IMG/VR virus record: IMGVR_UViG_3300036860_000057
Location: 1 to 64,000 of that record
Strand: one strand, 5' to 3'
DNA length: 64,000 nt
DNA from: a virus
Both the position numbers and the translations under genes were made by a program. Below the pieces are notes generated by a model. The model searched no databases. It had not been told where the DNA came from and worked only from the letters and a program-made list of their open reading frames with translations. Below, in pieces: positions 1 through 64,000 of the stretch. Positions within the stretch are counted from its first letter, which is position 1, and each line of letters begins with the position of its first letter.

Positions 1-166
1 ACAGCCCTTCCTCTCCTCGAACTCTATGCAGTCTAGCGCTTGGACGAAATTTGTGTTCCAGTGCTAGTTGATGAATTTTCCTATCTACTGATTCTTTAAC
101 AATAGAAGGACAGCCTGTCCAATCTTCTAAAAAGTTATGGTTTATTACGATGTCATGAAAGATCAT
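1..166 (-). CDS. Partial hypothetical protein, 3' end beyond the window
   Basis: An open frame runs from an ATG at 166 off the left edge with no stop, giving 55 visible residues. It begins MIFHDIVINHNF and contains a basic stretch near KFRPSARLH. It overlaps the last 14 bases of the methyltransferase-like gene upstream, as expected for a coupled phage operon, but no clear ribosome binding site is visible. I do not recognise the family. Confidence 0.5.
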   Translation of the reverse strand, partial: MIFHDIVINHNFLEDWTGCPSIVKESVDRKIHQLALEHKFRPSARLHRVRGEEGL

Positions 167-824
167 CCTGTTTAACATTCAACTCCTTTAACATTTGAAC
201 ATATGTAAGTGTCTCTTTCATTGTCTTACGAGCCTTGTCAGCCAAGATAGCATCCTTCATGTCTTCTTTCCACTGCTTCTTAGCTTCTTTTATAGAGCCA
301 AACATTACTTGAGCAGGTAAAATTCTCCACGTCAACCAGACGACAGGGAACTGAGCGCCATTTCCTCCCCATCCAAGATTAGGCATCTTAAAGTCTATCC
401 TAGCATCCAGCAACATCATCTCAAATCCATAATGTCCCAGCATATCTTGTACTTCTGATGATCCTATTGTCTCCAGTGGAACAAGTAAAGCAAATGGCTT
501 CCCTAGTTCGTAACATCTCTTGAGCCACTTCCTCTTAATCGAATAGGGTGGGTTAGTAACAATTGCATCCCAGTCACTAGGATCATAGGTAAAAAAGTTC
601 TGCCCTACTAAAATATCACTACACACCACACATCCTACTCCCCCTTCGAGAAGAGCCTTTACTAGAATTCCTTCTCCATCAGCAGGCTCCCAAATAGTAT
701 TAAACTTCTGCAAATAGGGCAGAAGTGGTTGTAGTGCGTAGGAAGGAGTCTGACAAGCATCATAGGTAGCTGCTTGCTTTGTGTCACCCTTTTGATTCTT
801 CTTTGGCTTCATTGACTGAGCCAT
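153..824 (-). CDS. DNA adenine methyltransferase-like protein
   Basis: A 223-residue protein with the N6-adenine methyltransferase catalytic motif NPPY at residues 91-94 and a cofactor-loop-like EPADGEG at 46-52. This suggests S-adenosylmethionine-dependent methylation of DNA. The start is set at the ATG at 824 because AAAGG lies seven bases upstream; a longer open frame to 893 has no binding site. It ends the visible replication operon, so it may modify phage DNA against host restriction. It is short, with no recognisable target-recognition domain, and could be an orphan or an inactive relative. Confidence 0.75.
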   Translation of the reverse strand: MAQSMKPKKNQKGDTKQAATYDACQTPSYALQPLLPYLQKFNTIWEPADGEGILVKALLEGGVGCVVCSDILVGQNFFTYDPSDWDAIVTNPPYSIKRKWLKRCYELGKPFALLVPLETIGSSEVQDMLGHYGFEMMLLDARIDFKMPNLGWGGNGAQFPVVWLTWRILPAQVMFGSIKEAKKQWKEDMKDAILADKARKTMKETLTYVQMLKELNVKQDDLS

Positions 825-1647
825 TGTTATGCCTTTCCAAGAAACCATGTTCCTTGATAGTTTGAATAACTTCCTCATCTGCCTTGATACCAAGACATCT
901 CATCAGATGTTTTATTGCATTGGTAACTAGTTCATTCTCTACCCATTCAGAGAAATCTAATCTACCTATTACGGCCTCCTGACCCATCTCCTGTGCTACT
1001 ATGACATCACCATAAAGCTTATACTGTAGTGAAGGATCAGGATCATCTGGCTTCTCTTTCCTGTAAATTTCATTCCTAATCTCTGTAACTGATACTCCTG
1101 AATCCATAAGCATTGACCATCGATCAGGACTCATTTGGTTGTTCTCCACAATAGAACGCATTAGTGTTAGTTTTGAGATAGGAATCTTCAAAGGGTCAAA
1201 CTCTACCTGCTCTCGAATCACCTCACCATCTTCTACAATTGCATTCTTATATCTATCTCTCTTGATAACTTCAACTGTTCCAAATGGCTTAACTTCTTTA
1301 ACAACGAAAGTTTCTACTGCGCGAAAGTAATTATCAAGTGTATTTGGTTGTACTGGTGTTTCTTTCACAACTAATACATTAAATTGATATTCGTACTCTC
1401 TTCTAAATGTGAGAGGCAACTCGTCCCAATTTGCTTTTAGGATATATAAGGTATACAACATACCTAATCCAAGACCCTCACCTGCACCCACAACAAATCT
1501 TAAAATGTCTAGGATTTCTTCAGCCCACTTGATGTCTTGTGGTTGAAACTTCTGCTTGACTTTCTCAATCTCCGCGAGTAGATTCCGTGTTAAAATATTT
1601 GCTTCTTTACTAACTACTTCTTTCGATAGATTAGACAGTGTTATCAT
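784..1647 (-). CDS. Hypothetical protein, replication operon
   Basis: A 287-residue protein with ATG at 1647 preceded by AAGGAT. The N-terminal 70 residues are rich in Lys and Glu and look helical, followed by a Gly/Leu segment (VVGAGEGLGLGML) and a charged C-terminus. It overlaps the clamp-like gene upstream by 17 bases and the methyltransferase-like gene downstream by 41. I do not recognise the family; its position between a clamp and a methyltransferase suggests DNA metabolism, which is inference only. Confidence 0.7.
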   Translation of the reverse strand: MITLSNLSKEVVSKEANILTRNLLAEIEKVKQKFQPQDIKWAEEILDILRFVVGAGEGLGLGMLYTLYILKANWDELPLTFRREYEYQFNVLVVKETPVQPNTLDNYFRAVETFVVKEVKPFGTVEVIKRDRYKNAIVEDGEVIREQVEFDPLKIPISKLTLMRSIVENNQMSPDRWSMLMDSGVSVTEIRNEIYRKEKPDDPDPSLQYKLYGDVIVAQEMGQEAVIGRLDFSEWVENELVTNAIKHLMRCLGIKADEEVIQTIKEHGFLERHNNGSVNEAKEESKG

Positions 1648-2407
1648 TCTGATCCTTATAGGGCTTTACGATTTGTGACAAAAGACCATACCACGCATCA
1701 TTCAGTGGGTCTGTAATACAGGTAGGAATCTTCTTTACTTCGCCTAGCGATAGTTTAACATGATCCGAGCAGAACGTCAATTGTTTTAGCAACTGTTCTG
1801 GATTAAATGACAGCAAAGTCCCGACAAATCCATCCTCAAAATCTCCTTCTACGCCTGTGAATGGAAATCTGTCAATCGAGCCTATCTCATTCTCTTGGAT
1901 CGATCCATAGATCACTCCAGTATCATCTACTGAAATATCAATCCAGCGTGATTCTCTGTAATCAGGAAACTCAAGAGATGCTTTACATAGGTCCCTTAGC
2001 TCTCCAGAGTCTAGTATGATATGATTATTATTCAATTTACCCTTCCATTCCTTTATCTTATCATACACTGGAATAGTATCAATGAGTGACAGAGAACTAC
2101 GAAATCCTTGCCCATCTGTAATAGACATCTTCTTTTCTACCTTAAGTGTTACTTCTTCCCCTCGTATCATCTTCAGTATGCCTATTAGTGAAAAGGTAAC
2201 ACAACATTCCCCACTCTCTCCTTCCAGAAGGGGTTGTTGAATAACAACAAGGCTAGTAGGAGTCCCTGCTATAAGAGTAAGGATTTCCTCTTCTGAGAAT
2301 AAAAGCAATCTACCATTGAGTGGATTATTCTTATCGTCCTTGTTCACTAATCCTGACAACAATCGTACATTGTTTCTTAATGTTGAAGTATCAAGTGTGA
2401 TCTTCAT
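1631..2407 (-). CDS. Short sliding-clamp-like protein
   Basis: A 258-residue protein whose start (MKITLDTSTLRNNVRLLS, ATG at 2407 after AAAGGATAAAA) and alternating strand/helix pattern resemble the first domains of a DNA polymerase III beta clamp. Bacterial clamps are about 370 residues in three domains, so this one is short and divergent. It lies directly after the DNA polymerase gene, where a processivity factor would fit. A second, full-length clamp-like gene is at 25270-26397. The assignment rests on pattern and context; another replication accessory protein is possible. Confidence 0.5.
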   Translation of the reverse strand: MKITLDTSTLRNNVRLLSGLVNKDDKNNPLNGRLLLFSEEEILTLIAGTPTSLVVIQQPLLEGESGECCVTFSLIGILKMIRGEEVTLKVEKKMSITDGQGFRSSLSLIDTIPVYDKIKEWKGKLNNNHIILDSGELRDLCKASLEFPDYRESRWIDISVDDTGVIYGSIQENEIGSIDRFPFTGVEGDFEDGFVGTLLSFNPEQLLKQLTFCSDHVKLSLGEVKKIPTCITDPLNDAWYGLLSQIVKPYKDQNDNTV

Positions 2408-2409
2408 TT

Positions 2410-4173
2410 TTATCCTTTCGTCCATCGCTTGTTCACATGTCCTTCTGCTCGTATCTGAACAGAAGGACAAATTTCGCTGGCAGCTAATTCCATAGCCGAC
2501 AGCACCTGATATTTAACTTCTTCTGCTTGATCATCTCTTACCCGAACCAATATCTCGTCATGTACAAACAGAACAATGGTAGCATCATAGTTATTCTCTT
2601 CAAGGACTCTATCTGCTAACACTCCCGCATATTTCGTCATATCGGCTGCTGTTCCTTGCACAGCGTAGTTAATAGAGGCACTATAATAAGAGCCTCTTCC
2701 ACCTCCATTTACTATCTCTGGGAAGTTTTGTCGTCTCCCCATAGCAGTAAGCGTAAATCCTCTTCTCTTTAGTAATCCTTCCTGTGCATCTGACCATCTT
2801 GCAGCTTTGGGAAAAGATCGTCTGACACGATTCTTAAATTCAGTGGCGACCTGTTCACTAATACTCATGTGTCGTGCTAGGGTTTGTATCCCTGCACCAT
2901 AAAGAGATGCTAATAATCCTGTCTTACAAGCAAATCTTTCTTGTTTACTAATCTCCTGTTTATTGTATACCGATTTAGCTACTTCTACATACATATCCTC
3001 ACTATTATAAGCAGTTATCATAACTTCATCACCAGACAGGTGTGCTACTATCCCTGGTTCCTGCTTTTCAAAGTCGCTGCAAGAAAAACTATTATAGTCC
3101 ATAGCTTTAGGCAAAAATATAAGCCTAAAATTAGGCTCCCCCTCTTTTAGTTTAAGAGGGGAAGGCACATTCTGTAAATTTGGCGAGTTCATAGACATGC
3201 GACCTGTCCTAGCCTGCAACTGGTTCACATTCGCATGAATATTCCCAGTGATAGGATTCACATACTCGTCAAATCTCCAAGTAGACCTCTTCTGCCACTC
3301 CTTATACTCCAACAGAACATCAATAAATTCTGTGAGTTCTTTACTTCCTTTATGAGAAAGTTCTTTCAGTGATTCTTCGGATGTGCTGTGTACTTCTACA
3401 CCATAGATACTCTTTATCAATTTCTGAAGTTGCTGAGTGCTTCCTAGGTTAGCATCAATTACAGACTCTCCGAATATATCCCATGTTCTGCCAAGACCCG
3501 CCAAATCAGCTAGCTTAGACTCTAGTTCTCTGACCTTCAGATATATCTGCTTCTGTTGTTGATCCCACAACTCGTGATCAAATCCTACACCTTCCAGCGT
3601 AGCCTTTACTAATACACTAACGAACTCATTCTCCAAAGATACAATACGCCCTAACTGCTGGTTGCTGACATCTTTAATCTGACTCTCTCGAAGATTGAGA
3701 AGATGGATCACATCAGCAGCAGCATAGTCCAACTGCTCCTTAGTCATAGGACCAGTATGGTTAGCAAATTGAGAACGAGTTTCTTTATTGAGTGTAACTC
3801 CTAGTCTCCGTGCAACAGTAGATGCTAAGTCATTATCTACCCCTGTCATTCCTGTGTTAATAACCCTCTCTACAATAAGAGAGTCATATATGTTCTTGGT
3901 TCTAGTTCCTATCGTGTGCTCCAAAAACTGTCCATCGAAATAATAGTTATGGCAGATTTTTTTAACATTAGGATTGGTCAGCACAGGAATTAGACAAGTA
4001 AAATTATTCTGAAGTATCCATACATCATTACCATCTGATACCTGAATCGAAATAATCCGATCTGTGTAAGGATCGGCTGTGTCTCTTTTCTTATTCTGCC
4101 ACGTCGTCTCAATATCAACACCCACTATTTCTGTCTCTAGTGTGGGCAAGTAGTCAACTATCTTGGTTGTCAT
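2410..4173 (-). CDS. Family A DNA polymerase with 3'-5' exonuclease domain
   Basis: A 587-residue phage-size polymerase. The proofreading exonuclease shows DIE at residues 20-22 and the later acidic motif in DYAAADVIHLL. The polymerase domain shows motif A (SCSDFEKQEPGI), motif B-like RFACKTGLLASLYGAG, and motif C HDE at 538-540. It lacks the 5' nuclease domain of bacterial Pol I, as is usual in phages. The start is the ATG at 4173; the frame upstream to 4212 overlaps the previous gene. It is the replicative polymerase of the operon, next to helicase, primase and clamp genes. Confidence 0.95.
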   Translation of the reverse strand: MTTKIVDYLPTLETEIVGVDIETTWQNKKRDTADPYTDRIISIQVSDGNDVWILQNNFTCLIPVLTNPNVKKICHNYYFDGQFLEHTIGTRTKNIYDSLIVERVINTGMTGVDNDLASTVARRLGVTLNKETRSQFANHTGPMTKEQLDYAAADVIHLLNLRESQIKDVSNQQLGRIVSLENEFVSVLVKATLEGVGFDHELWDQQQKQIYLKVRELESKLADLAGLGRTWDIFGESVIDANLGSTQQLQKLIKSIYGVEVHSTSEESLKELSHKGSKELTEFIDVLLEYKEWQKRSTWRFDEYVNPITGNIHANVNQLQARTGRMSMNSPNLQNVPSPLKLKEGEPNFRLIFLPKAMDYNSFSCSDFEKQEPGIVAHLSGDEVMITAYNSEDMYVEVAKSVYNKQEISKQERFACKTGLLASLYGAGIQTLARHMSISEQVATEFKNRVRRSFPKAARWSDAQEGLLKRRGFTLTAMGRRQNFPEIVNGGGRGSYYSASINYAVQGTAADMTKYAGVLADRVLEENNYDATIVLFVHDEILVRVRDDQAEEVKYQVLSAMELAASEICPSVQIRAEGHVNKRWTKG

Positions 4174-4585
4174 CTGTCTCTTCTTTCTCAGGATCGTAAT
4201 CCTTAGAAACAACTATCTGTCCTTCAAAACATTCATCACATCCATCACCATTACAATCAGGACAATCAATGCTCTTACTATCTTTATCCTTTAGTGCTGC
4301 ATAGTACCATACCTTGTTCCAGAGATTATCATATTCCTTCTTATAGCTTCTGCTCCAATACTCAGGAAGCATACCAGCAGGAAATTCATAATCTCCTGGT
4401 AGAACCTTGATGCTCATTGGATCAGTAAAATCAAGGTTCCACTCGCTGGCAGCATAAGCACGAGCCTTTCCACGAGTTTCAGCAAAGAATATGTTGATAA
4501 GTCTTCCTATGTACCATATAGGATAACCATCAATATAATCATCTACAATATGGTGCTCACCTGAATCAACTAAAAATGCTTTCAT
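4154..4585 (-). CDS. Zinc-ribbon hypothetical protein
   Basis: A 143-residue protein with a DnaJ-like zinc ribbon near the C-terminus: Cys108, Cys111, Cys116 and Cys119 in CPDCNGDGCDEC. The N-terminal half has no motif I recognise. Its ATG overlaps the helicase stop by one base and its own end overlaps the polymerase start by 20 bases, so it is translationally coupled between helicase and polymerase. The tail is very acidic. A role at the replication fork is suggested by position only. Confidence 0.7.
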   Translation of the reverse strand: MKAFLVDSGEHHIVDDYIDGYPIWYIGRLINIFFAETRGKARAYAASEWNLDFTDPMSIKVLPGDYEFPAGMLPEYWSRSYKKEYDNLWNKVWYYAALKDKDSKSIDCPDCNGDGCDECFEGQIVVSKDYDPEKEETDDNQDS

Positions 4586-6132
4586 CAGAATATCCCTTCC
4601 AATCCTGTAGACCAGTCACCATTACCATTAGTTCCCTGCACAACTGGCTCTACAGGCTTTATAATTTTCTCTTCTTCCTTTAAGAAGTGATCAAACAACA
4701 TAGTCTCTGATTTCCCAAAGGTTAAATTAGGATCAAGGACTCGCGTTGATTCCCCTTCCCAGAACATAGGTATTGGTTCTGGTGTGCCGAATCCACGAGT
4801 CTTCTCTACTAATATCCAGAAGTGACTATCATCAAGACTATCAGGAACTCGATAATCAATCCCCTTTCTTTTCATTTCAGGATAGTTCACTATTTCAAGA
4901 ACAATATCAGCAGCATGGCGGAGTCCCTGACTGTAGCGTAGACCACCAGCACCCGCTATCCGAGCTTTATGATCACCATCTACACCATAGGTTGACTGGC
5001 TGATTGTAACTACTGCTGCACCAGTCTCACGAGCAATCTGTAAGTGCTTGCGAATTACAGATGTAAGATTCTGTTCCTTGGAATCTCCATCATCATCAGA
5101 AAAGAGTTCTGTATAGTCACTTCCCAAAAATCTCACAGGGCCTCGATCACTGCTGTGAATACCATTCAGTCGATATTCCATTACAGTAGTCTTGATTAAG
5201 TTAGTAGGATCAACATAGATAGGTAGTGTTCCTATATACTCGATAGCCTTTAAGAACTCTTGATAGTCCTGTCCCTGTAGTGCTGGTTTTCCTTGATATA
5301 GTTTCTGTGTATTAAACCCAGACAGCATTGCTGCCATGTTCCTGATAACAACATTCGCTGGCGTTTCCAGAGAATTGATTGCCACACAACCAGAAATATT
5401 ATTCTTGCCAAGTCCTATGGCTGTTCCTAGTGCCATCTCCAACATCAAGCTCGTCTTACCACTGTTGGACATTCCATGTAATACTACCAAGTTCCCGTAT
5501 GGAATTAGATTAACTCTTGTCATTGAAGGTAGGCCAATAGGTAATAATAGAGAAACTTCTCCAGACCTTATCTGCTCTACTTCATCTATGGCTTCTGCTG
5601 CAATGTCTCCTGAGAACTGATACCCTTCTGGACCATTACTAACTGATCCCCTAAGTCCAGAGAGATAGGAATTAAGCCAACTATCCACATCTTCCACTCC
5701 ATCTACATACTGCTGAAGCTCAGATGGATTTTCTAAAAATCGTGTCAGTTCCTTTTCATAAGAAAGAGTCTGATAGATTACACCAGCCCGATCAATTAAC
5801 TCTGCTGTTCGTTTCAGAGAGTTAGAGTCAAGTGTATGAATTCGATAGTAACCAGATAATCTCTCAACTAGACTAATTAAATATGGCCTTATATCTCCAT
5901 ATTTAGTTCCCATTACATCAAGAACATTCGTAACATTAGGAGCCATTTTAGTAGCCATGCAGTATTCAATACTGCTGTAGATATGAGAATGATCTTTTCC
6001 TCCCAGCATACCAGTAGAGCTAAAGATCAACTTATCTGCACTGAGGCTAGGCCACACAATGCTGGCTGCTTCGTGCTCAAACTTAAGAATGCTCCCTAAC
6101 AGGATACATTCCCTTTCGAATAGAGTAAGCAT
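4585..6132 (-). CDS. Replicative DnaB-like helicase
   Basis: A 515-residue protein with an N-terminal DnaB-type helical domain (roughly 1-110) and a RecA-like motor. Walker A is in GMSNSGKTS at residues 220-228, and an acidic strand typical of Walker B precedes SDYTELFSDDD. The late basic and glycine-rich region (IAGAGGLRYSQGLRHAAD) fits the DNA-binding loop and arginine finger. It should unwind DNA ahead of the polymerase. It starts at an ATG overlapping the upstream stop, and its C-terminal codons (GIF-stop) contain the binding site of the next gene. Confidence 0.92.
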   Translation of the reverse strand: MLTLFERECILLGSILKFEHEAASIVWPSLSADKLIFSSTGMLGGKDHSHIYSSIEYCMATKMAPNVTNVLDVMGTKYGDIRPYLISLVERLSGYYRIHTLDSNSLKRTAELIDRAGVIYQTLSYEKELTRFLENPSELQQYVDGVEDVDSWLNSYLSGLRGSVSNGPEGYQFSGDIAAEAIDEVEQIRSGEVSLLLPIGLPSMTRVNLIPYGNLVVLHGMSNSGKTSLMLEMALGTAIGLGKNNISGCVAINSLETPANVVIRNMAAMLSGFNTQKLYQGKPALQGQDYQEFLKAIEYIGTLPIYVDPTNLIKTTVMEYRLNGIHSSDRGPVRFLGSDYTELFSDDDGDSKEQNLTSVIRKHLQIARETGAAVVTISQSTYGVDGDHKARIAGAGGLRYSQGLRHAADIVLEIVNYPEMKRKGIDYRVPDSLDDSHFWILVEKTRGFGTPEPIPMFWEGESTRVLDPNLTFGKSETMLFDHFLKEEEKIIKPVEPVVQGTNGNGDWSTGLEGIF

Positions 6133-6530
6133 CAGAACTCTCCAAATAAGGATAGCTGAGAATAGTCAGAAACTTCATATTGAAAATGCTCGTATACAGG
6201 CTTGCCCATTTTTCTTGCTGTATCAAGCGTGTGCTTACTTCCCTTACTCACCCCATCCCACAGAACAATAACTGCATCCGAATATTTTAACATTTCTATG
6301 TTACGAATCATGCCAGCAGATTTTCCATGCTCATTCCAATCAGGAATAAATAACCTAACAGGAATGTTGTAAGTTCTGGCATATATCTCTCCTGCAAGAT
6401 CAACACCCCTAGCTCCACCACTCACTACTTCTGTGATCTGGAATTTGGACTTCAACACTGCATCTGCTACCATGCCCATGAGTTTAAGATTACCATCGAA
6501 CGAGCGTGATCCAGCAATGATCACTTTCAT
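6132..6530 (-). CDS. SLOG-fold DUF2493-type protein
   Basis: A 132-residue protein beginning MKVIIAGSRSF, with a Rossmann-like glycine pattern (VSGGARGVDLAGE) and IPDWNEHGKSAGMIRN. These are hallmarks of the DUF2493/YspA family of SLOG nucleotide-binding proteins, common in phages and possibly sensing or processing nucleotide derivatives. The start at 6530 has AAGGAG nine bases upstream; a longer frame to 6566 overlaps the gene before. Its end (GEF-stop) encodes the binding site of the helicase gene. Confidence 0.85.
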   Translation of the reverse strand: MKVIIAGSRSFDGNLKLMGMVADAVLKSKFQITEVVSGGARGVDLAGEIYARTYNIPVRLFIPDWNEHGKSAGMIRNIEMLKYSDAVIVLWDGVSKGSKHTLDTARKMGKPVYEHFQYEVSDYSQLSLFGEF

Positions 6531-6531
6531 C

Positions 6532-6954
6532 TCAGAAGGCTCCTTGTTTGAAATGAAGTTTCCCATTGTCCAAATATATCAGAGTAGGAAAGACATCTTC
6601 CTCATACCTTATATATCCAAGAAACTCAATTGGATCGTAGTATTTCATATATGGATTCAACCAATCCAAGAATTTTTCAATCTCATCATGGTAATTTTTG
6701 ATATTGGTACGAACAGTTAGTCTCCATCCTATAAGTTCATGTACTTTTCTGATCATAGAATGAGTCTGTCCTACAAAATAGTAACTATCTGCATTGAGCA
6801 TAGGCCAAAGTTCGTATGAAAAGAATTCATGATCTGTTGGAATCTTAAGATCGTCTACCTTCTCTCCACACATATACTGAAGAATCTTAATCACATCTTC
6901 AGGAACATCATCTTTAAGTCTACATGCCATTACTAACTCAGTATACATACCCAT
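6532..6954 (-). CDS. Conserved phage hypothetical protein
   Basis: A 140-residue acidic protein beginning MGMYTELVMACRL, a start I associate with uncharacterised phage proteins. No catalytic motif is visible. The binding site AAGGAG sits in the last codons of the primase gene, and this gene also ends QGAF-stop over the next binding site, so it is tightly coupled between primase and the DUF2493 gene. Function unknown. Confidence 0.75.
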   Translation of the reverse strand: MGMYTELVMACRLKDDVPEDVIKILQYMCGEKVDDLKIPTDHEFFSYELWPMLNADSYYFVGQTHSMIRKVHELIGWRLTVRTNIKNYHDEIEKFLDWLNPYMKYYDPIEFLGYIRYEEDVFPTLIYLDNGKLHFKQGAF

Positions 6955-8210
6955 TAGAAAGCTCCTTGTTTCATGTCAGATTTTTCAGACCACCTACTAA
7001 TCACTGGCAGCATCTCCAGATAATTTCTACATTCATAGAACTCATTAGCCAACTCCAACCACTCTTCAGGTGTGAATGTTATGTTGGTAAATGGTTGTCT
7101 TTCACAAGCATATTGCAGCGCTCGATTCACCAGACTTGAGTTATATTTTTTCTCTGTCACAATTACCTGAAGGATTGTCAGCGCTCCTTCAGCATGTCCT
7201 ACAGAAATCTCATCCAGTATGTCGAAGACACGCTGGACATGATCAGTATCTACAAACCACAGGAACTCAGGCATTGCTAAAATTTCCTCCACAAATTGTT
7301 GTGCAGTGTTCCCTGCAAGGCGATAGTCATTATAATCTTTAGAACTTCCTTGTCCAAAGAACTTAACTTCTGCATCTAATATATCTGCTAACTTAAAGGC
7401 TGCTGACCACTCAGACTGAGTGTTATCAGGAACAATGATTTTTTTCTTAGTGTTAGCTAGCAGTCTCTTTAGTTCTTGAGTCTGTTCACTCTCAGGATCA
7501 CTAAATCCTTCGATTGCTGAGAGTGAAATAGCAGGCAACCCGTCCTGCTCCGCAGTGAGTTGGTCGATGCTTCCGAACAGGATAATTACCAGTTCTTTAT
7601 TGATCAGGTGTCGTCCTAGCACTGATGGACGATTGAACGATTTTTTGCCCCAGTAGCGCCTAGGATTCACTCCAACAGGCCATGTCTTGGTAGGTGATGC
7701 TCTATACTGAAATATATCCACTTCACTCTTGTCTGGATAGCCTCGATAAAAGGGTAATACATAGGCATCTTTTTCAAAATCATATCCTAGCATGTGACTG
7801 TCTATTGTTTCATCTGATAAAAGTCTGCTATGCAAATATTCTCTTTTATCTGGTGTTAGTTGACTGTGCCAGAAGGTGATCCAAATACTAGGAACTGGGC
7901 CTCTATATTCAGATGAAGAAGCTGTAACTACTTTCTCAGGAAGAATACCTTCCCGATCAGCAATCCATTTCACGGCCTGTAAGAATGATAAGTTCTCTTG
8001 TTTCGTTACATAAGAGAAAATATCTACATAGATTCCACAAGAGTAACACTTAGCTCCATCATTATAGACATGAAGACTTGGATTGTGGTCATTATGCCAC
8101 AAACATTTTACTTTGTTGTCTTGATTTATAGTCTCATAAAGGCTCACTATTTGAGACATTGAGACTCTGGACTTTATTTTCTTTGTGTCGTAAACCAGAT
8201 TGTCTCTCAT
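6954..8210 (-). CDS. DnaG-like primase
   Basis: A 418-residue protein with an N-terminal CHC2 zinc finger (Cys36, His39, Cys55, Cys58) followed by a TOPRIM-like region (about 205-300), including SIDQLTAEQDG and VPDNTQSEWSAAFKLA. It would make RNA primers for replication with the DnaB-like helicase. The first TOPRIM acidic residue, usually Glu before the Gly, appears as Phe-Gly (ILFGSIDQL), a possible divergence at a catalytic position. The N-terminal 25 codons overlap the tail of the HNH gene upstream. Confidence 0.85.
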   Translation of the reverse strand: MRDNLVYDTKKIKSRVSMSQIVSLYETINQDNKVKCLWHNDHNPSLHVYNDGAKCYSCGIYVDIFSYVTKQENLSFLQAVKWIADREGILPEKVVTASSSEYRGPVPSIWITFWHSQLTPDKREYLHSRLLSDETIDSHMLGYDFEKDAYVLPFYRGYPDKSEVDIFQYRASPTKTWPVGVNPRRYWGKKSFNRPSVLGRHLINKELVIILFGSIDQLTAEQDGLPAISLSAIEGFSDPESEQTQELKRLLANTKKKIIVPDNTQSEWSAAFKLADILDAEVKFFGQGSSKDYNDYRLAGNTAQQFVEEILAMPEFLWFVDTDHVQRVFDILDEISVGHAEGALTILQVIVTEKKYNSSLVNRALQYACERQPFTNITFTPEEWLELANEFYECRNYLEMLPVISRWSEKSDMKQGAF

Positions 8211-9114
8211 AATATTTCCTAAACAATTCAGCAGCTATTAATATCTTATATCCCGTATGACTATCTAATTCTTGTGGATATTTATCATTCTTTATTGAAT
8301 TACAACTTCTACACAACCTCACTGCATTGCCGGGCTTAAGCAGATAACCTTTAGAGAACGGATAAACATGATCCACACATAGCTTGTTGATAGAACCACA
8401 TACTACACAAGATTTCTGGAATTTCTTGAGTGCCCTGTCCATCTCAGGAGTCCATTCTATTTTGGACAACTCCCGTTTTTCATTTTTCAATCTACTATAT
8501 TCTTTTGTCTTGGAGAGTCCGTGTGTTGTCAGCATATTCTTTATTTTACATCCACAACTAGTAGTATCCCCACAAGCTAGACTATAGCCTGAGACTATTT
8601 TTTCATTTCCACAGTCACATTGGCACTTCCAAGTTGATTGTCTATTTTTAGTGCTTCCTTCTCTGGAGATTACTGTGAGTCTGCCAAAACGTTTCCCAGC
8701 TAAATTTTTAAGGCTACGTTCAGATACCCGCTCTTTATTGAGACATCCACAACTCTTAGTTTTTCCTGATACTAAACTAGAACGAAAAACAACTCTTTCA
8801 TTCCCACAATCACACAAACACTTCCAGTAGTTTGATCTATTACTGGCCTTCTGATTTATTTTTTCTGTTACAACTAGTCTTCCAAATCTTTGTCCAACAA
8901 GATTCTTAAAATTTCTTTTACTTAAACTTTCCTTATGATAACATCCACAACTTACAATCCTACCCGCAACTATATTTGTGCCAAGAATTACCTTTTCTAT
9001 GCCACAATCACACTGACATAACCACTTTACACTACCACGCCTATCCCTACCAGACTCTTCTATTATCGTCAATCTACCAAATCTTTGCCCCACTAATTCT
9101 AGTTTCTTACTCAT
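8134..9114 (-). CDS. HNH homing endonuclease with three zinc-ribbon repeats
   Basis: A 326-residue protein with three tandem modules near residues 7-65, 72-130 and 137-195. Each starts like GQRFGRLTI, carries a CxCxCG pair and ends in SCGC; they are likely DNA-binding zinc ribbons. The C-terminal HNH nuclease has CVVCG, a central DHVYPFSKGY and CRSCNSIKND. It resembles the gene at 44409-45176, so the element has spread within this genome. It sits between replication genes and overlaps the primase start by 77 bases, as expected for a free-standing mobile endonuclease. Confidence 0.9.
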   Translation of the reverse strand: MSKKLELVGQRFGRLTIIEESGRDRRGSVKWLCQCDCGIEKVILGTNIVAGRIVSCGCYHKESLSKRNFKNLVGQRFGRLVVTEKINQKASNRSNYWKCLCDCGNERVVFRSSLVSGKTKSCGCLNKERVSERSLKNLAGKRFGRLTVISREGSTKNRQSTWKCQCDCGNEKIVSGYSLACGDTTSCGCKIKNMLTTHGLSKTKEYSRLKNEKRELSKIEWTPEMDRALKKFQKSCVVCGSINKLCVDHVYPFSKGYLLKPGNAVRLCRSCNSIKNDKYPQELDSHTGYKILIAAELFRKYYERQSGLRHKENKVQSLNVSNSEPL

Positions 9115-9140
9115 TTCATTTTATCTTCCACTCTATAGCT

Positions 9141-9350
9141 TCAGTCCTCAGGCCAGAGCACTATTACTGTTTGTAGACTCCCTATAGGTATGTCTGAAAT
9201 TTCCACAATTTCACGATAAAGTCCATCCCACACCTCTTCACTATAATCTGCGAGAGGGCGAAATCCATTTCCTTCTGCATCTCTTGATAATATTACCTTA
9301 GTATCAGGAGGGTAAACTTTCAGTGAGTTTATTAACTGATCAATAGTCAT
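9141..9350 (-). CDS. Small conserved phage protein
   Basis: A 69-residue protein containing MTIDQLINSLKVYPPDTKVILSRDAEGN (shown in two parts: MTIDQLINSL and PPDTKVILSRDAEGN), a pattern seen in many phage and bacterial hypotheticals. It starts four bases inside the end of the upstream gene. No catalytic motif is visible. Function unknown. Confidence 0.75.
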   Translation of the reverse strand: MTIDQLINSLKVYPPDTKVILSRDAEGNGFRPLADYSEEVWDGLYREIVEISDIPIGSLQTVIVLWPED

Positions 9351-9709
9351 TTCATTTTCTCCGTTACTTGTTCAATCATCTCACCAACAAACTTAGTTGA
9401 GTATGTGTGATCAGATACCTGTGATGCATACTTTATCGCTCGTGCTACCAGTAGTGCATCATGTTTTTTTAACAATAGTTTCATGTTTCTAACTAGCACT
9501 GGATAAGGAAGATCAATATGACAGCCAAATTGCTTGACCTGCAAGGCTATCAGATAATTGGTCAGGCCCTTGGCTGTCAGACTTACTCTAGGATTGAAAT
9601 GACAACTGAGGGGGTTTCCCTCTATTAAGAGTGATAACCCCCCATTGTCTTCTACTTCCTCTGAGTAAGTGGTTCCTTTAGGTAATGTTCCCCGGTTCCA
9701 CAAGTTCAT
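9347..9709 (-). CDS. Hypothetical protein
   Basis: A 120-residue protein with no motif I recognise. It contains a short hydrophobic stretch around residues 45-60 and a basic segment (RNMKLLLKKHDALLVARAIK). It overlaps both neighbours in the replication operon, by four bases downstream and 32 bases upstream. Confidence 0.65.
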   Translation of the reverse strand: MNLWNRGTLPKGTTYSEEVEDNGGLSLLIEGNPLSCHFNPRVSLTAKGLTNYLIALQVKQFGCHIDLPYPVLVRNMKLLLKKHDALLVARAIKYASQVSDHTYSTKFVGEMIEQVTEKMK

Positions 9710-9932
9710 CTATACACCACCCATCTCTTTCACATACCATTCCAAGCAGAAAGGCAGCACCAATAGCTGATAATGTATTAATTTCCTGTCCCAATATATT
9801 ACCAATGGCTGTCTGCAATATCATTGTCTGTATCACAACGCCTGCTTGATTCATGAATGGTGTGTTTTCTCTACACATATCAACGAATCGCTGATCTTTA
9901 ATTACTTCATTAACTTCTTCTATGGATAACAC
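9678..9932 (-). CDS. Hypothetical protein, GTG start
   Basis: An 84-residue protein starting at a GTG that overlaps the TAG stop of the gene upstream. Its binding site GGGAG lies in the last codons of that gene. It has a hydrophobic middle (IQTMILQTAIGNILG and LSAIGAAFLLGMV), possibly amphipathic helices. Function not recognised. Confidence 0.65.
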   Translation of the reverse strand: MLSIEEVNEVIKDQRFVDMCRENTPFMNQAGVVIQTMILQTAIGNILGQEINTLSAIGAAFLLGMVCERDGWCIDELVEPGNIT

Positions 9933-11173
9933 TAGAAGCTCCCACTCTCAGTCAGTGCTTCATTAACAGACTTCTTTTCCTTACCAAACGTCTTGCGAAC
10001 CACACTATCCAAAGTGGCAAGTTCACCGCCAGACAGCTTACCTAAAACTCGCTTGCCCTCGAACAATGGTAATTTAGCACTATCCCAAAGACCAGCCAAG
10101 TTTTCCTTAGCCCAGCTTAATCCTTCAGGAGTCCAGTCCAGCAGGATCATGTTACTGTCTTTAGGCGTATCTACAAATGCCTTTACACCTACCTTCTCAG
10201 ACACTACTTCATCGAGAAGCTCAACCAATTCCACTAGCTGCCAAGGCTGAGATGATTCTTCCTGCTTGCGCTTATCCACGTCAACAACACTATTTACCTC
10301 AGACTGAACCCACTCTTTAATATCTACCTTTGGGTAGTTATCTTTCGTGTGAAAGAATGCTACAGCCAATCTCTTAGACTTCTGGGCTTCCCCCACAAAA
10401 ACAGCTAGGGGATTCTGAGTCTCATCTGTACCATAGGGACTCTTTTCAGGATCATTCGTCCATGCCCAATTACCTGTATCTGGATCAGTGTGTGGACAAT
10501 ACAGGCTGATGAATTTTGCAAATCTCTCAGCAACAACACTGGAAACTTCTCCCTCGAAAGGATTTACTATATTCATGAACAAAGTATATCCATTAAAAGG
10601 AGAAGGACGACCATACATGTCACCTACGATCTTGAACAAGAAGTATACAATACTCTGTGTGTAGGTTCCACCTCGCTTGCTGTTAAAAGTCTTTTCAATA
10701 AAACGAACTGGCTCACTTCCATCAATCGAAATGGCCTTTTCAAACTGCCAAGTATACATCTTATCTACATCAGGCAGACATCCCGTTACAGATTTTACCC
10801 AGCCTTTTCCACCCCTTACCTTAGCTGTCTGTACTTGTCCACCAGCATTGGCACGTTCTTGGGCAGCTAGAAGAAATCCTGTTGTGTCACCTTCAGGAAG
10901 CTCCTTCACATCACCACCAAATGCTTTCACCAAAAGAAGAAGCTGGTTGTGATCAGCCGACATAGCAGGTCCCTGCTTGCTACGATCAGCAAGACGTAGG
11001 TGGAATTTCGCTACAATATTTTCTCCCTGTGGAGAAAACACAGGGAGAGGAGGTGTACGTGAGTCATCAAGAGAAAAGAAATCTTCGATTCCATCAACCT
11101 TGTACTCACCATCATCATAAGTTTCAAAGTTATTCTCACGAATTGTACGATTGGAAAAAGGTGTTAGTCCCAT
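9932..11173 (-). CDS. Large conserved hypothetical protein, replication operon
   Basis: A 413-residue protein with no catalytic motif I can identify. The middle is rich in aromatic and Gly residues, the C-terminal third is Lys/Glu-rich, and it ends TESGSF. Size and place near the head of the replication operon would fit a DNA-binding or recombination protein, but nothing in the sequence proves this. ATG at 11173 is preceded by AAAGGACAC. Confidence 0.7.
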   Translation of the reverse strand: MGLTPFSNRTIRENNFETYDDGEYKVDGIEDFFSLDDSRTPPLPVFSPQGENIVAKFHLRLADRSKQGPAMSADHNQLLLLVKAFGGDVKELPEGDTTGFLLAAQERANAGGQVQTAKVRGGKGWVKSVTGCLPDVDKMYTWQFEKAISIDGSEPVRFIEKTFNSKRGGTYTQSIVYFLFKIVGDMYGRPSPFNGYTLFMNIVNPFEGEVSSVVAERFAKFISLYCPHTDPDTGNWAWTNDPEKSPYGTDETQNPLAVFVGEAQKSKRLAVAFFHTKDNYPKVDIKEWVQSEVNSVVDVDKRKQEESSQPWQLVELVELLDEVVSEKVGVKAFVDTPKDSNMILLDWTPEGLSWAKENLAGLWDSAKLPLFEGKRVLGKLSGGELATLDSVVRKTFGKEKKSVNEALTESGSF

Positions 11174-11190
11174 TATAAGTGTCCTTTATT

Positions 11191-11520
11191 TTAGAAAGAT
11201 TGAGTATCTTTAGGTTTTGAGAGTTCAGTAAGTTTCTGTAGTAAATCACGCTGTTGGATTTTTAGATCGATAAGCTGTTCTACGGTTAGAGTATTATAGA
11301 GTTGTTCTTCCTTTACGTCTTCCTTTCCTTTGAGAATGAAGGCTACTACTACTTCTTTACCAGCAGGTTCGATGAATGTCAGTCCACCTTGAGTATCATC
11401 TGATCCAATGCGAAAGGTGAGATCACCCCACATTTTCTGGACTCGCAGATAGCAGTATTTCTCTGTTACTGCTGGCAGAAGAGATGGTGCAGACATTTCA
11501 GTTATTAATTTATCTTCCAT
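11191..11520 (-). CDS. Hypothetical protein
   Basis: A 109-residue protein with a beta-rich N-terminal half and a C-terminal amphipathic helix (LIDLKIQQRDLLQKLTELSK). ATG at 11520 overlaps the stop of the zinc protein upstream, whose last codons hold the GGAG binding site. Not recognised. Confidence 0.65.
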   Translation of the reverse strand: MEDKLITEMSAPSLLPAVTEKYCYLRVQKMWGDLTFRIGSDDTQGGLTFIEPAGKEVVVAFILKGKEDVKEEQLYNTLTVEQLIDLKIQQRDLLQKLTELSKPKDTQSF

Positions 11521-11720
11521 TAGAACATCTCCTCTTTATATTCAGACCAAGCACTAAGTATGAATTTATTTCTGTGTTCTGCACAGCAGAAGTCATAATT
11601 ATATTCTTCTTGATTTCCACAGCAAGAACAAGTATCCACAATCTCTAAATTGTTCCAGCCTTCAGGAAAATAATCGTCTTCAACTTCTATCTTACATTCA
11701 CTGCACATAAACTTTTCCAT
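11520..11720 (-). CDS. Small zinc-ribbon protein
   Basis: A 66-residue protein with two Cys pairs (CSEC near residue 6 and CSCC near 32) and a later CCAEH, enough for one or two zinc sites. It is very acidic. It ends EEMF-stop, where GAGGAG serves as the binding site of the next gene. Function unknown; a small DNA- or protein-binding zinc ribbon is plausible. Confidence 0.65.
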   Translation of the reverse strand: MEKFMCSECKIEVEDDYFPEGWNNLEIVDTCSCCGNQEEYNYDFCCAEHRNKFILSAWSEYKEEMF

Positions 11721-12041
11721 CTAATTCCCTTTTACAAATGATAGTGCCACACTTGGATCACCATCAATCAACTTGATAAAAAACACTAGGGCTGCTCTCA
11801 TCGCTCTTATGTGCTGATAAAGAAGAGCATCGTCTTTCCTATGAAGTCCATTCTCGTCTGCAAAACGACTCAGTCCTCTTACATAATAACGATGTGCTGG
11901 CTCTTGAAGATAAGGAGGAAGATAAGGAACGGATTTTCCTACGAACTCAGCGAGTTCTGTAGTAGTTCCTTTCCATTCTGCTCCTTGTTCTTTTAGCATT
12001 CGTTCAAGATGGGAGTACCTTCTATCTAATTGCCAACTCAT
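11721..12041 (-). CDS. First gene of the replication operon, hypothetical
   Basis: A 106-residue basic protein, MSWQLDRRYSHLERMLKE at its start, with helical character (ALLYQHIRAMRAALVFFIKL). ATG at 12041 follows GAGGAAGGAAT. It is the first gene behind the strong promoter at 12078-12106. The fold is not recognised; a small regulator or replication accessory protein would fit the position. Confidence 0.65.
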   Translation of the reverse strand: MSWQLDRRYSHLERMLKEQGAEWKGTTTELAEFVGKSVPYLPPYLQEPAHRYYVRGLSRFADENGLHRKDDALLYQHIRAMRAALVFFIKLIDGDPSVALSFVKGN

Positions 12042-12077
12042 GGAGTATTCCTTCCTCGTTTCATGTTAATAATTACA

Positions 12078-12106
12078 ATTATACACCGAGAAGAGGTGTG
12101 CGTCAA
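12078..12106 (-). promoter_or_regulatory. Sigma-70-type promoter of the replication operon
   Basis: On the minus strand, TTGACG and TATAAT are 17 bases apart. The spacer holds the inverted pair CACC...GGTG, a possible operator. The first gene starts about 30 bases after the expected start site. Confidence 0.8.
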
Positions 12107-12125
12107 GATAATGTTCCTGTAAATA

Positions 12126-12160
12126 GTAAAGCCCCAACACGGATCAGTCAGGGCCTTTAC
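12126..12160 (-). terminator. Hairpin ending the ornate RNA transcript
   Basis: A 10-base-pair stem with one mismatch (GTAAAGGCCC against GGGGCTTTAC on the minus strand) and a 15-base loop, followed by TATTT. It lies between the non-coding region and the replication promoter. Confidence 0.55.
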
Positions 12161-12521
12161 TCTGGGTTTGGTTACTCATCCCACCACTACCAGAATGTGG
12201 ATCGTTCCATGATTGGACAATACAGATATGTTGTAGTTCCACATTTTACTAGCATTCCCATGTTTCCTAGCTGGCAAGTGGACAACCCATCAAAGTAGAT
12301 TAAAAGTGCCAGTTGACGGTAAAGGCTATAGGGACTGGCGGCTCCTTACATTCCACATGTTCAACGGTCAGTGGTCAACCTTCTGCCCTCTCACCACAAC
12401 GGCAGATCGTTCAAACCAGGAGACTGTGCTGTCTCTTGCTGCTGGGTCAGCCCCTCCTGCACATCGGAGGCACGTTTCCGTTTAGGTAAAACCTAATCGT
12501 GTTGGGCTAGTGAGTCGCCAG

Positions 12522-12586
12522 TTCTTCTGGAGAGGCTCGAACTCTCAACTGCCTTGCGGCATTTTGCCAATTAAACTACAGAAGAA
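12522..12586 (-). ncRNA. tRNA-like element without an anticodon loop
   Basis: A 65-nt minus-strand element with an acceptor stem (TCTTCTG/CAGAAGA), a normal D-arm (TAGTTTAATTGGCAAAAT) and a perfect T-arm (GAGAG-TTCGAGC-CTCTC). Where the 17-nt anticodon arm should be there is only TGCC-GCAA-GGCA, a four-pair stem with a GNRA tetraloop, so there is no anticodon. It may be a structural domain of the surrounding large RNA or a tRNA mimic. Confidence 0.7.
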
Positions 12587-12635
12587 ACCACTTCCACTGA
12601 TATATACAATGGGTTCGACAGTTGCCACTGTCTAG

Positions 12636-12708
12636 TGCCCCTACATGGATTTGAACCATGATCCATCGCTTAGAAGGCGATGGCACTTTCCGTTGTGCTA
12701 TAGAGACA
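12636..12708 (-). tRNA. tRNA-Arg (TCT)
   Basis: 73 nt. Acceptor TGTCTCT/AGGGGCA is seven pairs with G-U wobbles. The anticodon arm is ATCGC-CTTCTAA-GCGAT with anticodon TCT, which reads AGA, and the T-arm contains GGTTCAAATCC. No CCA is encoded. AGA-reading tRNAs are commonly carried by AT-rich phages. It sits inside the 1-kb structured transcript. Confidence 0.92.
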
Positions 12709-13119
12709 TAAGGTAATGGCAGGTTGGATTTGAGAACTCTGGCGGGTTGTTGCCTCTCTTACCAACAGTGCTAAATATACACTCTCTTCTACGCTTCACA
12801 GGCTATGTGCCTCCACTCCAAGAGTATATAGGGGATACGCACTTGATTTCCTCCAGTTTAGTCATAATTATTTAACGTCGCTAGTTCAACAACGACACTG
12901 CCATATGGTACAACCTGATCGACTTTCCCCACCAACCGTGAATACTGTCGCCAGCCGATCCTGACAGCCCCTAGCTTATGCTAGATAAAAAGAGTTACGC
13001 CTTTACGCAGCGACTACGGCTTGTTTACTTATAGTCTCTAAGCTGGAGACGTTGACCAGTCACAGGGGCAGGTGATGACTAACCAGAACTCAAGAATAAA
13101 ACTGCCCCTGCTTATTTAT

Positions 13120-13148
13120 AGAATACCATAGGAAAATATTATTGTCAA
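13120..13148 (-). promoter_or_regulatory. Strong promoter of the structured RNA
   Basis: On the minus strand TTGACA and TATTCT are separated by exactly 17 bases, predicting a start near 13113. The -35 box begins five bases after the stop of the gene at 13153, and it shares the extended form ACTTGACA with three other minus-strand promoters here. Confidence 0.8.
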
Positions 13149-13152
13149 GTAT

Positions 13153-13731
13153 TTAGTTTTCCAACAGACCAAGTTCCTGAGCACCATGCAGCCTTCCACA
13201 CCCTCGACTCATAGCAAACCAAACACTCTCGTCCCATAGATGAGTTCCTACTTTATTATATTCAGGAACATAGAACATATTCCCACCAGGAATAACCAAG
13301 AGATATGGTTGTGCTAGTCTGTCACCATCTCGATAACCAACCAACAGTTGTGCATTATTCAGGTTCGTTCCTACAAATCCACGATCTAAATTAGGAATGT
13401 CCCACAACGAGAAGTATTGATCACAGGAAGGTGCTTGTGTAGCAGTGATCTTCACTTCGATAGTAGGTTCAACTGTTCCTTCTTCAGTAGGATCATCAGA
13501 TTCCTCTGTAGGCTCAGATGTTGGATCATTGGCAACTTCCTCAGTAGGATCAGTGTTATCATCTGTAGGTTCCTCAGTAACGCAGTGTGGATTATCTGGA
13601 TGATCACCATGCTCACATTCGTGACCGGGTGTATCATCACAACTCTTTCCATGACACTCATCAGCGAATGCTATGCTGACTGATAATAAAAATAGAACAA
13701 CCAAGAATATTACGAACATTATCTTTTTCAT
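13153..13731 (-). CDS. Secreted acidic repeat protein
   Basis: A 192-residue protein with a clear signal peptide (MKKIMFVIFLVVLFLLSVS, cleavage likely after AFA). A Cys/His-rich segment and a Thr/Pro/Glu/Asp repeat stalk (EPTDDNTDPTEE, DPTSEPTEES) follow to about residue 95, then a folded C-terminal domain with several aromatic residues. ATG follows AAAGGAACTCA. It is the last gene of the secreted cassette and probably acts at or outside the host membrane. I do not recognise the C-terminal domain. Confidence 0.8.
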   Translation of the reverse strand: MKKIMFVIFLVVLFLLSVSIAFADECHGKSCDDTPGHECEHGDHPDNPHCVTEEPTDDNTDPTEEVANDPTSEPTEESDDPTEEGTVEPTIEVKITATQAPSCDQYFSLWDIPNLDRGFVGTNLNNAQLLVGYRDGDRLAQPYLLVIPGGNMFYVPEYNKVGTHLWDESVWFAMSRGCGRLHGAQELGLLEN

Positions 13732-13740
13732 TGAGTTCCT

Positions 13741-13860
13741 TTATTGTCTGCTAACTTCTGAGTAAGAGATAGAATCACTGATCTGATGATCAGGATGAGC
13801 CTTATCATAGGATGCTGCTACAATCATTGCTATGATGAAAGCGATGAGTATCTTGTCCAT
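13741..13860 (-). CDS. Small membrane or secreted protein
   Basis: A 39-residue open frame, MDKILIAFIIAMIVAAS followed by a polar tail rich in His, Asp and Ser. GAGG lies seven bases before the ATG, and the stop is nine bases before the next start. One hydrophobic helix, either a signal peptide or membrane anchor. Function unknown. Confidence 0.6.
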   Translation of the reverse strand: MDKILIAFIIAMIVAASYDKAHPDHQISDSISYSEVSRQ

Positions 13861-13883
13861 TGGTATGCCTCGAAACGATCTAA

Positions 13884-13932
13884 AAATATCCTAAACGTTA
13901 TAGCACTATGGTACTATAAGAATAGGATATTT
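13884..13932. repeat. Nested inverted repeat before the small secreted genes
   Basis: AAATATCCTA (13884-13893) pairs with TAGGATATTT (13923-13932), and inside it TTATAG pairs with CTATAA. The hairpin lies 24 bases upstream of the 39-residue gene and may act as an operator, a leader hairpin or an RNA-processing site. Confidence 0.6.
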
Positions 13933-13963
13933 ACAAATATTTTGAGGCTGTATAACAGAATTG

Positions 13964-14227
13964 TTAGTGACCTAAAAGTTTCGTGAAGATTTTCCTGAGA
14001 AATGATTTAGGTTTAGGAGGAGTTGGTTCATCAAGTCCTAATAATATGTCCACTGATCTGTATTGTCTATATCGCAGCATAACTTTTAGCTTGTGGCGAC
14101 ACTGATCATGCACCTTGAAAGGCACGCCCTTATAATTAAAGATCACTAATGATCTCAGTAGAGGCATGTCACAAACTGGACACTTGTCCAAAAATAAGTG
14201 AGGCCAAGTCATTACCATTCTCTTCAT
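13964..14227 (-). CDS. Small Cys/His zinc-type protein
   Basis: An 87-residue basic protein with CPVC at about residue 16 and a later HDQCRHK, enough for a zinc site, and a Pro/Lys-rich C-terminal tail (PTPPKPKSFLRK). Its ATG overlaps the TGA of the lipoprotein gene upstream. Not recognised. Confidence 0.65.
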   Translation of the reverse strand: MKRMVMTWPHLFLDKCPVCDMPLLRSLVIFNYKGVPFKVHDQCRHKLKVMLRYRQYRSVDILLGLDEPTPPKPKSFLRKIFTKLLGH

Positions 14228-14841
14228 CTCAACACCGGATCAGAATATACTGTTCCACCCAACTCTATAGCAAACCACGTTGTAGGTATGGTTGTCTCAC
14301 GCAAATAGCAATCTGCATCAGCACTTCCCCAGTACGTGTCAATAGCCCAATACCATAAACAATGTACTAGGATAGGAACTGTAGTTGTATATCTGTCGTG
14401 GAAACCACAGTCAGTGCTAGGACAATCACGAATTCTGAGTTGTGAGCGAGGCTGATAGTATTGGTAGGTGATGATTTTCACAGGATAGGACAGTTCACCT
14501 ATAGGTGTGGGTGTTAGGAATCCAGTAGCAGCAGGTGTCAATGTTGGTGTGGGTGTTAACGTCTGTGTTGATGTCGGCGTATTAGTCGGCGTGGATGGTG
14601 CTTGAGTCTCTGTAGGAACTTCTGTATCAGTGGCAGTTGGTAAGGCAGTGTTCTCTTGAGTTGGCTCATTGGTTGCTGTCTCAGTTGGTGTGAGTTCTGG
14701 TGTAAAGAAGGTAACTTGAACTGAAGGTTCCGAAGTAGGAACTGTAGCAGGAAGAGTAGGAAAGGTTCCTGTAGGTGTGGAGACACATCCAGTCCATGTC
14801 AATATGGTAATTAGAAATAAAACTCTCTTTAAGTTAACCAA
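14224..14841 (-). CDS. Lipoprotein with Thr/Pro stalk and SH3-like domain
   Basis: A 205-residue protein with a lipoprotein signal (MVNLKRVLFLITILTWTGC, lipobox before Cys19), a long Thr/Pro/Glu stalk to about residue 120 and a C-terminal domain with four Cys and a pattern like bacterial SH3 (SQLRIRDCPSTDC). It is expected to be membrane-anchored and exposed, a useful form for superinfection exclusion or wall binding. It overlaps genes on both sides. TPTPT-type stalks are common in Chloroflexota proteins, hinting at host origin. Confidence 0.8.
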   Translation of the reverse strand: MVNLKRVLFLITILTWTGCVSTPTGTFPTLPATVPTSEPSVQVTFFTPELTPTETATNEPTQENTALPTATDTEVPTETQAPSTPTNTPTSTQTLTPTPTLTPAATGFLTPTPIGELSYPVKIITYQYYQPRSQLRIRDCPSTDCGFHDRYTTTVPILVHCLWYWAIDTYWGSADADCYLRETTIPTTWFAIELGGTVYSDPVLR

Positions 14842-15986
14842 TCGTTAAACACCCACCCAGTAATATTTCCTGTCCTAATATATGACCAGTTATCCAGCAT
14901 ATTCTCTACTTCAACGACTGTACCATTCTGAAGAGTAGTCAACACAGGTGACTGGAAATCAGGATGTGTTCTGACATTCAGTACACGAGTTCCAGTGCTG
15001 ACTATCTTTTCATTAGGTGGACGATGAGTTTCCATGTAAACATTCAGGCATTCAAATACTCTTCCTCTTACATCCCACTGCTGCCATACAGGAGAGAGTG
15101 CTCCAAAACAAAAGATAGTAGCCCCTACCACATAATAGTCTCTATAGAGTTGACGATCTGCCCATTCCAACATCTTTTCATAATACAATGCACCGTCTAA
15201 CTGATGATCATGAGCAGCCCAGTATGCTTGGCACTGAGTCCAAGGCCCTACAGGATAGCCTACCAGCTTATCTATTACATCTGTGCCAGCCCTATCTAGA
15301 CCCAATTCAGTCAACACTATCTTGATACGTGTCCAGCCATTAGGCAGGATGTGAGTTCTCCAGACCTTTCTATAGCGTCCAAACAGCCAGCCCTCTTCAT
15401 AGGTTGGTGGCATTTCTATTCGCTGATTGGCTAGCATCTGTTCACGTTGATTAGGACCATAGAACATATCCATGTACAGCCCACCATATTCGTGTAATCC
15501 TAAGTAGTTACTATAGAGATCACATGCTTCCAGCGCAGGATAGAAATGTTCCCAAGGATCATTCGTATCAGGCTTGATAGGTGGGGAGCCAGTTGAGAAG
15601 TTGCCTATACATGCAGAGAATCCTTCCTCATGCATGATTCTCTGGCGTTCTGCTTCGAACTTTCCATACTGAAGCATCCAGTCCCAGTTGCTCATTTCGT
15701 TAAATGACTCCCACTTGGCCCAAGGAGTCAGTGTCATAGCAGGACGAAAGGCATCTACCCAATACTTAGCTGCACCTACTGGATCAGTGAGAATTCTTCC
15801 ACTCTCCCATCGAGCGAAGTCATCTGCCTGCCCAAAGTCTCTGGCAATATAAACTTTCGTATCGCCATAGACATCATGTATCTGCTTGAGTAGAGAAGGA
15901 GAACCTGTTTTTACTACACGTGCATGTGACAGAGCAGGAATGAGTCCTGTGAAGCTATCAATGATAAAGTAGCCAAGCTTGGTCAC
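14829..15986 (-). CDS. Glycoside-hydrolase-like protein with SH3b domain
   Basis: A 385-residue protein starting at GTG after a strong GGAGGAGAAGG. The N-terminal ~310 residues look like a TIM-barrel glycosidase of clan GH-A type: Asn96-Glu97 in WESFNEMSNWDW is a typical acid/base pair and Glu227 in VLTELGLD a typical nucleophile. The C-terminal ~65 residues form an SH3b domain (RVLNVRTHPD, ITGWVFNDWL). No signal peptide is visible. It could act as a wall- or glycan-degrading enzyme, perhaps a lysin. The exact family and substrate are not known to me. Confidence 0.75.
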   Translation of the reverse strand: MTKLGYFIIDSFTGLIPALSHARVVKTGSPSLLKQIHDVYGDTKVYIARDFGQADDFARWESGRILTDPVGAAKYWVDAFRPAMTLTPWAKWESFNEMSNWDWMLQYGKFEAERQRIMHEEGFSACIGNFSTGSPPIKPDTNDPWEHFYPALEACDLYSNYLGLHEYGGLYMDMFYGPNQREQMLANQRIEMPPTYEEGWLFGRYRKVWRTHILPNGWTRIKIVLTELGLDRAGTDVIDKLVGYPVGPWTQCQAYWAAHDHQLDGALYYEKMLEWADRQLYRDYYVVGATIFCFGALSPVWQQWDVRGRVFECLNVYMETHRPPNEKIVSTGTRVLNVRTHPDFQSPVLTTLQNGTVVEVENMLDNWSYIRTGNITGWVFNDWLT

Positions 15987-17243
15987 TTAACCTTCTCCTC
16001 CCGGTAGATACTTATCAGCAAACTTCTCAGTCCCTATCTGAATCACCGACCAAGTAGTAGAACTTGAGCAGGAAGATGTTGATCCCCAATATTCCCCACT
16101 CTTCTCTTCGGCTATGCAGAAAAATTTAACAATGTCGCCTACAGTATAGGTCAGACCTGTCAGGTTAGTGGCGATGTTGTAATCTCTGGAAGTCCTGATA
16201 TTCGTGACACGAGTATACTTATAGTATTCATCTGCATTATAAAACGCAGGAAACGATCCACTGGCAGGCGTAGGAGTCACTACTGATGTTGGTGTGGAAG
16301 TAGGTATAGGTGTAGAACTAGGAACACTTCCACCAGAACACACAACAGACAAGTCGTCTAGGTAATTATTATTGTTTCTGAAAGGCCATAGCCTTATATT
16401 ATCGTAGAAAATAGTAGTCTTAGTGCTAGTTGCTACGAAGTCATAAGACACTTTCGCCCAGCGATCATACACACCATCATCATAACCAAAGGCACGAGAT
16501 TTCAGCACACCGCCAGCAAAAGCATTCGTTCCGCCAGCAGTGTCTACTAGGATATAGAATGTGGCATTTGCCTTGTCATCTGTTGTAAATAAATGACTCT
16601 TGTGCGGATCAAGATCACCATCTGCACCAGACCATGCTTGAACATAGCCAGTTGCAGTACAGGATGATCCTGGAACAGTTGTTATTGTCTGATAAATTCC
16701 TCCTTCTATGGCACGATAGAAACCAAAGTATTCTACTGCATTCGTTCCACTATGAATTCTCAAGGCATCCTGATCTACAGCAGCAGGCTTATATTCTGGT
16801 CTGCCTAATTTTAATCCTGTAGGATTGCCAGTTCCTTGTCTGTAAGCAGGACATCCATCACAGTAAAATGCTGTCCAATCTCTTGGAACAATATGATAGA
16901 ATCCATCACTATGAAGTTTACTAATATATGGTCCTTCCAGTCCACCATCTTTGAACAAGTTAGTTCCCGTTATCTGAGTAGGAACAGCAGTAAGACTTGG
17001 CACTACTGTAGGTGTCTTAGTAGCTGAAGGTACAGCAGTGGGAGAGGGGTTTGGCGGGGTTGGGGTGAGGGTAGCGCTAGCGCTACTGGCAGGGGTAAGT
17101 GTTACTATCTTCTTGCAATAGATAGAACCTGATCCATCTGCATAGAGATCAGCTTTACAGTCAGAAGCATTGAACTCTGTGTGAGTAGCGCCTGCACAAG
17201 CAGTAAGTAAAATAAGTGCAATGAGGATGATGTATCTTTTCAT
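15987..17243 (-). CDS. Lipoprotein with Thr/Pro linkers and carbohydrate-binding-like domain
   Basis: A 418-residue protein with a lipoprotein signal (MKRYIILIALILLTAC, lipobox LTAC). A Thr/Pro/Ser linker follows at about 48-95, then a 200-residue beta-rich middle domain that resembles sugar-binding jelly rolls (LFKDGGLEGPY, VPRDWTAFYCDGC), a second linker (PTSTPTSVVTPTP) and a small C-terminal domain. It should be anchored on the outer face of the membrane. It is the first gene behind the promoter at 17426-17453. It could bind host or competitor surface glycans, which is inference. Confidence 0.75.
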   Translation of the reverse strand: MKRYIILIALILLTACAGATHTEFNASDCKADLYADGSGSIYCKKIVTLTPASSASATLTPTPPNPSPTAVPSATKTPTVVPSLTAVPTQITGTNLFKDGGLEGPYISKLHSDGFYHIVPRDWTAFYCDGCPAYRQGTGNPTGLKLGRPEYKPAAVDQDALRIHSGTNAVEYFGFYRAIEGGIYQTITTVPGSSCTATGYVQAWSGADGDLDPHKSHLFTTDDKANATFYILVDTAGGTNAFAGGVLKSRAFGYDDGVYDRWAKVSYDFVATSTKTTIFYDNIRLWPFRNNNNYLDDLSVVCSGGSVPSSTPIPTSTPTSVVTPTPASGSFPAFYNADEYYKYTRVTNIRTSRDYNIATNLTGLTYTVGDIVKFFCIAEEKSGEYWGSTSSCSSSTTWSVIQIGTEKFADKYLPGGEG

Positions 17244-17341
17244 GAGGCTATCTTACCATATTATGAGGATATGATGTAACTGTGAGGATTGTGAAAACTT
17301 GCACGCAACTAGTTTTATTATATTATATTCTGTAAAGAATC

Positions 17342-17383
17342 ATATAGTATAAAACTATATAGATTCATTGTATGATCTATATA
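17342..17383. repeat. Overlapping inverted repeats in the lipoprotein leader
   Basis: ATATAGT/ACTATAT (17342-17360) and TATATAGAT/ATCTATATA (17356-17383) share bases, so only one hairpin can form at a time. Both lie in the 5' leader of the lipoprotein operon. The rest of 17244-17425 is AT-rich with nothing else recognisable. Confidence 0.5.
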
Positions 17384-17425
17384 ATAATAGTCCTGCTACA
17401 CTATTCGTTCCGCAGTCCTATTATC

Positions 17426-17453
17426 ATTATACCTAGCAGCATAAAACTGTCAA
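17426..17453 (-). promoter_or_regulatory. Promoter of the secreted/lipoprotein operon
   Basis: On the minus strand TTGACA and TATAAT are 16 bases apart, with the extended upstream element AATCACTTGACA also seen at 24427-24438. It would drive 17243 to 13153 leftwards. Confidence 0.75.
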
Positions 17454-17552
17454 GTGATTCTAGGAAATTGGATGCTTAAAATATTGATTCTAAAATTCCG
17501 TGCCTAAATATATGACTTCTTAAATTTAGATGCATTCATATAATATGTGTGT

Positions 17553-17558
17553 TATAAT
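17553..17558 (+). promoter_or_regulatory. Likely -10 box for the rightward early genes
   Basis: A perfect TATAAT lies 20 bases before the first plus-strand gene, which has GGAGG as binding site. No good -35 box is visible, so a phage activator or an extended -10 element may be used. Confidence 0.45.
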
Positions 17559-17578
17559 ATTGTTATTCGGAGGATATT

Positions 17579-17830
17579 ATGGCAGTGTCTTATGAAAATT
17601 ATGATCAGGAAAAGTTAGTTCCATTCTCAACTTATAGTAGTCACATTCTCAGTGTGATGGGAACTGTGTTTTCTCTGCGAGTGATGCTCGAAGATACACT
17701 TCCTTATCTTCCAGAAGGGCATCGATTAGTTATTCAAGATTATATCAAGAAAACATCTGAAGAACTGAAGGAAATTGAATTTTATATGATGAAAATCGCA
17801 GAGAATGAGGCAGACAGTGAAATAAAATGA
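17579..17830 (+). CDS. Small hypothetical protein
   Basis: An 83-residue protein, mostly helical, with a C-terminal acidic helix (EELKEIEFYMMKIAENE). The binding site CGGAGG is clear. It is the first of five small rightward genes and overlaps the next by four bases. Not recognised. Confidence 0.7.
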   Translation: MAVSYENYDQEKLVPFSTYSSHILSVMGTVFSLRVMLEDTLPYLPEGHRLVIQDYIKKTSEELKEIEFYMMKIAENEADSEIK

Positions 17831-18057
17831 CAGAAAATTGTATTTCTTATAATCCCGATGATGACTCTCCAGTTGAACCAGAATGGGAAACGCTTGTTGG
17901 TCTGATGGCATATAAACTGATGCGAGACAACCAAATGATCCGACATCAGATGGCTTGTAAGGAAGAGAAGGCATTACTTTATATGAACTTTGCACATAGT
18001 ATTTTGCAGTCAGAGGGACTGCTGTTTGTGGATATGGCTGAGGATGATGAAGACTAG
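17827..18057 (+). CDS. Small hypothetical protein
   Basis: A 76-residue acidic protein, coupled to the previous gene by ATGA. It is predicted helical, with an acidic end (DMAEDDED). No motif recognised. Confidence 0.65.
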   Translation: MTENCISYNPDDDSPVEPEWETLVGLMAYKLMRDNQMIRHQMACKEEKALLYMNFAHSILQSEGLLFVDMAEDDED

Positions 18058-18078
18058 TTTAATGGGTGAGGGGATTAT

Positions 18079-18375
18079 ATGTCAGAAAAGAAAGGCGGGC
18101 GTTTAGCTGTAATTTTCGTTCCATTTGATGAAGTTCCTGGGTCTGGGTCTGATCCTCTCGAAGAAATCCTACGTCTATATGTGCGCTGCACAGGTGAAAT
18201 ACACTATAGATACGAACAAGAGAAAGCTAAGTATCTGGATAAGGTTACATCTCAGACTCAATCTGAGTTACTTCACATCCACCTGAAAGCCATGCATGAT
18301 ATAATTGACTTGGGCTATAGCCCGCAGGCTGCATCTGAGATGCTGGGCAGACCAACACTGGATCATTTTAAGTAA
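18079..18375 (+). CDS. Small hypothetical protein
   Basis: A 98-residue protein with GAGGGG upstream of the ATG. The N-terminal 25 residues form a beta-rich segment, followed by helices (RYEQEKAKYLDKVTSQTQ). It ends just before the promoter at 18376. Not recognised. Confidence 0.65.
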   Translation: MSEKKGGRLAVIFVPFDEVPGSGSDPLEEILRLYVRCTGEIHYRYEQEKAKYLDKVTSQTQSELLHIHLKAMHDIIDLGYSPQAASEMLGRPTLDHFK

Positions 18376-18404
18376 TTGACACTCAGGATGAAAAGGTGTA
18401 GAAT
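18376..18404 (+). promoter_or_regulatory. Sigma-70-type promoter
   Basis: TTGACA and TAGAAT are exactly 17 bases apart, starting one base after the stop of the upstream gene. It would drive the genes at 18435 and 18698. Confidence 0.75.
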
Positions 18405-18434
18405 TACATCTTAAAATTATATAAGGAAAGGCGA

Positions 18435-18683
18435 TTGTTTCAGATGAGATACTTTTTTAGTGTGAACACAGATCATTTCGTTACATTTTCTAAGAGTGAG
18501 TATGATCCAGACTTTACTGAGATACATTCTCAAAGTGATGTTGAGTCACTGTTCCTGTTTGCAGAACTACCTAACAGTAAAAAGATAGATGTTATCTTGC
18601 GGGGATTAGATGAAGCATACAGACATGACTATGAAAGCAATCGTATTTTAGAAGAAGCTCGTGATCTTAATATTATTGACTAG
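18435..18683 (+). CDS. Small hypothetical protein
   Basis: An 82-residue acidic protein. The start is a TTG at 18435 with AAGGAAAGG upstream; an ATG at 18444 is the alternative. Contains LFLFAELPNSKKIDVILRGL. Not recognised. Confidence 0.6.
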   Translation: MFQMRYFFSVNTDHFVTFSKSEYDPDFTEIHSQSDVESLFLFAELPNSKKIDVILRGLDEAYRHDYESNRILEEARDLNIID

Positions 18684-18697
18684 AAAGGGTGTATGAA

Positions 18698-19000
18698 ATG
18701 GAATGGTGGATGAAGTCTTTTCGAAGAACTAAAATGTTGCGTAGCATGTCTTTGTGGAAATCCCCTAGTGGTGAATGGAAAATTGAATGTCACCATAATA
18801 AATATCATGGTACTCCTCAAGAAATAATATTACCTTTTAGAACCTACAGAAATTTATCAGAAGATAAAGTCAATATGATAATTCGTGCAGCTTGTAATAG
18901 TGGAATAATTCCTCTTATCTTGGATGGTATCTTTGATAATAAGACTACTACGATTTCTTTACATAGATACCACAATAATCAGTTGTTGACCGAAAAGTAG
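18698..19000 (+). CDS. Small basic hypothetical protein
   Basis: A 100-residue basic protein beginning MEWWMKSFRRTK, ATG at 18698 about nine bases after AGAAAGG. A GTG nine bases upstream is possible. Its last codons contain the -35 box of the RNA gene that follows. Not recognised. Confidence 0.6.
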   Translation: MEWWMKSFRRTKMLRSMSLWKSPSGEWKIECHHNKYHGTPQEIILPFRTYRNLSEDKVNMIIRAACNSGIIPLILDGIFDNKTTTISLHRYHNNQLLTEK

Positions 19001-19014
19001 TATTATGATATACT
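18986..19014 (+). promoter_or_regulatory. Promoter of the kissing-loop RNA
   Basis: TTGACC and TATACT are 17 bases apart. The predicted start, 5-7 bases after the -10 box, falls at 19019-19021, the first bases of hairpin 1 of the RNA. This exact fit supports both calls. Confidence 0.75.
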
Positions 19015-19018
19015 TTAG

Positions 19019-19117
19019 GTAGTGTGTGGTAGCACTACATTGTAAGGCTATAGCTTGAAACTAAGAGGCTGGCTGATGACTACCACCATCAGTTGGCCTC
19101 TTAGTTTTGGGCTATAG
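19019..19117 (+). ncRNA. Compact RNA with two hairpins and perfectly complementary loops
   Basis: Hairpin 1 (19019-19038) has a six-pair stem GTAGTG/CACTAC and loop TGTGGTAG. Hairpin 2 (19048-19117) is an unbroken 31-pair stem with loop ACTACCAC at 19079-19086. GTGGTAG in loop 1 pairs perfectly with CTACCAC in loop 2, a seven-pair kissing interaction. Hairpin 2 contains six G-U pairs that exist only in plus-strand RNA, so selection acts on the RNA rather than on DNA symmetry. No U-run follows; it may be a small RNA or the structured 5' leader of the methyltransferase gene 37 bases downstream. I know no named family with this layout. Confidence 0.75.
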
Positions 19118-19153
19118 AAAGTTTATAATTACCATATCGTCATGGAGAATAGA

Positions 19154-20377
19154 ATGTCAGAAGAATACCAGTTAGTAGTAGTAAGCAATAATAAGAGTAT
19201 TGCAGAATCAGCTAATAGAAAAGTTAAATATACACCCACTGGACTAATTTTTAGTGGGGAAGAGCTTGTTGATGAAGAGCGGGATTATCTGCATAACGCT
19301 AATGAGATGTTTAGGGTAGGAATGCAGTGGTGTGAGGGTGATCTTCTTGTTGATGATGATAAGACTCCTTATGGTGAGATGTATAAAGAGCGAATGAAGT
19401 CTACAGGAAAGAAGTATGGCACACTGGCAAATTGGAAGTGGGTAGCCAAGTCAATTGAGTTTTCACGGCGTCGTGAAAACCTCTCTTGGAACCATCATTA
19501 TGAAGTAGTCCACTATGATCCAGAGACTCAAGATCGTCTCTTAGATTGGTGTGAGAAGGACCCACACACAGGACAGAAGCATTCTGTCAGAGATTTAAGA
19601 AATCTTATTAATGCAGCTAAACGAATGGAAGTTGATACTCCCGCTCCCTCTGCTGGGTTGTCAGAGTCAATCTATAGTGTATTTCGTGGTGATGTGTGGC
19701 AGTTGGGCAATCATCGGATCATGTGTGGAGATTCTTACAATCAAGATGATGTAGATAAACTACTGAGAGATGCTAAACCAACAGCACTAATCAGTGATCC
19801 ACCTTATGGAATTGACTACAAGCCTAACTGGAATAAGTGGGATGGATCAGCATCAGACTTTAATCCGGTAGAAGGTGATGATCAGGACTTCGATCCAACA
19901 CCTTTCCTAAACTACCTTATTGTCTGCCTATTTGGGGCTAATTATTACAGTCCTAAATTGCCTGTGGGCGGATGGTTGTGCTGGGATAAGAGGGCTGGGG
20001 ATGTAGTAAAGGATTCAATGTTGGGATCACCCTTCGAGTTAGCATGGTATCGATCTATCAGGACTACCAGAAAAGCTATCATGGTGCGTGTTCTACACGG
20101 TGGAGTAGTGAATGCTGATAGCTCAGAAGGCAACAATGAGAAGCGTCACCATCCTACTCAGAAACCTGTACAGGTTATGCGAGAAATACTAGAAAATCTT
20201 ACAACTAACTCTGATGTTGTATATGATCCTTTTGCTGGCTCAGGTTCTACGCTCTTGGCCTGTCAGGAAACTGGAAGAAGTTGCCTAGCAATGGAAATTG
20301 ATCCTGAGTATGTAGCGATTGTTTTACGGCGCTGGGAAAAAATGACAGGTGAAGTTCCTGTAAGATTGGAGTCTTAG
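19154..20377 (+). CDS. DNA methyltransferase (N4/N6, beta-type order)
   Basis: A 407-residue protein with the catalytic motif DPPY at 215-218, then HPTQKP and the cofactor loop DPFAGSGST at 358-366. That order, catalytic motif before cofactor motif, is typical of beta-class amino-methyltransferases. The first ~180 residues are an extra helical domain that could bind DNA. The start is taken at 19154, where GGAG lies six bases upstream; an ATG at 19142 would overlap that site. It follows the kissing-loop RNA and precedes a possible nuclease, so it may belong to a modification or restriction-modification unit. Target unknown. Confidence 0.9.
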   Translation: MSEEYQLVVVSNNKSIAESANRKVKYTPTGLIFSGEELVDEERDYLHNANEMFRVGMQWCEGDLLVDDDKTPYGEMYKERMKSTGKKYGTLANWKWVAKSIEFSRRRENLSWNHHYEVVHYDPETQDRLLDWCEKDPHTGQKHSVRDLRNLINAAKRMEVDTPAPSAGLSESIYSVFRGDVWQLGNHRIMCGDSYNQDDVDKLLRDAKPTALISDPPYGIDYKPNWNKWDGSASDFNPVEGDDQDFDPTPFLNYLIVCLFGANYYSPKLPVGGWLCWDKRAGDVVKDSMLGSPFELAWYRSIRTTRKAIMVRVLHGGVVNADSSEGNNEKRHHPTQKPVQVMREILENLTTNSDVVYDPFAGSGSTLLACQETGRSCLAMEIDPEYVAIVLRRWEKMTGEVPVRLES

Positions 20378-20378
20378 A

Positions 20379-20945
20379 ATGGCAGGGATTACTAGGATTC
20401 ATATTAAATCTGATTCAAAGTATCTGGAAGAGAGATTAAAAATAGCACACGACTTTGAAGAACAGGCTAATGATGTATATCGGAATTTATTTTATAATTT
20501 GGAGTTCCCTTTAGCAGATGGAGAAGAAGTTATAGAAGTACCTAAAGGTGACAGATTCGCAAGGTATGACTGGCAAGAAGGAATAGACATCATACTTGAG
20601 TTTAAGTATGGAGATGGTAAGGCTACACTACAGGAGAAGGTACTTACTTATGGGGAAAAGACTACTTTGACTGTAGAAGAAAATAAAGCTAGTGGTGCTA
20701 AAGGGGCATGGTATTACTGTACAGCACAGTATTATTCTGTGTTCTATGTAGTGGATAAAACTAAACCACAACTAGGATTTAGAGACTGGATAGTAGTCAA
20801 CTTTGCTGCATTGAAATTACGTAGATATGGTTGGCAAATCCAAGATGGAATAGAAAGAGGAGAAACTTTTAGATTTATAGACTTTTCTAAAATTAATTCA
20901 GATTGCATAATAGGAAGCAAATTCAAAGGTTCAGGAGCCTTCTAA
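20379..20945 (+). CDS. Possible PD-(D/E)XK-fold nuclease
   Basis: A 188-residue protein, one base after the methyltransferase stop. The segment EGIDIILEFKYGDG then KATLQEK (Asp70, Glu74, Gln85, Glu86, Lys87) resembles the D...(E/Q)xK core of restriction-type nucleases. KGAWYYCTAQYY follows, a pattern I associate with uncharacterised phage nuclease-like proteins. It ends GSGAF, whose codons carry the binding site of the next gene. A nuclease partner of the methyltransferase is attractive but unproven. Confidence 0.45.
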   Translation: MAGITRIHIKSDSKYLEERLKIAHDFEEQANDVYRNLFYNLEFPLADGEEVIEVPKGDRFARYDWQEGIDIILEFKYGDGKATLQEKVLTYGEKTTLTVEENKASGAKGAWYYCTAQYYSVFYVVDKTKPQLGFRDWIVVNFAALKLRRYGWQIQDGIERGETFRFIDFSKINSDCIIGSKFKGSGAF

Positions 20946-21166
20946 TGAACAAATCCAAAGTAACTCGTGAAGTCTACAAGAAAACTGTTTATCGCTGGTT
21001 CGCCAATCTTGGATGTGTAGCCCAAGCACTCACACCTAAGCAACACATTTATCTGATCTGGTACTTTCAGTCCAAGTGTGTGTGGTCAGTACATTGTAGA
21101 AAGACTGGTGATAGACGAGAATTTACAGACCTGGAGGACATGAAACGGCATCTTTCTAGCAAATAG
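20945..21166 (+). CDS. Small basic hypothetical protein
   Basis: A 73-residue Lys/Arg-rich protein starting MNKSKVTREVYKKT, with ATG overlapping the previous stop (TAATG) and GGAG seven bases upstream. Two or three aromatic-rich helices follow (HIYLIWYFQSKCVW). Not recognised; the charge suggests nucleic acid binding. Confidence 0.65.
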   Translation: MNKSKVTREVYKKTVYRWFANLGCVAQALTPKQHIYLIWYFQSKCVWSVHCRKTGDRREFTDLEDMKRHLSSK

Positions 21167-21188
21167 AAAATAACAAAGGAGAATACAA

Positions 21189-22283
21189 ATGACTGAAGCC
21201 AAACTTAGAAAAATAATTTTGTGGATTTCAAAGATTGCGATCTTAGTAATTTCTGCACCAGCTACGCTTGGTGTGGTTGATCAGGCTTATAGAGGTAAGG
21301 TTGTACAAATACTAGGACTAGACCTTCTCTGGTTGATCAAAATTGCTGTATTAGCAATGGTAGAAGGCGCATTTCTTTATTTCTGGCAACTAGTAGAAGA
21401 TAACAAAAGTCTACAAACAAAAGAAGAACAGGAACAAAATACTTATATCCTTGCGGCATGGAGTATGTATGGTGTTTTGTTATTTGTAGGTATTCTACAT
21501 GGAGAAGGCGCAGCTTCTTTAGTATTTCGTTTTGCTATGGGTCTTCTTATGTATGTAGCTACAAATGATAAACTGGCTGCAATGAGAAGAAAATATCAAA
21601 CAGAGCAAGCCTCTGGTAAAAGAAAATCAAGAAAGGTACGACAGGCAGAGGCTAAAGCAGAAGAAGAAATCTCTTTACATCTTATCTCTGCAAACAAAGG
21701 AAAACAAATTGCAGCTATAGACAGTCAAGAGAATCTGATGATAACAGTAAGTGAGGTTTCTGCTAAGAAAAGAATTTTGTTATTGAACAAAGTAGAAATT
21801 GTAGATGGTGAGGTGATAGAAATCAAATCACTACCAGCAGGACAACCTGTAACAAATACTGAAGAAGAGAATACAAACCAAGAAGAAAAGAAAGAAGAAA
21901 CCACAACAAAACCGGAACAAACAGAACAAGAAGTAATAGAAACTGATTGTTATGTGATTACTTCACAAGAAAATGGTTTTCTAGTCTCTTGTAAGTTGTG
22001 CTCTTATTCAGTTCTAAAAACAAATGTTCCAGGGAAAGATACCAAATTATCAGCTATTCGTGCAGCATCAAGACATTGTGGTATGCATAAAGAGAAGGAG
22101 GAGCCTAAACAACTTCCACCATCTGAATCGGTAGTGATAAGAACTCCTACTGAGGAGGAATTTGAAAAGGCTACACAAGAAGTGGTAGAACAATTTAAGG
22201 ATGGATTGAATTATCTAGCGGAGACACCAACTACTGATCCTGAGAGTAGGTTTCAGCAGCAATCTGGTGCAGGAGAGTTTTAG
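21189..22283 (+). CDS. Membrane protein with charged linker and C2H2-type zinc motif
   Basis: A 364-residue protein. Residues 1-130 hold three to four hydrophobic helices (KIAILVISAPATLGV, IKIAVLAMVEGAFLYF, AAWSMYGVLLFVGIL, ASLVFRFAMGLLMYV). A basic stretch (GKRKSRKVRQ) follows, then an acidic Glu/Thr-rich linker and a possible zinc finger (CKLCS...HCGMH). It has the layout of a membrane anchor with a cytoplasmic binding domain. ATG follows AAAGGAG. Not recognised. Confidence 0.7.
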   Translation: MTEAKLRKIILWISKIAILVISAPATLGVVDQAYRGKVVQILGLDLLWLIKIAVLAMVEGAFLYFWQLVEDNKSLQTKEEQEQNTYILAAWSMYGVLLFVGILHGEGAASLVFRFAMGLLMYVATNDKLAAMRRKYQTEQASGKRKSRKVRQAEAKAEEEISLHLISANKGKQIAAIDSQENLMITVSEVSAKKRILLLNKVEIVDGEVIEIKSLPAGQPVTNTEEENTNQEEKKEETTTKPEQTEQEVIETDCYVITSQENGFLVSCKLCSYSVLKTNVPGKDTKLSAIRAASRHCGMHKEKEEPKQLPPSESVVIRTPTEEEFEKATQEVVEQFKDGLNYLAETPTTDPESRFQQQSGAGEF

Positions 22284-22290
22284 AAACTAA

Positions 22291-22317
22291 AAGAGGCTAC
22301 TCAATAAGTAGCCTCTT
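22291..22317. terminator. Bidirectional terminator between converging genes
   Basis: A perfect 11-pair stem AAGAGGCTACT/AGTAGCCTCTT with a five-base loop, between the ends of two convergent operons; it works in either direction. Confidence 0.8.
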
Positions 22318-22336
22318 CTGTTATAGACTATAAAAC

Positions 22337-23434
22337 TTAGTTCTTAGATAATGCTACAGCCTGCTTGAATGCTCCATCCATTGCCTCACCACGATCACCA
22401 ATTAGAATATTAGTCATCTGCTTGGCTTTATCACCACGATATACATCACTGTGGTTGATCGTCTGAGTAATGGCTTGGAATCCACCATACACAGTGTCAG
22501 CAGCATAGCTGTACTCATTATTTAACTTCTGGAAATTACCACGAGCCTCTAGGCGAAGTTCACCAATGGTTGTATTCCTCTTGTCCATCCAATCCTGCTT
22601 ATCTTGTGCTACTACGCGAGTAGCATTAATCGCCTTGGAAGATGCACCTGCTGGAATGATACGAGCAAGCTCTAGTTCTCTAGGTTCTGCTACATAAGGA
22701 AAGGCAGACACCAGCAGTGAGTCAAGTCCATCTAAAGTCAATGGAGTTCTTAGCATCTGCTCGAATTGATGAAGTGCCTTGGTTCGTTCTTTCTCAGCAA
22801 TCACCATCAGATCACGCCTAAATTCTAGCTCACGATGAATGTCTCCATTGTGAGGAATTCGATGCATCTCACGAGCGCTGCTCATTGCCAGCATATATGT
22901 GTTATAGCACACTTCACGAACTGTAGTAATTCCCCAGAAGGCTGCACCAGGGCCAGAACGATCATCTGATACATGCAGATAGGTACGTGTCTTCTCAGTC
23001 TCAATTCCACCTACTTCATAGTCTTCCATGCGTAGAGTAATGAAGCTGATCTGCCAATCTTTCACCACTGCACAAGTCTCAACAGGATATTTCTCGGATA
23101 CTGGATCGAGGATTTTGCCAAGGTCCCTGTGTTGGATCATCTTGTAGCGATTGCCAATCCCACTGCGAACCAGTCTTGGTTCAGGGTCAGATGGAATAGG
23201 CTCACGCCACATATCGAAACGATTCTTCACAGGAATACGATGCACTTCTGTAGGCTTGCCATTCTCATCATAAGCCAGAGGATATTCTGAGTAAGCTGGA
23301 TGCAGAGAATACTCGAAGTTCATTCCTGCCCATTCCAGTGCTTCAGATGCAATCATAGGGGTGTTGAACACCGGCATTTTCTCGTGCCATGCCCCTGTCT
23401 CGTATCCAGCACCAATGTTGAAGTAATCAGGCAT
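22337..23434 (-). CDS. DUF932 family protein
   Basis: A 365-residue protein whose overall pattern fits the DUF932 / phage-plasmid-like protein family: an N-terminal segment naming Trp-rich motifs, NRYKMIQHRDL, YLHVSDDRSGPGAAFWGITTVREVCYNT and a helical C-terminus (longest quote here split at FWG). The family is common on plasmids and phages; its function is unproven. ATG follows AAAGGAAAGAAC. It has its own promoter at 23477-23505. Confidence 0.8.
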   Translation of the reverse strand: MPDYFNIGAGYETGAWHEKMPVFNTPMIASEALEWAGMNFEYSLHPAYSEYPLAYDENGKPTEVHRIPVKNRFDMWREPIPSDPEPRLVRSGIGNRYKMIQHRDLGKILDPVSEKYPVETCAVVKDWQISFITLRMEDYEVGGIETEKTRTYLHVSDDRSGPGAAFWGITTVREVCYNTYMLAMSSAREMHRIPHNGDIHRELEFRRDLMVIAEKERTKALHQFEQMLRTPLTLDGLDSLLVSAFPYVAEPRELELARIIPAGASSKAINATRVVAQDKQDWMDKRNTTIGELRLEARGNFQKLNNEYSYAADTVYGGFQAITQTINHSDVYRGDKAKQMTNILIGDRGEAMDGAFKQAVALSKN

Positions 23435-23476
23435 TGTTCTTTCCTTTCATATAAGTGTGTTTTATAGTCTAATTAT

Positions 23477-23505
23477 ATTATATTCCTATTTTATAGTGTT
23501 GTCAA
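23477..23505 (-). promoter_or_regulatory. Promoter of the DUF932 gene
   Basis: On the minus strand TTGACA and TATAAT are exactly 17 bases apart. The -35 box lies inside the last codons of the gene upstream. Confidence 0.8.
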
Positions 23506-23884
23506 CCAACTTCCCATCTCTGAACTCAACAATTTCTACATAATCAGCAGTTCCTACATCCCAGCGAGGATTGAAGTTAGGATCATTGAATGTATCAATA
23601 TAAAGACTCCAATCCTTACTATTTCCATATTGATTAGTGAGGTAATCATAGAAAAGAGATACAGGAGTCATAGTAACCAAACACGCCTCACATCCAAAGT
23701 CTGAAATTTCTCGTGCTCCATAGTGAATTAGATAAGCATGTTGGACGATACTTTCCTTGTCTTTATGAACCCAATGTCTGATGTATTCAGCTACATTTTT
23801 GGCATTAAATCCATTATCACCTGCAATAACCTTGCAGACTACTTCTCCATCTACTACTACTGAAACGAGTCCTTGTGTTGCCAT
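23486..23884 (-). CDS. Hypothetical protein
   Basis: A 132-residue acidic protein, MATQGLVSVVVDGEVVCKV at its start, predicted mixed alpha/beta. GAAAGGATC precedes the ATG. The leader carries an ATGCACG repeat and the ATCATAGTA/AATCACT repeat block. Not recognised. Confidence 0.65.
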   Translation of the reverse strand: MATQGLVSVVVDGEVVCKVIAGDNGFNAKNVAEYIRHWVHKDKESIVQHAYLIHYGAREISDFGCEACLVTMTPVSLFYDYLTNQYGNSKDWSLYIDTFNDPNFNPRWDVGTADYVEIVEFRDGKLVDNTIK

Positions 23885-23900
23885 TATTGATCCTTTCTAA

Positions 23901-23998
23901 ACATGCACGCCAATATTGAACTACTAAAATCATTAAAACATTCTCTGATTTTCCCAATCAAGTGATTTTACTGTTCCATACTATGATTTCTAATTACC
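23901..23998 (-). repeat. Leader repeat block, copy A
   Basis: Minus-strand leader with ATCATAGTA, AAAATCACTTGATTGG and AATCAGAGAATG, then CGTGCATGTTT before the gene. A near copy lies at 27480-27596 and a partial one at 24945-25040. Probably a shared promoter/operator element. TAATTACCATAT is also present on the plus strand. Confidence 0.55.
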
Positions 23999-24008
23999 AT
24001 ATTGATGT

Positions 24009-24074
24009 GGACCTGCTTGGAGTCGAACCAAGTTCTTGTCCCAACCTACGGGACAATCGATACCCATCAGGCCC
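24009..24074 (-). ncRNA. D-arm-reduced tRNA-like element, 66 nt
   Basis: Acceptor GGGCCTG/CAGGTCC is seven pairs and the T-arm CTTGG-TTCGACT-CCAAG is perfect. Between them are 11 unpaired bases and one long arm, TTGTCCC-GTAGGTT-GGGACAA, seven pairs with a seven-base loop. There is no proper D-arm. If the loop is an anticodon loop, T33 is present and the anticodon would be AGG (Pro), but T at position 37 is unusual. It is either a D-armless tRNA or a tRNA mimic. Same transcript as the 65-residue gene upstream. Confidence 0.65.
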
Positions 24075-24098
24075 ATTCTCATCTGCCCATATGATATT

Positions 24099-24296
24099 CT
24101 AGTTGTGTGCGTAGACGTAGGTTTCAGCAGAGTTACTAGCTCTGGCGAGTTCCCATGTCTTACTCTTCATCAGCAGCTTCTTCAGTCTGTCTGTCTTAGT
24201 TCCCAGAGGAAATTCCCGTAGGAATGGAAACTCTGTGAACCACATTTGACACACACCGGAACCATACAAGAACTGAATACGGAATAATTTTCTCAT
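24099..24296 (-). CDS. Small basic protein between two tRNA-like genes
   Basis: A 65-residue basic protein, MRKLFRIQFLYGSGVCQMW at its start. ATG at 24296 has GGAG five bases upstream; an ATG just before is too close to that site. It lies between the 47-nt and 66-nt tRNA-like elements on the same strand and probably on one transcript. Unknown family; binding one of those RNAs is a testable idea only. Confidence 0.6.
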   Translation of the reverse strand: MRKLFRIQFLYGSGVCQMWFTEFPFLREFPLGTKTDRLKKLLMKSKTWELARASNSAETYVYAHN

Positions 24297-24329
24297 CATA
24301 TCTCCTGTGAGTGTGGGCAGATGAGATAA

Positions 24330-24376
24330 TGGTGCAGCAGAGACTCGAACTCTGTGTAGGCCCACCTACCACACCA
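24330..24376 (-). ncRNA. 47-nt minimal tRNA-like element
   Basis: Acceptor TGGTGTG/TGCACCA has seven pairs and the T-arm CAGAG-TTCGAGT-CTCTG is perfect with a canonical T-loop. D and anticodon arms are replaced by one five-pair hairpin, GTAGG-TGGG-CCTAC. All but two bases are in these elements. It begins about 20 bases after a predicted transcription start, so it looks like a purposeful first product of the transcript rather than a chance remnant. Confidence 0.7.
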
Positions 24377-24402
24377 GAATATGCACGTCACTGTCTATCT
24401 TG

Positions 24403-24432
24403 ATTCTATAATCAGATCAGTGATTGTGTCAA
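24403..24432 (-). promoter_or_regulatory. Promoter of the tRNA-like/small-protein unit
   Basis: On the minus strand TTGACA is followed 16 bases later by TATAGA or 18 bases later by TAGAAT. It carries the extended AATCACTTGACA form. Confidence 0.65.
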
Positions 24433-24436
24433 GTGA

Positions 24437-24925
24437 TTAGTATTTGTTATGAAGGTGTTTCCAGACCTTTCCTAGTTTTATACGAGATATGGCAACTTCA
24501 CTTACATTGTATATCTTAGCTATTTTACTCTGCTTGATTTTATTGCTATTTAGTAATTTTATTATCTCTATTACTTGCTCTTCTGTTAATTTAGCACTAC
24601 CATGATTCTCTCCAATAGACTTAACAATCCTTCCTTTGGATTTACAGTCTTTCATATTGTCATCTTGTGTACCTAGTTTGAGGTGATTAGGATTAACACA
24701 AGAAGGATTATCACAGAGATGCATCACTAGTTTATTATCCGGTATGTCTCCATTTACTAACATCCACGACAATCTGTGTGCTCTGTATCTCTTGTGATCA
24801 ATAGCAATAATTCCATAATTATGATGATCTTTGTGCCCTAACCATTCCCAGCACTCACTATCTGATTTCTTGTTTATTTTGCTCCAAAAGTATTCAATTG
24901 GATTCATCTTTCCAAATTTGCTCAT
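24437..24925 (-). CDS. HNH homing endonuclease (HNH_3 type)
   Basis: A 162-residue protein with the HNH pattern CWEWLG, HRLSWMLVNGDIP, HLCDNPSCVNPNHLKLGT and DNMKDC, followed by a C-terminal helix-turn-helix (EEQVIEIIKLL, QSKIAKIYNVSEVAISRIK) for DNA recognition. The start at 24925 has AAGGA seven bases upstream. It is a free-standing mobile endonuclease of phage type, just upstream of the tRNA-like unit. Confidence 0.9.
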   Translation of the reverse strand: MSKFGKMNPIEYFWSKINKKSDSECWEWLGHKDHHNYGIIAIDHKRYRAHRLSWMLVNGDIPDNKLVMHLCDNPSCVNPNHLKLGTQDDNMKDCKSKGRIVKSIGENHGSAKLTEEQVIEIIKLLNSNKIKQSKIAKIYNVSEVAISRIKLGKVWKHLHNKY

Positions 24926-24944
24926 AATTTGTTCCTTCATTTAC

Positions 24945-25040
24945 ATGCACGTAGAAATATGCACGTCAGAATATGAGTATTGACTCAAGTGATTGATCTC
25001 TAGTGATCTTTTCTAGTGATTTTAGTCTCCCATACTATGG
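24945..25040 (-). repeat. Leader repeat block, copy C
   Basis: Two ATGCACGT copies (24945 and 24959) and, on the minus strand, CCATAGTATGG plus AAAATCACTAG, ATCACTAGAG and AATCACTTGA. It forms the leader of the HNH gene and partly matches the blocks at 23901 and 27480. Confidence 0.5.
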
Positions 25041-25204
25041 TTCGATAAGGACAGAGAAACGAAAAGTCCCCCAAAAAACACGCCAATAAGCATTGAAACA
25101 AACGTTTCGTCAATGGGCAATCCAGACCAATATCTTATTCCTGTTGATATAATCATCATCATGATAGTTATCAACGTTCCCCTACCAACCATTTTCCAGT
25201 TCAT
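25022..25204 (-). CDS. Small membrane protein
   Basis: A 60-residue protein with two predicted membrane helices (TLITIMMMIISTGI and MLIGVFFGGLFVSL). GAGGTGAGAT precedes the ATG. It lies downstream of the clamp gene and its terminator. Size would suit a small inner-membrane or holin-type protein, but nothing specific supports that. Confidence 0.6.
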   Translation of the reverse strand: MNWKMVGRGTLITIMMMIISTGIRYWSGLPIDETFVSMLIGVFFGGLFVSLSLSNHSMGD

Positions 25205-25229
25205 TATCTCACCTCACAACTAGAATAAT

Positions 25230-25255
25230 CCCTCTATAGGATGAACTATAGAGGG
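25230..25255 (-). terminator. Terminator after the clamp gene
   Basis: A perfect ten-pair stem CCCTCTATAG/CTATAGAGGG with a six-base loop, followed on the minus strand by ATTATTCT. Confidence 0.7.
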
Positions 25256-25269
25256 TGAATAGATTAGCA

Positions 25270-26397
25270 CTATAACATAGTAGGCATAATAATGTGCCAT
25301 GCAGCATACTCAGGTGTAAACTTGATCATGTATCCTATATTAGAAACATTCTTGAAATCAGCACGAATAGAATACCCATCGAACTTAGCAAGAGTTTCCA
25401 CCAATTGGCTGATCTTGTAGCCTGACTTGATCGACTCACCAATCACATAAGCATCGACTACGCTGTCTGTAGTACCCAGATCGCGACTAGTAGCACTCAC
25501 CCGAATGATCTGCTTATCCTTGTCAGACTCAAGTGATGTGAACTCAGAAAATACTTCAGAACGTTTTAGGACAATAGACAGACCATCAGGATCAACTCTC
25601 AGTGTATGCAGATCATTGGCAAAGAATATATGAGTGTAGTCAGGAAATTGGCCCTCTGTAAGATGCACGGCGAATTCAGCGTTTCCAGACACAATAAACA
25701 ACATTCCAGCATTGAAAATCAAGTCAATATCTTCCTCATACTTAATCTCATCAGCAAACAGTGACTTGAATTTCTCAATGGCTGATAGAGGCACGAGTCC
25801 CGATACTTTCCCATCGAATGATGGACTCCCAAACTCATATTCTCTGTGAGCCATGCGCTTAGTATCTGATGTTGTAACCTTGAGGGTGTTGGTATCATAC
25901 TCGAACCAGACACCACTCAGGGCAGGCAGAACATCATCCTTAGAGGCAGCATACAACACCTCATTCAAGAGCTTCAACAGCACAGCAGCATTGATCATAA
26001 TGCTAGGACTATCCTCAGCCTCATTATCTCTAGGCCAAGGAATTAAAGGGAATTCCTCACCGTCGATTCCCTTGAATGATGCTTTAGTCGCTCCGCAAAC
26101 AATATTCAATTCCATCGTTCTCTGTACTATGTCTAGCTCGACTCGCTCAGGGGAGAGACGATCTACGAACTTAGCGAACCTGGTATAGGGAACACAGATT
26201 GATCCGTCCTGATCGACTACTGCCCCAACACCTACACGCATATCAGTATCCAGATCAGAAGTCTCAAGATAAACACGCCCTGCATGAGTAGAAATTCTCA
26301 CTGATTCTAGTACAGGCAGTGTTGATTTCTTAGAGACTGTCTTACCAACACGCCTCAGACCATTGGTTAGATTGTCTTGCAACATTGATACTTTCAT
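25270..26397 (-). CDS. dnaN: DNA polymerase sliding clamp (beta subunit)
   Basis: A 375-residue protein of normal clamp length with three similar domains. The start (MKVSMLQDNLTNGLRRVGK), KSTLPVLESVRIST, TSDLDTDMRV and later LPALSGVWFEYD and TDSVVDAYVIG are typical of DnaN. It should encircle DNA and tether the polymerase. It is far from the polymerase operon and has its own terminator. A second, shorter clamp-like gene lies beside the polymerase (1631-2407). Confidence 0.88.
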   Translation of the reverse strand: MKVSMLQDNLTNGLRRVGKTVSKKSTLPVLESVRISTHAGRVYLETSDLDTDMRVGVGAVVDQDGSICVPYTRFAKFVDRLSPERVELDIVQRTMELNIVCGATKASFKGIDGEEFPLIPWPRDNEAEDSPSIMINAAVLLKLLNEVLYAASKDDVLPALSGVWFEYDTNTLKVTTSDTKRMAHREYEFGSPSFDGKVSGLVPLSAIEKFKSLFADEIKYEEDIDLIFNAGMLFIVSGNAEFAVHLTEGQFPDYTHIFFANDLHTLRVDPDGLSIVLKRSEVFSEFTSLESDKDKQIIRVSATSRDLGTTDSVVDAYVIGESIKSGYKISQLVETLAKFDGYSIRADFKNVSNIGYMIKFTPEYAAWHIIMPTML

Positions 26398-26432
26398 TAT
26401 GTTTATCCTTTTATTGTAACAGGCACGTCGAA

Positions 26433-26801
26433 TTAGATGTTACGTCTAAATGAGAATTGTGCAAGTGGTTTCCATGATTCCTTTTGTCTCCAATAGGCAA
26501 ATGTAGGAATCAATTTCTTATCCTCTACTAGATGACCAATGCGATCCAGTGTGCTGTTGCTAGCCGTACGCATCTTACCGATCATTAACTGAGGATCACG
26601 AGAAAACATTACTTGTGTCTCCCCTGTATTGAGAGTCACTACCAAGACTCTATATACTTGATTAACTGGTCCCTCATAAGCATCAGGCAACATAGCATAG
26701 CACGCTGAGCAATATCCATCTCCAGCGTCATTCTCCTCTGTAATTTCATTGGCACATACACGGCAAACAGGCACGTCAAATTCTTCATTCTCTTGTATCA
26801 T
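26433..26801 (-). CDS. Zinc-ribbon hypothetical protein
   Basis: A 122-residue protein with CRVC at about residue 13 and CSAC near 32, a four-Cys zinc ribbon, followed by a beta-rich domain ending in basic residues (FSFRRNI). Not recognised. A GGCACGTC copy of the leader motif lies both inside and just after the gene. Confidence 0.65.
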   Translation of the reverse strand: MIQENEEFDVPVCRVCANEITEENDAGDGYCSACYAMLPDAYEGPVNQVYRVLVVTLNTGETQVMFSRDPQLMIGKMRTASNSTLDRIGHLVEDKKLIPTFAYWRQKESWKPLAQFSFRRNI

Positions 26802-26842
26802 GATAGATATTCCTCTCTGTGTGATTATTAATAGCCTAATTC

Positions 26843-26870
26843 GAGTATCCTACAACTAAGTAAGATACTC
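26843..26870 (-). terminator. Likely terminator after the DUF7249-like gene
   Basis: Seven-pair stem GAGTATC/GATACTC with a 14-base loop, ten bases after the stop at 26880, with a T-rich region beyond. Confidence 0.45.
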
Positions 26871-26879
26871 TAGGTTAAG

Positions 26880-27380
26880 CTATAAAGTGTTTTCGTCCCA
26901 TCCAATAATGATATGTTTCAATCCAATTTCATTAGCTTCTGATACAATTTTATTGAATTGATCCCAGAATGAATCACCAATCACAATAAAACTCTCAATC
27001 AAGTTATCAGGCTCAACAGTGAGCCATTTACCTTTGTTCACAAACATATTGTATTCATATACCACATTTGGATCAATCTTGGTTGGGCCGGGATTATCTA
27101 ATCGATATTCTTCGATCCAATGCTCTGCAATCTCATCAAAGTTAACCTCAGAGATCGCAGCATTGATCAGATCAGAGAACATATTAGCTTGACCGCCCAG
27201 TGGGTTATCTTCCTCTATGTATTCCTTCAGAGCATCAGCCAGATCATACACGGCGTAATCAGAGTATGGATCAGAGATCATATCTCGAACCATATCATAG
27301 CTATCTTGCTCATTGGATAACCACAGACTGACTAACCATGTCTCATGGTTGTACCATCCGTTGTATTCTTTGTGTTCCAT
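26880..27380 (-). CDS. DUF7249-like phage protein
   Basis: A 166-residue acidic protein with the N-terminal signature YNGWYNHETWLVSLWLSN, which I know from uncharacterised phage and plasmid proteins (I believe DUF7249). ATG at 27380 follows AAGGAGTCAAACG; a longer frame to 27407 lacks a binding site. No enzymatic motif. It is behind the promoter at 27421-27449. Confidence 0.7.
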   Translation of the reverse strand: MEHKEYNGWYNHETWLVSLWLSNEQDSYDMVRDMISDPYSDYAVYDLADALKEYIEEDNPLGGQANMFSDLINAAISEVNFDEIAEHWIEEYRLDNPGPTKIDPNVVYEYNMFVNKGKWLTVEPDNLIESFIVIGDSFWDQFNKIVSEANEIGLKHIIIGWDENTL

Positions 27381-27420
27381 CGTTTGACTCCTTGTCAAAA
27401 TATGCACGTCTCTATTTATA

Positions 27421-27449
27421 ATTATATTCCTAGTTTATAACTAGGTCAA
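27421..27449 (-). promoter_or_regulatory. Promoter with palindromic spacer
   Basis: On the minus strand TTGACC and TATAAT are 17 bases apart. CTAGTTATAAACTAG, an inverted repeat overlapping the spacer, is a good candidate operator. Confidence 0.75.
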
Positions 27450-27479
27450 TACTTCATTACGATATGGTAATTAGAAATA

Positions 27480-27596
27480 CATGCACGTCTAAAACATGCA
27501 CGGAGAAATATCAGTATTGAATCTCTGCACTATGATTCTCTGATTCTTCCAACCTAGTGATTTAGTTCTACTTACTATGATTTCAGATTGTCCTAT
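27480..27596 (-). repeat. Leader repeat block, copy B
   Basis: Minus-strand ATCATAGTAAG, AAATCACTAGGTTGG and AATCAGAGAATCATAG closely follow copy A (23901-23998), plus two ATGCACG motifs at 27481 and 27495 and TAATTACCATATCG. It lies between two small genes. Confidence 0.55.
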
Positions 27597-27609
27597 TCTC
27601 TGCTCGACT

Positions 27610-27846
27610 CTAGTAGTGACCTAGTGTCAATTCAGCGCGTATCTGATTGAACCTATGTACAGATGAACGATAGGATCGACCTAAACGATCCTTATTGCTT
27701 CGAGATACGAAACTAAAGATAGCTAGTTTCCTAATCTCAGGATCAATGTTTTCTGATATACACTGGAAACGTATAAACCCTATGCCCAGTTTCCAATTAG
27801 CTCGAACTATATGGTAGGCTCGTTTATACTGCTGCTTAGTTGTCAT
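27610..27846 (-). CDS. Small basic hypothetical protein
   Basis: A 78-residue very basic protein (MTTKQQYKRAYHIVRANWK; SRSNKDRLGRSYRSSVHRF). GAGAGGATAATTATC precedes the ATG. Probably nucleic-acid binding by charge; not recognised. Confidence 0.6.
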   Translation of the reverse strand: MTTKQQYKRAYHIVRANWKLGIGFIRFQCISENIDPEIRKLAIFSFVSRSNKDRLGRSYRSSVHRFNQIRAELTLGHY

Positions 27847-27890
27847 GATAATTATCCTCTCACAATTGATTGATCATACTCTAATAGCAG

Positions 27891-27954
27891 AGCGCTAGAC
27901 TGCGCACAATGTCGCTAATTCTAGCGCTATGGTGATTAAGGTAGGATGCTACCT
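27891..27954 (-). terminator. Double hairpin after the 28-kb gene pair
   Basis: Nine-pair stem AGCGCTAGA/TCTAGCGCT (27891-27928) and six-pair AGGTAG-GATG-CTACCT (27939-27954), just after the stop at 27981 on the minus strand. Confidence 0.5.
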
Positions 27955-27980
27955 AGATCGCGGATTAGACGATTCTAGGG

Positions 27981-28577
27981 CTATTGTATCTTGTCTACTG
28001 ATTTATAGGTGTATGGCACACTTCCCACATAACCATAGACTGATCCATATTCACCCTCCAGTTCCTCAACAAATAACCCACCATATGCTGATAGGTCTTT
28101 GCCGATTGACTCCCCAATGGCTGTAATCTCTTGGCTATCAGTAATGAGAGTTAATCTAGGATCAATATCTTCTATTGTCTGGAACACATCAAAGTGAAAT
28201 CTCTTTATGTCCCACACGTTGACAAATCCCTGATCGCTTTCATATAAATAGACCGATCTGATTGACTCGTCTATCAATTCTGGAAACAGAACGTAATCAA
28301 CTAGATCAACATCATAGCGCCACACCATAGGCAAATCAGATGCATCTGCTAGATCATCACTGTCTAGTCCAAACTCGCCAGCATAGGCTAGTTCAGCCTC
28401 TGATGTTGCGTCAAAGTCTGGTGGATCACCCCATAGTTGGAGATTATCCCACATATAGGGAACGTATCGGGGATTAGATTCAAACTTCCCTAGGTTACTT
28501 ACTCTAATCTGATAATCCTCAAGATCGTACATATCAGATTCTAATAGATCATTCTCATCATAGAACTTGTTAATCAT
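27981..28577 (-). CDS. Acidic hypothetical protein
   Basis: A 198-residue strongly acidic protein, overlapping the next upstream gene by eight bases. AGAGGAGTCAGATA precedes the ATG. The many Asp/Glu residues and small size could suit a DNA-mimic protein such as anti-restriction factors, but I see no family signature. Not recognised. Confidence 0.65.
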   Translation of the reverse strand: MINKFYDENDLLESDMYDLEDYQIRVSNLGKFESNPRYVPYMWDNLQLWGDPPDFDATSEAELAYAGEFGLDSDDLADASDLPMVWRYDVDLVDYVLFPELIDESIRSVYLYESDQGFVNVWDIKRFHFDVFQTIEDIDPRLTLITDSQEITAIGESIGKDLSAYGGLFVEELEGEYGSVYGYVGSVPYTYKSVDKIQ

Positions 28578-29160
28578 TATCTGACTCCTCTAATAGTCCT
28601 AGACTTTCGCAAGCATCGCGAATATCTGACGAGTCAAAATACCCATCTTCAGAATACTTGTTATTATCGCCTAACCACGACCATACTTTACTGACATTCT
28701 CATCTAAGTTATCAATACTCAAATAACGTAATTCTTGATAGATACAATCACCCTCAGATTCATATTCTTTATTACTCCAGTGATCCTCATCTGCTACCGG
28801 ATATAGATTCAATTTGTCTAACCAACCTTTGATAGCTACAGCCGCAGCAGTAGGTAGACCACACTCATTGATCATACGGATCATAAGATTCTCAGTAGGC
28901 GTAAACCAGGATGAGAATCGCTCGATTGTGGTATCATCCGAGAAACGTTCGATCATATCTTCAGAGATAACTTCCCAGTTTGAATCCTCAAGTAAGTTAG
29001 ATACGTTAGGAGCATAGCTATACATGATTGCCCATGTATCCCCGATAGGTGTATCCCCATGATAGCCAAATCCACCCATAGATCGCCGTGAGATTTCACG
29101 AGGATCACTAGCATGGATATGCTTGGAACAATAGTCTAATAACTCGATGTCATAAATCAT
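28570..29160 (-). CDS. Acidic hypothetical protein
   Basis: A 196-residue strongly acidic protein, paired with the one downstream. AAAGGAGTCAAATC precedes the ATG. Contains ISRRSMGGFGYHGD and helical acidic segments ending ESDND. DNA mimicry is possible by charge only. Not recognised. Confidence 0.65.
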   Translation of the reverse strand: MIYDIELLDYCSKHIHASDPREISRRSMGGFGYHGDTPIGDTWAIMYSYAPNVSNLLEDSNWEVISEDMIERFSDDTTIERFSSWFTPTENLMIRMINECGLPTAAAVAIKGWLDKLNLYPVADEDHWSNKEYESEGDCIYQELRYLSIDNLDENVSKVWSWLGDNNKYSEDGYFDSSDIRDACESLGLLEESDND

Positions 29161-29172
29161 GATTTGACTCCT

Positions 29173-29367
29173 TTATAAATAGAATGGTTTATCTTTGATA
29201 TAGCTAACACACTTCTTAGTATCTTTGCATGGGGCAGCATAGATAGGAAAGTGCAAGGCAACATAGATCGCCATATGCTGATCAATGCTGGCGATCATAC
29301 TATCAACATCTGAGCTATCCGATAGATGAGATAACTCATTATCAAACTGCAGTAGAATACTAGTCAT
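29173..29367 (-). CDS. Small hypothetical protein
   Basis: A 64-residue protein with AAGGATCAATC before the ATG. Contains a Cys pair around residues 48-54 (CKDTKKC). Not recognised. Its leader has competing hairpins. Confidence 0.55.
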   Translation of the reverse strand: MTSILLQFDNELSHLSDSSDVDSMIASIDQHMAIYVALHFPIYAAPCKDTKKCVSYIKDKPFYL

Positions 29368-29382
29368 AGATTGATCCTTAAT

Positions 29383-29480
29383 GCGTCGTGTGAGACGCTA
29401 CAACAGCCCTAGATTTGATGATACAACAAATCCCCTAGACTAGCCTTGCACTAGTCAGCCGCGTCTAACGGATAGGGGAT
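29383..29480 (-). promoter_or_regulatory. Leader/terminator region with competing hairpins
   Basis: ATCCCCTA (29430-29437) pairs with TAGGGGAT (29473-29480), enclosing GACTAG/CTAGTC. GCGTC/GACGC (29383-29398) forms a second hairpin beside the binding site. AGACGC within the first can instead pair with GCGTCT of the second, a possible attenuator-like switch. Confidence 0.45.
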
Positions 29481-29487
29481 ATGATAG

Positions 29488-30114
29488 TTATTTTTTACCG
29501 TTACTTGTGAAGTGTTTGACTGTCCAGTCTACCATGTTATCAAATGGGTGACCCTTGCTATTCCACTTGGCTACAGTAGACTCCAGCCATTTGCACTCCT
29601 CATCATTAAGCATCCGATTCAGTTTGTCAGAATCACTCATTACGTTTCGTACTTGAATCCAATCGATCTTACCTGAGACGAACGATCCATTATCCTTTGA
29701 TTTGTTACCGTTAGACTTAGCCTTGCTATTCTCACCCTTTGGGGAATTCACATGCTTAGTCTTGCCGAGTACACTGCCCATCACATCATAGGCAATCTCA
29801 CGGATAGAATTATCAGGAACGATCTCAATATCAATTGGTGTATGCCCATTGGCTAAACCTTGAGACACTAGGTCAATGTTTCCTTCACTGTCCATCACAG
29901 GGACCAAATCCTTAGCGCCCTTAGTGAATCCGGGCAGCATCCCGATAGCGAGGTCATCATTGATCCGCTTAGTCTTGATCTTGCCATAGCGCAATTCGAT
30001 ATTCTCTGTTTCCAACTGGCGTACATACTTCTCAATATCGTCAGCATATGCTTCCCATTCTCTAACATATCCGGGAAACATAAAGTGAACTAACTTAACT
30101 GTGAATGTGTTCAT
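29488..30114 (-). CDS. Hypothetical protein
   Basis: A 208-residue protein, MNTFTVKLVHFMFPGYV at its start, with a coiled-coil-like stretch (VRQLETENIELRYGK), a Lys/Asn/Ser linker (GENSKAKSNGNKSKDNG) and a helical C-terminus. ATG at 30114 has GGAG nine bases upstream. Not recognised; a two-domain DNA- or protein-binding factor is plausible. Confidence 0.65.
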   Translation of the reverse strand: MNTFTVKLVHFMFPGYVREWEAYADDIEKYVRQLETENIELRYGKIKTKRINDDLAIGMLPGFTKGAKDLVPVMDSEGNIDLVSQGLANGHTPIDIEIVPDNSIREIAYDVMGSVLGKTKHVNSPKGENSKAKSNGNKSKDNGSFVSGKIDWIQVRNVMSDSDKLNRMLNDEECKWLESTVAKWNSKGHPFDNMVDWTVKHFTSNGKK

Positions 30115-30159
30115 GATATTTTTCTCCATATATCTCTAATTAGAATTCTAGCACGATAC

Positions 30160-30184
30160 TCTATAGGATGCAAGACCCTATAGA
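30160..30184 (-). terminator. Terminator hairpin
   Basis: Eight-pair stem TCTATAGG/CCTATAGA with a nine-base loop overlapping the stop at 30178. Confidence 0.55.
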
Positions 30185-30420
30185 ACGACCTTACGTAGTC
30201 TCAACGTTTCCCACTGTGACCACGTTCCATTGTTCTGCATATGGCGCACCACAACATACTTACGATAGTCTACTGTGATAAGACCATACTGCAAGCCAAT
30301 CGATGATCCTACACTGGCGATAGACTTTACCGCACGATAGACAACGTATCTAGTGGGGACTACTGATGCGGCATTGTAGTCCATTGTGACGGGCGATTTG
30401 ACGTTATGCTTAATGACCAT
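30178..30420 (-). CDS. Small basic hypothetical protein
   Basis: An 80-residue basic, beta-rich protein, MVIKHNVKSPVTMDYN at its start. ATG at 30420 follows AGGAGTCAGATC and overlaps the end of the peptidase-like gene. A longer frame to 30504 is ignored for lack of a binding site. Not recognised. Confidence 0.6.
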   Translation of the reverse strand: MVIKHNVKSPVTMDYNAASVVPTRYVVYRAVKSIASVGSSIGLQYGLITVDYRKYVVVRHMQNNGTWSQWETLRLRKVVL

Positions 30421-30898
30421 GATCTGACTCCTGTTTAGGTACTGACTTATAAAAGTATCCATAGACACATCGAGTCCCACCCCGTGTGCAATCATAGGTA
30501 TCATTCAATACCCCATCTATGACTGCTGCGGAATGCTTAGACACATTGACAACTAACCTACCCATAGGCAATTCACCGTCTCGAAGGTGTACAGTACATC
30601 CTTTGCCTATTTGCATAGTTGATACCCATGTCCAGCCAATCGACTCCATATAACGGCGGATAGTTGGCTTGTAGACTCCCGTTCTGGCGTTAGACTTGCC
30701 TTGCTTGTTCTTACTCTTGTGTTCTGTCTTAGCAAGGTTATTAATAGCCTTGTAGACTGTTTTGTAGTTTTGTTCGGTAGCTATTGCAATTGCTCTTACT
30801 ACACAATCTGCGGCTTGTCCTTTATAACCTGCTGCGGATCGCCCACCGTCATTATAATGAAAGGCCATTCCTACTACTGGGGGAAGGCTTGCTGTCAT
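30410..30898 (-). CDS. Papain-like cysteine peptidase-type phage protein
   Basis: A 162-residue protein. FHYNDGGRSAAGYKG, then DCVVRAIAIAT with a Cys in the helix start, later SKHSAAVIDG with His and NDTYD with Asp, give the order Cys-His-Asp of papain-like folds. I recognise this as a common uncharacterised phage family. AAGGAGTCAATC precedes the ATG. A protease, deamidase or transferase activity against a host target is possible, none proven. Confidence 0.65.
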   Translation of the reverse strand: MTASLPPVVGMAFHYNDGGRSAAGYKGQAADCVVRAIAIATEQNYKTVYKAINNLAKTEHKSKNKQGKSNARTGVYKPTIRRYMESIGWTWVSTMQIGKGCTVHLRDGELPMGRLVVNVSKHSAAVIDGVLNDTYDCTRGGTRCVYGYFYKSVPKQESDHGH

Positions 30899-30937
30899 GA
30901 TTGACTCCTTGAGTGTGATTAGATTTGTGCTCTCATG

Positions 30938-30969
30938 AATACTCGTTAAGCCCTACCCTAACGAGTATT
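30938..30969 (-). terminator. Terminator hairpin
   Basis: A perfect 11-pair stem AATACTCGTTA/TAACGAGTATT with a ten-base loop, between two small genes. Confidence 0.7.
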
Positions 30970-30986
30970 AGATCAGAGTACAAAAC

Positions 30987-31307
30987 TTACTGAGCGTTGT
31001 AGTAGTTACGATATAGCTCCATGCCCACAATGTAACCTTGTCCTGTCCATTGGATCACTGTTTCAGGGAAAGGCTTACCCATATCATACTCTATGCCTCG
31101 AACCGCATAGTGCTTAGTCCCTACTAGTGAGAGGCTAATAGTACGATAACGAGTAATCCCGTTCACTTGCCAATTATCCTGACAAGTTACACTGTCTGAG
31201 AATTGATCTACTGTATAGCTCATGTCCTCATATAATGTAACGAGTCGCCCTGGTTGACAATCTGAAGCATGAAACCCTATCAACAACGCGAGTAGTAATG
31301 CTGTCAT
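30987..31307 (-). CDS. Small probably secreted protein
   Basis: A 106-residue protein with a short signal-like start (MTALLLALLIGFHASDC), two Cys and a beta-rich body. AAAGGAGTCACAC precedes the ATG. It is probably exported or lipid-anchored at Cys17. Not recognised. Confidence 0.6.
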   Translation of the reverse strand: MTALLLALLIGFHASDCQPGRLVTLYEDMSYTVDQFSDSVTCQDNWQVNGITRYRTISLSLVGTKHYAVRGIEYDMGKPFPETVIQWTGQGYIVGMELYRNYYNAQ

Positions 31308-31356
31308 GTGTGACTCCTTTAAGTCTGGACTCTTCAGTGTAGCTAGTTAGCTACAG

Positions 31357-31375
31357 ACTGGGGACAAGCCCCAGT
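31357..31375 (-). terminator. Terminator with conserved flank
   Basis: Stem ACTGGGG/CCCCAGT, loop five, directly after the flank CTATAGGACGAAACT on the minus strand, which recurs at 31611-31640. Confidence 0.65.
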
Positions 31376-31381
31376 TTCGTC

Positions 31382-31564
31382 CTATAGCTCCCATCGGGGA
31401 GCATCACCTCGGCGCATCATCTCATCATTGACTAGTTCTAATTCCTTGCGTATCTGATCCTGGTATTCCTCAGTCTGATACAGATCAGGATCATCAAGAA
31501 TAATCAGTAAGTCTAGACGCTTCCAAGAGATTTGTTCGTCGTCTAACTTCTGTAGACTTCTCAT
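31382..31564 (-). CDS. Small acidic helical protein
   Basis: A 60-residue protein, MRSLQKLDDEQISWKRLDL at its start, mostly helical. ATG at 31564 follows AAGGAGTCACATA. Not recognised. Confidence 0.6.
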   Translation of the reverse strand: MRSLQKLDDEQISWKRLDLLIILDDPDLYQTEEYQDQIRKELELVNDEMMRRGDAPRWEL

Positions 31565-31610
31565 TATGTGACTCCTTGTTAGGCTCATCAGTACAGGCTA
31601 TTACCTGTAG

Positions 31611-31631
31611 ACTAGGGAAAGTATCCCTAGT
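31611..31631 (-). terminator. Terminator with conserved flank
   Basis: Perfect eight-pair stem ACTAGGGA/TCCCTAGT, loop five, preceded on the minus strand by the same CTATAGGACGAAACT flank as the hairpin at 31357. Confidence 0.65.
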
Positions 31632-31637
31632 TTCGTC

Positions 31638-31901
31638 CTATAGACCAAATCCGTTATCAATAAAGAAACGAGTAAACCCTATTTCAACAATTCCCCATAC
31701 AGTGGTCTTGATTAGACCCTCGTTGTTATTAAGAAAATATTGCTTACCCCAGTAAGGATCAATCTTGATTTGAATAACCGTGAAAGTGTGATTTTTCTGC
31801 ATATGGAATAACGTACCGTCAATCCTGACAACATCCCCTACTGACAACATAGGATCAGGATTAGTTTTAACTGGAACTAGAGGCATACGAAACTTAAGCA
31901 T
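31638..31901 (-). CDS. Small beta-rich hypothetical protein
   Basis: An 87-residue protein, MLKFRMPLVPVKTNPD at its start, with the strand pattern of a small SH3-like barrel (VGDVVRIDGTLFHM, FTVIQIKIDPYWG). ATG at 31901 follows AAGGAGTCTACCA; the longer frame to 31985 is rejected. Not recognised. Confidence 0.6.
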   Translation of the reverse strand: MLKFRMPLVPVKTNPDPMLSVGDVVRIDGTLFHMQKNHTFTVIQIKIDPYWGKQYFLNNNEGLIKTTVWGIVEIGFTRFFIDNGFGL

Positions 31902-31912
31902 TGGTAGACTCC

Positions 31913-32128
31913 TTATTTCACGAAAGTATAAATAGGGCGATTGTACTGTGCTGCTAATTTCATTAACTCTACTGCTACCGCCCATTCACAATTGTACTTA
32001 TTGCATATTGTTTCCACTACTGCTATCTGCTGAGGCGTTCCGCTTAGTCGCATCTTAGACTCTAGTGAATTAGAGTAAGAGGCTGTAAGTAGGTCGTCTG
32101 GGTTGTACTGGCTGATTACTGTGTTCAT
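31913..32128 (-). CDS. Small hypothetical protein, first gene of the minus array
   Basis: A 71-residue protein with a possible helix-turn-helix-like stretch (TPQQIAVVETICNKYNCEWAVAVELMK, quoted in parts: TPQQIAVVETICNK and CEWAVAVELMK). The promoter at 32181-32209 lies about 50 bases upstream. Binding site weak. Not recognised. Confidence 0.55.
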   Translation of the reverse strand: MNTVISQYNPDDLLTASYSNSLESKMRLSGTPQQIAVVETICNKYNCEWAVAVELMKLAAQYNRPIYTFVK

Positions 32129-32180
32129 CTGATTAGCTCTATGTTGTGTGTGTGTTTGCTTAATCTCGAACTATGACAAC

Positions 32181-32209
32181 ATCATAATCTATAATTATAA
32201 ACTTGTCAA
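32181..32209 (-). promoter_or_regulatory. Promoter of the minus-strand small-gene array
   Basis: On the minus strand TTGACA and TATGAT are 17 bases apart, with the ACTTGACA form. Confidence 0.75.
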
Positions 32210-32424
32210 GTATTTGATCCTTAAAGAATTCAGATTGGTAATTTGAGTACAATAATAGGGTTTGACTTATGGTTAGAGTTGTTACCATAAGTTAGGATGA
32301 TAACGTTATGTTGTTATTTATTTTAATGAGAGCATGAGTGTGCGCCTGCGTGCGTGTGCGTGTGTAATGGTATATTGCATCGACACACACGAGAACTCAT
32401 ACTTTCAACATTTTAATTATTCAC
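32210..32424. other. Divergent control region with hairpins
   Basis: A gene-free stretch between diverging operons. It holds a nine-pair inverted repeat ACTTATGGT/ACCATAAGT (32265-32292) and a GT-rich tract (32334-32365) whose CGTGTGT and ATGAGT can pair with ACACACG and ACTCAT at 32385-32400. Probably regulator binding sites or a leader RNA. Confidence 0.45.
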
Positions 32425-32453
32425 TTGCATGAACTAATATATTGATATATACT
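32425..32453 (+). promoter_or_regulatory. Rightward promoter
   Basis: TTGCAT and TATACT are 17 bases apart, 18 bases before the ATG of the regulator-like gene. Confidence 0.65.
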
Positions 32454-32471
32454 AGAGAATAGAGAGAAGTA

Positions 32472-32681
32472 ATGCCCTATATATTAAATGGAACCAAATG
32501 TTATTCATCGAAAGAAGCAGCAGAGAAAGCAGATGTATCACTCTCCTATATAGCTCGTATAGCTAAGAAACATCAGATTGATGCTATCTTATTTAGAGGT
32601 GTATATTTCTTTCCAGTAAAGTCTTTTGTTGAATGGCAGGCTAGAAGAAAGAAACCAGGAAGGCCAAGGAAAATAAAATGA
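32472..32681 (+). CDS. Small helix-turn-helix protein with AT-hook
   Basis: A 69-residue protein. SKEAAEKADVSLSYIARIAKK looks like an excisionase/MerR-type helix-turn-helix (quoted here as SKEAAEKADVSLSYIARIA), and the tail KKPGRPRKIK contains the GRP core of an AT-hook that binds the minor groove of AT-rich DNA. It is the first gene after the divergent control region, a good place for a regulator of both arms. Confidence 0.7.
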   Translation: MPYILNGTKCYSSKEAAEKADVSLSYIARIAKKHQIDAILFRGVYFFPVKSFVEWQARRKKPGRPRKIK

Positions 32682-33016
32682 ATGTATTTGTGATTTTATA
32701 TGGTGTTGTTGGTATAGTAATTATAGTTATAGGGGAGATTATTATACTAAGGAAGTCCATGAGTGATTCTGAATTTGATTGGCCTAAGCAAATGTTCTTA
32801 CCTTTGCTCGTTGCACTAAGCTGGCCTATTCTAACTATTCCAGTATTTAATTTCTTGCTTGAGTTCTTAGAAGACACAAACATCCGAGTTGCTATCAGAG
32901 AATATCTAAATTCCAGAAAGCCCGATACTGCGTATGAAGTGTTGAAAGGAATAGAATTGGATAATGAATTAACGAATGAGTATGCTGAGAAGAAGAATTG
33001 GAGCTATAGAAAATGA
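32678..33016 (+). CDS. Membrane protein
   Basis: A 112-residue protein with two hydrophobic helices (FVILYGVVGIVIIVIGEII and FLPLLVALSWPILTIPVF), then an acidic cytoplasmic tail. Coupled by ATGA to the regulator-like gene. Not recognised. Confidence 0.65.
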   Translation: MNVFVILYGVVGIVIIVIGEIIILRKSMSDSEFDWPKQMFLPLLVALSWPILTIPVFNFLLEFLEDTNIRVAIREYLNSRKPDTAYEVLKGIELDNELTNEYAEKKNWSYRK

Positions 33017-33417
33017 CCAAAGTATATGTAGTAACACAAGGTAGTTATTCAGACTATAGAATTACAGCGCTATTCTCTACTCGTGAATTGGCAGAGATGT
33101 TTATCTCAACCTTCTCTAAGCCTTATTCTGATTTTAATGATGTAGTGGGATATGACTTGGATCAATTTGAGGAACAGATTCGAGAAGGGCTTCAGCAGAT
33201 ATTTGTCATAATGAATGAGGATGGCACAACTACTCATACTTATGGGATGATTCCATCACAAGAAGATATAGTATGTGAAATTAAAAGAAGTGGTGATGGT
33301 ACACTATATCTGCACATTGTAACTTGGGCTAGAGACGAACAACATGCCATTAAGATTGCAAATGAGAGGCGCTCAGCCTTGATAGCGTCCAACCAATTTA
33401 AGGAAGGAAGGCTATGA
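33013..33417 (+). CDS. Hypothetical protein
   Basis: A 134-residue protein starting MTKVYVVTQGSYSDYRITAL, a pattern found in uncharacterised phage proteins. It overlaps its upstream neighbour by four bases. The body is alpha/beta with no catalytic motif seen. Confidence 0.65.
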   Translation: MTKVYVVTQGSYSDYRITALFSTRELAEMFISTFSKPYSDFNDVVGYDLDQFEEQIREGLQQIFVIMNEDGTTTHTYGMIPSQEDIVCEIKRSGDGTLYLHIVTWARDEQHAIKIANERRSALIASNQFKEGRL

Positions 33418-33504
33418 GTAAAGAAGACTGAAGAGACGTTAAAAGATCGACCTGATCTAAAAGAAAAACTAAAAAGTTTCAGAAAGATATTGGAGGATAA
33501 ATAA
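33414..33504 (+). pseudogene. Possible frameshifted small gene
   Basis: ATG at 33414 has GGAAGG upstream and overlaps the previous stop (ATGA), but the frame stops after five codons. One base out of frame, from 33418, 28 codons read VKKTEETLKDRPDLKEKL and on to a TAA overlapping the next ATG. The spacing and Lys/Glu-rich content look like a real small gene broken by one base. A sequencing error is possible. Confidence 0.4.
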
Positions 33505-33833
33505 TGAGCGGGGAGTTTGGTAGTTATCTAAATGGATATTTCTGGTATCAGATGAAAGTTGGAGCATTGGATTGTCTTGACGGCGATAAAGAGATTACTA
33601 AACTCTGGGGAGAGTTCTTGAATGATTTTTCAGAGATAGCCCATGCTATTGCGTGGTGTGAAGCAGGTGATTCAGGTGTAGACTATCCTATCCGTGCTAC
33701 AATGGCCGCACTTCCCAGACTCAAGATAAGACTGGCTGATATTGAAAAGTACCTGGAGCCATTTCAGAAAGTAGCAGAAGAAGCTGTGAAATTGGAATTG
33801 GAGAAAAAAGAAAAGGAAAGAGATAATTCTTGA
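33504..33833 (+). CDS. Hypothetical protein
   Basis: A 109-residue acidic protein with a Lys/Glu-rich C-terminal helix (KLELEKKEKERD). TTGGAGGATAAATA precedes the ATG. Not recognised. Confidence 0.65.
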   Translation: MSGEFGSYLNGYFWYQMKVGALDCLDGDKEITKLWGEFLNDFSEIAHAIAWCEAGDSGVDYPIRATMAALPRLKIRLADIEKYLEPFQKVAEEAVKLELEKKEKERDNS

Positions 33834-33858
33834 CGAGATTGGTTTTTGATCTTATACT
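33830..33858 (+). promoter_or_regulatory. Internal rightward promoter
   Basis: TTGACG and TATACT are 17 bases apart, just after the upstream stop, about 20 bases before the next GTG start. Confidence 0.65.
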
Positions 33859-33878
33859 ATAGATAAGGAGAATGGACA

Positions 33879-34094
33879 GTGTTTGCTGACTTTGTGTTGG
33901 TACTAAAAGAACTTGTAGAACTTGATCCTGATATGTTGATTTTCATGGATGGTGATGAAGTCAATATCTATTCAAAACATCATGGGTTAGTTGATCCTAG
34001 TAAACTATCCAAAGAAGCCTTACTAGCAATGGTGAGTCATGGTTGGCGATTTGCTAAGGATGATGAAGACTCAAATTATTATTTCGAACTATGA
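33879..34094 (+). CDS. Small acidic hypothetical protein, GTG start
   Basis: A 71-residue acidic protein with GTG at 33879 after AAGGAG. Contains DPDMLIFMDGDEVNIYSK. Not recognised. Confidence 0.6.
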   Translation: MFADFVLVLKELVELDPDMLIFMDGDEVNIYSKHHGLVDPSKLSKEALLAMVSHGWRFAKDDEDSNYYFEL

Positions 34095-34291
34095 CCATCA
34101 CTTTCCTTTCCATGCTATTCTTTATGGGGCTTGCGTTATATGCTTATGACCAAGCCTTCTTCTATTTATCAGAACATCTTCACTGGAAGGATAATGAGAA
34201 GCTGGCGGAGTCCATCATATTTTTATTTGGTGGGATCGCTGCCACTGTTTTTGCACTCTACTGCTTAGGAGAGTTACTAATTCATGTTTAA
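34091..34291 (+). CDS. Small membrane protein
   Basis: A 66-residue protein with two hydrophobic helices (FLSMLFFMGLALYAY and SIIFLFGGIAATVFALYCL). Start coupled by ATGA; it overlaps the next gene by eight bases. A small membrane effector; function unknown. Confidence 0.65.
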   Translation: MTITFLSMLFFMGLALYAYDQAFFYLSEHLHWKDNEKLAESIIFLFGGIAATVFALYCLGELLIHV

Positions 34292-34436
34292 CTATCGTAC
34301 CAATAAAATACTCCTGCTCATTGCTCGTGTTCTGTGGATTATGGCAGCAACTAACATCAAGGCTGGTAGCAAGCTAGAATCCAGACTCAGGGAGATTGGT
34401 GCTGAGATAGCACTGTTGCAAAAGGAGATGAAGTGA
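34284..34436 (+). CDS. Very small membrane-associated protein
   Basis: A 50-residue protein, MFNYRTNKILLLIARVLWIM then a charged helix (SKLESRLREIGAEIALLQKE). One hydrophobic helix plus a possible coiled coil. It overlaps both neighbours, which supports it being translated. Confidence 0.55.
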   Translation: MFNYRTNKILLLIARVLWIMAATNIKAGSKLESRLREIGAEIALLQKEMK

Positions 34437-34546
34437 AGCGTCATCTCCAAGTGCTTAACCAGATCATTGTTATCTTAGGTCGTATTGCAGGACAACTAAT
34501 GAAAATGGCAATCAAAATGGTAAGGAGAGATTATAGAGATGTTTGA
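34433..34546 (+). CDS. Very small basic protein, GTG start
   Basis: A 37-residue protein starting GTG at 34433 with AAAAGGAG upstream inside the previous gene. One helix with basic ends (VKRHLQVLNQIIVILGRIAG). It overlaps the next gene by eight bases. Confidence 0.5.
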   Translation: MKRHLQVLNQIIVILGRIAGQLMKMAIKMVRRDYRDV

Positions 34547-34877
34547 CTTAAGTAGACTGTTTGACAAGATTCGTGAACAGAACATGGTGAAGTCTTTGCC
34601 AAAGCCAAAGACTCGTCCTGAGACAGATGAAGAGTTTCAACGTCGAGCTTTTCATACTCCTATTTATTGTAAGGAGTGTGGGTCTGTTATATATCCTGAA
34701 TGGATACCTACTACATTTAGCCAAAGGACAGGAAAGCCTGAATATTGGGAAAATGTCCAGAAATGTCTAAAGTGTAATAAACTGACTATTGACTACAAGG
34801 TGTATTTATGGCAGGGAGAATATTCCTTTGGAGCACATTTCTCTATTTGTCGCGAGAGTGTAATTATTGATGAATGA
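34539..34877 (+). CDS. Zinc-ribbon hypothetical protein
   Basis: A 112-residue protein with CKEC (about residue 46) and CLKC (about 78), a four-Cys zinc ribbon. AAGGAGAG precedes the ATG. Not recognised. Confidence 0.65.
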   Translation: MFDLSRLFDKIREQNMVKSLPKPKTRPETDEEFQRRAFHTPIYCKECGSVIYPEWIPTTFSQRTGKPEYWENVQKCLKCNKLTIDYKVYLWQGEYSFGAHFSICRESVIIDE

Positions 34878-35028
34878 GAAAGCAACCACAGTTATCTGCC
34901 AGTGCGGATGCAGTGAGTCTTTTAGGTGTGTCTACAAAACTCGTAGGCCTAAGTATAAAGATGATTTTCACCGCTATGGCGGTTATATGAAGAATGGGAG
35001 GAAATATGGCAGGGTTGACGAGCGCTGA
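34870..35028 (+). CDS. Small Cys-rich protein
   Basis: A 52-residue protein with CQCGC near residue 10 and a basic C-terminal half (KTRRPKYKDDFHRYGGYMK). It overlaps both neighbours by 8 and 23 bases. An alternative frame from an ATG at 34874 is also open, but this one has better composition. Confidence 0.5.
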   Translation: MNEKATTVICQCGCSESFRCVYKTRRPKYKDDFHRYGGYMKNGRKYGRVDER

Positions 35029-35341
35029 TGTCCAACCATTCGTAGATTACCTCCAGCGTGAGCAGGACACTTGGTTTATCTGCAAGTATATTCCTACTAC
35101 ATATAACACAGCTAGAGGATTGCTGGGGCAGATGCATGAAGAAGTCCACAGTTGGGCTGATCTGTCTTCTACACCTTACCAGTATTTCTGGGAACCTGCT
35201 TGGGAACGATCTAAGACATTAATGACTATGAAAGATTGGAGTTATATTAGATGGACAGAGCGAGTGAAGGAAATAGCAATTTACAAGAAGGAATGGAATT
35301 GGGAACTGAACTGGGAGATACTTCCAGAGATTCCATTTTAG
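35006..35341 (+). CDS. Hypothetical protein
   Basis: A 111-residue Trp-rich protein. ATG at 35006 follows GGGAGGAAAT, preferred to an ATG 12 bases earlier. Helical, with many Trp (YIRWTERVKEI; WNWELNWEILPEIPF). Not recognised. Confidence 0.6.
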   Translation: MAGLTSADVQPFVDYLQREQDTWFICKYIPTTYNTARGLLGQMHEEVHSWADLSSTPYQYFWEPAWERSKTLMTMKDWSYIRWTERVKEIAIYKKEWNWELNWEILPEIPF

Positions 35342-35592
35342 ACTTACGATATACAATCATCTGCTACAATGAAGGGAAGATTATCTTCAAGCGCAACACA
35401 CGTAAGAGAGGTTCAGTACAGTATCACGCTAAAGACAAGGATTGGGATTCTGTTTACCTGAAAGTCAGGTATCTGCGTGATAATGATGATGTATATAATG
35501 AAGGAAAGTATCAATATTTCGCTGAATTTGAGAAGGCATTTCAAGCCTTCACTGAGCCTGAACTAATAGACTATCTTTTAGAGGCGAGTTGA
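35251..35592 (+). CDS. Hypothetical protein
   Basis: A 113-residue protein overlapping the previous gene by 91 bases; GGAG lies nine bases before the ATG at 35251. The long overlap makes the first 15 residues uncertain, with an internal ATG at 35293 as alternative. The C-terminal two thirds look like a small alpha/beta domain. Confidence 0.55.
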   Translation: MDRASEGNSNLQEGMELGTELGDTSRDSILDLRYTIICYNEGKIIFKRNTRKRGSVQYHAKDKDWDSVYLKVRYLRDNDDVYNEGKYQYFAEFEKAFQAFTEPELIDYLLEAS

Positions 35593-35792
35593 TGGAGAAG
35601 ATCATCGATCTAGTAAATGGTGGAGCCTATACTGTAGTTAAGCAGACAGATAAGAGAATTTATTACACTAGAAACGGGAAGTCTAAGTATTTTAGTAAGG
35701 TTGACGAAGGAAAGAAGTTTCAATTTATGATCAAGAATGTTTATGTGTTTTCTTCACTGGGCAATGACTGGAATAAGTTCGGGATGTTCTAA
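35592..35792 (+). CDS. Small basic hypothetical protein
   Basis: A 66-residue basic protein (MEKIIDLVNGGAYTVVKQTD) with ATG overlapping the previous stop. Ends KFGMF-stop overlapping the next ATG. Not recognised. Confidence 0.6.
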   Translation: MEKIIDLVNGGAYTVVKQTDKRIYYTRNGKSKYFSKVDEGKKFQFMIKNVYVFSSLGNDWNKFGMF

Positions 35793-35908
35793 TGAAAAAA
35801 TTTAAGATTCTTTCAAAATTAAGAAGATTTATTGTCAATTTTCTGGAAATGATAAACGATCTTTATGATTTTCCAGATAAAGAAAATTCCAATGATTGGG
35901 GATTCTAA
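35792..35908 (+). CDS. Very small basic/acidic protein
   Basis: A 38-residue protein with a basic amphipathic start (MKKFKILSKLRRFIVNFLEM) and an acidic end. Its ATG overlaps the upstream stop (TAATG). It could be membrane-active by shape; not recognised. Confidence 0.5.
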   Translation: MKKFKILSKLRRFIVNFLEMINDLYDFPDKENSNDWGF

Positions 35909-35916
35909 AGTATAAT

Positions 35917-36144
35917 ATGTATCATCTCAGCAGAATTCAAAACGGTTTTATTAGAGCACTAGGTAGTGCAGCCAACGAAGAGTCGGCAAAAAATTTGCTA
36001 TCTCACTATGAGCCTGCACACCCTGAATGGATTCAGCAGGACGACGGAACTTGGCTATCCAAGATTTCTGACTATTACTTCTATACTATTGAAGAGGATG
36101 GAAAATTCGGTGGTCATTATACTAGCAGAGGAAAGGGATCATAG
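35917..36144 (+). CDS. Small hypothetical protein
   Basis: A 75-residue protein, MYHLSRIQNGFIRALGSAAN at its start; the ATG at 35917 has no good binding site and a TTG at 35896 is the alternative. Contains WIQQDDGTWLSKISDYYF. Not recognised. Confidence 0.5.
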   Translation: MYHLSRIQNGFIRALGSAANEESAKNLLSHYEPAHPEWIQQDDGTWLSKISDYYFYTIEEDGKFGGHYTSRGKGS

Positions 36145-36304
36145 ATACTCAATTATTCAGGAGAAAGATGGCAATCAGAAAAAGGTAGATATTTGTGATC
36201 TAGTCACAGCAGAATCCCTAGCACTGGAAGCAGAAGAGCTAGGGATTGATGTTCAATGGAAATATTTGGAAGACGTTTTAGCACAAGTCATCAGAGATGT
36301 ATAA
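36098..36304 (+). CDS. Small acidic hypothetical protein
   Basis: A 68-residue protein overlapping the previous gene by 47 bases. ATG at 36098 follows GAAGAGG. Acidic helices (AESLALEAEELGIDVQW). Start uncertain: GTG codons follow at 36110. Confidence 0.5.
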   Translation: MENSVVIILAEERDHRYSIIQEKDGNQKKVDICDLVTAESLALEAEELGIDVQWKYLEDVLAQVIRDV

Positions 36305-36328
36305 TAGTGATGTGGAGGTAAATAACAT

Positions 36329-36778
36329 ATGCCCGATTTAGTGAATGACCCAGCATATCAAGCTGCTACGAAAGAGCCTGAGCCTACTGCTCTTGAAGTG
36401 ATTATTGCGACTGTGAAGAAATGGGCAGCAGTGCTGTCTGATCCTCGTACAGTGGCAAGTGTGATTACAGTTTATGGTACTTTTAAGATGATTGCACTTG
36501 CACTAGGCTATGCAGACTCTAAACTCTCTGATAAGGACATCACCGATCTTCTTCAGAGTTCTGCTGCACTTCTAGTTGCATTTGCAACATTTCTGACTGT
36601 GGTAGGTTCGATTGTAACAATTGTAGTCGTGTGGATTCGCAGTTGGACAGAGCGACCATCACGCGGTCTGTCTCCTTGGCTGAAGAAAGTTTTTCCTGTT
36701 GATGAGCCTAAGACAATTGTATCCACAGCCACCATTAGTACAACAACTGTCCCCCCAGATGATGGTGCTGTAGGCTAA
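36329..36778 (+). CDS. Membrane protein, possible holin
   Basis: A 149-residue protein with a good binding site (GGAGG). It has two to three hydrophobic segments (VASVITVYGTFKMIALALGY; AALLVAFATFLTVVGSIVTI), a basic segment after them (RSWTERPSRG) and a Thr/Pro tail. Size and topology fit a holin or other small phage membrane protein; no family signature seen. Confidence 0.6.
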   Translation: MPDLVNDPAYQAATKEPEPTALEVIIATVKKWAAVLSDPRTVASVITVYGTFKMIALALGYADSKLSDKDITDLLQSSAALLVAFATFLTVVGSIVTIVVVWIRSWTERPSRGLSPWLKKVFPVDEPKTIVSTATISTTTVPPDDGAVG

Positions 36779-36808
36779 CCTCTATATTCCCTCTCTTGTG
36801 TGTGTGTA

Positions 36809-36844
36809 AGAGGTCCCTGTTGCATCTCCGTAACAGGGACCTCT
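36809..36844 (+). terminator. Strong terminator closing the small-gene chain
   Basis: Perfect 13-pair stem AGAGGTCCCTGTT/AACAGGGACCTCT with a ten-base loop. It separates the small genes from the packaging/head operon. Confidence 0.8.
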
Positions 36845-36850
36845 GCTTGC

Positions 36851-36880
36851 TTGACAAGAATATAGAATAGGGTGTATGAT
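36851..36880 (+). promoter_or_regulatory. Promoter of the phosphoesterase/packaging region
   Basis: TTGACA and TATGAT are 18 bases apart, directly after the terminator and 36 bases before the next start codon. Confidence 0.75.
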
Positions 36881-36916
36881 CATATATAGGTATCATATTC
36901 AAATGGAGAATTCACA

Positions 36917-38242
36917 TTGTTAGTTCCTAAGAAAGCTATCGAAATATTTTCTGATGGTGGAACAGTAGCAGACGTAATTCGAGCAAATGTTTTGACAAAA
37001 CATGGAACACCAGTATCAATTCGTAGATGTCAAGAATGGAAACAGGCATACAGAAATGGGGAAGCAGAGCCTTATGAAGAATCAGATGAGATAGTTCTTA
37101 AGACAACTATTGTTGAATCTGGGGATAAAGCTACAGTACAGTTTACAACAGATCGTATTACTACACTTGATCAACTTCTCAAAGCCTGTGAAGTTGATTT
37201 AGATACATGGGAAGTTGAAAAGTGTGAAATCAATAAATATGAGATGGGTAGAAAGCATACTCTGAAGAGTTTAGAATTTAATGAAGGAAAGATTTCGGGG
37301 TATCTTGAAGATAGTGGAACATTAAGTATTCAGCCTATGGTGTCTGTGAAAGTTTGGTTGAAGCGTAGACCAGAAAAGATATTTGAAGAAGTAATTGAAC
37401 AGGCTATTGAAAGACTTAAAAACTATTCACCTGTTTATACATCTAGTTATGTGCCACAAACTAAACGTGGATTTTTGTTTTCTCCACAATTCTACGATCC
37501 ACATTTTAACAATTTAAGTGTGGATGAATCTCATACAGTAGTTAAGGCTGCTGATGAATTTAAGCATACTGTTGATTTAATGGTTAGTAAGGCACAGACA
37601 TTTGGAATGAATATAGATCGCGTGCTACTCCCTATTGGACATGATGCTTTACATTCAGATAATTTACAAGGAACAACAACAAAAGGAACCCAACAAGAAT
37701 TAGCAGGAAATCAACGAACAGCAGTAGATTATATGTGCCAAGCCTATGTACATTTAATTGAGAGGTTTGCTGAGATTGCACCAGTTGATGTAGAAATAGT
37801 ACCAGGAAATCATGATCGATTTGTTACTTATTTTCTAGGGAAATACCTGGAGGTATGGTTTAGACAACATTCAGATGTTTCAGTAGATTCTTCGCAAGGA
37901 TCAAGAAAATATTATCGTTATGGCAAGACTATGATTTGTATGGAACATGGAGATAGGATTTCACCTAGAGATATGATTGGTGTAATGGCAACTGAATCAC
38001 CAGAGTATTTCTCATCAACAACATGGCGAGAAGTCTGGAGGGGACATTTACACACAGACAAGACTTTATTTAGCCCAATTACAGAGCAATATGGTGTTAC
38101 TGTGAGATATATGCCAGCACTCGCAAAAACAAATGAATGGCATTCACTTATGGGCTATGTAGGTAATCATCGTGCAGCAGAAGGTATGTTTTATCATATA
38201 TCAGAAGGACCAGCAGGTATTTTTCCTATATTCTTAGATTAA
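36917..38242 (+). CDS. Calcineurin-like metallophosphoesterase with N-terminal DNA-binding-like domain
   Basis: A 441-residue protein, TTG start with GGAG eight bases upstream. The C-terminal half carries the metal-site motifs in order: DPH (194-196), GHD...H (241-246), GNHD (297-300), MEHGD and GHLH (376-379). The N-terminal ~55 residues resemble a helix-turn-helix. It should hydrolyse phosphodiester or phosphomonoester bonds, possibly in nucleic acid. The second motif reads GHD where GD/GN is usual. Its place before terminase suggests a DNA-processing role. Confidence 0.85.
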   Translation: MLVPKKAIEIFSDGGTVADVIRANVLTKHGTPVSIRRCQEWKQAYRNGEAEPYEESDEIVLKTTIVESGDKATVQFTTDRITTLDQLLKACEVDLDTWEVEKCEINKYEMGRKHTLKSLEFNEGKISGYLEDSGTLSIQPMVSVKVWLKRRPEKIFEEVIEQAIERLKNYSPVYTSSYVPQTKRGFLFSPQFYDPHFNNLSVDESHTVVKAADEFKHTVDLMVSKAQTFGMNIDRVLLPIGHDALHSDNLQGTTTKGTQQELAGNQRTAVDYMCQAYVHLIERFAEIAPVDVEIVPGNHDRFVTYFLGKYLEVWFRQHSDVSVDSSQGSRKYYRYGKTMICMEHGDRISPRDMIGVMATESPEYFSSTTWREVWRGHLHTDKTLFSPITEQYGVTVRYMPALAKTNEWHSLMGYVGNHRAAEGMFYHISEGPAGIFPIFLD

Positions 38243-38257
38243 ATAAAAGGAGATTAT

Positions 38258-38524
38258 ATGAACATCGAACCACAAGCACAGAATTGGGAGAGAGATTCTC
38301 GAAAAGTTGATCCCAGAGTAGACATCCCTATGGATAACTATGCTACTGTAGCTGAAGATAATCACTACTATGATATAGTTTGGCTCTGTAGAGTAGATGC
38401 AGAGAAATATCTTACAGATGAAGTCTATCACAACAAGAGGGCAGCAGATGTAACAGTGCAGACGAAGGAAGGTGTTGTTACAAGACGTGCTGCTATCGAT
38501 CAGTGCATAATTGGAAAGAACTAA
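38258..38524 (+). CDS. Small hypothetical protein
   Basis: An 88-residue acidic protein with AAAAGGAG before the ATG, closed by a classic terminator. Not recognised. Confidence 0.65.
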   Translation: MNIEPQAQNWERDSRKVDPRVDIPMDNYATVAEDNHYYDIVWLCRVDAEKYLTDEVYHNKRAADVTVQTKEGVVTRRAAIDQCIIGKN

Positions 38525-38527
38525 CTT

Positions 38528-38550
38528 AAAGGAGCCAACTGGCTCCTTTT
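38528..38550 (+). terminator. Rho-independent terminator
   Basis: AAAGGAGCC-AACT-GGCTCCTTTTT, a textbook stem, tetraloop and U-run. Confidence 0.9.
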
Positions 38551-38613
38551 TGATTCTTGATTTTAGTAAATTTTATTGTGGTATGATAATACACCTCATA
38601 GAGAGGTGTTTTT

Positions 38614-39381
38614 ATGACTTATGTATCTACATCTGAAAGACGTTTTATAGAGGGCAAAGGACAGAAGTATCTGAAAAATTCAGAAGTTCGTTGTCAGGCT
38701 GTCAGCAAAACCAAGTTGCGTCTAGCTCGTCTACAGCAAGGCAATCCTAGCCTTACTTCTGATGATGTATGGCCTGAAGCTCAGTGTACACATGCAGCAG
38801 AAGAAAACGCTTATTTATGTAAGTATCATGGAGGAAGAACCCCTTCTGTAAAGAGACGTGAAGTGTGGGAGTACATGCCTCCAGAACTTCAAGAAAAGTA
38901 TCTTTCTCTTCAAAATACTTCTGAGTTGATGAATCTCTCCAGAGAACTAAATGAACTAGACGCTAGAAAAGCTGAATTATATGAGTCTTTAGAGGAATTA
39001 GTATTGGGCCAGGAAGCATATGAAGTAGTATATGAGGCGAAGAAGGCTTTAGAAACTGGTAATGTAGTTAAAGCTGGTGCTTTATTACAAGTGATACTTA
39101 TGAATCCTCGGTCAGAGGTTTCTGTGCATAATGAAATCAAGGAAGTTATTAAACTAAAGGACAAGGTGACTAGTACCTACTTTAGTATGTTGAAAGATAT
39201 GAAGGAGATGGCAACCACTGATCAAGTTGCCTCGATGAAAGAAGAATTTTTTAACATTGTGAAAATTGCAATAGACAGAAATATTAAAGATGCTAACTTA
39301 GTATCTGCAATTTTCAATTCTATTTTTGAGTTGATGTCAAACAAGCACATTGATGTAAAAGCATTAAAAGATGTCGGATAG
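38614..39381 (+). CDS. Probable small terminase subunit
   Basis: A 255-residue protein overlapping the large terminase start by 11 bases. The N-terminal part has a zinc-like Cys/His pattern ending CKYHGG, seen in phage proteins next to terminases; the middle and end are long helices (ELNELDARKAELYESLEELV) fit for oligomerisation. Small terminases recognise phage DNA and feed it to the motor. The call rests on position, helical content and the HGG pattern. Confidence 0.6.
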   Translation: MTYVSTSERRFIEGKGQKYLKNSEVRCQAVSKTKLRLARLQQGNPSLTSDDVWPEAQCTHAAEENAYLCKYHGGRTPSVKRREVWEYMPPELQEKYLSLQNTSELMNLSRELNELDARKAELYESLEELVLGQEAYEVVYEAKKALETGNVVKAGALLQVILMNPRSEVSVHNEIKEVIKLKDKVTSTYFSMLKDMKEMATTDQVASMKEEFFNIVKIAIDRNIKDANLVSAIFNSIFELMSNKHIDVKALKDVG

Positions 39382-41134
39382 TAACCTTTCATTAATAGAT
39401 TCTGGTTGGCAGGAACTTGCTGAAAAGTTCAAGCAGACTTCAGATGAGATAGTTGAACTTCCTACAGACTGGATGGAGAAGTATTTTATTATCCCAGAGC
39501 CTAGGGAACCTCTAACAGGCGAGATTCTTCCTATTGGTCCAATTCAGTTTGTTGATCACCAGAAGAGAATACTTAATGAGGCTCTGTCTAAGAAGCCAAG
39601 TGGAAAGTTCAAATATGCAAATGTGATTTACTCTGCTCCAAAAAAATCTGGGAAATCAACAACTGCAAGTGCTGTAGGACTATATCTAGCAGCTAAGACT
39701 CCTTATGCTAGGATTTATGCTATAGCAAATGATGAGAAGCAATCTGATGCTAGGCTATTTCTTCCTATTTCTATCTGTCTACAAGAGCATAAAACTAAGA
39801 AGTTGAAGTTTAAGGATGCCAGAATTATTGAATCACAGGGAAAAGCCATATTATCTAATAATTCAATCATTGAAGCTATTCCTGTAGATTCTAAGGGCGA
39901 GGCTGGTTCGGAGCCAACTGCTGTTATCTTCTCAGAATTATGGGCGTATGACATCCCTGCCAAAAGAAAACTTTTTACTGAAATGACCATTCCTCCTACT
40001 AAATGGGGGAGGTCTATCCGGTGGATTGAAACTTATGCAGGCTATAAAGGTGAATCTGACCTGCTGTGGGAACTTTATCAAGAAGCAACAGTAAATGGTT
40101 ATCCACATCCAGACTTCCTTGATTTAATAGGAAGAGATGGGGAGCCTGTGGTTTGGGTGAATGATGAAGCTAGTATGTTTTGCTATTGGGATACTGCTCA
40201 TCGTATGCCTGATCAGATGGGGGAAGCAGGAGAGGCATACTATCGATCTGAAGCTAGGATGTTATCTGCCCTTGAGTTTGATCGCCTTCACTGGAATCAG
40301 TGGGTAGCTTCTGGAGGATCATTTATCCAACCTGAGTGGTGGGACGATTGTGCTGATCGTACTATTCCTAAACTAGAACATGGCTCAAAAGTTCCAATGG
40401 TGTTGGGAGTGGATGCTGCTTTAAGTGGAGACTGTGCAGCAATTGTGGGAGTTACCAGACACCATCTTCATCCAGAGACAGATGTAGCTGTGAGATATTG
40501 TAAGATAATTAAGCCTTCTCCTGGCAAGCCCATTAATCTTGAAAAGGATATAGGACTAACTGTTAGAGAACTAAGAGAGCATTACAATATTATATGTGTG
40601 GCTTATGACAGTTATCAGATGGAGTCCATTGCACAACGCTACAGAAGAGGAGAGATTGCTGTATCTGCTGAAGAAGTAGAAGGCATGGACGAGGCTGAAA
40701 AGAAAGTCTATACAGATAAACATAGCAGGCTGGCTCAGGCTTGGTGGTATAAATTCTCCCAACATCAGCCTCGTGCTGTTGCTGATAAGATGTTATATGA
40801 TATGATAGTGAACAAGCAGGTCCATTGGAATCCAGATGATATGGACTCTCAGATCGCTGAACGAGGATCAGAAGAAACTCTCACCAAGCATATTAAACAT
40901 GCTGGTGCTAAAGAAGATGGCAAGTCAAGAAGAATTGAGAAGCTGTCTAATGACGCTAAGGTGGATGCTGCTGTAGCATTATCAATGGCACTCAATCGGT
41001 GTATGACACTGGTGATTGATAACAGAGAGTGGGTACTGAATGATTTGATCAGGGACTACCAGTTGGGTAAAATATCTCACGAAGATTTCAATAAAAGAGC
41101 CGAAATGATAGCGACAGCACAAAGAGTTAAATAG
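39371..41134 (+). CDS. terL: Large terminase subunit
   Basis: A 587-residue packaging motor. Walker A is APKKSGKST (about 90-98), Walker B ends VIFSEL with Glu189. The nuclease domain shows LGVDAALSGD near 345 and DAAVALSMA near the end. It translocates DNA into proheads and cuts it. It is followed two bases later by a GIY-YIG endonuclease gene and then the portal gene. Confidence 0.95.
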   Translation: MSDSNLSLIDSGWQELAEKFKQTSDEIVELPTDWMEKYFIIPEPREPLTGEILPIGPIQFVDHQKRILNEALSKKPSGKFKYANVIYSAPKKSGKSTTASAVGLYLAAKTPYARIYAIANDEKQSDARLFLPISICLQEHKTKKLKFKDARIIESQGKAILSNNSIIEAIPVDSKGEAGSEPTAVIFSELWAYDIPAKRKLFTEMTIPPTKWGRSIRWIETYAGYKGESDLLWELYQEATVNGYPHPDFLDLIGRDGEPVVWVNDEASMFCYWDTAHRMPDQMGEAGEAYYRSEARMLSALEFDRLHWNQWVASGGSFIQPEWWDDCADRTIPKLEHGSKVPMVLGVDAALSGDCAAIVGVTRHHLHPETDVAVRYCKIIKPSPGKPINLEKDIGLTVRELREHYNIICVAYDSYQMESIAQRYRRGEIAVSAEEVEGMDEAEKKVYTDKHSRLAQAWWYKFSQHQPRAVADKMLYDMIVNKQVHWNPDDMDSQIAERGSEETLTKHIKHAGAKEDGKSRRIEKLSNDAKVDAAVALSMALNRCMTLVIDNREWVLNDLIRDYQLGKISHEDFNKRAEMIATAQRVK

Positions 41135-41135
41135 A

Positions 41136-41753
41136 ATGGATAAAGTATTTATTTACGGGCTAGTCGATCCTAGGACGAATCTGATCAGATATATTGGGTG
41201 GACGCCTAATGCTAAAATAAGATATGGAAAACACATAAATGAAAGCAAAAGAGAAACCAACCATAAGGCTAATTGGATCAAACAACTCTTATCTCTCAAT
41301 CTAAAACCAGCTTTAATCATTCTTGATGAAGTATCTGTTGAAGATTGGTCATTAGCTGAATCTGCTTGGATACTCTATGGGCTGGAACAAGATTGGCCTT
41401 TGACTAATATGACACTGGGAGGGGAAGGAACACTAGGTTGTATTCCCTCTAGGGAAACTCGAAATAAGATGAGAGAATCTGGCAAAAAGAAGATATTTTC
41501 TGACGAACATAGGGAAAATATGAGAAGGGCAGGTTTGGGGAAAATACTTTCAAAAGAAGCCAGAAGAAAAGTTAGTGAAGCAATGAAGGGAGAAAATAAT
41601 CATCAAGCCGCTCTTACTGAACAGTTAGTTATTGAAATAAGAGAACTTTATGACAGTGGCATGAAAGTGTGTGATATTGCCAAGAAATATGAGAAATCTT
41701 ATTATACAATCTATAATGTGGTTACAAGGCGCAATTGGAATCATATTTCTTAG
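41136..41753 (+). CDS. GIY-YIG homing endonuclease
   Basis: A 205-residue protein with an N-terminal GIY-YIG nuclease (IYGLVDP and IRYIGWT), catalytic Arg/Glu region (WSLAESAWI), a NUMOD3-like middle with repeated Ser-x-Glu-x-Arg motifs (SRETRNKMRESGKKK; SDEHRENMRRAGLGK; SKEARRKVSEAMKG) and a C-terminal helix-turn-helix (VCDIAKKYEKSYYTIYNVV). A mobile gene lodged between terminase and portal. Confidence 0.93.
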   Translation: MDKVFIYGLVDPRTNLIRYIGWTPNAKIRYGKHINESKRETNHKANWIKQLLSLNLKPALIILDEVSVEDWSLAESAWILYGLEQDWPLTNMTLGGEGTLGCIPSRETRNKMRESGKKKIFSDEHRENMRRAGLGKILSKEARRKVSEAMKGENNHQAALTEQLVIEIRELYDSGMKVCDIAKKYEKSYYTIYNVVTRRNWNHIS

Positions 41754-41762
41754 AGGACAGAC

Positions 41763-43814
41763 ATGGCAGATTTACAAAATAGTCTACAGATTGTGTCAGA
41801 AATAAAAGAAGTAAACCCAGCAACTATCAGTGATAGATCAGTTGTTGAGACTCCACGTGTTGATGAACGGATGAATCCGATCAGCCCTCTGGTAATGTTC
41901 ATAGCCAACAATGCAGATGGTATGATTCCCTGGGGCAAGGCACTTAAGGCCAGAGATGCTCAGCTTCGATCATTCTGGTTGGAAGAGTCTTTGTTATCCT
42001 CTGCTGTGTTTAGTATGTCAGCGAGAATGGCAGTCTTAGGCTATGAAATAGTCAACTCCGATCCTGATAAGCCTCGCCAGAAGAATACTATCATGGCAGT
42101 TGAAAGAATGCTTCGCAACTCAGATCGTGGTAAGGGTTGGCAGGTGTTTCTAGTTAAACTTCTGGTTGATCTCTACACTCAGGATAATGGTGCATTTATT
42201 GAACTGATCCGTAAAGAGAATCGTCCTGATTCACCTGTGATTAATATTGCTCACCTTGACTCTTACTCTTGTTATCGCACAGGTGATCCTCTCATTCCAG
42301 TGATCTATCGAGATCGTTTTGGCAATGATCACAAGATGCCTTGGTGGTCTATTCAGACTGTCGAGGAAATGCCTTCTCCTGTAGAAACAATGTATGGTGC
42401 TCAGATGTGTGCAGTGACACGATGTCTGATGGCTGCCCAGATCATTCGTGATGTGGCAATTTATAAAAAGGAAAAAATTTCAGGACAGTTTGCCAAGGCC
42501 CTACACTTTATATCTGGTATTGCTAAAGGCAACGTTGAGGATGGGATTCAATTGGCAAATGAGAATGCCATGAACCAGAATCTTACCCACTATATTCAGC
42601 CTCCTATCATCTCAACAATTGATCCAGATGCCTCACTAACCCATGTGCAGATTGATCTTGCATCACTGCCTGATGGGTTTAATGAAGACCTGACTTTACA
42701 ATGGTACGTCACACAACTGGCAGTAGCCTTTGGTGTTGACTACCAAGAGTTTGCCCCTCTAACAAGTGGAAGTATGGGATCAGGCCAGCAGTCTGAGACA
42801 CTGCATTTGAAGTCTCGTGGTAAGGGGCCTGCTCTGCTGATCAGTATGCTGGAGCATATTCTAAATGATACAGGTGTTCTTCCTTCCAATATAAAGTTTC
42901 AATTCTTGGTTACAGATGCACAGGCTGATGAAGCTCGTGCTAATGCTAGATTCCTACGTGGTAAGGATCGTGCTTTGCGTGTGTCTTCTGGTGAATTGGA
43001 TATTGAAGCTGCTCGTGAATTGGCAAAAGAAGACTCAGATATACCAGTATGGTTATTAGAGTCAATGAAGAATCGTCCTATTCCAACACCAGTGAATCAG
43101 CAGTTGAATGGTGGTGGAGGCTCTGCACCTGCTCCTAAGCAGAGAACTGCTATCGGGAATGAGAATGTGGAAGGTGGGTTGAACTCCAGGGCTACTAGAA
43201 AGTCCTATGAGAGTGATCTGGTTCGATCTGAGATAATAAAAAGGCTCCTTGAAAGAGGGGATATGAAGGAGATTGATCCTTCTGGATTTGTCTATCTTTG
43301 TTTAGAGAATGATCCACAAATTACCAGTATACTAAGAGATTATCAGCAACTTATGGATGATCCCAATATTGAATGGCAATCTGTTCCCACTTTTCATATT
43401 ACACTTGCTTATGCTCCAGAAGTAACTTATGCACAACTTCTTGAAGTATCTCAGTCTATTCACATGCCTCAGCCTATACCAGTTGATCTTGATCATATTC
43501 ATATGTTTGAAGCAGGGAATGATTCTTTTGCTCGTGCTCTAGTGATGCTAGTGAAGAAGAATGAATATCTAATTCAGTTGCAGAAACAAGTTGTAGACAT
43601 TTTTAATGGAATGGGAATTTTACTATCTCCCTACAGTAATCCTGATGTGTGGACTCCTCATATCACTATTGGGTATATTCCAAGTAGTGCGGATGTTCCA
43701 GAAGTTTTACCACCTATGTATCATAGAATAATAGCAGATAAGACGGTAGTAGGTAAAGGCGACTATGAAAAATTTGCAACTATCCAAGCCCCTAAAATGG
43801 GTGGTGTATATTAA
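41763..43814 (+). CDS. Portal protein fused to a 2H phosphoesterase-like domain
   Basis: A 683-residue protein. The first ~480 residues have the order and composition of HK97-type portals (SARMAVLGYEIV, FIELIRKEN, DYQEFAPLTSGSMGSGQQSE), forming the dodecameric DNA gate. After a Gly/Ala/Pro linker, residues ~500-683 hold two HxT motifs, His545-x-Thr547 and His633-x-Thr635, 88 residues apart, as in the 2H (LigT / 2',5' RNA ligase) superfamily. Such a fusion is unusual. GAGGACAG precedes the ATG. Confidence 0.85.
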   Translation: MADLQNSLQIVSEIKEVNPATISDRSVVETPRVDERMNPISPLVMFIANNADGMIPWGKALKARDAQLRSFWLEESLLSSAVFSMSARMAVLGYEIVNSDPDKPRQKNTIMAVERMLRNSDRGKGWQVFLVKLLVDLYTQDNGAFIELIRKENRPDSPVINIAHLDSYSCYRTGDPLIPVIYRDRFGNDHKMPWWSIQTVEEMPSPVETMYGAQMCAVTRCLMAAQIIRDVAIYKKEKISGQFAKALHFISGIAKGNVEDGIQLANENAMNQNLTHYIQPPIISTIDPDASLTHVQIDLASLPDGFNEDLTLQWYVTQLAVAFGVDYQEFAPLTSGSMGSGQQSETLHLKSRGKGPALLISMLEHILNDTGVLPSNIKFQFLVTDAQADEARANARFLRGKDRALRVSSGELDIEAARELAKEDSDIPVWLLESMKNRPIPTPVNQQLNGGGGSAPAPKQRTAIGNENVEGGLNSRATRKSYESDLVRSEIIKRLLERGDMKEIDPSGFVYLCLENDPQITSILRDYQQLMDDPNIEWQSVPTFHITLAYAPEVTYAQLLEVSQSIHMPQPIPVDLDHIHMFEAGNDSFARALVMLVKKNEYLIQLQKQVVDIFNGMGILLSPYSNPDVWTPHITIGYIPSSADVPEVLPPMYHRIIADKTVVGKGDYEKFATIQAPKMGGVY

Positions 43815-44389
43815 TGCCCCAATATGGCCCTACTGACGAACAGAATCAAGAATACACCGATCTTCAAGAAGAGATAGAGAATAAGTTCAAGGATATAGGA
43901 TCAGAATATAAAAATGGTAATCTCTCATCTGACGAGTTTGAGAAGAAGATGAGAGATGCCATTATTGACCATCTAACTGCTCTTGCCGTTTTAGGAAAGG
44001 GAGGAGAGTTAGATGAAGATGATATAGATGATCTTACTGATTTCACTGATGGAATTCTTGATCTCCTTGAAGAGTACGTCTTGTTTGTCAGGAACCCAGA
44101 TGAGTTCTCAGAAGATTACCTGAGATGGCGCTCTGGTCTGTATAGTAATGCTAGACAGGTTTTCATGAGATTTACCATGCCTCGTGATATATGGATTATT
44201 CTTCCTGAGATGCCAGGAGATAATTGTCTGGGGGATGGAAAATGTGGTTGCAGTTGGGACATTTCAGTATATGAAGATGGAACAATCGAGGCAACGTGGG
44301 TATTGGGTGACACATTTCACTGCGAAATATGCATTTCAAATAGCATTGAGTATAGTCCGTATGTAATATCTGCTGGTGATCAGGAGTGA
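43814..44389 (+). CDS. Putative head morphogenesis protein
   Basis: A 191-residue acidic protein starting at the last base of the portal stop. Helical N-terminal half; the C-terminal half has a Cys-rich block (DNCLGDGKCGCSWD ... TFHCEICISNS) like the C-terminal Cys/His segment of SPP1 gp7-type minor head proteins. Position after the portal gene fits. The full minor-head domain is not evident. Confidence 0.5.
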   Translation: MPQYGPTDEQNQEYTDLQEEIENKFKDIGSEYKNGNLSSDEFEKKMRDAIIDHLTALAVLGKGGELDEDDIDDLTDFTDGILDLLEEYVLFVRNPDEFSEDYLRWRSGLYSNARQVFMRFTMPRDIWIILPEMPGDNCLGDGKCGCSWDISVYEDGTIEATWVLGDTFHCEICISNSIEYSPYVISAGDQE

Positions 44390-44408
44390 TTTGTGGTATA
44401 GTATAAAT

Positions 44409-45176
44409 ATGGGATTTACAAAAGTTCTTGATTTAATTGGAAATAAATATGGGGATTTTGTAGTTACTAACAGGATCAAGGGAAGTAAAAACAAACCCGC
44501 AAAACAGGAACTTACTTGTTTGGTATGTGGAAATGTAAGAACACCTACTACTAACAATCTTAAAAGATATAAATGGAAGCATGAAGAGATTTGTAATAAT
44601 TGGTATCTTGAAGACTATGACAGAAATCTTATTGGTAAATCTTTTGGATACTTAGATGTGATGTATCGAACAAGAATAACACCAACTGGCGTTCCTTATT
44701 ATATGTGCAGGTGTAAATGTGGAAATACCAAAGAAGTTCGAGGAGTTCATATTAAAAGAGGAAAAACTTTAAGTTGTGGATGTTATAGAAAGAGTCTGTT
44801 AACAAAGCACGGACTTTATAAAACACCAGAATACAGAAGATGGTATGTAAACAAGAGGAGAGAAAGACACATCAAATATGATAGCTATTGGACTCCTCAA
44901 ATGGCTATTATGTTAAAGGAATCTCAGTCTAGTTGTGTGGTCTGTAAATCCCAAGATAGGCTTGAAATTGATCATGTAAATCCTTTATCTGAAGGATATG
45001 GATTGTATCCCGGAAACGCTATTATTTTATGTCGCCTGTGTAATAGAACAAAGAAAGTTAGTAGGTTAGATGATCTTCCCCCAGACTGGTCTGATAAGAT
45101 CATAGATGCTATGCTAGACTTCAAAATCCTCTGGCAAAGCAGACACAGTATTAAGCTAGAGACAGAGACTATATAG
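44409..45176 (+). CDS. HNH homing endonuclease with zinc-ribbon repeats
   Basis: A 255-residue protein with two zinc-ribbon-like modules (LIGNKYGDFVV...CLVCGN; LIGKSFGYLDV...CKCGN...SCGC) and a C-terminal HNH domain (CVVCKS, DHVNPLSEGY, CRLCNRTKK). It is clearly related to the gene at 8134-9114 but with one module less. ATG at 44409 has no good binding site. It interrupts the head gene cluster and ends inside a terminator hairpin. Confidence 0.9.
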   Translation: MGFTKVLDLIGNKYGDFVVTNRIKGSKNKPAKQELTCLVCGNVRTPTTNNLKRYKWKHEEICNNWYLEDYDRNLIGKSFGYLDVMYRTRITPTGVPYYMCRCKCGNTKEVRGVHIKRGKTLSCGCYRKSLLTKHGLYKTPEYRRWYVNKRRERHIKYDSYWTPQMAIMLKESQSSCVVCKSQDRLEIDHVNPLSEGYGLYPGNAIILCRLCNRTKKVSRLDDLPPDWSDKIIDAMLDFKILWQSRHSIKLETETI

Positions 45177-45185
45177 TCTCTGTCT
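45160..45185 (+). terminator. Terminator overlapping the HNH stop codon
   Basis: Perfect palindrome AGACAGAGACTA/TAGTCTCTGTCT followed by TTATTT. The HNH stop codon lies inside the stem, so the element brings its own transcription end. Confidence 0.85.
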
Positions 45186-45238
45186 TTATTTCCCCACAAA
45201 ATTTTAACAATGATAACCATTCTCATATAATTTCAAAT

Positions 45239-45757
45239 ATGGCAGTCCAGATAAAATTCATTCCCATTTCACCGGGACCTGACTTTCTAGCTAAGAAAGG
45301 AACAGCTACAATCCAAGCATTGGAAAGGGGAATGCAGGGACCTATTGCTAATCAATTAAAAGATGCGATGGAAAAACGTGTCAGTAATTGGCAGCATAAA
45401 CCAGGAATGGCAGTAGAATTTAGTTCCCTTGTTACTCGCCTTTCATTATTGGTGAAACCATCTGGTCCTGGACTGAAGCAGTGGAAGATAGTGTCTGGTG
45501 GTGCAAGATCACATACCATTACTCCTAAGAAAAAGAGTAGATTATTCATTCATGGTGGTATTGGTGGATACAAGTCCAAGACTGCACCGGGAAATGTATA
45601 TGGAAGATCATCAAGTTACAGTGGCAACTCCTTTTGGGCAAGTAGTGTACAACATCCCGGAGTCCAGCCCCGCAAGTTTGAAGAGAATGTAGTCAATGAT
45701 GAGAAGGCTAAGATTGAAGCCAGTCTACAGCGAATTGTAGATGGAGCAATAAAATGA
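45239..45757 (+). CDS. Head-tail joining / HK97 gp10-like protein
   Basis: A 172-residue basic protein; MEKRVSNWQHKPGM, a VSGG...HTI core and a C-terminal PRKFEENVV resemble HK97 gp10-like neck/tail proteins. TATAAT at 45224 precedes it. It is located before the protease gene, an uncommon order. Overlaps the next gene by four bases. Confidence 0.55.
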   Translation: MAVQIKFIPISPGPDFLAKKGTATIQALERGMQGPIANQLKDAMEKRVSNWQHKPGMAVEFSSLVTRLSLLVKPSGPGLKQWKIVSGGARSHTITPKKKSRLFIHGGIGGYKSKTAPGNVYGRSSSYSGNSFWASSVQHPGVQPRKFEENVVNDEKAKIEASLQRIVDGAIK

Positions 45758-47319
45758 GTGATGAGTTAGTTGATATGGTAGCAGAGAAGGCAGTGGAAGA
45801 TCAAGGCTTTCTGGAGAAAGTTTCTGAGAAAATAACCTCTGTTATCTTGAAGGCAGTTTGGTCAACGGCTTTTGTAAATGATCTTCCTGACAGTTCGTTC
45901 CTTCACATTCTCCCTGGTGGAAAGAAAGACTCAGAAGGAAAAACTACTCCCCGCGACCTTCGTATGTTCCCTTATAAGAATGCCAGTGGAGAGGTTGACC
46001 TTCCCCATCTTCGTAACGCCATTGCTAGAATTCCACAGAGTAACAGAATTGATGATGCTACCAAGAGTAGACTTCAAGCCAGAGCACGTAAACTTCTAGG
46101 TGGTCAGAAAGACTCCAGTGTAGGATTCTTCAAGGACACTAAAGGTGATTGGTGGTTTCTTGGTATCTACAGCAACAAGTTTGAAGATCGTGACGAAGAA
46201 ATCCTAAGTGAGAAGTCTCATCTTGAATATATTCAGTGGCTGAAGGATTCTGGATTCAAGCCAGTTATTACAGTTCTTCACCAGCCTAAGATGCCACAAG
46301 TTTTTTGGCCTGTGGTGTTTGATAAGTTTGAAGATAAACCAGACAAATTGAGTGCTATTGTAAAAGGAATTTATAAGGATTTTGGGTTTGCAGAAGCACA
46401 ACGAGTGATGTATGTCAATGGGTTTACTGTTGTAGCAGCTAAGGTTTTTGAAGATAAGAAACATATTGCAGAAACACTTTCTAAGGAATCTGACTTAGGA
46501 ATGTCTCACGGTTTTATCGTCAGAGATTTCTCTGATAATATTGTGAATAAATATCGTACCTTCGAAATGTCTGTATTAAAGAGGAAAAGAGCAGCGAATT
46601 TTATTACATTGTCGTTGTTCGCTGCAAAGGAAAAATTAGGTATGGCAGATTCTAAAGGATTCAGCGACGATGATCGTCAATTTCTAGCTGTTGCTTATGG
46701 AGAGGAAGTTGCAGATTCCATTGAGCAAGGAACTAAGAATATTGAAGAGATGCTTCGTGAGGCTGGTCTAAACTTCAAGGATTTTACAGAGGATGAACCA
46801 GTGAAGAGAGAAGAGAAGGAAATCGAGAAGGCTGTAAAGCCTGATATGATGGAAGAAGAGGATGAGGAAGACGAGGAAGATGCTTCCAAGAAGAAGGAAG
46901 TAGAAGAAGTAGCCGATGAGGTTACGGTTATCTCTCCTGAACTCGTTGCTGAAGTTGTCAAGGCTCTCAATCTCGAACAGCTTCAGGAAGTCCTTGGTGG
47001 ATTTGCTCAGGCTGTTAAGTCTCTTCAAGAAACAATTGAAGGTCAGGCTAAGGAAATTGAAGCTCTGAAGTCTGTTACTAAAGATATTCCTGAGATGAAG
47101 AAGTCAGAAGACGAGCGTATTTCTGCGCAGCTTACACCTTCTATCAACTGGTCACTTCTTGGTCTGGGCGTGTCCAAGTCTAAGGAAAATATTCTAGGTG
47201 AGGAAGAGAAAGAAGAATTACAGAAGAATGCCCCAGTAGGTGAAGAAGATGGACGTAAGGGCGATGCTATGTATGAGTTCTTTCTCAAAACTGCCACAAA
47301 TGGGAGTCAAGGAAAGTAA
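45754..47319 (+). CDS. Prohead protease fused to scaffold-like domain
   Basis: A 521-residue protein. N-terminal ~110 residues: a small domain (FVNDLPDSSFLHILPGGKKD; DLPHLRNAIARIPQ) found in phage proteases. Residues 120-300 resemble XkdF-like prohead protease, with His176 (LHQP) and Ser251-His252 (GMSHGF) as possible catalytic residues, then ANFITLS. The C-terminal ~200 residues are acidic coiled coil, typical of scaffold. Direct neighbour of the capsid gene supports it. Confidence 0.8.
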   Translation: MSDELVDMVAEKAVEDQGFLEKVSEKITSVILKAVWSTAFVNDLPDSSFLHILPGGKKDSEGKTTPRDLRMFPYKNASGEVDLPHLRNAIARIPQSNRIDDATKSRLQARARKLLGGQKDSSVGFFKDTKGDWWFLGIYSNKFEDRDEEILSEKSHLEYIQWLKDSGFKPVITVLHQPKMPQVFWPVVFDKFEDKPDKLSAIVKGIYKDFGFAEAQRVMYVNGFTVVAAKVFEDKKHIAETLSKESDLGMSHGFIVRDFSDNIVNKYRTFEMSVLKRKRAANFITLSLFAAKEKLGMADSKGFSDDDRQFLAVAYGEEVADSIEQGTKNIEEMLREAGLNFKDFTEDEPVKREEKEIEKAVKPDMMEEEDEEDEEDASKKKEVEEVADEVTVISPELVAEVVKALNLEQLQEVLGGFAQAVKSLQETIEGQAKEIEALKSVTKDIPEMKKSEDERISAQLTPSINWSLLGLGVSKSKENILGEEEKEELQKNAPVGEEDGRKGDAMYEFFLKTATNGSQGK

Positions 47320-48783
47320 ATGGGAATCCAAATTGATGTTAATGATTTAGTGCAAGCACTGAAGGTTGTGCAGTCACAGAAGGGAGGAACAGGTTACAAA
47401 CACGACCTTCCGACTCCCATCTCACCTACTACCAATCTTCTGCATGGTCCTAATGGTTTGTTTGGACAGGCTGGGATTGATCGTCAGGTCTTTTCCACTC
47501 GTGTCCAGCCCACAGGACTTTCGGCTGTAATTCCTGCCAGAGCATCCAATGATACTAATCCTATTGTTGGGTATATCACAGGTTTTACGGATGATGAGGA
47601 TGCTGCTGAGAAGTCTGCTGTCTGTGATGATCCCTTGCAGGCAGGTGTTTACAAGACATGCTTCCAAGGCAGTGCATTTGGACGTATTGAACGCAAGACT
47701 CAGACGCTTGAATTGAATGCTCTCGGAGCACGTACCAATCGTGGTGAATACAACGATCTCTTCCTAGTCAATGATCCATTTGGCGAGGGTGATTTTGGTA
47801 CACCCACAGTTGCTCGTGACTTCCAGAGTGTTCTCCAGAGTGAAGTTAATGCTCGTCTGGCCCTGCTGGGTGTGGCCTTCCAGAACAAAATTGGCACAAT
47901 GAACTGGACTGGCAACCCATCTAACAACACTTCTGGTGGTTATGCTGAATATCTTGGACTTGAGAGTTTGGTGACTGCTACTCATGTTGATGTCTTGAAC
48001 AACAACGTTAGCTGCCCTTCACTCGCATCTGATGTCAAGAACTTCAACTATCACTCTGTTGAAGGCAACAGCGCCGAACTGTTTTCAGTTCTGACAATGC
48101 TCTATCGTTTTGTTCGTCACAATGCTCGTACAATGGGCTTTGAGCCTGTTACTTGGGCCTTTGTGATGCGATCAGATGCCTTTCAGCAGATTACTGATGT
48201 GTGGCCCTGCGTTTACGCAACATATCGTTGTGCTGGATCAGCAGGCACACCAAACAACACTGATGCTCTTGTCATGCGCCAGATGTCAATTGACATGCAG
48301 AATGGTCAGTATCTCATGATTGATAATGTCAGAATTCCTGTAATTCTGGATGACTATCTGACTGAGTATACTAATACTACAAATGCCAATGTTCCTTCTG
48401 GTTCATTTGCATCGGATATTTATCTCCTGCCACTGACAGTGAAGGGCAACCTTCAGGTTCTCTTCTACGAATACTTTAACTTTGATGGTCCGAATGGTGC
48501 TATGCAGGCTGTTCGTGATGGCAGATTGGGGAATGAAGTCTATTCGAGCGATGGTGGGAAGTTCCTGTGGACACATGAGCGTACACTTTGGTGTGTTGAC
48601 TGGGCTGCAAAGATTGAGCCTCGCTTGAGACTGCTCACGCCTCATTTGGCTGGTCGTCTCCAGAACGTGATCTATGCTCCGTTGCAGCACGTCCGTGAGG
48701 CTGTTCCTGGTGCTCCATATTACGTCAACGGAGGCAACCAAACTGGATCATTCAGCCCATATGCTGTAGCTGATTTGACCTAA
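47320..48783 (+). CDS. Major capsid protein
   Basis: A 487-residue protein directly after the protease/scaffold. N-terminal helix (DVNDLVQALKVVQSQKGG), beta-rich core and a C-terminal set of strands (FLWTHERTLWCVDWAAKIEPR) fit an HK97-fold capsid. Codon use here is more GC-rich and regular than in neighbours, as often seen in the most highly expressed gene. A strong terminator follows. Call rests on position, size and this expression signature. Confidence 0.85.
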   Translation: MGIQIDVNDLVQALKVVQSQKGGTGYKHDLPTPISPTTNLLHGPNGLFGQAGIDRQVFSTRVQPTGLSAVIPARASNDTNPIVGYITGFTDDEDAAEKSAVCDDPLQAGVYKTCFQGSAFGRIERKTQTLELNALGARTNRGEYNDLFLVNDPFGEGDFGTPTVARDFQSVLQSEVNARLALLGVAFQNKIGTMNWTGNPSNNTSGGYAEYLGLESLVTATHVDVLNNNVSCPSLASDVKNFNYHSVEGNSAELFSVLTMLYRFVRHNARTMGFEPVTWAFVMRSDAFQQITDVWPCVYATYRCAGSAGTPNNTDALVMRQMSIDMQNGQYLMIDNVRIPVILDDYLTEYTNTTNANVPSGSFASDIYLLPLTVKGNLQVLFYEYFNFDGPNGAMQAVRDGRLGNEVYSSDGGKFLWTHERTLWCVDWAAKIEPRLRLLTPHLAGRLQNVIYAPLQHVREAVPGAPYYVNGGNQTGSFSPYAVADLT

Positions 48784-48805
48784 TCCTCAGACTTAACTAG
48801 ACAAT

Positions 48806-48835
48806 AAGGACAGTGAGATTGACTTCACTGTCCTT
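48806..48835 (+). terminator. Terminator after the capsid gene
   Basis: Perfect 11-pair stem AAGGACAGTGA/TCACTGTCCTT with an eight-base loop and TTTT. Confidence 0.9.
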
Positions 48836-48869
48836 TTGATTTATAATAAAGATAAGAAAGGAAGATTAC

Positions 48870-49115
48870 ATGACCCACTCTACTCTTACATGGTTCAGTG
48901 GTGTAATTAAGCCAAGCCAATCAGAAGATCAGATTCTAATTGCAATGCCAACTCTAAATGGTGACAAGATAGAAGTAATACCAGATTTATTTAGGTACAA
49001 CAAGAAACAAGATGTATTTACTTCTCGCGCCATTCCAGGACATGTAGATAGGAAAGATGTTAGATATTGGGCCTATGTGCCACTCTATTTGGAAGATCAC
49101 GAAGGAAAAGGTTGA
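48870..49115 (+). CDS. Small hypothetical protein
   Basis: An 81-residue protein, AAGGAAG before the ATG. Beta-rich (ILIAMPTLNGDKIEVIP). Its last codons contain the -35 box of the tRNA promoter. Not recognised. Confidence 0.65.
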   Translation: MTHSTLTWFSGVIKPSQSEDQILIAMPTLNGDKIEVIPDLFRYNKKQDVFTSRAIPGHVDRKDVRYWAYVPLYLEDHEGKG

Positions 49116-49140
49116 CAAGTGTTGAAAATTGTGCTATCAT
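49112..49140 (+). promoter_or_regulatory. Promoter of the tRNA cluster
   Basis: TTGACA and TATCAT are exactly 17 bases apart, 112 bases before the first tRNA. Confidence 0.8.
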
Positions 49141-49200
49141 GAAATTAGATGTACCTCTATGTGTGTAGTGTGTTCGACTCCTTTTATTGTGTAAGTGTAG

Positions 49201-49250
49201 ATGTGGTTCGGGGATAACCACATAAAACACCTCCGTTCTTTAACAATTTA
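49201..49250 (+). promoter_or_regulatory. boxB/boxA-like antitermination leader
   Basis: An eight-pair hairpin ATGTGGTT/AACCACAT (49201-49223) is followed by GTTCTTTAACAATTTA (49235-49250). The latter matches the rRNA-operon boxA, as I recall the E. coli sequence GCTCTTTAACAATTTA, at all but one position. The order hairpin then boxA is that of rRNA leaders, where NusB/NusE bind boxA RNA and make RNA polymerase ignore terminators. Confidence 0.75.
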
Positions 49251-49252
49251 AT

Positions 49253-49324
49253 GCGTGTGTGGTGTTAATGGTAGCATCACACTCTTCCAAAGTGAAGGTT
49301 AGGGTTCGAGTCCCTACACACGCA
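49253..49324 (+). tRNA. tRNA-Gly (TCC)
   Basis: 72 nt. Acceptor GCGTGTG/CACACGC, loop CTTCCAA with anticodon TCC (reads GGA), T-arm TAGGG-TTCGAGT-CCCTA, discriminator A, no encoded CCA. Starts two bases after boxA. Confidence 0.93.
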
Positions 49325-49361
49325 CAAGCTGGGGTGTTCCCAGCATAGCAAGGAGACACTT

Positions 49362-49442
49362 ATGTACTTCGTGCCGCTTCTCTCGTCTACAGGTCAAATC
49401 CTCCCCGATTGGCTTAGGCAAAAGAAGCTATCGTCACCGTAG
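49362..49442 (+). CDS. Possible 26-residue peptide
   Basis: AAGGAG lies seven bases before an ATG that opens 26 codons (MYFVPLLSSTGQ at start). It lies between two tRNAs. Could be chance; no similarity known. Confidence 0.3.
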   Translation: MYFVPLLSSTGQILPDWLRQKKLSSP

Positions 49443-49465
49443 TAAAGTGTAACTTCCGGCTATAA

Positions 49466-49490
49466 GGGAGGGTGAAAGTCCCTCCCACCA
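49466..49490 (+). other. GC-rich minihelix ending in ACCA
   Basis: GGGAGGG-TGAAAGT-CCCTCCC, seven pairs with a seven-base loop, followed directly by ACCA one base before tRNA-Trp. It resembles an acceptor-stem minihelix, but could be a processing or pausing hairpin. Confidence 0.45.
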
Positions 49491-49491
49491 T

Positions 49492-49562
49492 ACATCTGTG
49501 ATCTAATGGTAAGAGCACAATCTCCAAAATTGTGAATCCTCGTCCGAATCGAGGCAGATGTG
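49492..49562 (+). tRNA. tRNA-Trp (CCA)
   Basis: 71 nt. Acceptor ACATCTG/CAGATGT with G discriminator as in most Trp tRNAs, anticodon arm ACAAT-CTCCAAA-ATTGT with anticodon CCA, T-arm CCTCG-TCCGAAT-CGAGG. The T-loop has C at its second position, a small deviation. Confidence 0.9.
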
Positions 49563-49596
49563 CTGACCAGTTATCATCATTCCAAAGGAGGAATAA

Positions 49597-49752
49597 ATGT
49601 TCAACTGGGGCCGTATAAGAACGGTGCTATTGGGGTTGCTTCTTATTGCAGCAGGACTAATTCTGGCGTTCAATCTGAACTTCACCAACATGAATTATGT
49701 CCTTGCTGTACTGGCAATCTTCGATGGCGTTCTATGGATTATATTTCCATAG
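49597..49752 (+). CDS. Small membrane protein inside the tRNA cluster
   Basis: A 51-residue protein with an excellent binding site (AAAGGAGG). MFNWGRIRTVLLGLLLIAAG begins it; two hydrophobic helices follow (TVLLGLLLIAAGLILAF; VLAVLAIFDGVLWIIF). Its place within a tRNA operon is odd. Function unknown. Confidence 0.7.
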   Translation: MFNWGRIRTVLLGLLLIAAGLILAFNLNFTNMNYVLAVLAIFDGVLWIIFP

Positions 49753-49758
49753 AAAAAT

Positions 49759-49803
49759 GGAAGGTCTGATACTGGAGTAAGATGTTCGAACCATCAGCCT
49801 TCC
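49759..49803 (+). ncRNA. Possible T-arm/acceptor tRNA-like hairpin
   Basis: GGAAGGT/GCCTTCC form a seven-pair acceptor and GATG-TTCGAAC-CATC a four-pair T-arm; no other arm exists (45 nt). However, CTGAT can pair with ATCAG instead, giving a longer simple hairpin, so the tRNA-like reading is uncertain. Confidence 0.4.
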
Positions 49804-49834
49804 AGTTGCCCATGAGGGCATTTTCCTGCGGATT

Positions 49835-49868
49835 GAGGGGAGTGAACTGAAGGCACTCCCCTCTTTAT
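49835..49868 (+). terminator. Terminator-like hairpin inside the tRNA cluster
   Basis: Perfect ten-pair stem GAGGGGAGTG/CACTCCCCTC, loop nine, followed by TTTATT, one base before tRNA-Thr. Readthrough would need antitermination, which the boxA leader could supply. Confidence 0.75.
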
Positions 49869-49869
49869 T

Positions 49870-49941
49870 GCCAACATAGCACAATGGTAGTGCAAATCTT
49901 TTGTAAAGATTAGGCTGAGAGTTCGAATCCCTCTGTTGGCT
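49870..49941 (+). tRNA. tRNA-Thr (TGT)
   Basis: 72 nt. Acceptor GCCAACA/TGTTGGC, anticodon arm AATCT-TTTGTAA-AGATT with anticodon TGT (reads ACA), T-arm GAGAG-TTCGAAT-CCCTC with one A-C mismatch, discriminator T, no encoded CCA. Confidence 0.92.
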
Positions 49942-50009
49942 CTTAGGGCAGTAAGTGTGGGGCAAGGCTTAGGCATAACCTTGAATATCTGTACTGCCCT
50001 ATATAAATT

Positions 50010-50120
50010 ATGAGAGACATATTATTTATTGTTGTATATGTAGCTGGTGAGTTAGTTGCAGTCCTGACAGATTGTGTAATTCTTGTTGGTGCAGTTCTGT
50101 ACGTCATATTGAAATGGTAA
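50010..50120 (+). CDS. Possible 36-residue membrane peptide
   Basis: ATG at 50010 opens 36 codons, nearly all hydrophobic (MRDILFIVVYVAGELVAVL...VILVGAVLYVILKW). No good binding site. Composition argues for a real membrane peptide. Confidence 0.45.
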   Translation: MRDILFIVVYVAGELVAVLTDCVILVGAVLYVILKW

Positions 50121-50128
50121 TTATAGAT

Positions 50129-50184
50129 GGGCCAATTATTCCGGTGAATGCTAGCTATGGCGGATTCGACTCCCGCTTGGTCCG
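50129..50184 (+). ncRNA. 56-nt minimal tRNA-like element
   Basis: Acceptor GGGCCAA/TTGGTCC (seven pairs) with G discriminator. The T-arm, directly adjacent as in tRNA, has loop TTCGACT and a stem of four pairs plus one A-C mismatch. Between them are only 24 bases with a four-pair hairpin ATTC-CGGT-GAAT. No anticodon arm. Closely parallels the 47-nt element at 24330. Confidence 0.65.
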
Positions 50185-50346
50185 CCGTAACCTGTACGGC
50201 GCAGAGGAGACGACACTCAATCAGTGCCAATGTTGAAGGTAAGATAGTTAAGCCCAGTAAATGTCTGGTATCCCAGAGGCCATGCTACTGAGAATATAAC
50301 TGGCTGTGAAACTGATTAGCCGCCTTATTCAAGAGGAACACAAGAA
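50185..50346 (+). other. Spacer after the tRNA cluster
   Basis: Contains GCCGTAACCTGTACGGC, a short hairpin just after the tRNA-like element. Otherwise no gene or clear structure seen. Confidence 0.4.
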
Positions 50347-50400
50347 ATAGATCGACGTACTTTCCTTCACTATTTAATCTTAGGATCAATAGCTGCTATC

Positions 50401-51003
50401 ATGCCAATTCATTTACAGACAGCACCTACCCCATCGTGGATAGTTGGCGTAGGCAATTCTATTACACGAGGATATAAAGCAACCAATTTGCGAGGATATG
50501 TGTATATGCTTGCAAAACGGCTAGAACTTCCCTCTGTTAACACCTCGAAAGGTGGAGCACTCAATCAGAATCTATATGGACAATCTGTACGAGCTAAATC
50601 AGTCTTAGACTCTAGTACATTAACTGGTGCAGGACTAGTTGTGTGTACTACTGGAATTAGAGAACTGCACTATACTATTCCTGATCAGATGGACACCACA
50701 CTTGATTATATTCTTGCTAATACTCAGGCAATTGCAAATTGGTGGGCAGACATGCGACCAGGAACAGTGATGGTGGTGTTGCCTCCTGTTGAGAATGGAT
50801 CGGGGCAGCAGGGAATGAGTCGTGTGGTTACAGAAGCATTTCTTAGTAAATTGATTTATCCTGCTGTAGCACTTGACTGGTATCAACAAGATAAGTTGCA
50901 TGATATAGGAACTCCCAATTCTTGGTGGTACAACTGGGATCACCCTAACACGACAGGTCATGTAGGTATGGCAGATGCAGTGATAAGTTATTTACAGCAA
51001 TAA
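50401..51003 (+). CDS. SGNH/GDSL-like hydrolase
   Basis: A 200-residue protein from the first ATG. VGVGNSITRG is a variant of the GDS block with catalytic Ser, CTTG-R and DHPNTTGHVGM give the DxxH-like block V (Asp-His-Pro then Gly-His). Likely an esterase or sugar deacetylase, fitting the nearby glycan genes. The open frame extends upstream without ATG to about 50320 and encodes DRRTFLHYLILGSIAAIMPI, a twin-arginine-like signal, so translation may begin earlier, for example at an ATA at 50347 after AGAGG. Confidence 0.7.
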   Translation: MPIHLQTAPTPSWIVGVGNSITRGYKATNLRGYVYMLAKRLELPSVNTSKGGALNQNLYGQSVRAKSVLDSSTLTGAGLVVCTTGIRELHYTIPDQMDTTLDYILANTQAIANWWADMRPGTVMVVLPPVENGSGQQGMSRVVTEAFLSKLIYPAVALDWYQQDKLHDIGTPNSWWYNWDHPNTTGHVGMADAVISYLQQ

Positions 51004-51050
51004 TAGTATTTTATATTCAGACCAAAATAATCTAGAATCATATTACACAG

Positions 51051-51087
51051 CCAGATTGGTGCTAATTTTCTCCCGGCACTGATCTGG
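51051..51087 (+). terminator. Terminator after the hydrolase gene
   Basis: Twelve-pair stem CCAGATTGGTGC/GCACTGATCTGG with two G-U pairs valid only on the plus strand, then TTGTTTATGTTTT. Confidence 0.75.
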
Positions 51088-51155
51088 TTGTTTATGTTTT
51101 AGGAACCTTCCTTATTAAACTATAATTGTCATAGTGGAAATAAGGAGATATTAAA

Positions 51156-51776
51156 ATGACAGTTGGAGAAATGGCAATAAGTGGAGAGGTATCAGCACGG
51201 CTAATTAAAGGTCATGTGCAAGCCCCTCTATCGTGGAAAATTCGTAATTCGCTTCGTCCTTCATTTATTTCAGGTTTACTTGGTTATAAAGCAGCCCAGA
51301 CACTCTCTAATCTGACAGGAATCCCTACTCTTGTAGCTGATCTCAGAGCAGTCAAGATTGATGGTAGGACTGGTCAGAGAATTGATTATGGCGTAGTTAG
51401 TAGAAAACTAGTAACTACAGCTTTTGTCAACTTCCTGGTGGATATGCTTCAGGTAGACACTACTGAGATTGGAGACTTCAAGTTTCATGACAGTGGTGTA
51501 GGAACAACTGCTGAGAATGCTGGTGATACAGGAATTGAGACAACTGATGGTGAGTCTCGTGCTACTGGTTCCCAGACAGAGGGTGCATCAGCTAATATTT
51601 ACAAGTCAGTTGGAACGATTGCTTATACGACTACTAAAGCAATCACTGAGCATGGTGTGTTTAGTCAATCCACTGGTGGAACGTTGATGGATCGTTCTGT
51701 GTTTACTGCTATCAATGTGGTCAACGGCGATCAAATTGAATTCACATATTCGCTGACTGCAAGTAGCGGTGGCTAA
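51156..51776 (+). CDS. Structural protein, probably tail or fibre related
   Basis: A 206-residue Thr/Gly/Ser-rich beta-type protein (FHDSGVGTTAENAGDTGIE; SQSTGGTLMDRSVF). ATAAGGAGATATT precedes the ATG. Such composition is typical of phage structural decoration or fibre proteins. Not recognised precisely. A LAGLIDADG gene on the other strand overlaps its last four bases. Confidence 0.6.
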   Translation: MTVGEMAISGEVSARLIKGHVQAPLSWKIRNSLRPSFISGLLGYKAAQTLSNLTGIPTLVADLRAVKIDGRTGQRIDYGVVSRKLVTTAFVNFLVDMLQVDTTEIGDFKFHDSGVGTTAENAGDTGIETTDGESRATGSQTEGASANIYKSVGTIAYTTTKAITEHGVFSQSTGGTLMDRSVFTAINVVNGDQIEFTYSLTASSGG

Positions 51777-52339
51777 GAGCCTCTCTTATTAAGTTGTTGC
51801 ATTAAATCATAAGATGCTCTTTGTTTTTCAATATCTAAATTATATTCAGGAATAGGTAATAGTTCTTGATGTGTAATGGCAATTAGAGCCTGCCTCTTCT
51901 TTCGTATGAGATAAGGCTCTATTTGTTTTAACAGTGTAAGGGCAGCATCAGAGTTTATTTGTATTTGGTATCTGGTTGTGTGTTTTCTATTTGATGGCTC
52001 CCACACAACTATAGAACCAACACCAATTTGATCAAGAATCCATTGCATTACAAAAATATTATTATTTGTAAATGCAACACGAATAGATATTTTGTTTCTG
52101 CTTTTATACATAAATATTGATCCATCAGCATCAATAAAGCCCGCAATGTAGGCCGATATAGTTGGAACTAATACGTTGCACTGTGATCCAGATCGGTATC
52201 GGGCTTCTCCAGAACATTTCCTTGAGCAAAACACTTGCTCATAGTCTGGATAGAATCTACTTGTTTGTCCAGGAGGACATACATCAAACTCTTCTTTACA
52301 AGAAGGGCAGATTTTCTTAATTGGAATTGTCTTTGCCAT
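51773..52339 (-). CDS. LAGLIDADG homing endonuclease with zinc ribbon
   Basis: A 188-residue protein. The N-terminal zinc ribbon has CPSC (about 12) and CSRKC (about 38); then AYIAGFIDADGSIF is the LAGLIDADG helix with catalytic Asp, followed by the expected strands (SIRVAFTNNN, RYQIQINS) and helix (ALTLLKQIEPYL). Single-motif enzymes act as dimers. It lies on the opposite strand between two structural genes; AAGGAG precedes the ATG. Confidence 0.9.
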   Translation of the reverse strand: MAKTIPIKKICPSCKEEFDVCPPGQTSRFYPDYEQVFCSRKCSGEARYRSGSQCNVLVPTISAYIAGFIDADGSIFMYKSRNKISIRVAFTNNNIFVMQWILDQIGVGSIVVWEPSNRKHTTRYQIQINSDAALTLLKQIEPYLIRKKRQALIAITHQELLPIPEYNLDIEKQRASYDLMQQLNKRGS

Positions 52340-52402
52340 GATTAATCTCCTTAATTATATTAATATTGTATTTACTTACAATACAACATTTGGAGAATAT
52401 CT

Positions 52403-54436
52403 GTGGCAATAACCTTCGTTAATGCTGGTGCTGAGGCTGCTGCTGGAAGTGGCAACATCACACTCAATGCGCCCGCCAGTCCTCAAACTAATGACATCTG
52501 GATAGCTGTGATTCACACGTCTGATCAGAATGCTATGACGATGGATGCTGCTTGGACACAGATATATCAAGGCAATGGTGGAAGCACTACTAGTAGATTA
52601 GCTGTATTTTGGTTCAGATATGCAGGAAGTAACCCAACACTTACTGTCACACACACAAGTGGACAAACTATTATTGGTGGAATAGCCTCCTTCAGAGGAT
52701 GTGTGACATCAGGAAGCCCGGTGGACACAACTGGTGCTGGTGGTTCTGGCACTGATGCTTCTATTGAACACACTACCATTACTCCTACTCATGATAACTG
52801 TATGCTGGTTGCCTGTAATGGTGCGGCTGATGATAATAATCGTTCTACTCTTCCTACTGGTTTTACAGCAGGGTTTGAAGATTCTTCTGGTGGTACACAA
52901 AATTGCTATCAAGATGCCACTGGTAATCCTGATGGAAGTGTAGCATGTCACTGGAAAGTTCACACTACAGGATCAGCAGGAACAGTTACAGATACAATGG
53001 CTGCTTCTGATCCTTGGGCCAGTGTTCTGACATCATTAAAGCCGTTTCTTGCTCAGTCAGTAGCAGGAACTCTTACTTCTTCTGGAGCAATAGCCAAGAA
53101 AGATAAGAAGACACTATCAGGAACACTAACATCTGCTGGTGCTATAGCTAAAAAAACACTCAATAATATACTTGCTGGAACACTTACCAGTTCAGGGATT
53201 ATAACTAAGAAGGACAAGAAGGTATTGGCTGGAACTCTTACCTCTTCTGGAACAGCCTTTGAGAAAATAAAGAAGGTATTGGCTGGAACTTTAACTAGCT
53301 CAGGTTCTTTAGTAAGAAAGACTAAGAAGGTTCTTAGTGGTGTATTGTCTTCTGCTGGATCACTTGCTACTCAATTTATTCCTGGTGGTAATTTATATAC
53401 AAAATCTATAGAGGGAACTCTAACCTCTGCTGGAACACTTGTCAAGAAAACCAGCAAGCAATTGTCAGGCACTTTAACATCTGCTGGAACCTTATCTAAG
53501 AAGGCTCTTAAGTCATTAGCTGGTACATTATCTTCTTCTGGAACTTTGTTTGAGAAGATCAAGAAAACTCTTGCAGGCACTCTAACTTCATCTGGTTCAG
53601 TGTCAAAGAAAACACTCAAGTCATTTAGTGGCACACTTAATGAGTCAGGTGTTGTGTTTAAGAAATCTATCAAGTTCTTTGCAGGCACTCTAACCAGTTC
53701 TGGAACAGTATTTGAGAAGATCAAGAAGTCTTTGGGTGGAACCCTAACATCAACAGGTACTCTATCACGCAAGACTCTCAAAGTTTTAAGCGGTATCTTA
53801 GCTACTGCTGGCGATCTCTCTACTCAGTTTATCTCTGGTTCTGGTGGATTCTTTACCAAATCAGTGAGTGGTGTCCTTACTACTTCTGGGACAATTTCTA
53901 AGAAGACATCTCACAAGTTATCTGGAACATTCACATCTTCTGGTGTTGTAATAAAGAAGAGCTATAAATCATTCTCTGGAGTGCTGACATCTTCTGGAAG
54001 TTTAATTCGTAAGACTAAGAAATCTCTGTCAGGAGTTATAACTAGCTCTGGTGCTCTGACTGTTAGAAGAATATTTTCTAAGACACTATCTGGTACATTA
54101 TCCTTTACTGGTAGTATTTCAAAGATTACTCATAAAAGATTATCTGGTGTATTATCTAGTACAGGAAATGTAACAAAACTTACTCGATACTTCCTGTCAA
54201 GGGCCATTAGTTTTTCTGGGTCATTAATAGGATTTATTCCACCGGATATAGGGTTTGGTGTAGTAACTGTCCTTCAAAAGAGGACAACGAGCGTATCTGT
54301 ATCACTGGATGAGTTCTATGAGATAGATGTGGAAGAAATCAGTGATCAGGTAGTGGCGGAAGATAATGAAATCTATGGAATATCTGTAGAACTGATTAAT
54401 GTCTTTGAAGTTGAAATTGAAGAATACTCTATATAG
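52403..54436 (+). CDS. 21-repeat structural protein
   Basis: A 677-residue protein, GTG start with GGAG seven bases upstream. Residues 1-220 form a Thr/Gly-rich beta domain. From about 222 to 613 there are 21 tandem units of about 18 residues, consensus LSGTLTSSGxLxKKxxKS. Units 6 and 14 carry an extra TQFI...TKS insert, so a larger period of eight units exists. A 64-residue acidic tail ends it. Probably a fibre, whisker or stalk protein. No signal peptide. Confidence 0.75.
   Translation: MAITFVNAGAEAAAGSGNITLNAPASPQTNDIWIAVIHTSDQNAMTMDAAWTQIYQGNGGSTTSRLAVFWFRYAGSNPTLTVTHTSGQTIIGGIASFRGCVTSGSPVDTTGAGGSGTDASIEHTTITPTHDNCMLVACNGAADDNNRSTLPTGFTAGFEDSSGGTQNCYQDATGNPDGSVACHWKVHTTGSAGTVTDTMAASDPWASVLTSLKPFLAQSVAGTLTSSGAIAKKDKKTLSGTLTSAGAIAKKTLNNILAGTLTSSGIITKKDKKVLAGTLTSSGTAFEKIKKVLAGTLTSSGSLVRKTKKVLSGVLSSAGSLATQFIPGGNLYTKSIEGTLTSAGTLVKKTSKQLSGTLTSAGTLSKKALKSLAGTLSSSGTLFEKIKKTLAGTLTSSGSVSKKTLKSFSGTLNESGVVFKKSIKFFAGTLTSSGTVFEKIKKSLGGTLTSTGTLSRKTLKVLSGILATAGDLSTQFISGSGGFFTKSVSGVLTTSGTISKKTSHKLSGTFTSSGVVIKKSYKSFSGVLTSSGSLIRKTKKSLSGVITSSGALTVRRIFSKTLSGTLSFTGSISKITHKRLSGVLSSTGNVTKLTRYFLSRAISFSGSLIGFIPPDIGFGVVTVLQKRTTSVSVSLDEFYEIDVEEISDQVVAEDNEIYGISVELINVFEVEIEEYSI
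53066..54230 (+). repeat. Tandem coding repeat, about 54-bp unit
   Basis: Twenty-one diverged copies of a ~54-bp unit within the previous gene, e.g. GCTGGAACTCTTACCTCTTC. The copies vary at silent positions, so the protein repeat is conserved more than the DNA. Confidence 0.85.
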
Positions 54437-54444
54437 GAAATAGA

Positions 54445-54741
54445 ATGGCTGCTAATACATATGTTATTGATAGTTCGTTTAAGTTGGAGGCTGAGTTTAC
54501 TAATGAGAGTGGAGTAGCTGATCCAACTACAGTGATATTCAAGATCAAGAAACCAGATGGAACAATCACTACTTATACTTATGGAGTAGATGCTGAAGTG
54601 ATTCGAGAAAGTCTGGGGGTGTATTATATGATCGTAACAGTAGATACCCCTGGCAACTGGTGGTATAAAATAATGGGAACAGAAGCATTGATAGCTGCCA
54701 CAGAAGGATCATTTGTAGGATTACAATCCAAATTCGATTAA
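54445..54741 (+). CDS. Small Ig-like/structural protein
   Basis: A 98-residue beta-rich protein (SSFKLEAEFTNESGVADPTT; GVYYMIVTVDTPGNWWYKI) with the pattern of small Ig-like or tail-accessory proteins in phages. Nine bases after the repeat protein. Likely part of the same structure. Confidence 0.6.
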   Translation: MAANTYVIDSSFKLEAEFTNESGVADPTTVIFKIKKPDGTITTYTYGVDAEVIRESLGVYYMIVTVDTPGNWWYKIMGTEALIAATEGSFVGLQSKFD

Positions 54742-54747
54742 ACAACA

Positions 54748-54765
54748 AGGCTCTGAAAAGAGCCT
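54748..54765 (+). terminator. Terminator closing the structural block
   Basis: AGGCTC-TGAAAA-GAGCCT followed by a T-rich run (CTTGCTTTTA). Confidence 0.75.
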
Positions 54766-54766
54766 C

Positions 54767-54795
54767 TTGCTTTTATAGAAGAGAAGGTGTAAAAT
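54767..54795 (+). promoter_or_regulatory. Promoter of the glycan cassette
   Basis: TTGCTT and TAAAAT are 17 bases apart, 25 bases before the first sugar gene. Confidence 0.55.
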
Positions 54796-54820
54796 ATTGT
54801 TAAAAGATTGAGAGAGTTAT

Positions 54821-55798
54821 ATGCAGTTAAAAGGCAGAATTTTTATTACAGGTGGTTCTGGATCACTTGGAACCGCCATTCTGGAACGTGCTGAAAGAGA
54901 AAAGTGGGATGCAGAGTTTACCATCTTAGCTCGTAATGAGACTAAGATGTCACAAACATTAAAGAGATTTCCTGGTGTAAGGGGTGAGATTGGTGACATT
55001 AGGGATTTGGCATGGTTGGGTACAATTTTCCCAGGACACGATCTAGTTATACACACTGCTGCTATTAAACAAGTACCTACAGCAGAGGTAAATGTCAGAG
55101 AAGCATTTCTGACAAATGTACAAGGGTCACAAAATGTGGCAATGGCGGCAGTAGAGTCTGGTGTTGGAAAAGTTATAGGAATTTCAACAGACAAAGCCTG
55201 CCAGCCCACAACCATTTATGGCTGTACAAAATATTTAATGGAAGGACTATTTAGAGAAGCCAATAAATGGGCTGACAATACTAGATTTAATTTGGTGCGA
55301 TATGGAAATGTACTAAGATCAAACGCCAGTGTAGTCCCCCTGTTTGAAAGACTCATCTCTGAAGACAAGCCATTTACTATAACTGATCTAAGGATGACAC
55401 GTTTCTGGCTTAGTATGAACGAAGCTATTGATTTGATTATTACGTCTGTATTGTGGCCTGATTGGGGAATTACTTTAGTTCCTAAGCCCCCAGCACTATC
55501 AATGATAGACTTAGCTCGCTATATGGATGGAAGTAGAAAAATTATTGAGGTTGGTATAAGACCAGGAGAAAAGGTACACGAACAACTGATAAATTCGAGT
55601 GAGTCATTACATACTATTGATACAGGAGATTTATTTGTGGTATTCCCTCCTACTGTAGAAGTTAATAGCAATCTTCCTCTTGGTTATGAATATGTGAGTA
55701 ATGATCCATCTTATTATTTAAGTAAAGAGAAATTATATAAAATGCTTGATGAATATAATCCATATGGTGGAAAACAATGGTTGCTGTCAGAAATTTAA
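54821..55798 (+). CDS. NDP-sugar epimerase/dehydratase (Polysacc_synt_2 type)
   Basis: A 325-residue short-chain dehydrogenase. NAD-binding loop TGGSGSLG (about 7-14), IHTAAIKQVP, catalytic STDKACQP then YGCTKYL (Tyr-x-x-x-Lys). This pattern fits UDP-GlcNAc 4,6-dehydratase/5-epimerase-like enzymes (CapD, PseB, FnlA). It would start making a modified sugar nucleotide. It overlaps the next gene by 22 bases. Confidence 0.88.
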   Translation: MQLKGRIFITGGSGSLGTAILERAEREKWDAEFTILARNETKMSQTLKRFPGVRGEIGDIRDLAWLGTIFPGHDLVIHTAAIKQVPTAEVNVREAFLTNVQGSQNVAMAAVESGVGKVIGISTDKACQPTTIYGCTKYLMEGLFREANKWADNTRFNLVRYGNVLRSNASVVPLFERLISEDKPFTITDLRMTRFWLSMNEAIDLIITSVLWPDWGITLVPKPPALSMIDLARYMDGSRKIIEVGIRPGEKVHEQLINSSESLHTIDTGDLFVVFPPTVEVNSNLPLGYEYVSNDPSYYLSKEKLYKMLDEYNPYGGKQWLLSEI

Positions 55799-56388
55799 TT
55801 GGGAAGAGAGGGAATCAAGTGTACTTCTCAGAAATCCTCAACTCAAGTAATCAGTATGCCTACACAGAAGAACTGGACTGGATTCGTGATTTTGCATCAG
55901 AAGTTGATATGAGTCCATCTGCACCAATCTACAATTATGTAATGTTAGGTGCTGGGCCTGGAGTGTTTGCTGTAGCACTTGCAGAAGGGAATAAACTTAT
56001 TCCAATTGAGATTGTTGATAACAATACAACTCACTGGGTTCAGCAACATCTAATGGCATTAAATTCATTCAATGAGATTCTTTATGTTATTAGTGATAGT
56101 GCTGTAAGGGGAAAGTCTTATCGTGGAAGACCTATAGACCTTCTAATTGTGGACGCCGCTCATGATGAAGTAAGTGTTACTAAGGATATTCAGGCATGGA
56201 CTCCTCACGTAAGAATAGGCGGTCATATATTTTTCCATGATTACCTAGAAAGAGAAGGTGGATTTAATGGACTAGGAAAATGGGAGCCTTATGGTGTTGC
56301 TCGTGCAGTATGGAAAAATCTAAATTTAGATTATTGGAAGTGGGTAGACGATGTAGGAATTAGTAGAATTTATAGAAAGGTCAAGTAG
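55777..56388 (+). CDS. SAM-dependent methyltransferase-like protein
   Basis: A 203-residue class I fold: YNYVMLGAGPGVFAVALAE is the cofactor loop (quoted in part), PIEIVDNN the acidic strand, LLIVDAAHDEVSVTKD and GGHIFFHDYLE match Methyltransf_24-type sugar or glycan methyltransferases. It probably modifies a sugar in the cassette. Starts within the upstream gene. Confidence 0.75.
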   Translation: MVAVRNLIGKRGNQVYFSEILNSSNQYAYTEELDWIRDFASEVDMSPSAPIYNYVMLGAGPGVFAVALAEGNKLIPIEIVDNNTTHWVQQHLMALNSFNEILYVISDSAVRGKSYRGRPIDLLIVDAAHDEVSVTKDIQAWTPHVRIGGHIFFHDYLEREGGFNGLGKWEPYGVARAVWKNLNLDYWKWVDDVGISRIYRKVK

Positions 56389-57077
56389 TGGAAGGATTTC
56401 CTCCTGTTTATATTTTATTAACTACCTATAAGCGTACTGACACAGCACTCAGAACTATTCGTAACATTAAAGAGAAACTAGTCTATCCTAACTACGGATG
56501 GTATATCTCAGATGATGGAAGTAGTGATGAGCATGTTGGTTCTGTGATGGAAGAGATAGGAACAGACTACCATCGCTATTTCTATAATTCTAACCGAAAA
56601 GGTGTTGGACACGGAATGAACTACTGCCTTCAACACTTGTGGAGCATGGGGATAGAACTGGTAGTTTCAATGGAAGATGACTGGGAACTCAACAACCCAC
56701 TTGATCTTGTTCCTTATGTAAAGACATTAATAGATCATCCTGAGAATGGTCTTATTCGTTTTGGATATTTGGCTGAAGGATTACTCGCTGAAAATGTGTT
56801 CCAAGAAGGACTGATGTATTGGAATCTAAAGAATAATGGATTTACCTATCGCTATGCTGGACATCCTCATTTGAAGCACAAGCGTTTTCATGACATATAT
56901 GGATACTATGATGAGGGTTGGCCTGCTGGGGTTACAGAGCTTTCTATGTGTGGGAAAACCAACTTGAAGCAAGAGGGACCAAATCTCCTTTATCCTGCTG
57001 ACTGCAAAGCCAATGGACTTTTCTCACATATTGGCACAGTGAGTCTAAAAGATATTAAACCGGGAGAATACGAATGA
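56388..57077 (+). CDS. GT-A glycosyltransferase
   Basis: A 229-residue protein, GTG start overlapping the previous stop (TAGTG). ILLTTYKRTDTALRTIRNI starts a GT2-like fold; ISDDGSSDEH and VVSMEDDWEL (DxD-like) bind nucleotide sugar and metal. Related to the gene at 58536. Confidence 0.8.
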   Translation: MEGFPPVYILLTTYKRTDTALRTIRNIKEKLVYPNYGWYISDDGSSDEHVGSVMEEIGTDYHRYFYNSNRKGVGHGMNYCLQHLWSMGIELVVSMEDDWELNNPLDLVPYVKTLIDHPENGLIRFGYLAEGLLAENVFQEGLMYWNLKNNGFTYRYAGHPHLKHKRFHDIYGYYDEGWPAGVTELSMCGKTNLKQEGPNLLYPADCKANGLFSHIGTVSLKDIKPGEYE

Positions 57078-57895
57078 TTCTTGTCCTAGGCCAAGGACTC
57101 TTAGGTTCGTGGATATGTGCTCGTTATCCTAAAGATACAATAGGATTATCTCACAGAGAGCTAGATGTAACAGACGAATTTTCTATTGAAAATGTTTTAT
57201 ATTATCACCATCCAGACGCGGTGATTAATGCTACGGGGATTGTGAAGAGTCGTACATCTGATGAAAAATTGATGAACTCAATTAATGGAGTAGCACCTAA
57301 TCATATTGCATCTGTGTGTGATGTTCTAGGAATTAGAATGATCCAAGCTTCCACTGATTGTGTATTTAGTGGAAACAGAGGAAACTATACTGAAGTAGAT
57401 GCTCCTGATTGTACAGATATTTATGGACAATCTAAGTTAAAAGGTGAAGTAACTAACTCACCACACCTTACTGTGAGAACATCTTTCATAGGCTGGCCTG
57501 ATACAAGTGGCAGAGGATTGTTAGCGAATTTTATACTAAGTCCAAAAACTAATTATCCAGGCTACAGGAACTCCTATTGGAATGGGTTTACTGTGCCTGT
57601 GCTGGCGGATTATTTGATTGAACTAGCATATGGTAGACAAACGGGATTGATGCACTTGTATGGACAGAAAGTATCTAAATATGAGGTACTGAATGCGTTC
57701 TACAGAGAATTTGAACTTTATAAACTAGGTTACAGAATTATTCCCACAAATTTAGAGAAAGGCTATGATCGATCACTGTCATCTGTTCGACACGATCATC
57801 CTATTATTGTAGGTGGAACTAATCTTGAAGAAGGGATGGGGTTAATGAAATCATGGGAGAAGAAATACCAGGAGTATCTGTCGTTGTTCCTGTAG
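57074..57895 (+). CDS. RmlD-like sugar nucleotide reductase
   Basis: A 273-residue short-chain dehydrogenase: MILVLGQGLLGSWI, ELDVTDEFSIENVL, PDAVINATGI, QASTDCVFSGNRGNYTE and YGQSKLKGE (Tyr-x-x-x-Lys) are typical of dTDP-4-dehydrorhamnose reductase relatives. It may finish a deoxysugar started by the dehydratase upstream. Overlaps the next gene by 43 bases. Confidence 0.85.
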   Translation: MILVLGQGLLGSWICARYPKDTIGLSHRELDVTDEFSIENVLYYHHPDAVINATGIVKSRTSDEKLMNSINGVAPNHIASVCDVLGIRMIQASTDCVFSGNRGNYTEVDAPDCTDIYGQSKLKGEVTNSPHLTVRTSFIGWPDTSGRGLLANFILSPKTNYPGYRNSYWNGFTVPVLADYLIELAYGRQTGLMHLYGQKVSKYEVLNAFYREFELYKLGYRIIPTNLEKGYDRSLSSVRHDHPIIVGGTNLEEGMGLMKSWEKKYQEYLSLFL

Positions 57896-58554
57896 GACCA
57901 CAGAAAGAATATCTTAATTATCTAAAAGAATGTGTTTATAGTATATCTGACCAAATGTTTCCACAAGATGAAATTGTTCTTGTTGATGATATGGCTAACC
58001 TTAATGAACATGTAGATATGTGGAGTGCTAGGTCAAAAGGGACAATTAGATATACTAGGAACGACTGGCTCCTAGGATGCGCGGATAGTTGGAATCGTGG
58101 TGTGGCACTTGCTAAGAATGATTTAGTATTGTTGATGGGAAGTGATGATGTTCTGCTCCCCGACGCTTTAGATGCACTGAGAGAAGCATATGTAGAGAAT
58201 AATGGCAACGCAGCATGGTATAATCTGACTATCCAAATAGATGAAGGACCAGATACAGGCACTCATACTGTGTTCAATAATGCAGCAGCAGTGACCAAAG
58301 AACTATGGAAACTAACAGGTGGGTTTCCTCCCAGTGCTTTTGCTGCTCCAGATGCACTATTGATTTCTATTATGATGGTGCATATGTCTGATAGACTAAT
58401 TCAAGTGAAGGAAGGAGCACCTCTGTATTGGTGTAGAGTGCATGATGCACAGGACACACAGAGAATGGCAGGCCCTTTCAATTGGGAAGTTATTCAAATT
58501 AGAAATGTAGAAACTGCCAGATGGAAGGAACCAACATGGACTGGCCTAACGTAG
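57853..58554 (+). CDS. GT2 family glycosyltransferase
   Basis: A 233-residue protein with VSVVVPVGPQKEYLNYLKE, IVLVDDMANL, GCADSWNRGVALAKNDLVL and LLMGSDDVLLPDAL (DxD). Classic GT2 order. Transfers sugars to an unknown acceptor. Confidence 0.88.
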   Translation: MGEEIPGVSVVVPVGPQKEYLNYLKECVYSISDQMFPQDEIVLVDDMANLNEHVDMWSARSKGTIRYTRNDWLLGCADSWNRGVALAKNDLVLLMGSDDVLLPDALDALREAYVENNGNAAWYNLTIQIDEGPDTGTHTVFNNAAAVTKELWKLTGGFPPSAFAAPDALLISIMMVHMSDRLIQVKEGAPLYWCRVHDAQDTQRMAGPFNWEVIQIRNVETARWKEPTWTGLT

Positions 58555-59258
58555 TGGTGATCATGACAACCTATTTTCCAGATGGAGAAGAGGGCAAACA
58601 GCGTTTACTTCATGCAACAATTCCCACATTTAACTCTTGGGAAGCGCACTTAAAATATTCAGCATATCCCGGAGGTGAAGGGATTCACGTGGTACAGGCT
58701 GATGATGGCACTAGTAAAGAAAACTATGTGACCTTTGGGTGGTTTAGAGGATATTTATGTACAAGCACTCTTCAAAAAAGAAAAGGTGTGGGCGCATCAT
58801 TAAATTCTGGATTTAGGCGTGCTTATGAAGTATTTGGTCCAGATACAATCGTCCTTTATGCAGTCGATGACTGGGCACTAACACAAGATTTTGACATCTC
58901 TCCTTGGGTGCAGTTATTACTTGAGCGAGAAGAAGTAGGAATGGTACGTCTAGGGCCTCCCCATCCCAATACATCTGGTGTTGTACAAGCATATACTGAG
59001 AATTGGCAAGGATGGGGGCTACATTTATATAGAACAGATTATGCTTTTGGACATCGACCAGCACTTTACCATAAACGTATGATTGACTACTATGGATGGT
59101 TTAAGGAAGATTGCAGTGCTTTGGAGTGTGAGAAAGATTATTCTGACAGATTTGTTGAGAAGGCTTTAGGACCAAATATTGTTCTGGCACTTCCTCATCC
59201 TTGGCAACATCTCGAAAGCATTGAGCTAGCATACATTGATCCCAAAGATGAAAACTAA
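58536..59258 (+). CDS. GT-A glycosyltransferase
   Basis: A 240-residue protein. ATG at 58536 follows GGAAGGAACC; an ATG at 58521 would overlap that site. VVIMTTYFPDGEEGKQR, VQADDGTSKEN and LYAVDDWAL (DxD-like) mark the fold; similar to the gene at 56388. Substrate unknown. Confidence 0.8.
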   Translation: MDWPNVVVIMTTYFPDGEEGKQRLLHATIPTFNSWEAHLKYSAYPGGEGIHVVQADDGTSKENYVTFGWFRGYLCTSTLQKRKGVGASLNSGFRRAYEVFGPDTIVLYAVDDWALTQDFDISPWVQLLLEREEVGMVRLGPPHPNTSGVVQAYTENWQGWGLHLYRTDYAFGHRPALYHKRMIDYYGWFKEDCSALECEKDYSDRFVEKALGPNIVLALPHPWQHLESIELAYIDPKDEN

Positions 59259-59343
59259 AATTACTTTATTATGTGTTCTATTGACAGTTGCAGCATTGTT
59301 TGTTAAGATATATAGACCTCGTGTATATTTGGAGTTGGGATAG
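59248..59343 (+). CDS. Very small membrane protein
   Basis: A 31-residue protein, MKTKITLLCVLLTVAALFVK then a short basic tail. It overlaps the upstream gene by 11 bases and its TAG overlaps the GTG of the lysin gene. It could be a signal-arrest or spanin/holin-like peptide, which the position beside a lysin makes reasonable but unproven. Confidence 0.55.
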   Translation: MKTKITLLCVLLTVAALFVKIYRPRVYLELG

Positions 59344-60032
59344 TGACACTTAGATTAAAATGGCCTGTAGACAGCAGCATCATCACACAACCTTTTGGAG
59401 CCAACCCACAGTATTATGGCCCACTACTAGGGAAGCTGGGCTGTGGGCATGAAGGAATTGATTTTCGTGCTGGACTTGGTGCGAATGTGTATGCTTGCGC
59501 TGATGGAGAGGTGTATGCAGTTTATTATGGTGGGGCATATGGCAACCAAGTCAGACTGTTACACACAGATGGCTATAGAACTATTTATGCACATCTTCAA
59601 CAGTCTAAGGTTAGAATTGGGGATAGGGTTTTAGCAGGGCAACTGATTGGCTTAGCTGATTCTACAGGCAACTCTACTGGAAGTCATTTGCACGTAACAT
59701 TGAAGAAAGATGGAGCTACTCTCAGAGGAGAGACTAAATATCCTAATGATATTATTGATATTACTCCATTCCTAACATTTCCTTTAGCAAATCTGCCTGC
59801 TATTATTCCTCCTGCTACAATGAGGTTGAGAACTAAAGCTAATTTGAATCTTCGAGCAGGCCCAGGGCTAAGCTATCAGATTCTAGCACTATTGAAGTTC
59901 ACTGCTGTTATAGAGTGCCTCGATCCTGTAGAGACAACTAGAGAGAAAATTGGCAGAGCTACTCAATGGATACATGTAAGACTTGGGATGTTGTCTGGAT
60001 GGGTGAATGCGTTATATGTTGAAGAAATCTAG
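59343..60032 (+). CDS. M23 peptidase with SH3b domain, probable endolysin
   Basis: A 229-residue protein, GTG start. The LytM/M23 domain has HEGID (His36, Asp40) and HLH (115-117) for zinc and catalysis; GAYGNQVRLLHTDG and YAHLQ are also typical. Residues ~162-229 are SH3b (LNLRAGPGLSYQILALLK). It should cut peptidoglycan cross-bridges, either as endolysin or virion lysin. No signal peptide. Confidence 0.9.
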   Translation: MTLRLKWPVDSSIITQPFGANPQYYGPLLGKLGCGHEGIDFRAGLGANVYACADGEVYAVYYGGAYGNQVRLLHTDGYRTIYAHLQQSKVRIGDRVLAGQLIGLADSTGNSTGSHLHVTLKKDGATLRGETKYPNDIIDITPFLTFPLANLPAIIPPATMRLRTKANLNLRAGPGLSYQILALLKFTAVIECLDPVETTREKIGRATQWIHVRLGMLSGWVNALYVEEI

Positions 60033-60285
60033 TTTAGGCAGCCCACGCACATATATTATATTTTCTCATAGTGAGACTCCAGGGACTTATTATGAAGAGA
60101 TAAGCGGTTTAGAATCTAAATTTAAGTTCTTCTGCCCAGTATGTGGATTATATTGGTACACTGATTCTTATCTCCCTATGATGGGAGATGAAATACCTCA
60201 TGAAATTCCATTTATCTGTCACTATGGAAGAAATGGCTGTGGGTTTAGAAACTTGATTGTGTTCGTAAGACCAGAAAGGATATAA
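60007..60285 (+). CDS. Zinc-ribbon hypothetical protein
   Basis: A 92-residue protein with CPVC (about 39) and a later CHYGRNGC, a zinc site. Overlaps the lysin end by 26 bases; start could be a few codons later. Not recognised. Confidence 0.6.
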   Translation: MRYMLKKSSLGSPRTYIIFSHSETPGTYYEEISGLESKFKFFCPVCGLYWYTDSYLPMMGDEIPHEIPFICHYGRNGCGFRNLIVFVRPERI

Positions 60286-60286
60286 A

Positions 60287-60538
60287 ATGGAGTTTGAAAT
60301 TTACTTGCCTCCTGCCTGTGCCTGTTGTGATGACAGAGGGGAAGAATATCTCTATGATAAACAACGAGGAATGGATGAAGTAATAGTCTGTCACATATGT
60401 AAAGGAAAGATTCTAGAAGTACAAAGACAAACAAATCAAAGTTGGATGCGTTGTATAGAAGCACTGAGAAATGGTGAATTAAGTGTAGCACAGGCTGTTA
60501 AATGGTTAGATAATCAATATTCAAAAAGGAGAAAATAA
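60287..60538 (+). CDS. Zinc-ribbon hypothetical protein
   Basis: An 83-residue protein with CACC (about 10) and CHIC (about 36), a four-Cys ribbon, then a helical tail (WMRCIEALRNGELSVAQAVK). AAAGGATAT precedes the ATG. Not recognised. Confidence 0.65.
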   Translation: MEFEIYLPPACACCDDRGEEYLYDKQRGMDEVIVCHICKGKILEVQRQTNQSWMRCIEALRNGELSVAQAVKWLDNQYSKRRK

Positions 60539-60539
60539 A

Positions 60540-60794
60540 ATGTCAGTAGTAGCGAAGTTCAAGTTGAATAGTTATGAGACTTTTGTTCAAATTAAATATC
60601 CTAATGGAAATCCAGAAGAAGTTCGTAATATGAAGCTTTCAGTTGTTACATCTGGGAGTGAAGAAAATAAGAAGTTCTTTGCTTCAACTCCTTCAGGAAA
60701 TATTCAGCTATCCACTGTTAGTCCTGAAGTCTGGGAAGAGTTCGAGTTGAATGAAGAATACTATGTCACATTTACTAAGGTTGATAAAGAGTAA
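60540..60794 (+). CDS. Small hypothetical protein
   Basis: An 84-residue beta-rich protein (MSVVAKFKLNSYETFVQIK at start) with AAAAAGGAG upstream. Not recognised. Confidence 0.65.
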   Translation: MSVVAKFKLNSYETFVQIKYPNGNPEEVRNMKLSVVTSGSEENKKFFASTPSGNIQLSTVSPEVWEEFELNEEYYVTFTKVDKE

Positions 60795-60836
60795 ATTCTT
60801 ACTTATGGTAATCCCGGTAGTAGAAAGTAAAGAGAG

Positions 60837-61073
60837 ATGAGCAGAGTGTATATTCCATGTCAACATAGCGAATATAGAGTTCTAAGAGATAAGAATAGAT
60901 TCGATCCTGATGATGCTTTTATCATACTTGATCCAGAAGAAAAAGAAGAGACAAGAATAGTTGTGTTATGTAGAGCATGTTATGACTCTTTATCTTATAG
61001 TGTGCTAACTAGATTTAATAGAGATAGTCAGAAAACACAGCCCTATACAACAGTAAATAAAGTTGGAAAGTAA
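60837..61073 (+). CDS. Small Cys-containing protein
   Basis: A 78-residue protein with CQHSEYRVLRD, then CRAC: two Cys/His pairs that could bind zinc. AAAGAGAG before the ATG. Not recognised. Confidence 0.6.
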   Translation: MSRVYIPCQHSEYRVLRDKNRFDPDDAFIILDPEEKEETRIVVLCRACYDSLSYSVLTRFNRDSQKTQPYTTVNKVGK

Positions 61074-61079
61074 ATATAA

Positions 61080-61388
61080 ATGAAACTTGTTAAGAACCCA
61101 GAAAAGACTCAGCGCTGTTTCTTTACAGTAAAAGAGAGTGATACAGGAACAGGTCATTATTGGGAAGGCTGGTGTGAGGGAGATAAAGATTCAGATCGAT
61201 TTGAGGATAATAAGCCTTTAGAACTTCTTCCAGAAAATTTTATTGGATCATCCATCATAGAAGTAGTACCAACTTGTCCTGATTGTGGACTTGGTGTGAT
61301 TTACAGAGATGGTGGGTGGTACTGTGAAGACTGCCTAGTTGTTGATCTTCACACATGGGAAGATGAAGGAGGAAGTAGTGGACTATAA
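61080..61388 (+). CDS. Zinc-ribbon acidic protein
   Basis: A 102-residue protein with CPDC (about 66) and CEDC (about 83), a C-terminal zinc ribbon (LGVIYRDGGWYCEDC). Acidic end overlaps the next gene. Not recognised. Confidence 0.6.
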   Translation: MKLVKNPEKTQRCFFTVKESDTGTGHYWEGWCEGDKDSDRFEDNKPLELLPENFIGSSIIEVVPTCPDCGLGVIYRDGGWYCEDCLVVDLHTWEDEGGSSGL

Positions 61389-61617
61389 ATTATATCCTAA
61401 AGACGACGCATTACATAATGGGACATGGAATCTATATGAGCACGATGGACTATTTAGTGTTATGTTCAAGGACACATTCGGTCATATCGGATCACTAACA
61501 GATCATCAGATTTCAGAGGATGGTATTGTGAGTCCTTCAGTAGTATGTCCTAAAGATGGGTGCTCTTATCACGAGCACATACGCCTTGAGGGGTGGGTCC
61601 CTGTAAATAGGGGTTGA
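61378..61617 (+). CDS. Small hypothetical protein, GTG start
   Basis: A 79-residue protein starting GTG at 61378 because AGGAGG lies five bases upstream; longer starts overlap that site. Contains CPKDGCSYHEHIRLEGW, a zinc-like site. Not recognised. Confidence 0.6.
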   Translation: MDYKLYPKDDALHNGTWNLYEHDGLFSVMFKDTFGHIGSLTDHQISEDGIVSPSVVCPKDGCSYHEHIRLEGWVPVNRG

Positions 61618-61618
61618 T

Positions 61619-61861
61619 ATGATTAGTGAAATTGAATTTGATAAGACATGGAGTGATTACGATCCTTTCTCCGATCATGATCATGGAAATGACATGTGTG
61701 CTGGTTGCTTTACGTATACTGTAACTTGTCATCACTGTCATATGGGACTAATGCACAGTAATTTCATAAGTGTTGATGATGAACAGATGATTGAGTTTTT
61801 GTGTGATCAGTGTGGAAAATATTTTGTAGATAACTACCAGCAGAAAAGGTATGTTGCTTGA
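61619..61861 (+). CDS. Zinc-binding hypothetical protein
   Basis: An 80-residue acidic protein with CAGC, CHHC and CDQC, enough for two zinc sites. Fifth in a row of small Cys-rich proteins. Not recognised. Confidence 0.6.
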   Translation: MISEIEFDKTWSDYDPFSDHDHGNDMCAGCFTYTVTCHHCHMGLMHSNFISVDDEQMIEFLCDQCGKYFVDNYQQKRYVA

Positions 61862-64000
61862 GAATCAAGATTTGGCCCGAAATAAATCCTGTAGATCATG
61901 GTGAAGGGGGAATACGTCGAGTCATTGAGGCTCAGTATAAATATCTTCCAGAACTTGGTATAGAAATTGTAGAGGACATTCACAAGGCTGATCTGGTGAA
62001 TGTCCATGCTGATTCACTTAAGACTGATCTTCCCATTGCAGCATCCTCACATGGATTATATTGGGCTGGATATGACTGGGATAACTGGTGTTACGAAGCC
62101 AATGCTAAACTCATCAATGTAATGAAGAGGGCTGCTGCTACATCTGCCCCTTCCAAGTGGGTAGCACATTCATTTCAACGAGGGATGTTACTTGATCCGT
62201 TCGTTCTTTATCATGGTGTAGACATAGATGAGTGGCAACCTAAAAAGAATCTAGGCTATGTGTTATGGGCTAAGAACAGAACAGACGCTATCTGTACACC
62301 AGAGCCATTGAATACACTGGCGATGCTTGCTCCAAGTGTTCCATTCCTAACTACCTTTGGTGTGCCAAGTGATAATGTAAAAGTATTAGGAGCAGTAAAT
62401 CATGAACAATCTAAGACTCTTATTCAGAACGCTGGAATCTATCTGGCAACCGTTTTGGAAACGGGTGGGATTACTTGCTTGGAAGCTATGGCTTCTGGTG
62501 TGCCATGTTTGGGATTTAATTGGGGAGCTAATTCGGAAATTATTGTCCACCAAGAAACAGGCTATTTGGTGGAGCCGGGTGACTACAACGGATTACTTGA
62601 AGGACTCCAATACTGTCTCGATCACAGAGATAGACTGGGCAGCGCAGCAAGAGAGCACATCATGGGAAATTATACTTGGGAAAGACGGATCAGAGATTAT
62701 ATACCTTTCTATGAACGGTCTTTACGAGTTGGGCAATCTGGAAAAACTGGGAAAGTAAGCGTCATCATCACAGCTTACAACTTGGAAGAATATCTTGCCA
62801 GTTCCATTGAGTCTGTGCTGAATCAGTCCTATAAAGACTTCGAATTAATCATTGTAGATGACAACTCACCAGATAATTGTGGGAGAATAGCAGACGAGTA
62901 TGCCACAAAAGATTCCCGAATTAAAGTTATCCATAATCCCTATAATGCCTATCTTGCAGAAGCTAGGAATATCGGTATATCACATTCAAATGGAGAGTAT
63001 ATTCTTCCGCTTGATGCTGATGATCGTCTTGCACCAGACAGCTTACTTAATATGGTTGGAGCACTGGAGAAAAACAAGAACATTGACACTTCGACTGGAA
63101 GCATGGAACTAGTTGAGCCAGATGGCAGAAGATGGACTTCTGGTTGGCCTACTGAGACTCCTTCCTATGATGGTCAGATCAAAAGTATGAACCAAGTTCC
63201 CTATGCCTCGATGTATCGCAGATGGGTATGGGAACGTACTGGTGGTTATCGTAGGAGAATGAAATCTGCTGAAGATGCAGAGTTTTGGACTAGGGCTTAT
63301 TCCTATGGCGCTGTACCAGCTAAAGTAACTGATAAGCCTACATTAATATATAGTAGTCGTCCTGAGTCCATGTCACATAAAATTCCTACACCTGATTACA
63401 ATAGGTGGTACACCTGGAGGAAATATCCTGAGTTCACTCCATTTGGCTGCTCAGGTACTCCTCCTTTCAATCGTCCTGCATGGCCCGTACAGATGTATGG
63501 TCCACCTAAGATTTCTGTGGTAATTCCTGTAGGGCCTGGACATGCAGATAAACTGCAAAATGCATTAGATAGTTTAGTTGCCCAAACTTACCAAGATTGG
63601 CGCTGTGTGATTGTGAATGATACGGGACAGAAGTGGATTGAAGGAGGGAAGTTAATTAACAGGCATTTGAAAGGCTGCCCCTTTGCAGAGATTGTAGATA
63701 GTGATGGAAGTAAACCAAGAGGCCCAGCTTGGTCAAGAAATAGAGGTATTGAAAAAGTTACTACCAAGTACATTTCATTTTTGGATGCTGATGATTGGTT
63801 TCAGCCATTAGCATTAGATGTTCTTTACAAGACTGTTAAAGAATTTGGAGGATATGCTTACGGAGATTTCTTTGATCACGAAGGAAACTATAAAGAGTCA
63901 TCAGACTGGGATTGTGACTCCCTCAAAGAAAAAATGCTAGGACCAGTTGTGTCTGGACTTTTTCTTACTTCTGATGTAAAATTAGTTAAAGGATTTGATG
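61858..64000 (+). CDS. Three-domain glycosyltransferase (GT4-GT2-GT2), partial
   Basis: An open frame from TTG at 61858 (AAAAGG eight bases upstream) to the window edge, at least 714 codons with no stop. Residues ~1-295 are GT4-like (GGIRRVIEAQYKYL; ATVLETGGITCLEAMASG; GYLVEPGDY). Residues ~300-520 are GT2 with VSVIITAYN and LPLDADDRL. Residues ~550 onward are a second GT2 with ISVVIPVGPG and FLDADDWF. It likely builds several linkages of one glycan. Domain borders are approximate. Confidence 0.88.
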   Translation, partial: MRIKIWPEINPVDHGEGGIRRVIEAQYKYLPELGIEIVEDIHKADLVNVHADSLKTDLPIAASSHGLYWAGYDWDNWCYEANAKLINVMKRAAATSAPSKWVAHSFQRGMLLDPFVLYHGVDIDEWQPKKNLGYVLWAKNRTDAICTPEPLNTLAMLAPSVPFLTTFGVPSDNVKVLGAVNHEQSKTLIQNAGIYLATVLETGGITCLEAMASGVPCLGFNWGANSEIIVHQETGYLVEPGDYNGLLEGLQYCLDHRDRLGSAAREHIMGNYTWERRIRDYIPFYERSLRVGQSGKTGKVSVIITAYNLEEYLASSIESVLNQSYKDFELIIVDDNSPDNCGRIADEYATKDSRIKVIHNPYNAYLAEARNIGISHSNGEYILPLDADDRLAPDSLLNMVGALEKNKNIDTSTGSMELVEPDGRRWTSGWPTETPSYDGQIKSMNQVPYASMYRRWVWERTGGYRRRMKSAEDAEFWTRAYSYGAVPAKVTDKPTLIYSSRPESMSHKIPTPDYNRWYTWRKYPEFTPFGCSGTPPFNRPAWPVQMYGPPKISVVIPVGPGHADKLQNALDSLVAQTYQDWRCVIVNDTGQKWIEGGKLINRHLKGCPFAEIVDSDGSKPRGPAWSRNRGIEKVTTKYISFLDADDWFQPLALDVLYKTVKEFGGYAYGDFFDHEGNYKESSDWDCDSLKEKMLGPVVSGLFLTSDVKLVKGFD

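Follow-up and report, generated by a model that had tools for sequence, protein, structure and literature searches.

What is encoded in the 1.1-kb gap that separates two minus-strand genes of the virus record IMGVR_UViG_3300036860_000057? The record is 78,573 bases long, and a part of it, the stretch of 64,000 nucleotides analysed here, is called the window. An earlier note made from the letters of the window had proposed that this gap holds a long, ornate non-coding RNA, and this observation holds in part, on the minus strand. The tRNA-Arg(UCU) in the gap is encoded by the minus strand, which fixes this as the strand on which the RNA is read. We consider it moderately probable that in the ~1-kb locus the phage encodes a long structured RNA, non-coding and of the GOLLD/ROOL/RNAX kind, that belongs to no recognised family. 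A promoter, a lack of coding, a tRNA, a tRNA-like domain, and the lack of a match to GOLLD or ROOL are shown at the level of sequence.

Of the two genes that flank the gap, one ends at 13153 and the other starts at 12041. No ORF of at least 70 aa is present in 12042-13152 on either strand, and stop codons are about as frequent in the gap as chance would give. Of small ORFs that have a ribosome site the gap contains just three (17, 33, and 22 aa), none of which is credible. The G+C content of the gap is 47.4%, where the window averages 40.2 (sd 2.6), and this is the highest value of all 1-kb stretches in the window. A rise in G+C in A+T-rich genomes is a usual mark of structured RNA genes. These results bear out the claim of a ~1-kb non-coding stretch and place the RNA as follows.

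12115 to 13113, minus strand: proposed ~1.0-kb non-coding RNA, from the absence of an ORF, the random-rate stops, and the peak in G+C, with the start inferred from the promoter.

A gap without ORFs near replication genes, with a sign change in GC skew nearby (~16-18 kb), could also be a DNA element such as a replication origin or a packaging site. The skew change, however, coincides with a switch of gene strand at 17.3 kb and not with the gap, and the gap lacks tandem or iterated repeats, which makes this explanation highly improbable.

Transcription of the RNA would begin at a promoter of its own.

13120 to 13148, minus strand: promoter TTGACA-17-TATTCT with an extended -10 (TG), a consensus-like site of a promoter class that is enriched in the window.

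The window contains six TTGACA-N16-18-TATNNT sites versus 1.2 expected, a number that is reached in none of 100 shuffles, and when checked against the ORF list the sites of this class were seen to sit before genes, operons, or tRNA tracts. The consensus-like promoter described in the earlier note is supported by this enrichment, and the start of the RNA would therefore lie near 13113. Two features mark the other end of the unit.

12125 to 12161, minus strand: terminal hairpin AGUAAAGGCCC...GGGGCUUUACU followed by UAUUUACA, predicted by folding (z -2.1), weak and terminator-like.
12078 to 12106, minus strand: separate promoter TTGACG-17-TATAAT of the downstream gene (12041-11721), matching 11 of 12 consensus positions.

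The claim of a terminator stands with regard to the hairpin and is not borne out with regard to its strength, as the U-tract is weak and the terminator scan does not call the hairpin on the minus strand. With a hairpin at its end and a downstream gene that has its own promoter, the RNA unit is bounded, but termination is not certain.

Two tRNA-shaped elements are embedded near the middle of the proposed RNA.

12635 to 12707, minus strand: tRNA-Arg, anticodon UCU, no encoded CCA, identified by ARAGORN and by Rfam RF00005 (59.3 bits).
12522 to 12587, minus strand: tRNA-like domain with acceptor stem UUCUUCUG/CAGAAGAA, D arm, T arm, and a reduced anticodon arm.

Both had been described earlier and both were recovered. 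The tRNA-Arg has the properties of a functional tRNA, namely a cloverleaf that scores above the Rfam threshold and an anticodon; in the phage genes counted, AGA (17.1 per 1000) is used more than any other Arg codon. The tRNA-like domain stands shortly 3' of the tRNA-Arg and has an acceptor of 7-8 bp, a D arm with GG, and the T arm GAGAG-UUCGAGC-CUCUC. Its anticodon arm is a 4-bp GCAA-capped hairpin, UGCC-GCAA-GGCA, and the domain cannot decode. The minimum-energy fold of the isolated domain does not have a tRNA shape, while the acceptor stem and the mini-arm are present in the centroid; the minimum-energy fold of the real tRNA-Arg likewise lacks a tRNA shape. Local helices that would enclose the two elements were tried and were not significant, neither a 7-bp helix around the tRNA-Arg (p 0.18) nor an outer stem around the tRNA-like domain (p 0.76). 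One longer-range pairing adjoins the tRNA-like domain and is a candidate based on a single sequence.

12512 to 12522, minus strand: candidate long-range helix, 5' strand ACUGGCGACUC, directly 3' of the tRNA-like domain (inverted repeat I11, 10 of 11 pairs).
12334 to 12344, minus strand: candidate long-range helix, partner strand GAGCCGCCAGU (inverted repeat I11).

The main rival explanation is an ordinary tRNA transcript, in which a functional tRNA-Arg is accompanied by a decayed tRNA gene and the ~800 nt of flanks are functionless spacer that is degraded after processing. An acceptor, a D arm, and a T arm that are all good, with only the anticodon arm gone and a GCAA cap in its place, are unlike the outcome of random decay, and the intactness of the remaining arms makes simple decay less likely. 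The locus is also the kilobase with the top G+C of an A+T-rich, gene-dense phage, unlike a drifting spacer, and it has its own promoter and pairing of its ends. The unexceptional folding energy of the whole RNA, the weak terminator, and the several other degenerate tRNA-like elements in the genome agree with this explanation, and we regard it as unlikely.

These other elements were found by scanning the whole 78.6-kb record, and 30 shuffles, for a 7-bp acceptor stem that adjoins a T arm. The scan, which also recovers T4 rnaC and T5 RNA1, returned eight places in the record versus 0.1 in the shuffles (maximum 1), and the eight consist of three canonical tRNAs and five non-canonical elements. 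Four of the latter are additional to the domain at 12587-12522 and are 45-68 nt long.

24075-24008, minus strand: non-canonical tRNA-like element.
24376-24330, minus strand: non-canonical tRNA-like element.
49758-49804, plus strand: non-canonical tRNA-like element.
50129-50183, plus strand: non-canonical tRNA-like element.

One of the four is without a D arm, one has a 4-bp mini-hairpin and ends in CACCA, one consists of an acceptor and a T arm only, and one has a short variable middle. Several of the non-canonical elements alternate with tiny ORFs (~65 aa, 51 aa, and 36 aa) in a layout that resembles tRNA punctuation. It is known that an acceptor stem and a T arm suffice for bacterial RNase P, and the tRNA and the minimal tRNA-like elements could thus be a relay of processing signals, or RNase P and RNase Z cut sites, here and perhaps at other places in this genome, with the 1-kb RNA serving mainly as a precursor. 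The segments that would be freed from the 1-kb RNA contain no credible ORF, so there would be nothing to punctuate, and a relay leaves the G+C content and the pairing of the ends unexplained. For these reasons we find a relay of this kind rather improbable, even with the five non-canonical elements and their alternation with tiny ORFs in its favor. The T4 rnaC/rnaD and T5 RNA1-RNA3 species are similarly tRNA-like phage RNAs that lie beside tRNAs, but they are separate short RNAs (73-144 nt) and not domains of a 1-kb RNA. A second tRNA tract at 49112-50400 (plus strand) has its own TTGACA promoter (49112-49140), tRNA-Gly, -Trp, and -Thr, many hairpins, and small ORFs, and is a possible further structured transcript.

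The earlier note had assigned the locus to the overall plan of the GOLLD and ROOL RNAs. ROOL is a large phage or prophage RNA that is often found near tRNAs, and both GOLLD and ROOL form RNA-only cages whose purpose is unknown (PMC12286853). In GOLLD, a tRNA or pseudo-tRNA linker lies between a 5' region and a ~400-nt 3' region (PMC12286853, PMC6582537), and a pseudo-tRNA is present inside a mycobacterial GOLLD (PMC6582537). The Rfam search that had been suggested as a check was run at E<=10 with permissive filters on the window and the whole record, and it was negative for both families. The GOLLD model (RF02032) gave no match in either, where the positive control was for ROOL only, and the ROOL model (RF03087) gave no match at E<=10, while the control copy of ROOL from Ligilactobacillus pMP118 was found with 130 bits (E 1.1e-29). 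The matches in the locus at E<=10 were the tRNA and noise. The likeness to ROOL is that of a large phage RNA in the company of tRNAs. The part of the assignment that survives is therefore the plan, with a promoter, ~1 kb without an ORF, a tRNA and a tRNA-like domain, and an end hairpin; the part that does not is a match to either model. GOLLD and, in a less formal sense, T5 RNAX are precedents for this kind of RNA, a giant phage RNA with a tRNA or tRNA-like element, but no known family matches.

A true GOLLD member that has diverged highly must also be considered. The RNA has ~400 nt, a tRNA linker, and ~400 nt, an apparent agreement with GOLLD in sizes and order, the RF02032 model has 416 positions, and tRNAs and pseudo-tRNAs do occur in GOLLD (PMC12286853, PMC6582537). 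The failure of RF02032 to match at E<=10 with permissive filters, in a search that had no GOLLD-positive control, speaks against membership, which we judge very improbable.

The best sub-threshold Rfam match of the tRNA-like domain is Deinococcus_Y_RNA (RF01053), with 26.5 bits and E 0.04, which is due to the GCAA mini-arm. YrlA and the Deinococcus Y RNA are tRNA mimics with a GCAA-capped mini-arm, and the domain could in principle be a YrlA-type Y RNA that is bound by a Ro60/Rsr protein. The match is far under the gathering score of 80, however, several of the outer-stem pairs are non-standard, and no TROVE (Ro60) protein is present in the 78.6-kb record by a search whose control was positive in Deinobacterium. 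A Y RNA is the least probable of the explanations weighed here.

Relatives of the locus and of the phage were sought more widely. Among the matches listed in a DNA search of 50,697 phage and 72,556 plasmid records, only the tRNA stretch was matched. No relatives were confirmed in IMG/VR for six phage proteins (the neighboring 106-aa protein, a 413-aa protein, the terminase, the DNA polymerase, and the 487-aa and 683-aa proteins of the structural region), and the 487-aa protein had no relative in the GTDB genomes. Motif scans for tRNA-like elements with a GCAA mini-arm, two in IMG/VR and one in the GTDB genomes, yielded no 1-kb relative, and their matches were mostly unrelated or tRNA-Cys with a few real tRNA-like elements. 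The phage is thus an orphan in the phage and plasmid records, IMG/VR, and GTDB. As no relative was found, the two 400-nt arms are without covariation support. Elsewhere, L033 (1724-1795) contains a tRNA-like element that has an acceptor of 7-8 bp, both a D and a T arm, and a mini-arm where the anticodon arm would be, and whose ACCA end is encoded. In a G+C-rich contig of an unrelated phage (L056, 2310-2410), a tRNA-like element with a GAGA-capped mini-arm stands immediately ahead of a ribosome site and a start codon.

The earlier note had also described many tight hairpins, and this was not borne out as a distinguishing property. The RNA contains two GNRA/UNCG hairpins versus 1.0 expected, and helices that score at least 21 are in modest excess (50 versus 36 +/- 3 expected). 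Folding of the 1,001-nt RNA gives a minimum free energy of -328 kcal/mol (z -2.8). Since control segments taken from coding parts of this phage go as low as z -3.3, folding energy proves nothing about structure here, and the thermodynamic z-score was rejected as a proof. More is suggested by the two ends of the molecule.

13062 to 13111, minus strand: 5' hairpin GCAGGGGCAG...CUGCCCCUGU, 10 bp, predicted by folding (z -2.1).
13074 to 13100, minus strand: proposed end-closing helix, 5' strand, in the loop of the 5' hairpin, with its partner at 12180-12156 (pairing probability 0.87-0.95).
12156 to 12180, minus strand: proposed end-closing helix, 3' strand, from pairing probabilities and duplex energy.

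The duplex energy between the 5'-most 50-60 nt and the 3'-most 75-110 nt has p 0.005-0.016 against shuffles and beats 98.6% of other window pairs, in a test made after the pairing was sighted in the fold. The predicted pairing is suggestive of a closed molecule.

Phage T5 RNAX, which had not been named earlier, is the better and the closest analogue. It is annotated as a stable RNA of unknown function, 719 nt in length (AY543070 40848-41566; L043 20848-21566), with promoter P16-17, a tRNA-Arg directly 3', and no protein product annotated in T5. By blastn it has matches in 521 phage records, and it matches nothing in Rfam except for the tRNA model, which matches an unannotated internal tRNA-like element. 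An alignment of eight T5-like versions of RNAX shows that this element has a reduced anticodon arm and is enclosed by a stem, with 13 of the 33 predicted pairs changed on both sides. In two phages, SpoonbillGilly (L052) and GSW6 (L054), a plain hairpin stands in place of the tRNA-like module. These alignments indicate that a long phage RNA exists which is under structural constraint and which combines an internal tRNA-like element, probably unable to decode, with a tRNA-Arg. Relatives of RNAX carry annotations as tRNA-OTHER, tRNA-Sec, or small ORFs.

The RNA of the window and RNAX are alike in having their own promoter and in combining an anticodon-reduced tRNA-like element and a tRNA-Arg in one long non-coding unit that is phage-encoded and absent from Rfam. 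They differ in order, as T5 has the tRNA-like element, ~560 nt, and the tRNA-Arg at the 3' end, whereas in the window the tRNA-Arg precedes the tRNA-like domain, and sequence similarity is confined to the tRNA-like part. A covariance model of the T5 RNAX region (R1) matches the domain at 12587-12522 with 19 bits, more than it gives the tRNA-Arg of the window, but scores of 20-24 bits are reached by other real tRNAs. Of the model, only positions 24-94 align, which cover the tRNA-like element, and the window has no match to the outer stem CACUUAUGUAGU/ACUGGAUAACUGGUG of T5. A shared AAGAACUGG after the tRNA-like element in T5 was judged to be chance, and BLAST of the window RNA against T5 RNAX and the ICP1 gap gave short chance matches only. 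From these comparisons the window RNA shares the plan of RNAX and is not a demonstrated member of an RNAX family. In ICP1, an ORF-less gap gives the most abundant transcript of that phage (PMC7567579); this ~800-nt non-coding RNA comes, like the RNA proposed here, from an ORF-less gap of about 1 kb, but it has no tRNA and no sequence similarity to the window RNA.

For a phage gene that encodes a long structured RNA, we infer by analogy with GOLLD, ROOL, and RNAX where the transcript begins and ends, how its two arms fold, how it is processed, any assembly into a particle, and any benefit to the phage. A sigma-70 type RNA polymerase would transcribe the ~1-kb RNA from its own promoter, and the 5' and 3' ends would pair. 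Two arms of ~400 nt, joined by a linker that consists of the tRNA-Arg(UCU) and the anticodon-less tRNA mimic, would then form a stable RNA body, and the host tRNA enzymes (RNase P, 3' processing, and CCA addition) could release the tRNA-Arg for use at AGA codons. Because the mimic cannot decode, it is more likely to be a structural or processing domain, and it may be kept as such in the manner of the reduced tRNA-like element that caps a covarying stem in T5 RNAX. The lack of covariation support for the arms, the ordinary folding energy, the weak U-tract, and an RNAX-model score that is also reached by ordinary tRNAs weigh against this reading. A bolder and less probable reading is that the locus represents a new class of giant phage RNA, with a usable tRNA and an anticodon-less mimic as integral parts, in a phage that uses minimal tRNA-like elements (45-66 nt, lacking the D and/or anticodon arm) as functional parts of transcripts. 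An unrelated RNA with the GOLLD/ROOL plan, together with the RNAX tRNA-like element in a covarying stem, would point to tRNA mimicry as a common feature, a question that is directly testable in T5 and E. coli.

Next to the locus, the window encodes at 13153-17243 (minus strand) proteins whose starts resemble those of signal peptides or lipoproteins and which have long linkers rich in Pro and Thr (TPTPTP). These recall surface proteins of the Chloroflexota and give a weak hint of the host.

What the first reader, a model, noticed from the sequence alone, without database searches (positions are those of the whole stretch)
12522..12586. tRNA-like element with a GNRA tetraloop where the anticodon should be
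Acceptor, D-arm and T-arm are all well formed, but the anticodon arm is TGCC-GCAA-GGCA. GNRA loops often dock into receptors in large RNAs, so this may be a building block of the surrounding 1-kb RNA.
Basis: partly seen in the sequence, partly recalled or inferred. Interest (0 to 1): 0.75.

Follow-up and report, generated by a model that had tools for sequence, protein, structure and literature searches.

The report
Phage tRNA without an anticodon arm
A phage genome carries a tRNA-shaped RNA whose decoding arm has been replaced by a tiny hairpin, and many other phages carry similar decoding-arm-less tRNAs that evolution has kept intact, so they probably serve some purpose other than reading codons.

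Summary
On the minus strand, 12585-12523 is a 63-nt element with a perfect 7-bp acceptor, U8/A9, a D-arm with A14, G18G19 and A21, a perfect T-arm, and a 14-nt linker holding (U)GCC-GCAA-GGC(A) where a tRNA has 22-23 nt with the anticodon arm. Scanned alone it scores 42.5 bits as Rfam tRNA; bacterial Y RNA scores 18.2.

It is not peculiar to this phage. Pattern scans of viral contigs gave 127 further distinct elements with intact acceptor, D- and T-arms and an 8-18-nt linker; 11 more came from bacterial genomes. The Levitt pair 15-48, which was not selected for, is A-U or G-C in 130 of 139. In one nine-contig family the element keeps its place 14-15 nt before the same gene, whose protein falls to 30-55% identity, with compensatory changes in acceptor, T-stem and mini-hairpin. 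The armless form can therefore be conserved; it is not always a recent deletion.

The GNRA reading fails: GCAA is not shared, and the 1-kb region folds no better than coding DNA. I think these mimics use host tRNA-body enzymes (RNase P/Z, CCA addition), most likely as transcript-processing sites; that is inferred. No close relative of this phage was found, so a recent deletion here is not excluded.

The parts
12523..12585 (-). anticodon-arm-less tRNA-like element (63 nt; A73-like base at 12522)
   Evidence: sequence; Rfam tRNA 42.5 bits when scanned alone; model R1 built from 54 other elements without it 54.1 bits (R1 also scores ordinary tRNAs highly)
12579..12585 (-). acceptor 5' strand TCTTCTG, pairs 7/7 with 12523-12529 CAGAAGA
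12561..12576 (-). D-arm GTTT-AATTGGCA-AAAT (A14, A15, G18G19, A21 present); U8 A9 at 12578-12577
   Evidence: tRNA numbering is my assignment
12547..12560 (-). 14-nt linker GCCGCAAGGCAGTT replacing positions 26-48 of a normal tRNA; mini-hairpin (T)GCC-GCAA-GGC(A) at 12561-12550; last base U48 fits the Levitt pair with A15
12530..12546 (-). T-arm GAGAG-TTCGAGC-CTCTC
12635..12707 (-). ordinary tRNA-Arg(UCU), 49 nt upstream on the same strand
13120..13148 (-). promoter-like site TTGACA-N17-TATTCT with TG before the second hexamer, just upstream of the non-coding stretch that holds the tRNA and the element
   Evidence: number of such sites in the region does not exceed shuffles (3 found, 3.8 expected)
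24331..24375 (-). second non-canonical tRNA-like element in this genome: acceptor + one 4-bp hairpin + T-arm, no D or anticodon arm
   Evidence: score 28; no score of 28 or more in 200 Markov sequences
24009..24074 (-). third non-canonical tRNA-like element: acceptor, reduced D region, hairpin GTCCC-GTAGGTT-GGGAC, T-arm
   Evidence: score 30.5
50129..50183 (+). fourth non-canonical tRNA-like element (acceptor, 4-bp D hairpin, T-arm with one mismatch) beside tRNA-Thr
   Evidence: score 25.5; 0.02 expected per genome at 25 or more; MFE fold not supportive (z 0.31)
49758..49804 (+). weaker tRNA-like minihelix (acceptor + 4-bp T-arm)
   Evidence: only; not reached in the stricter scan

Best explanation
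The element is an anticodon-arm-less tRNA: a class-I tRNA body (acceptor, D-arm, T-arm, elbow and Levitt pair) in which the 17-nt anticodon arm has been replaced by a minimal bridge, here a GCAA-capped mini-hairpin. It belongs to a class of such elements that is spread over many phages. It cannot decode. It should still be recognised by enzymes that read only the tRNA body (RNase P at the 5' end, RNase Z or exonucleases and CCA addition at the 3' end, elbow-modifying enzymes). My best guess at what it does is transcript punctuation: as an intergenic element in phage transcripts it is cut out by host tRNA maturation, which sets the ends of the neighbouring RNAs and releases a stable small RNA. 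SHOWN by sequence: the anatomy, the recurrence, covariation in acceptor, T-stem, mini-hairpin and 15-48, and conservation of place in at least one family. INFERRED: folding in the cell, cleavage by RNase P/Z, and any effect on the phage. I put about 0.9 on it being an anticodon-arm-less tRNA body, 0.7 on this copy being a selected member of the class rather than a fresh deletion, and 0.4 on the punctuation mechanism.
For: Rfam tRNA model 42.5 bits on the element alone. Scans with filtering give 139 distinct elements: 127 viral, 11 from bacterial genomes, 1 window. Pair 15-48, not selected for, is A-U in 76, G-C in 54, other in 9. Acceptor test without selection on the acceptor: of 158 distinct viral matches with a 5/5 T-stem, 89 have 7/7 and 120 have 6 or more acceptor pairs, against 0.7% and 3.1% when 3' strands are permuted. 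In 54 aligned elements 15-48 is 27 A-U, 26 G-C, 1 other; covariation score 1.00 against 0.25 in shuffles (acceptor and T-stem were selected there, 15-48 was not). Nine-contig family: same place 14-15 nt before the ATG, downstream protein 30-98% identical, compensatory changes in acceptor, T-stem and mini-hairpin, 27 double-change cells against 8.6 in shuffles. More families with diverged flanks: L349/L365 with L366, L293 with L307, L344 with L375. Intergenic, co-directional placement: upstream and downstream ORFs both on the element's strand in 58 of 127, both opposite in 8; same-strand ORF end within 60 nt upstream 51, start within 60 nt downstream 49, both 27 of 127, against 19, 23 and 4 on the opposite strand and 67 of 842 'both' for ordinary tRNAs. 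All 46 elements with a tRNA within 1 kb lie on that tRNA's strand.
Against: No relative of this phage was found, so conservation is shown for the class, not for this copy. The class is rare: 112 loci fetched for other reasons (959 kb) hold 103 normal tRNAs and no short one by the same descriptor, so rare deletions could contribute, and some short elements look like partly deleted tRNAs. Truncated tRNA-like hits also turned up in other tRNA-rich loci (12 short against 303 of normal length). 18 of 127 lie inside an ORF of at least 150 aa. The window element lies in a 1-kb stretch without long ORFs, 49 nt after a normal tRNA that would itself be a processing site, not between two tightly spaced genes. 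Promoters (4 of 127 against 2 on the opposite strand) and terminators (5 of 127 against 3 at random places) are not enriched next to the elements. Model R1 does not separate armless from normal tRNAs. No transcript data were available.
Confidence: 0.5

Rival explanations
1. Pseudo-tRNA by recent deletion: a normal class-I tRNA (I recall the body as tRNA-Asn-like) lost about 9 nt of its anticodon arm, and the GCAA hairpin is what was left.
For: Everything outside the anticodon arm has canonical tRNA dimensions; position 26, a 5-nt variable loop and two closing pairs can be read as remnants; short elements are rare beside normal tRNAs; partial tRNAs are common in prokaryote genomes (passages of PMC9897764).
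Against: All stems are perfect and A15-U48 is kept; other armless elements are conserved for long times with compensatory changes; four non-canonical elements sit in this one genome; no integrase or resolvase to leave att fragments. I estimate that a 4-nt remnant is GNRA by chance about 1 time in 32.
Confidence: 0.27
2. Decoy or sponge: the processed RNA occupies a host factor that binds the tRNA body (RNase P, a modification enzyme, EF-Tu, or a defence nuclease or toxin acting on the acceptor or elbow), to the phage's benefit.
For: Found far more readily in viral contigs than in bacterial genomes with the same pattern: 54 of 97 matches pass against 14 of 75 in a 257-Gb collection; no shared acceptor sequence, 131 distinct 5' strands in 139, so any target reads the body only; phage tRNAs are proposed to counter tRNA-targeting defences (title and abstract of PMC10264068).
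Against: No defence or target link was tested; co-directional tight placement between genes is not predicted by a decoy; copy numbers unknown.
Confidence: 0.2
3. A bacterial Y RNA of the Deinococcus type, binding a Ro/Rsr protein and PNPase.
For: The Deinococcus_Y_RNA model aligns over 12610-12485 at 26.5 bits and also has a GCAA-capped arm in this position.
Against: Below the gathering score (80 bits); tRNA scores 42.5 and Y RNA 18.2 on the element alone; no RF01053 match at E 10 in the record; no TROVE gene in the record and no DUF2828 match (controls did not ring); YrlA, including the one beside the Ro-like gene of phage LeBron, is circularly permuted (PMC11472068 passages) and this element is not.
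Confidence: 0.03
4. Building block of a 1-kb ornate RNA in which the GCAA loop docks into a receptor.
For: A 1-kb stretch without long ORFs with raised GC, a promoter-like site at its start, whole-region fold z -2.4 on 20 shuffles.
Against: Halves fold no better than coding controls; GNRA not shared by relatives; no exact 11-nt receptor; no Rfam large-RNA match.
Confidence: 0.03

Closest known systems
tRNA (Rfam RF00005)
   Same: acceptor 7 bp, U8, D-arm, T-arm, 15-48 Levitt pair; scores above gathering; so do 12 of the 14 passing elements among the 16 small loci submitted
   Different: no anticodon arm or loop, so it cannot decode; ARAGORN calls only 2 of 127 viral elements
tmRNA tRNA-like domain
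   Same: tRNA body without an anticodon arm (from recall)
   Different: no tag frame (ARAGORN reports no tmRNA); window pair 3-70 is U-A, and G3-U70 occurs in 7 of 139; has a D-stem
Bacterial Y RNAs (YrlA RF02553, Deinococcus_Y_RNA RF01053)
   Same: tRNA mimic; the Deinococcus type has a GCAA-capped arm in the anticodon place
   Different: YrlA is circularly permuted; scores below gathering; no Ro gene found
Phage T4 stable RNAs rnaC and rnaD
   Same: small RNAs in a phage tRNA cluster; rnaC ends in a T-arm plus acceptor-like pairing
   Different: 119-139 nt with large inserts; not the acceptor-D-T design
t-elements, mascRNA and other tRNA-like processing sites (recalled)
   Same: tRNA-shaped element used to make RNA ends
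   Different: from organelles and animal lncRNAs; homology not tested

Membership tests
tRNA (RF00005) | 7-bp acceptor, D-arm and T-arm with conserved bases | tested here: met
   42.5 bits against gathering 29
tRNA (RF00005) | anticodon arm of 5 bp with 7-nt loop | tested here: not met
   linker of 14 nt with a GCAA tetraloop; model positions of the arm skipped in the alignment
Anticodon-arm-less phage tRNA class (defined here) | acceptor 6-7 pairs, TA at 8-9, D-arm with GG, linker 8-18 nt, T-stem, R15-Y48 pair | tested here: met
   window is one of the 139; A15-U48
Anticodon-arm-less phage tRNA class (defined here) | armless form conserved among relatives of the same phage | tested here: inconclusive
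   no relatives of this phage found; shown for other members
Bacterial Y RNA (YrlA, RF02553) | circularly permuted tRNA module | tested here: not met
   order D-hairpin-T here; T-acceptor-D in LeBron YrlA
Bacterial Y RNA (RF01053) | model score above gathering | tested here: not met
   26.5 and 18.2 bits against 80
Bacterial Y RNA | Ro/Rsr protein encoded with it | tested here: inconclusive
   no TROVE or DUF2828 (controls silent) in the 78.6-kb record, which may be a fragment; host unknown
tmRNA | tag-encoding frame and tmRNA call | tested here: not met
   no tmRNA by ARAGORN in the window
att-site tRNA fragment of an integrating element | integrase or resolvase in the phage | tested here: not met
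   no PF00589 or PF00239 in the record, controls rang
Large ornate RNA (GOLLD, ROOL and the like) | match to such a family; strong stable fold | tested here: not met
RNase P / RNase Z substrate | cleavage at the acceptor ends | not testable with these tools
   needs in vitro cleavage or end mapping

The most novel reading that the evidence does not exclude
Phages across many lineages keep a class of small RNA genes that are tRNAs without an anticodon arm (57 nt upward), held by selection on the tRNA body alone. They work as portable processing sites or decoys that turn the host's tRNA-maturation machinery to phage use, and one phage (the window) carries four or five graded versions, down to a 45-nt acceptor-hairpin-T-arm minihelix.
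Probability: 0.5. Interest if true: 0.87.

Novelty: new variant of a known kind. Interest (0 to 1): 0.76.

Why it matters
Phage tRNAs are usually explained through their anticodons (codon supply, or escape from anticodon nucleases). A conserved class with no anticodon arm cannot do either, so some phage tRNA-shaped genes must be kept for what the tRNA body does. That can be tested directly with RNase P cleavage and end mapping. It also means that phage tRNA counts are incomplete (ARAGORN misses nearly all of these) or mixed (the Rfam tRNA model calls most of them tRNAs).

Tried and rejected
Close relatives of the phage: four protein scans and blastn of the 1-kb region found none; the terminase has only distant matches of about 22-28% identity. 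blastn of the element alone matched parts of ordinary phage tRNAs and other short stretches; none covered 80% of it.

First pattern scan (70 loci): mostly tRNA-Ser variable arms, a warning that a GCAA hairpin next to a T-arm is common in class-II tRNAs; L013 looked similar but its acceptor pairs poorly (score 3) and it lies about 1 kb from a 387-aa ORF that reads like an integrase (by eye), so I do not count it. Second scan: 14 matches, 13 chance plus L013. Third: 30 matches, one real (L098). Fourth: 96 stretches; with the window 98 matches, 55 pass. Fifth, bacterial genomes: 75 matches, 14 pass. After dropping identical copies 139 remain. Patterns cover only two D-arm types and linkers of 8-18 nt, so neither the true range nor the frequency of the class is known.

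Y RNA was my first lead and was dropped. GNRA docking was dropped. Named phages carrying the element were sought: only Roseburia phage Jekyll and one unannotated 'Bacteriophage sp.' record matched, both next to the L171 site; in Jekyll the element was not seen at that place, the other record was not read. Mini-hairpins are only modestly enriched over shuffled linkers (12-15 nt: 22 of 31 against 14.7; 16-18 nt: 54 of 60 against 45.3). Model R1 was dropped as a detector because ordinary tRNAs score as high. Nothing in print was found for anticodon-arm-less phage tRNAs in searches (listings only); 'find' on PMC10264068 and PMC13015707 gave no passages; passages were read in PMC7790460, PMC8394870, PMC11472068, PMC7765460, PMC9897764 and PMC7609411. 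Subscription papers were not searched.

Full report
WHAT IS THERE. The window is part of a 78,573-bp virus record. On the minus strand, 12585-12523 reads TCTTCTG-TA-GTTT-AATTGGCA-AAAT-GCCGCAAGGCAGTT-GAGAG-TTCGAGC-CTCTC-CAGAAGA followed by A. In tRNA numbering (mine) that is a 7-bp acceptor, U8 A9, a 4-bp D-stem with an 8-nt loop carrying A14 A15 G18 G19 A21, then 14 nt instead of the usual 22-23, and a perfect T-arm. The 14 nt hold (U)GCC-GCAA-GGC(A); the last base, U48, can pair with A15 as in normal tRNAs. A descriptor scan of the whole record found it as the only such element with a GNRA cap, and 40 Markov sequences of matching dinucleotide composition gave none. ARAGORN does not call it, and Rfam missed it in the whole-window search, but scanned alone it scores 42.5 bits with the tRNA model, E 2.2e-8. 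The MFE fold is not a cloverleaf, which I report as a weak point.

SURROUNDINGS. A normal tRNA-Arg(UCU) lies 49 nt upstream on the same strand. Both sit in a 1.1-kb stretch without ORFs longer than 66 aa that starts just after a promoter-like site, TTGACA-N17-TATTCT at 13148-13120 (the number of such sites is no more than in shuffles). GNRA hairpins are 4 against 2.1 in shuffles and no exact 11-nt receptor was seen.

OTHER ELEMENTS IN THE SAME GENOME. A scored scan for acceptor plus T-arm found four non-canonical elements with scores of 25.5 or more: this one, 24375-24331 (-), 24074-24009 (-) and 50129-50183 (+); 200 Markov sequences give 0.02 per genome at 25 or more. A weaker one is at 49758-49804. 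They differ in the middle (a single 4-bp hairpin, a reduced D region, a tiny D hairpin) and share only the acceptor and T-arm. The one at 50129 is the least certain (one T-stem mismatch; MFE z 0.31).

RELATIVES. No near relative of the phage was found. I therefore searched for the design. Scans keyed on the GCAA hairpin gave mostly tRNA-Ser variable arms and chance, with one clear match, L098: GGTTCAG-TA-GTTT-AAGGGGTA-AAAC-CACGCAAGTGAT-AGAGG-TTCAAAT-CCTCT-CTGAACT. A scan with a free linker, TAGTTNARNNGGNANAAN-N(12-22)-GTTCRANNC, gave 96 viral stretches; with the window 98 matches, of which 55 pass tests on acceptor and T-stem. The same pattern in bacterial genomes gave 75 matches, 14 passing. 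Without identical copies there are 139: 127 viral, 11 bacterial, the window.

IS THE CLASS REAL? Three tests do not depend on the selection. First, position 48 was not selected, yet 15-48 is A-U in 76, G-C in 54 and other in 9 of 139; in a wider descriptor set it is A-U or G-C in 122 of 129 short elements and 287 of 346 normal ones. Second, of 158 distinct viral matches chosen only for a 5/5 T-stem, 89 have 7/7 and 120 have 6 or more acceptor pairs, against 0.7% and 3.1% with permuted strands. Third, a family of nine contigs (L118, L174, L155, L119, L128, L139, L178, L134, L133) keeps the element 14-15 nt before the ATG of a small protein of 83-95 aa (membrane-like by eye) whose identity between members falls to 30-55%, while the upstream gene differs (an SSB in L118; another protein in the others); the elements are 66-98% identical and change in compensation: 98.9% of cells paired, 27 double-change cells against 8.6 in shuffles, including the mini-hairpin pair that is U-A, C-G or G-C. 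Other pairs with diverged flanks are L349/L365 with L366 (upstream protein 39% identical, element 4-5 nt after it, 8-nt linkers in both), L293 with L307 (different, fully paired acceptors) and L344 with L375. Recent decay cannot explain these.

WHAT THE LINKER TELLS. Linkers run from 8 to 18 nt, the limits of my pattern. 47 of 48 linkers of 8-11 nt have no hairpin of 3 bp; of 91 longer ones 76 can form one, against 60 after shuffling. Of 30 tetraloops 4 are GNRA. So the anticodon arm is dispensable, its replacement is free, and GCAA in the window is one way of closing a mini-hairpin. This is the main reason for dropping the docking idea.

WHERE THE ELEMENTS SIT. Of 127 viral elements, 46 have a tRNA within 1 kb, always on the same strand, and 76 have none in the stretch held; ARAGORN. 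Neighbouring ORFs are both co-directional in 58 and both opposite in 8. Both a same-strand ORF end within 60 nt upstream and a start within 60 nt downstream occur in 27, against 4 on the opposite strand and 67 of 842 ordinary tRNAs. Downstream genes vary (a primase/helicase in L122, a weak dsDNA-binding match in L098; capsid genes next to the L171 site in a relative), so the element is not tied to one gene function. Terminators and promoters are not enriched next to it.

MECHANISM. The conserved parts are what RNase P, RNase Z, the CCA-adding enzyme and elbow-modifying enzymes read; the lost part is what ribosome decoding and anticodon nucleases read (established knowledge). Acceptor sequences are unrelated (131 distinct 5' strands in 139) and G3-U70 occurs in 7, so no shared amino-acid identity is kept. 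I therefore prefer processing punctuation in cis (about 0.4), then a decoy for body-reading factors (about 0.2). For this copy alone a recent deletion remains possible (about 0.27).

COMPARISON. It is tRNA by homology but fails the defining decoding feature. It is not YrlA: that is circularly permuted (PMC11472068 passages), the Y RNA models score below gathering, and no TROVE gene is in the record. It is not tmRNA and not an att fragment (no integrase or resolvase). T4 rnaC is the nearest recorded oddity in a phage tRNA cluster. Seven text searches and 'find' on two phage-tRNA papers gave no description of such a class; subscription papers were not covered, and database entries listed as undetermined tRNAs may include members, since 12 of the 14 passing elements among 16 small loci submitted reach Rfam's tRNA threshold.

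LIMITS. The class is rare beside normal tRNAs: 112 unselected loci hold 103 normal and no short ones. Truncated tRNA-like hits of mixed kinds occur elsewhere, and the 139 certainly include some decaying tRNAs. 18 of 127 lie inside ORFs of 150 aa or more. The R1 model does not tell armless from normal tRNAs, so its 54.1 bits for the window confirm a tRNA body only. No expression data exist here.

Noticed in passing
window 49240-50200: Second tRNA array (Gly, Trp, Thr) with two tRNA-like minihelices and strong hairpins; folds far better than coding controls (z -3.3 and -5.1 on the + strand).
   Followed up: partly
window 13850-13999: Intergenic stretch folding with z -4.4 on the minus strand, an AT-rich hairpin between two small genes.
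   Followed up: no
window 23477-23505 (-) and 24403-24432 (-): 12-of-12 and 11-of-12 sigma-70-like promoter matches; the second lies just upstream of the 24375-24331 tRNA-like element.
   Followed up: no
L049 11545-11598 (+): tRNA-Ala(UGC)-like sequence with anticodon arm and T-arm but no D-arm, in a viral contig.
   Followed up: no
L002 5287-5395 (+): YrlA-type Y RNA beside the Ro-like gene 53 of mycobacteriophage LeBron (39.8 bits, below gathering); the Ro-like protein has matches in 676 phage records.
   Followed up: partly
L142 4739 (-), L156 6915 (+): Neighbouring tRNA-like elements with 19-nt linkers beside the 17-nt-linker ones; possibly intermediate forms.
   Followed up: no
L241 and L269 (Clostridium MAGs); L245 (Flavobacterium davisii chromosome): Armless elements in bacterial assemblies, identical between the two Clostridium MAGs; L245 has the same element as viral contig L159. 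Whether these are prophages was not tested.
   Followed up: no
window 8134-9114, 44376-45176, 24437-24940, 51773-52339: Several putative HNH or LAGLIDADG-like homing endonuclease ORFs (HNH confirmed by Pfam only for 8134-9114; the rest by eye).
   Followed up: no

Follow-up and report, generated by a model that had tools for sequence, protein, structure and literature searches.

The window analysed here, i.e. the 64,000 nucleotides from position 1 to 64,000 of the IMG/VR virus record IMGVR_UViG_3300036860_000057, carries on its plus strand an otherwise tightly packed gene run that is interrupted by a 153-nt gap between 19000, where a small ORF ends, and the DNA methyltransferase gene at 19154. 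In and around this gap lie a promoter-like sequence, a short and a long hairpin (hairpins 1 and 2) and one copy of a repeated 25-bp element, followed by the methyltransferase gene and a second ORF (Table 1). ATG 19154, behind GGAG 19144-47, is the probable start codon of the methyltransferase, rather than 19142. Hairpin 2 is thus located upstream of the methyltransferase in a putative leader, in line with the position reported by the initial annotation.

Table 1. Coordinates of the features identified at the methyltransferase locus.
Feature	Position	Strand	Basis
Promoter-like TTGACC-17-TATACT, extended -10 (TG 19006-19007)	18986-19014	+	Consensus scan, 10/12
Hairpin 1, GTAGTG/CACTAC stem, loop TGTGGTAG	19019-19038	+	Folding; needs an RNA start at or before 19019
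Optional basal helix extending hairpin 2, 7 bp (19039-45 with 19123-29)	19039-19129	+	Probability 0.37-0.61
Hairpin 2, 31 bp, 0 mismatches, loop ACTACCAC	19048-19117	+	Folding and repeat scans
Copy of the repeated 25-bp element (consensus TTTCTAATTACCATATTGACATGGA), overlapping the ribosome-binding site	19122-19153	+	
DNA methyltransferase, N6_N4_Mtase, beta order (DPPYG then DPFAGSGS), LmbU-like N-terminal domain	19154-20377	+	
PD-(D/E)XK nuclease candidate, 188 aa, GID...QEK invariant	20379-20945	+	Alignment, structure model

The promoter proposed by the same annotation amounts to a consensus match with an extended -10, of a type observed 13 times in the region for 8.5 expected. Its supposed start on the first base of hairpin 1 was not recovered: the -10 hexamer ends at 19014, so that the textbook +1 would be A19021, two bases inside this hairpin.

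Several other genes of the window were characterized in passing. Two related HNH endonuclease genes (8134-9114, minus strand, and 44376-45176, plus strand) share a 70-bp inverted match at 76%, and a probable homing endonuclease containing NUMOD3 (41136-41753) lies between terminase-like and portal-like genes. The minus-strand gene at 25270-26397 encodes a phage DNA polymerase III beta clamp, each of whose three domains was matched. Consecutive genes of the sugar-nucleotide epimerase, RmlD-like and glycosyltransferase-like types occupy 54821-59258 (plus strand).

The methyltransferase gene, its neighbour and their relatives

The C-terminal part of the methyltransferase matched the N6/N4 methylase family PF01555 (E 3.8e-20), with invariant DPPYG and DPF.G.G motifs, and represents the DNA methyltransferase sought in a type II restriction-modification system. 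Residues 58-161 matched the LmbU transcriptional-regulator model NF038070 (E 1.2e-17, below the cut-off), and this LmbU-like N-terminus makes self-regulation of the gene through DNA binding conceivable.

The downstream ORF had no match in Pfam, PHROG or NCBIfam. The alignment of its family revealed invariant G68-I69-D70 and Q85-E86-K87 (GID-x14-QEK), and its structure model (mean pLDDT 75) aligned best with the restriction enzymes Eco15I, DpnI, NhoI and PvuII (Z 5.5-6.8), a Foldseek search with this model giving no match at E below 0.001. From alignment and model, the product is probably a PD-(D/E)XK nuclease and the probable restriction partner of the methyltransferase. Relatives of this ORF were found in 19 IMG/VR loci, adjoining a methyltransferase in those checked, and in several IMG/VR phages it is kept directly 3' of methyltransferases of the same subfamily. 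As this probable nuclease also accompanies methyltransferases of the family elsewhere in phages, what follows the leader is probably a restriction-modification-like operon, the two genes forming a putative restriction-modification-like pair.

Neither the element nor the phage had a close counterpart among the phages and plasmids searched by BLASTN with the locus, and searches for terminase and capsid relatives in IMG/VR and for the methyltransferase in GTDB genomes yielded nothing close either. Methyltransferase relatives from IMG/VR reached 42-56% identity over the matched part, falling to 27% in another search. The nine closest, inspected singly, had other N-termini and unrelated upstream sequences, and our reading of the sequences indicates a ParB-like N-terminus instead of the LmbU-like one in several IMG/VR relatives. 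No hairpin resembling hairpin 2 accompanied the related methyltransferase-nuclease pairs in the fetched loci, which indicates that this hairpin is not general to the cassette. A degenerate hairpin pattern run against IMG/VR and GTDB genomes likewise retrieved no relative of hairpin 2.

Pairing and strand specificity of the long hairpin

Hairpin 2 confirmed what had been claimed for it: its arms (19048-19078 and 19087-19117) form 31 pairs with zero mismatches, six of them G-U, around a loop of eight bases, with a pairing probability of ~1.0 in all transcripts folded, read-through RNA included. When G-U pairs are allowed, the longest of the other perfect hairpins of the window has 17 pairs, and the longest in five Markov-shuffled windows had 13-16. 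In the loci fetched for comparison (~717 kb, almost all from around genes related to the methyltransferase or to the gene next to it), the maximum was 23 pairs, one mismatch included. The fold energy of 18990-19200 also stood out against dinucleotide shuffles (z -6.4). The length of hairpin 2 is far beyond chance expectation.

All six non-Watson-Crick pairs (6/6) are G-U on the plus strand, as the initial annotation had noted, and they are further arranged in two tandem triplets, 19055-57/19108-110 (UUG against UGG) and 19070-72/19093-95 (UGG against UUG). On the minus strand these six positions become A-C, and the fold energy is -34.2 kcal/mol vs -47.1 kcal/mol for the plus strand. With all departures from Watson-Crick pairing being plus-strand G-U, the mRNA retains a fully paired stem and the opposite strand does not, which designates plus-strand RNA as the pairing form. 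By our own estimate, the chance of six out of six G-U on the chosen strand lies between 2e-5 and 0.016, assuming independence and a random departure being G-U in 1/6 of cases (1/2 if only transitions occur); it is given as a range only, because departures grouped in triplets are poorly described as independent events. Selection thus appears, from this pattern, to act on the sense RNA of the long stem, which supports the sign of RNA-level selection first read in the G-U pairs. These strand-specific triplets offer a clean and testable mark of RNA rather than DNA selection.

The same pattern bears on an origin or function at the DNA level, whereby the stem would be a palindrome of recent origin, an insertion resembling a miniature transposon, or a site of protein binding or cruciform formation. 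Long inverted repeats also arise through template switching or small mobile elements, and TTG-N12-TGG occurs in direct orientation on each arm. However, departures that are all G-U on one strand are unexpected for DNA; moreover, hairpin 2 is present in a single copy in the contig, no target-site duplication was seen at the hairpin, and searches of phages, plasmids, IMG/VR and GTDB genomes gave no match. We therefore consider a DNA-level element unlikely.

Known classes of structured RNA were also considered. An intrinsic terminator or attenuator was ruled out because the stem is followed by AAAGTTTATAATT and not by a U-tract, and the terminator scan listed none at the site. At the gathering threshold, Rfam matched only tRNAs within the window; its sub-threshold matches at the region (up to E 10) were mostly miRNA-precursor hairpins matched by shape, and membership of a known Rfam family was rejected on account of these chance matches. 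A retron non-coding RNA was rejected as well, the 78.6-kb contig having no match to a reverse transcriptase (RVT_1). The D12-methyl RNA motif is another RNA structure positioned upstream of DNA methyltransferase genes and resembles hairpin 2 in this respect. It was not among the Rfam sub-threshold matches (up to E 10) at the region, and we found no paper on this motif, nor anything in a literature search on RNA motifs upstream of methyltransferases.

The short hairpin and the complementary loops

The formation of hairpin 1 (arms 19019-19024 and 19033-19038) depends on the start of the RNA, with a fold probability of 0.96 for G19019, 0.07 for 19020, 0.01 for A19021 and 0.02 in read-through RNA. 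The six-pair hairpin initially described, with its loop, can consequently form, but only in an RNA starting at or before 19019. The complementarity described between both loops was verified, GTGGTAG (19026-19032) and CTACCAC (19080-19086) being perfect complements over seven bases. Two random octamers would offer seven contiguous pairs with a probability of 2.6e-4, before allowing for the choice of what to report, and the loop duplex would be worth ~-9 kcal/mol.

These values favour a two-hairpin kissing-loop switch that would control the methyltransferase within one RNA. Nevertheless, the fold probability of hairpin 1 at the canonical start and in read-through RNA, together with the geometry of the region, argue against it. 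A-form RNA rises by ~2.8 Å per pair and a linker extends by ~6 Å per nucleotide, which would place the loop of hairpin 2 ~87 Å above its stem base (31 bp), whereas the 9-nt linker (19039-19047) spans at most ~55-60 Å and could not easily bridge this stem. If formed, the basal helix would leave no linker between the hairpins. Loop kissing within one RNA with both stems intact is implausible on these standard A-form values, and no relatives that could display covariation of the loops were found in phages, plasmids, IMG/VR or GTDB genomes. Such a switch is thus very unlikely, and a kissing-loop element was not supported as the defining feature of the locus.

Kissing in trans, between RNA molecules, is possible and compatible with the geometry. 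Dimerisation of two RNAs through their loops would be putative. The alternative is a coincidental seven-base match, with hairpin 2 acting alone; the similar GTAG/CTAC-type sequence of the hairpin 1 arms, the hairpin 1 loop and the hairpin 2 loop speaks for it, although an exact loop-to-loop match by coincidence is unlikely a priori. Taken together, dimer and coincidence seem quite improbable. The hairpin 1 loop could also pair, using two G-U pairs, with a UUACCAU close to the Shine-Dalgarno sequence; this pairing was not retained, because by our own estimate ~0.4 such matches are expected by chance in the leader.

Putative processing of the leader

By analogy with known systems, our favoured reading (probability of about 0.45) is that hairpin 2 may act as a double-stranded element of the 5' leader that the RNase III of the host binds or processes. 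Among the three roles first put forward, an RNase III target is the most economical for a long sense-strand duplex in a putative leader, and the kissing-loop switch was not supported. Such leader hairpins are expected to contain an uninterrupted RNA duplex at least some two helical turns long; the stem does (31 pairs, P ~1.0), and it exceeds the 22 nt above which double-stranded regions were used as RNase III candidates in E. coli (PMC5371410). Hairpin 2 would fold in transcripts from the 18986 promoter, whose activity we infer, as well as in read-through RNA from the upstream small-gene operon, and would constitute a cis-acting element in the leader of the two-gene methyltransferase-nuclease operon. 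It would then be bound or cut by the RNase III of the host or by a similar RNase acting on double strands. This would detach the message of the methyltransferase from the RNA upstream of it and set its stability and translation; once cut, the message would begin with the 3' arm, a short distance before GGAG 19144. A phage-encoded RNase III was rejected as the processing enzyme, no such gene being found in the contig, which may be incomplete.

This reading is built on one sequence only, and a stem of such stability might just as well work without being cut, as a stabiliser or insulator that blocks 5'-3' decay or shields the ribosome-binding site from upstream RNA. Consistent with this, the stem ends 26 nt 5' of the Shine-Dalgarno sequence, which it leaves uncovered, and 5' stem-loops are discussed as inhibiting RNase J1 and stabilising messages (PMC3386247). 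Yet shorter stems would be enough for stabilisation, and a perfect 31-bp duplex is a good substrate for RNase III, an enzyme present in most bacteria. An uncut stabiliser is therefore doubtful, albeit a serious possibility.

The stems cut by RNase III in phages lambda, T7 and T3 are, as far as is known, shorter or irregular, unlike the 31 bp without mismatch found here before a methyltransferase-nuclease pair. These phages nonetheless provide a close setting for RNase III processing of hairpin 2, with several sites (lambda N leader and cIII, T7, T3; cited in PMC5371410) where phage RNA structures are cut by the host enzyme, affecting translation or maturation. In Staphylococcus aureus, RNase III cuts a long hairpin of the cspA 5' leader, leading to a more stable and better translated message (PMC3386247). 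As in the phage, this hairpin lies upstream of the Shine-Dalgarno sequence and a short leader is left after the (here putative) cut; by contrast, cspA is a housekeeping gene whose cleavage is demonstrated, while we infer that of the phage hairpin, the sequences being compared by database searches only. The EcoRI and Eco29kI restriction-modification genes are controlled by antisense RNAs, i.e. separate RNAs produced from reverse promoters (PMC3874152). The phage leader would share with them a putative RNA-level control of restriction-modification expression, but as a self-paired sense leader. As an RNA structure, hairpin 2 is well supported and belongs to a known functional type, its role being putative.

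If the leader is processed, an RNA-level control would be added to phage-borne restriction-modification-like gene pairs, where the survival of the carrier depends on how much methyltransferase and nuclease are made and in which order. A more elaborate and distinctly unlikely extension is that the operon would be timed by its self-paired leader: the G-U blocks would keep the RNA duplex while breaking the DNA or antisense palindrome, so that only the sense message would be processed, and the loops of separate transcripts might pair and so sense their concentration.

The 3' end of the leader is overlapped by the repeated 25-bp element, an imperfect CCAT-N6-ATGG palindrome whose CCAT/ATGG, in this copy, is able to pair weakly over the Shine-Dalgarno sequence. 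Five copies were located in the window, at 14793-14817 (-), 19122-19146 (+), 23987-24011 (+), 27453-27477 (-) and 50103-50127 (-), with TAATTACCATAT exact in four of them. One overlaps the ribosome-binding site of the methyltransferase, another falls where a lipoprotein signal peptide is encoded, and two are close to tRNA-like sequence; an operator or phage regulatory site is a possible function. An imperfect direct repeat of ~63 bp (23940-24003 and 27535-27597) lies near a copy at each of its positions. Beside the 27453 copy, near 27400-27453 on the minus strand, a promoter-like TTGACC-17-TATAAT was observed, with the palindrome CCTAGTTATAAACTAGG overlapping its -35 and spacer.
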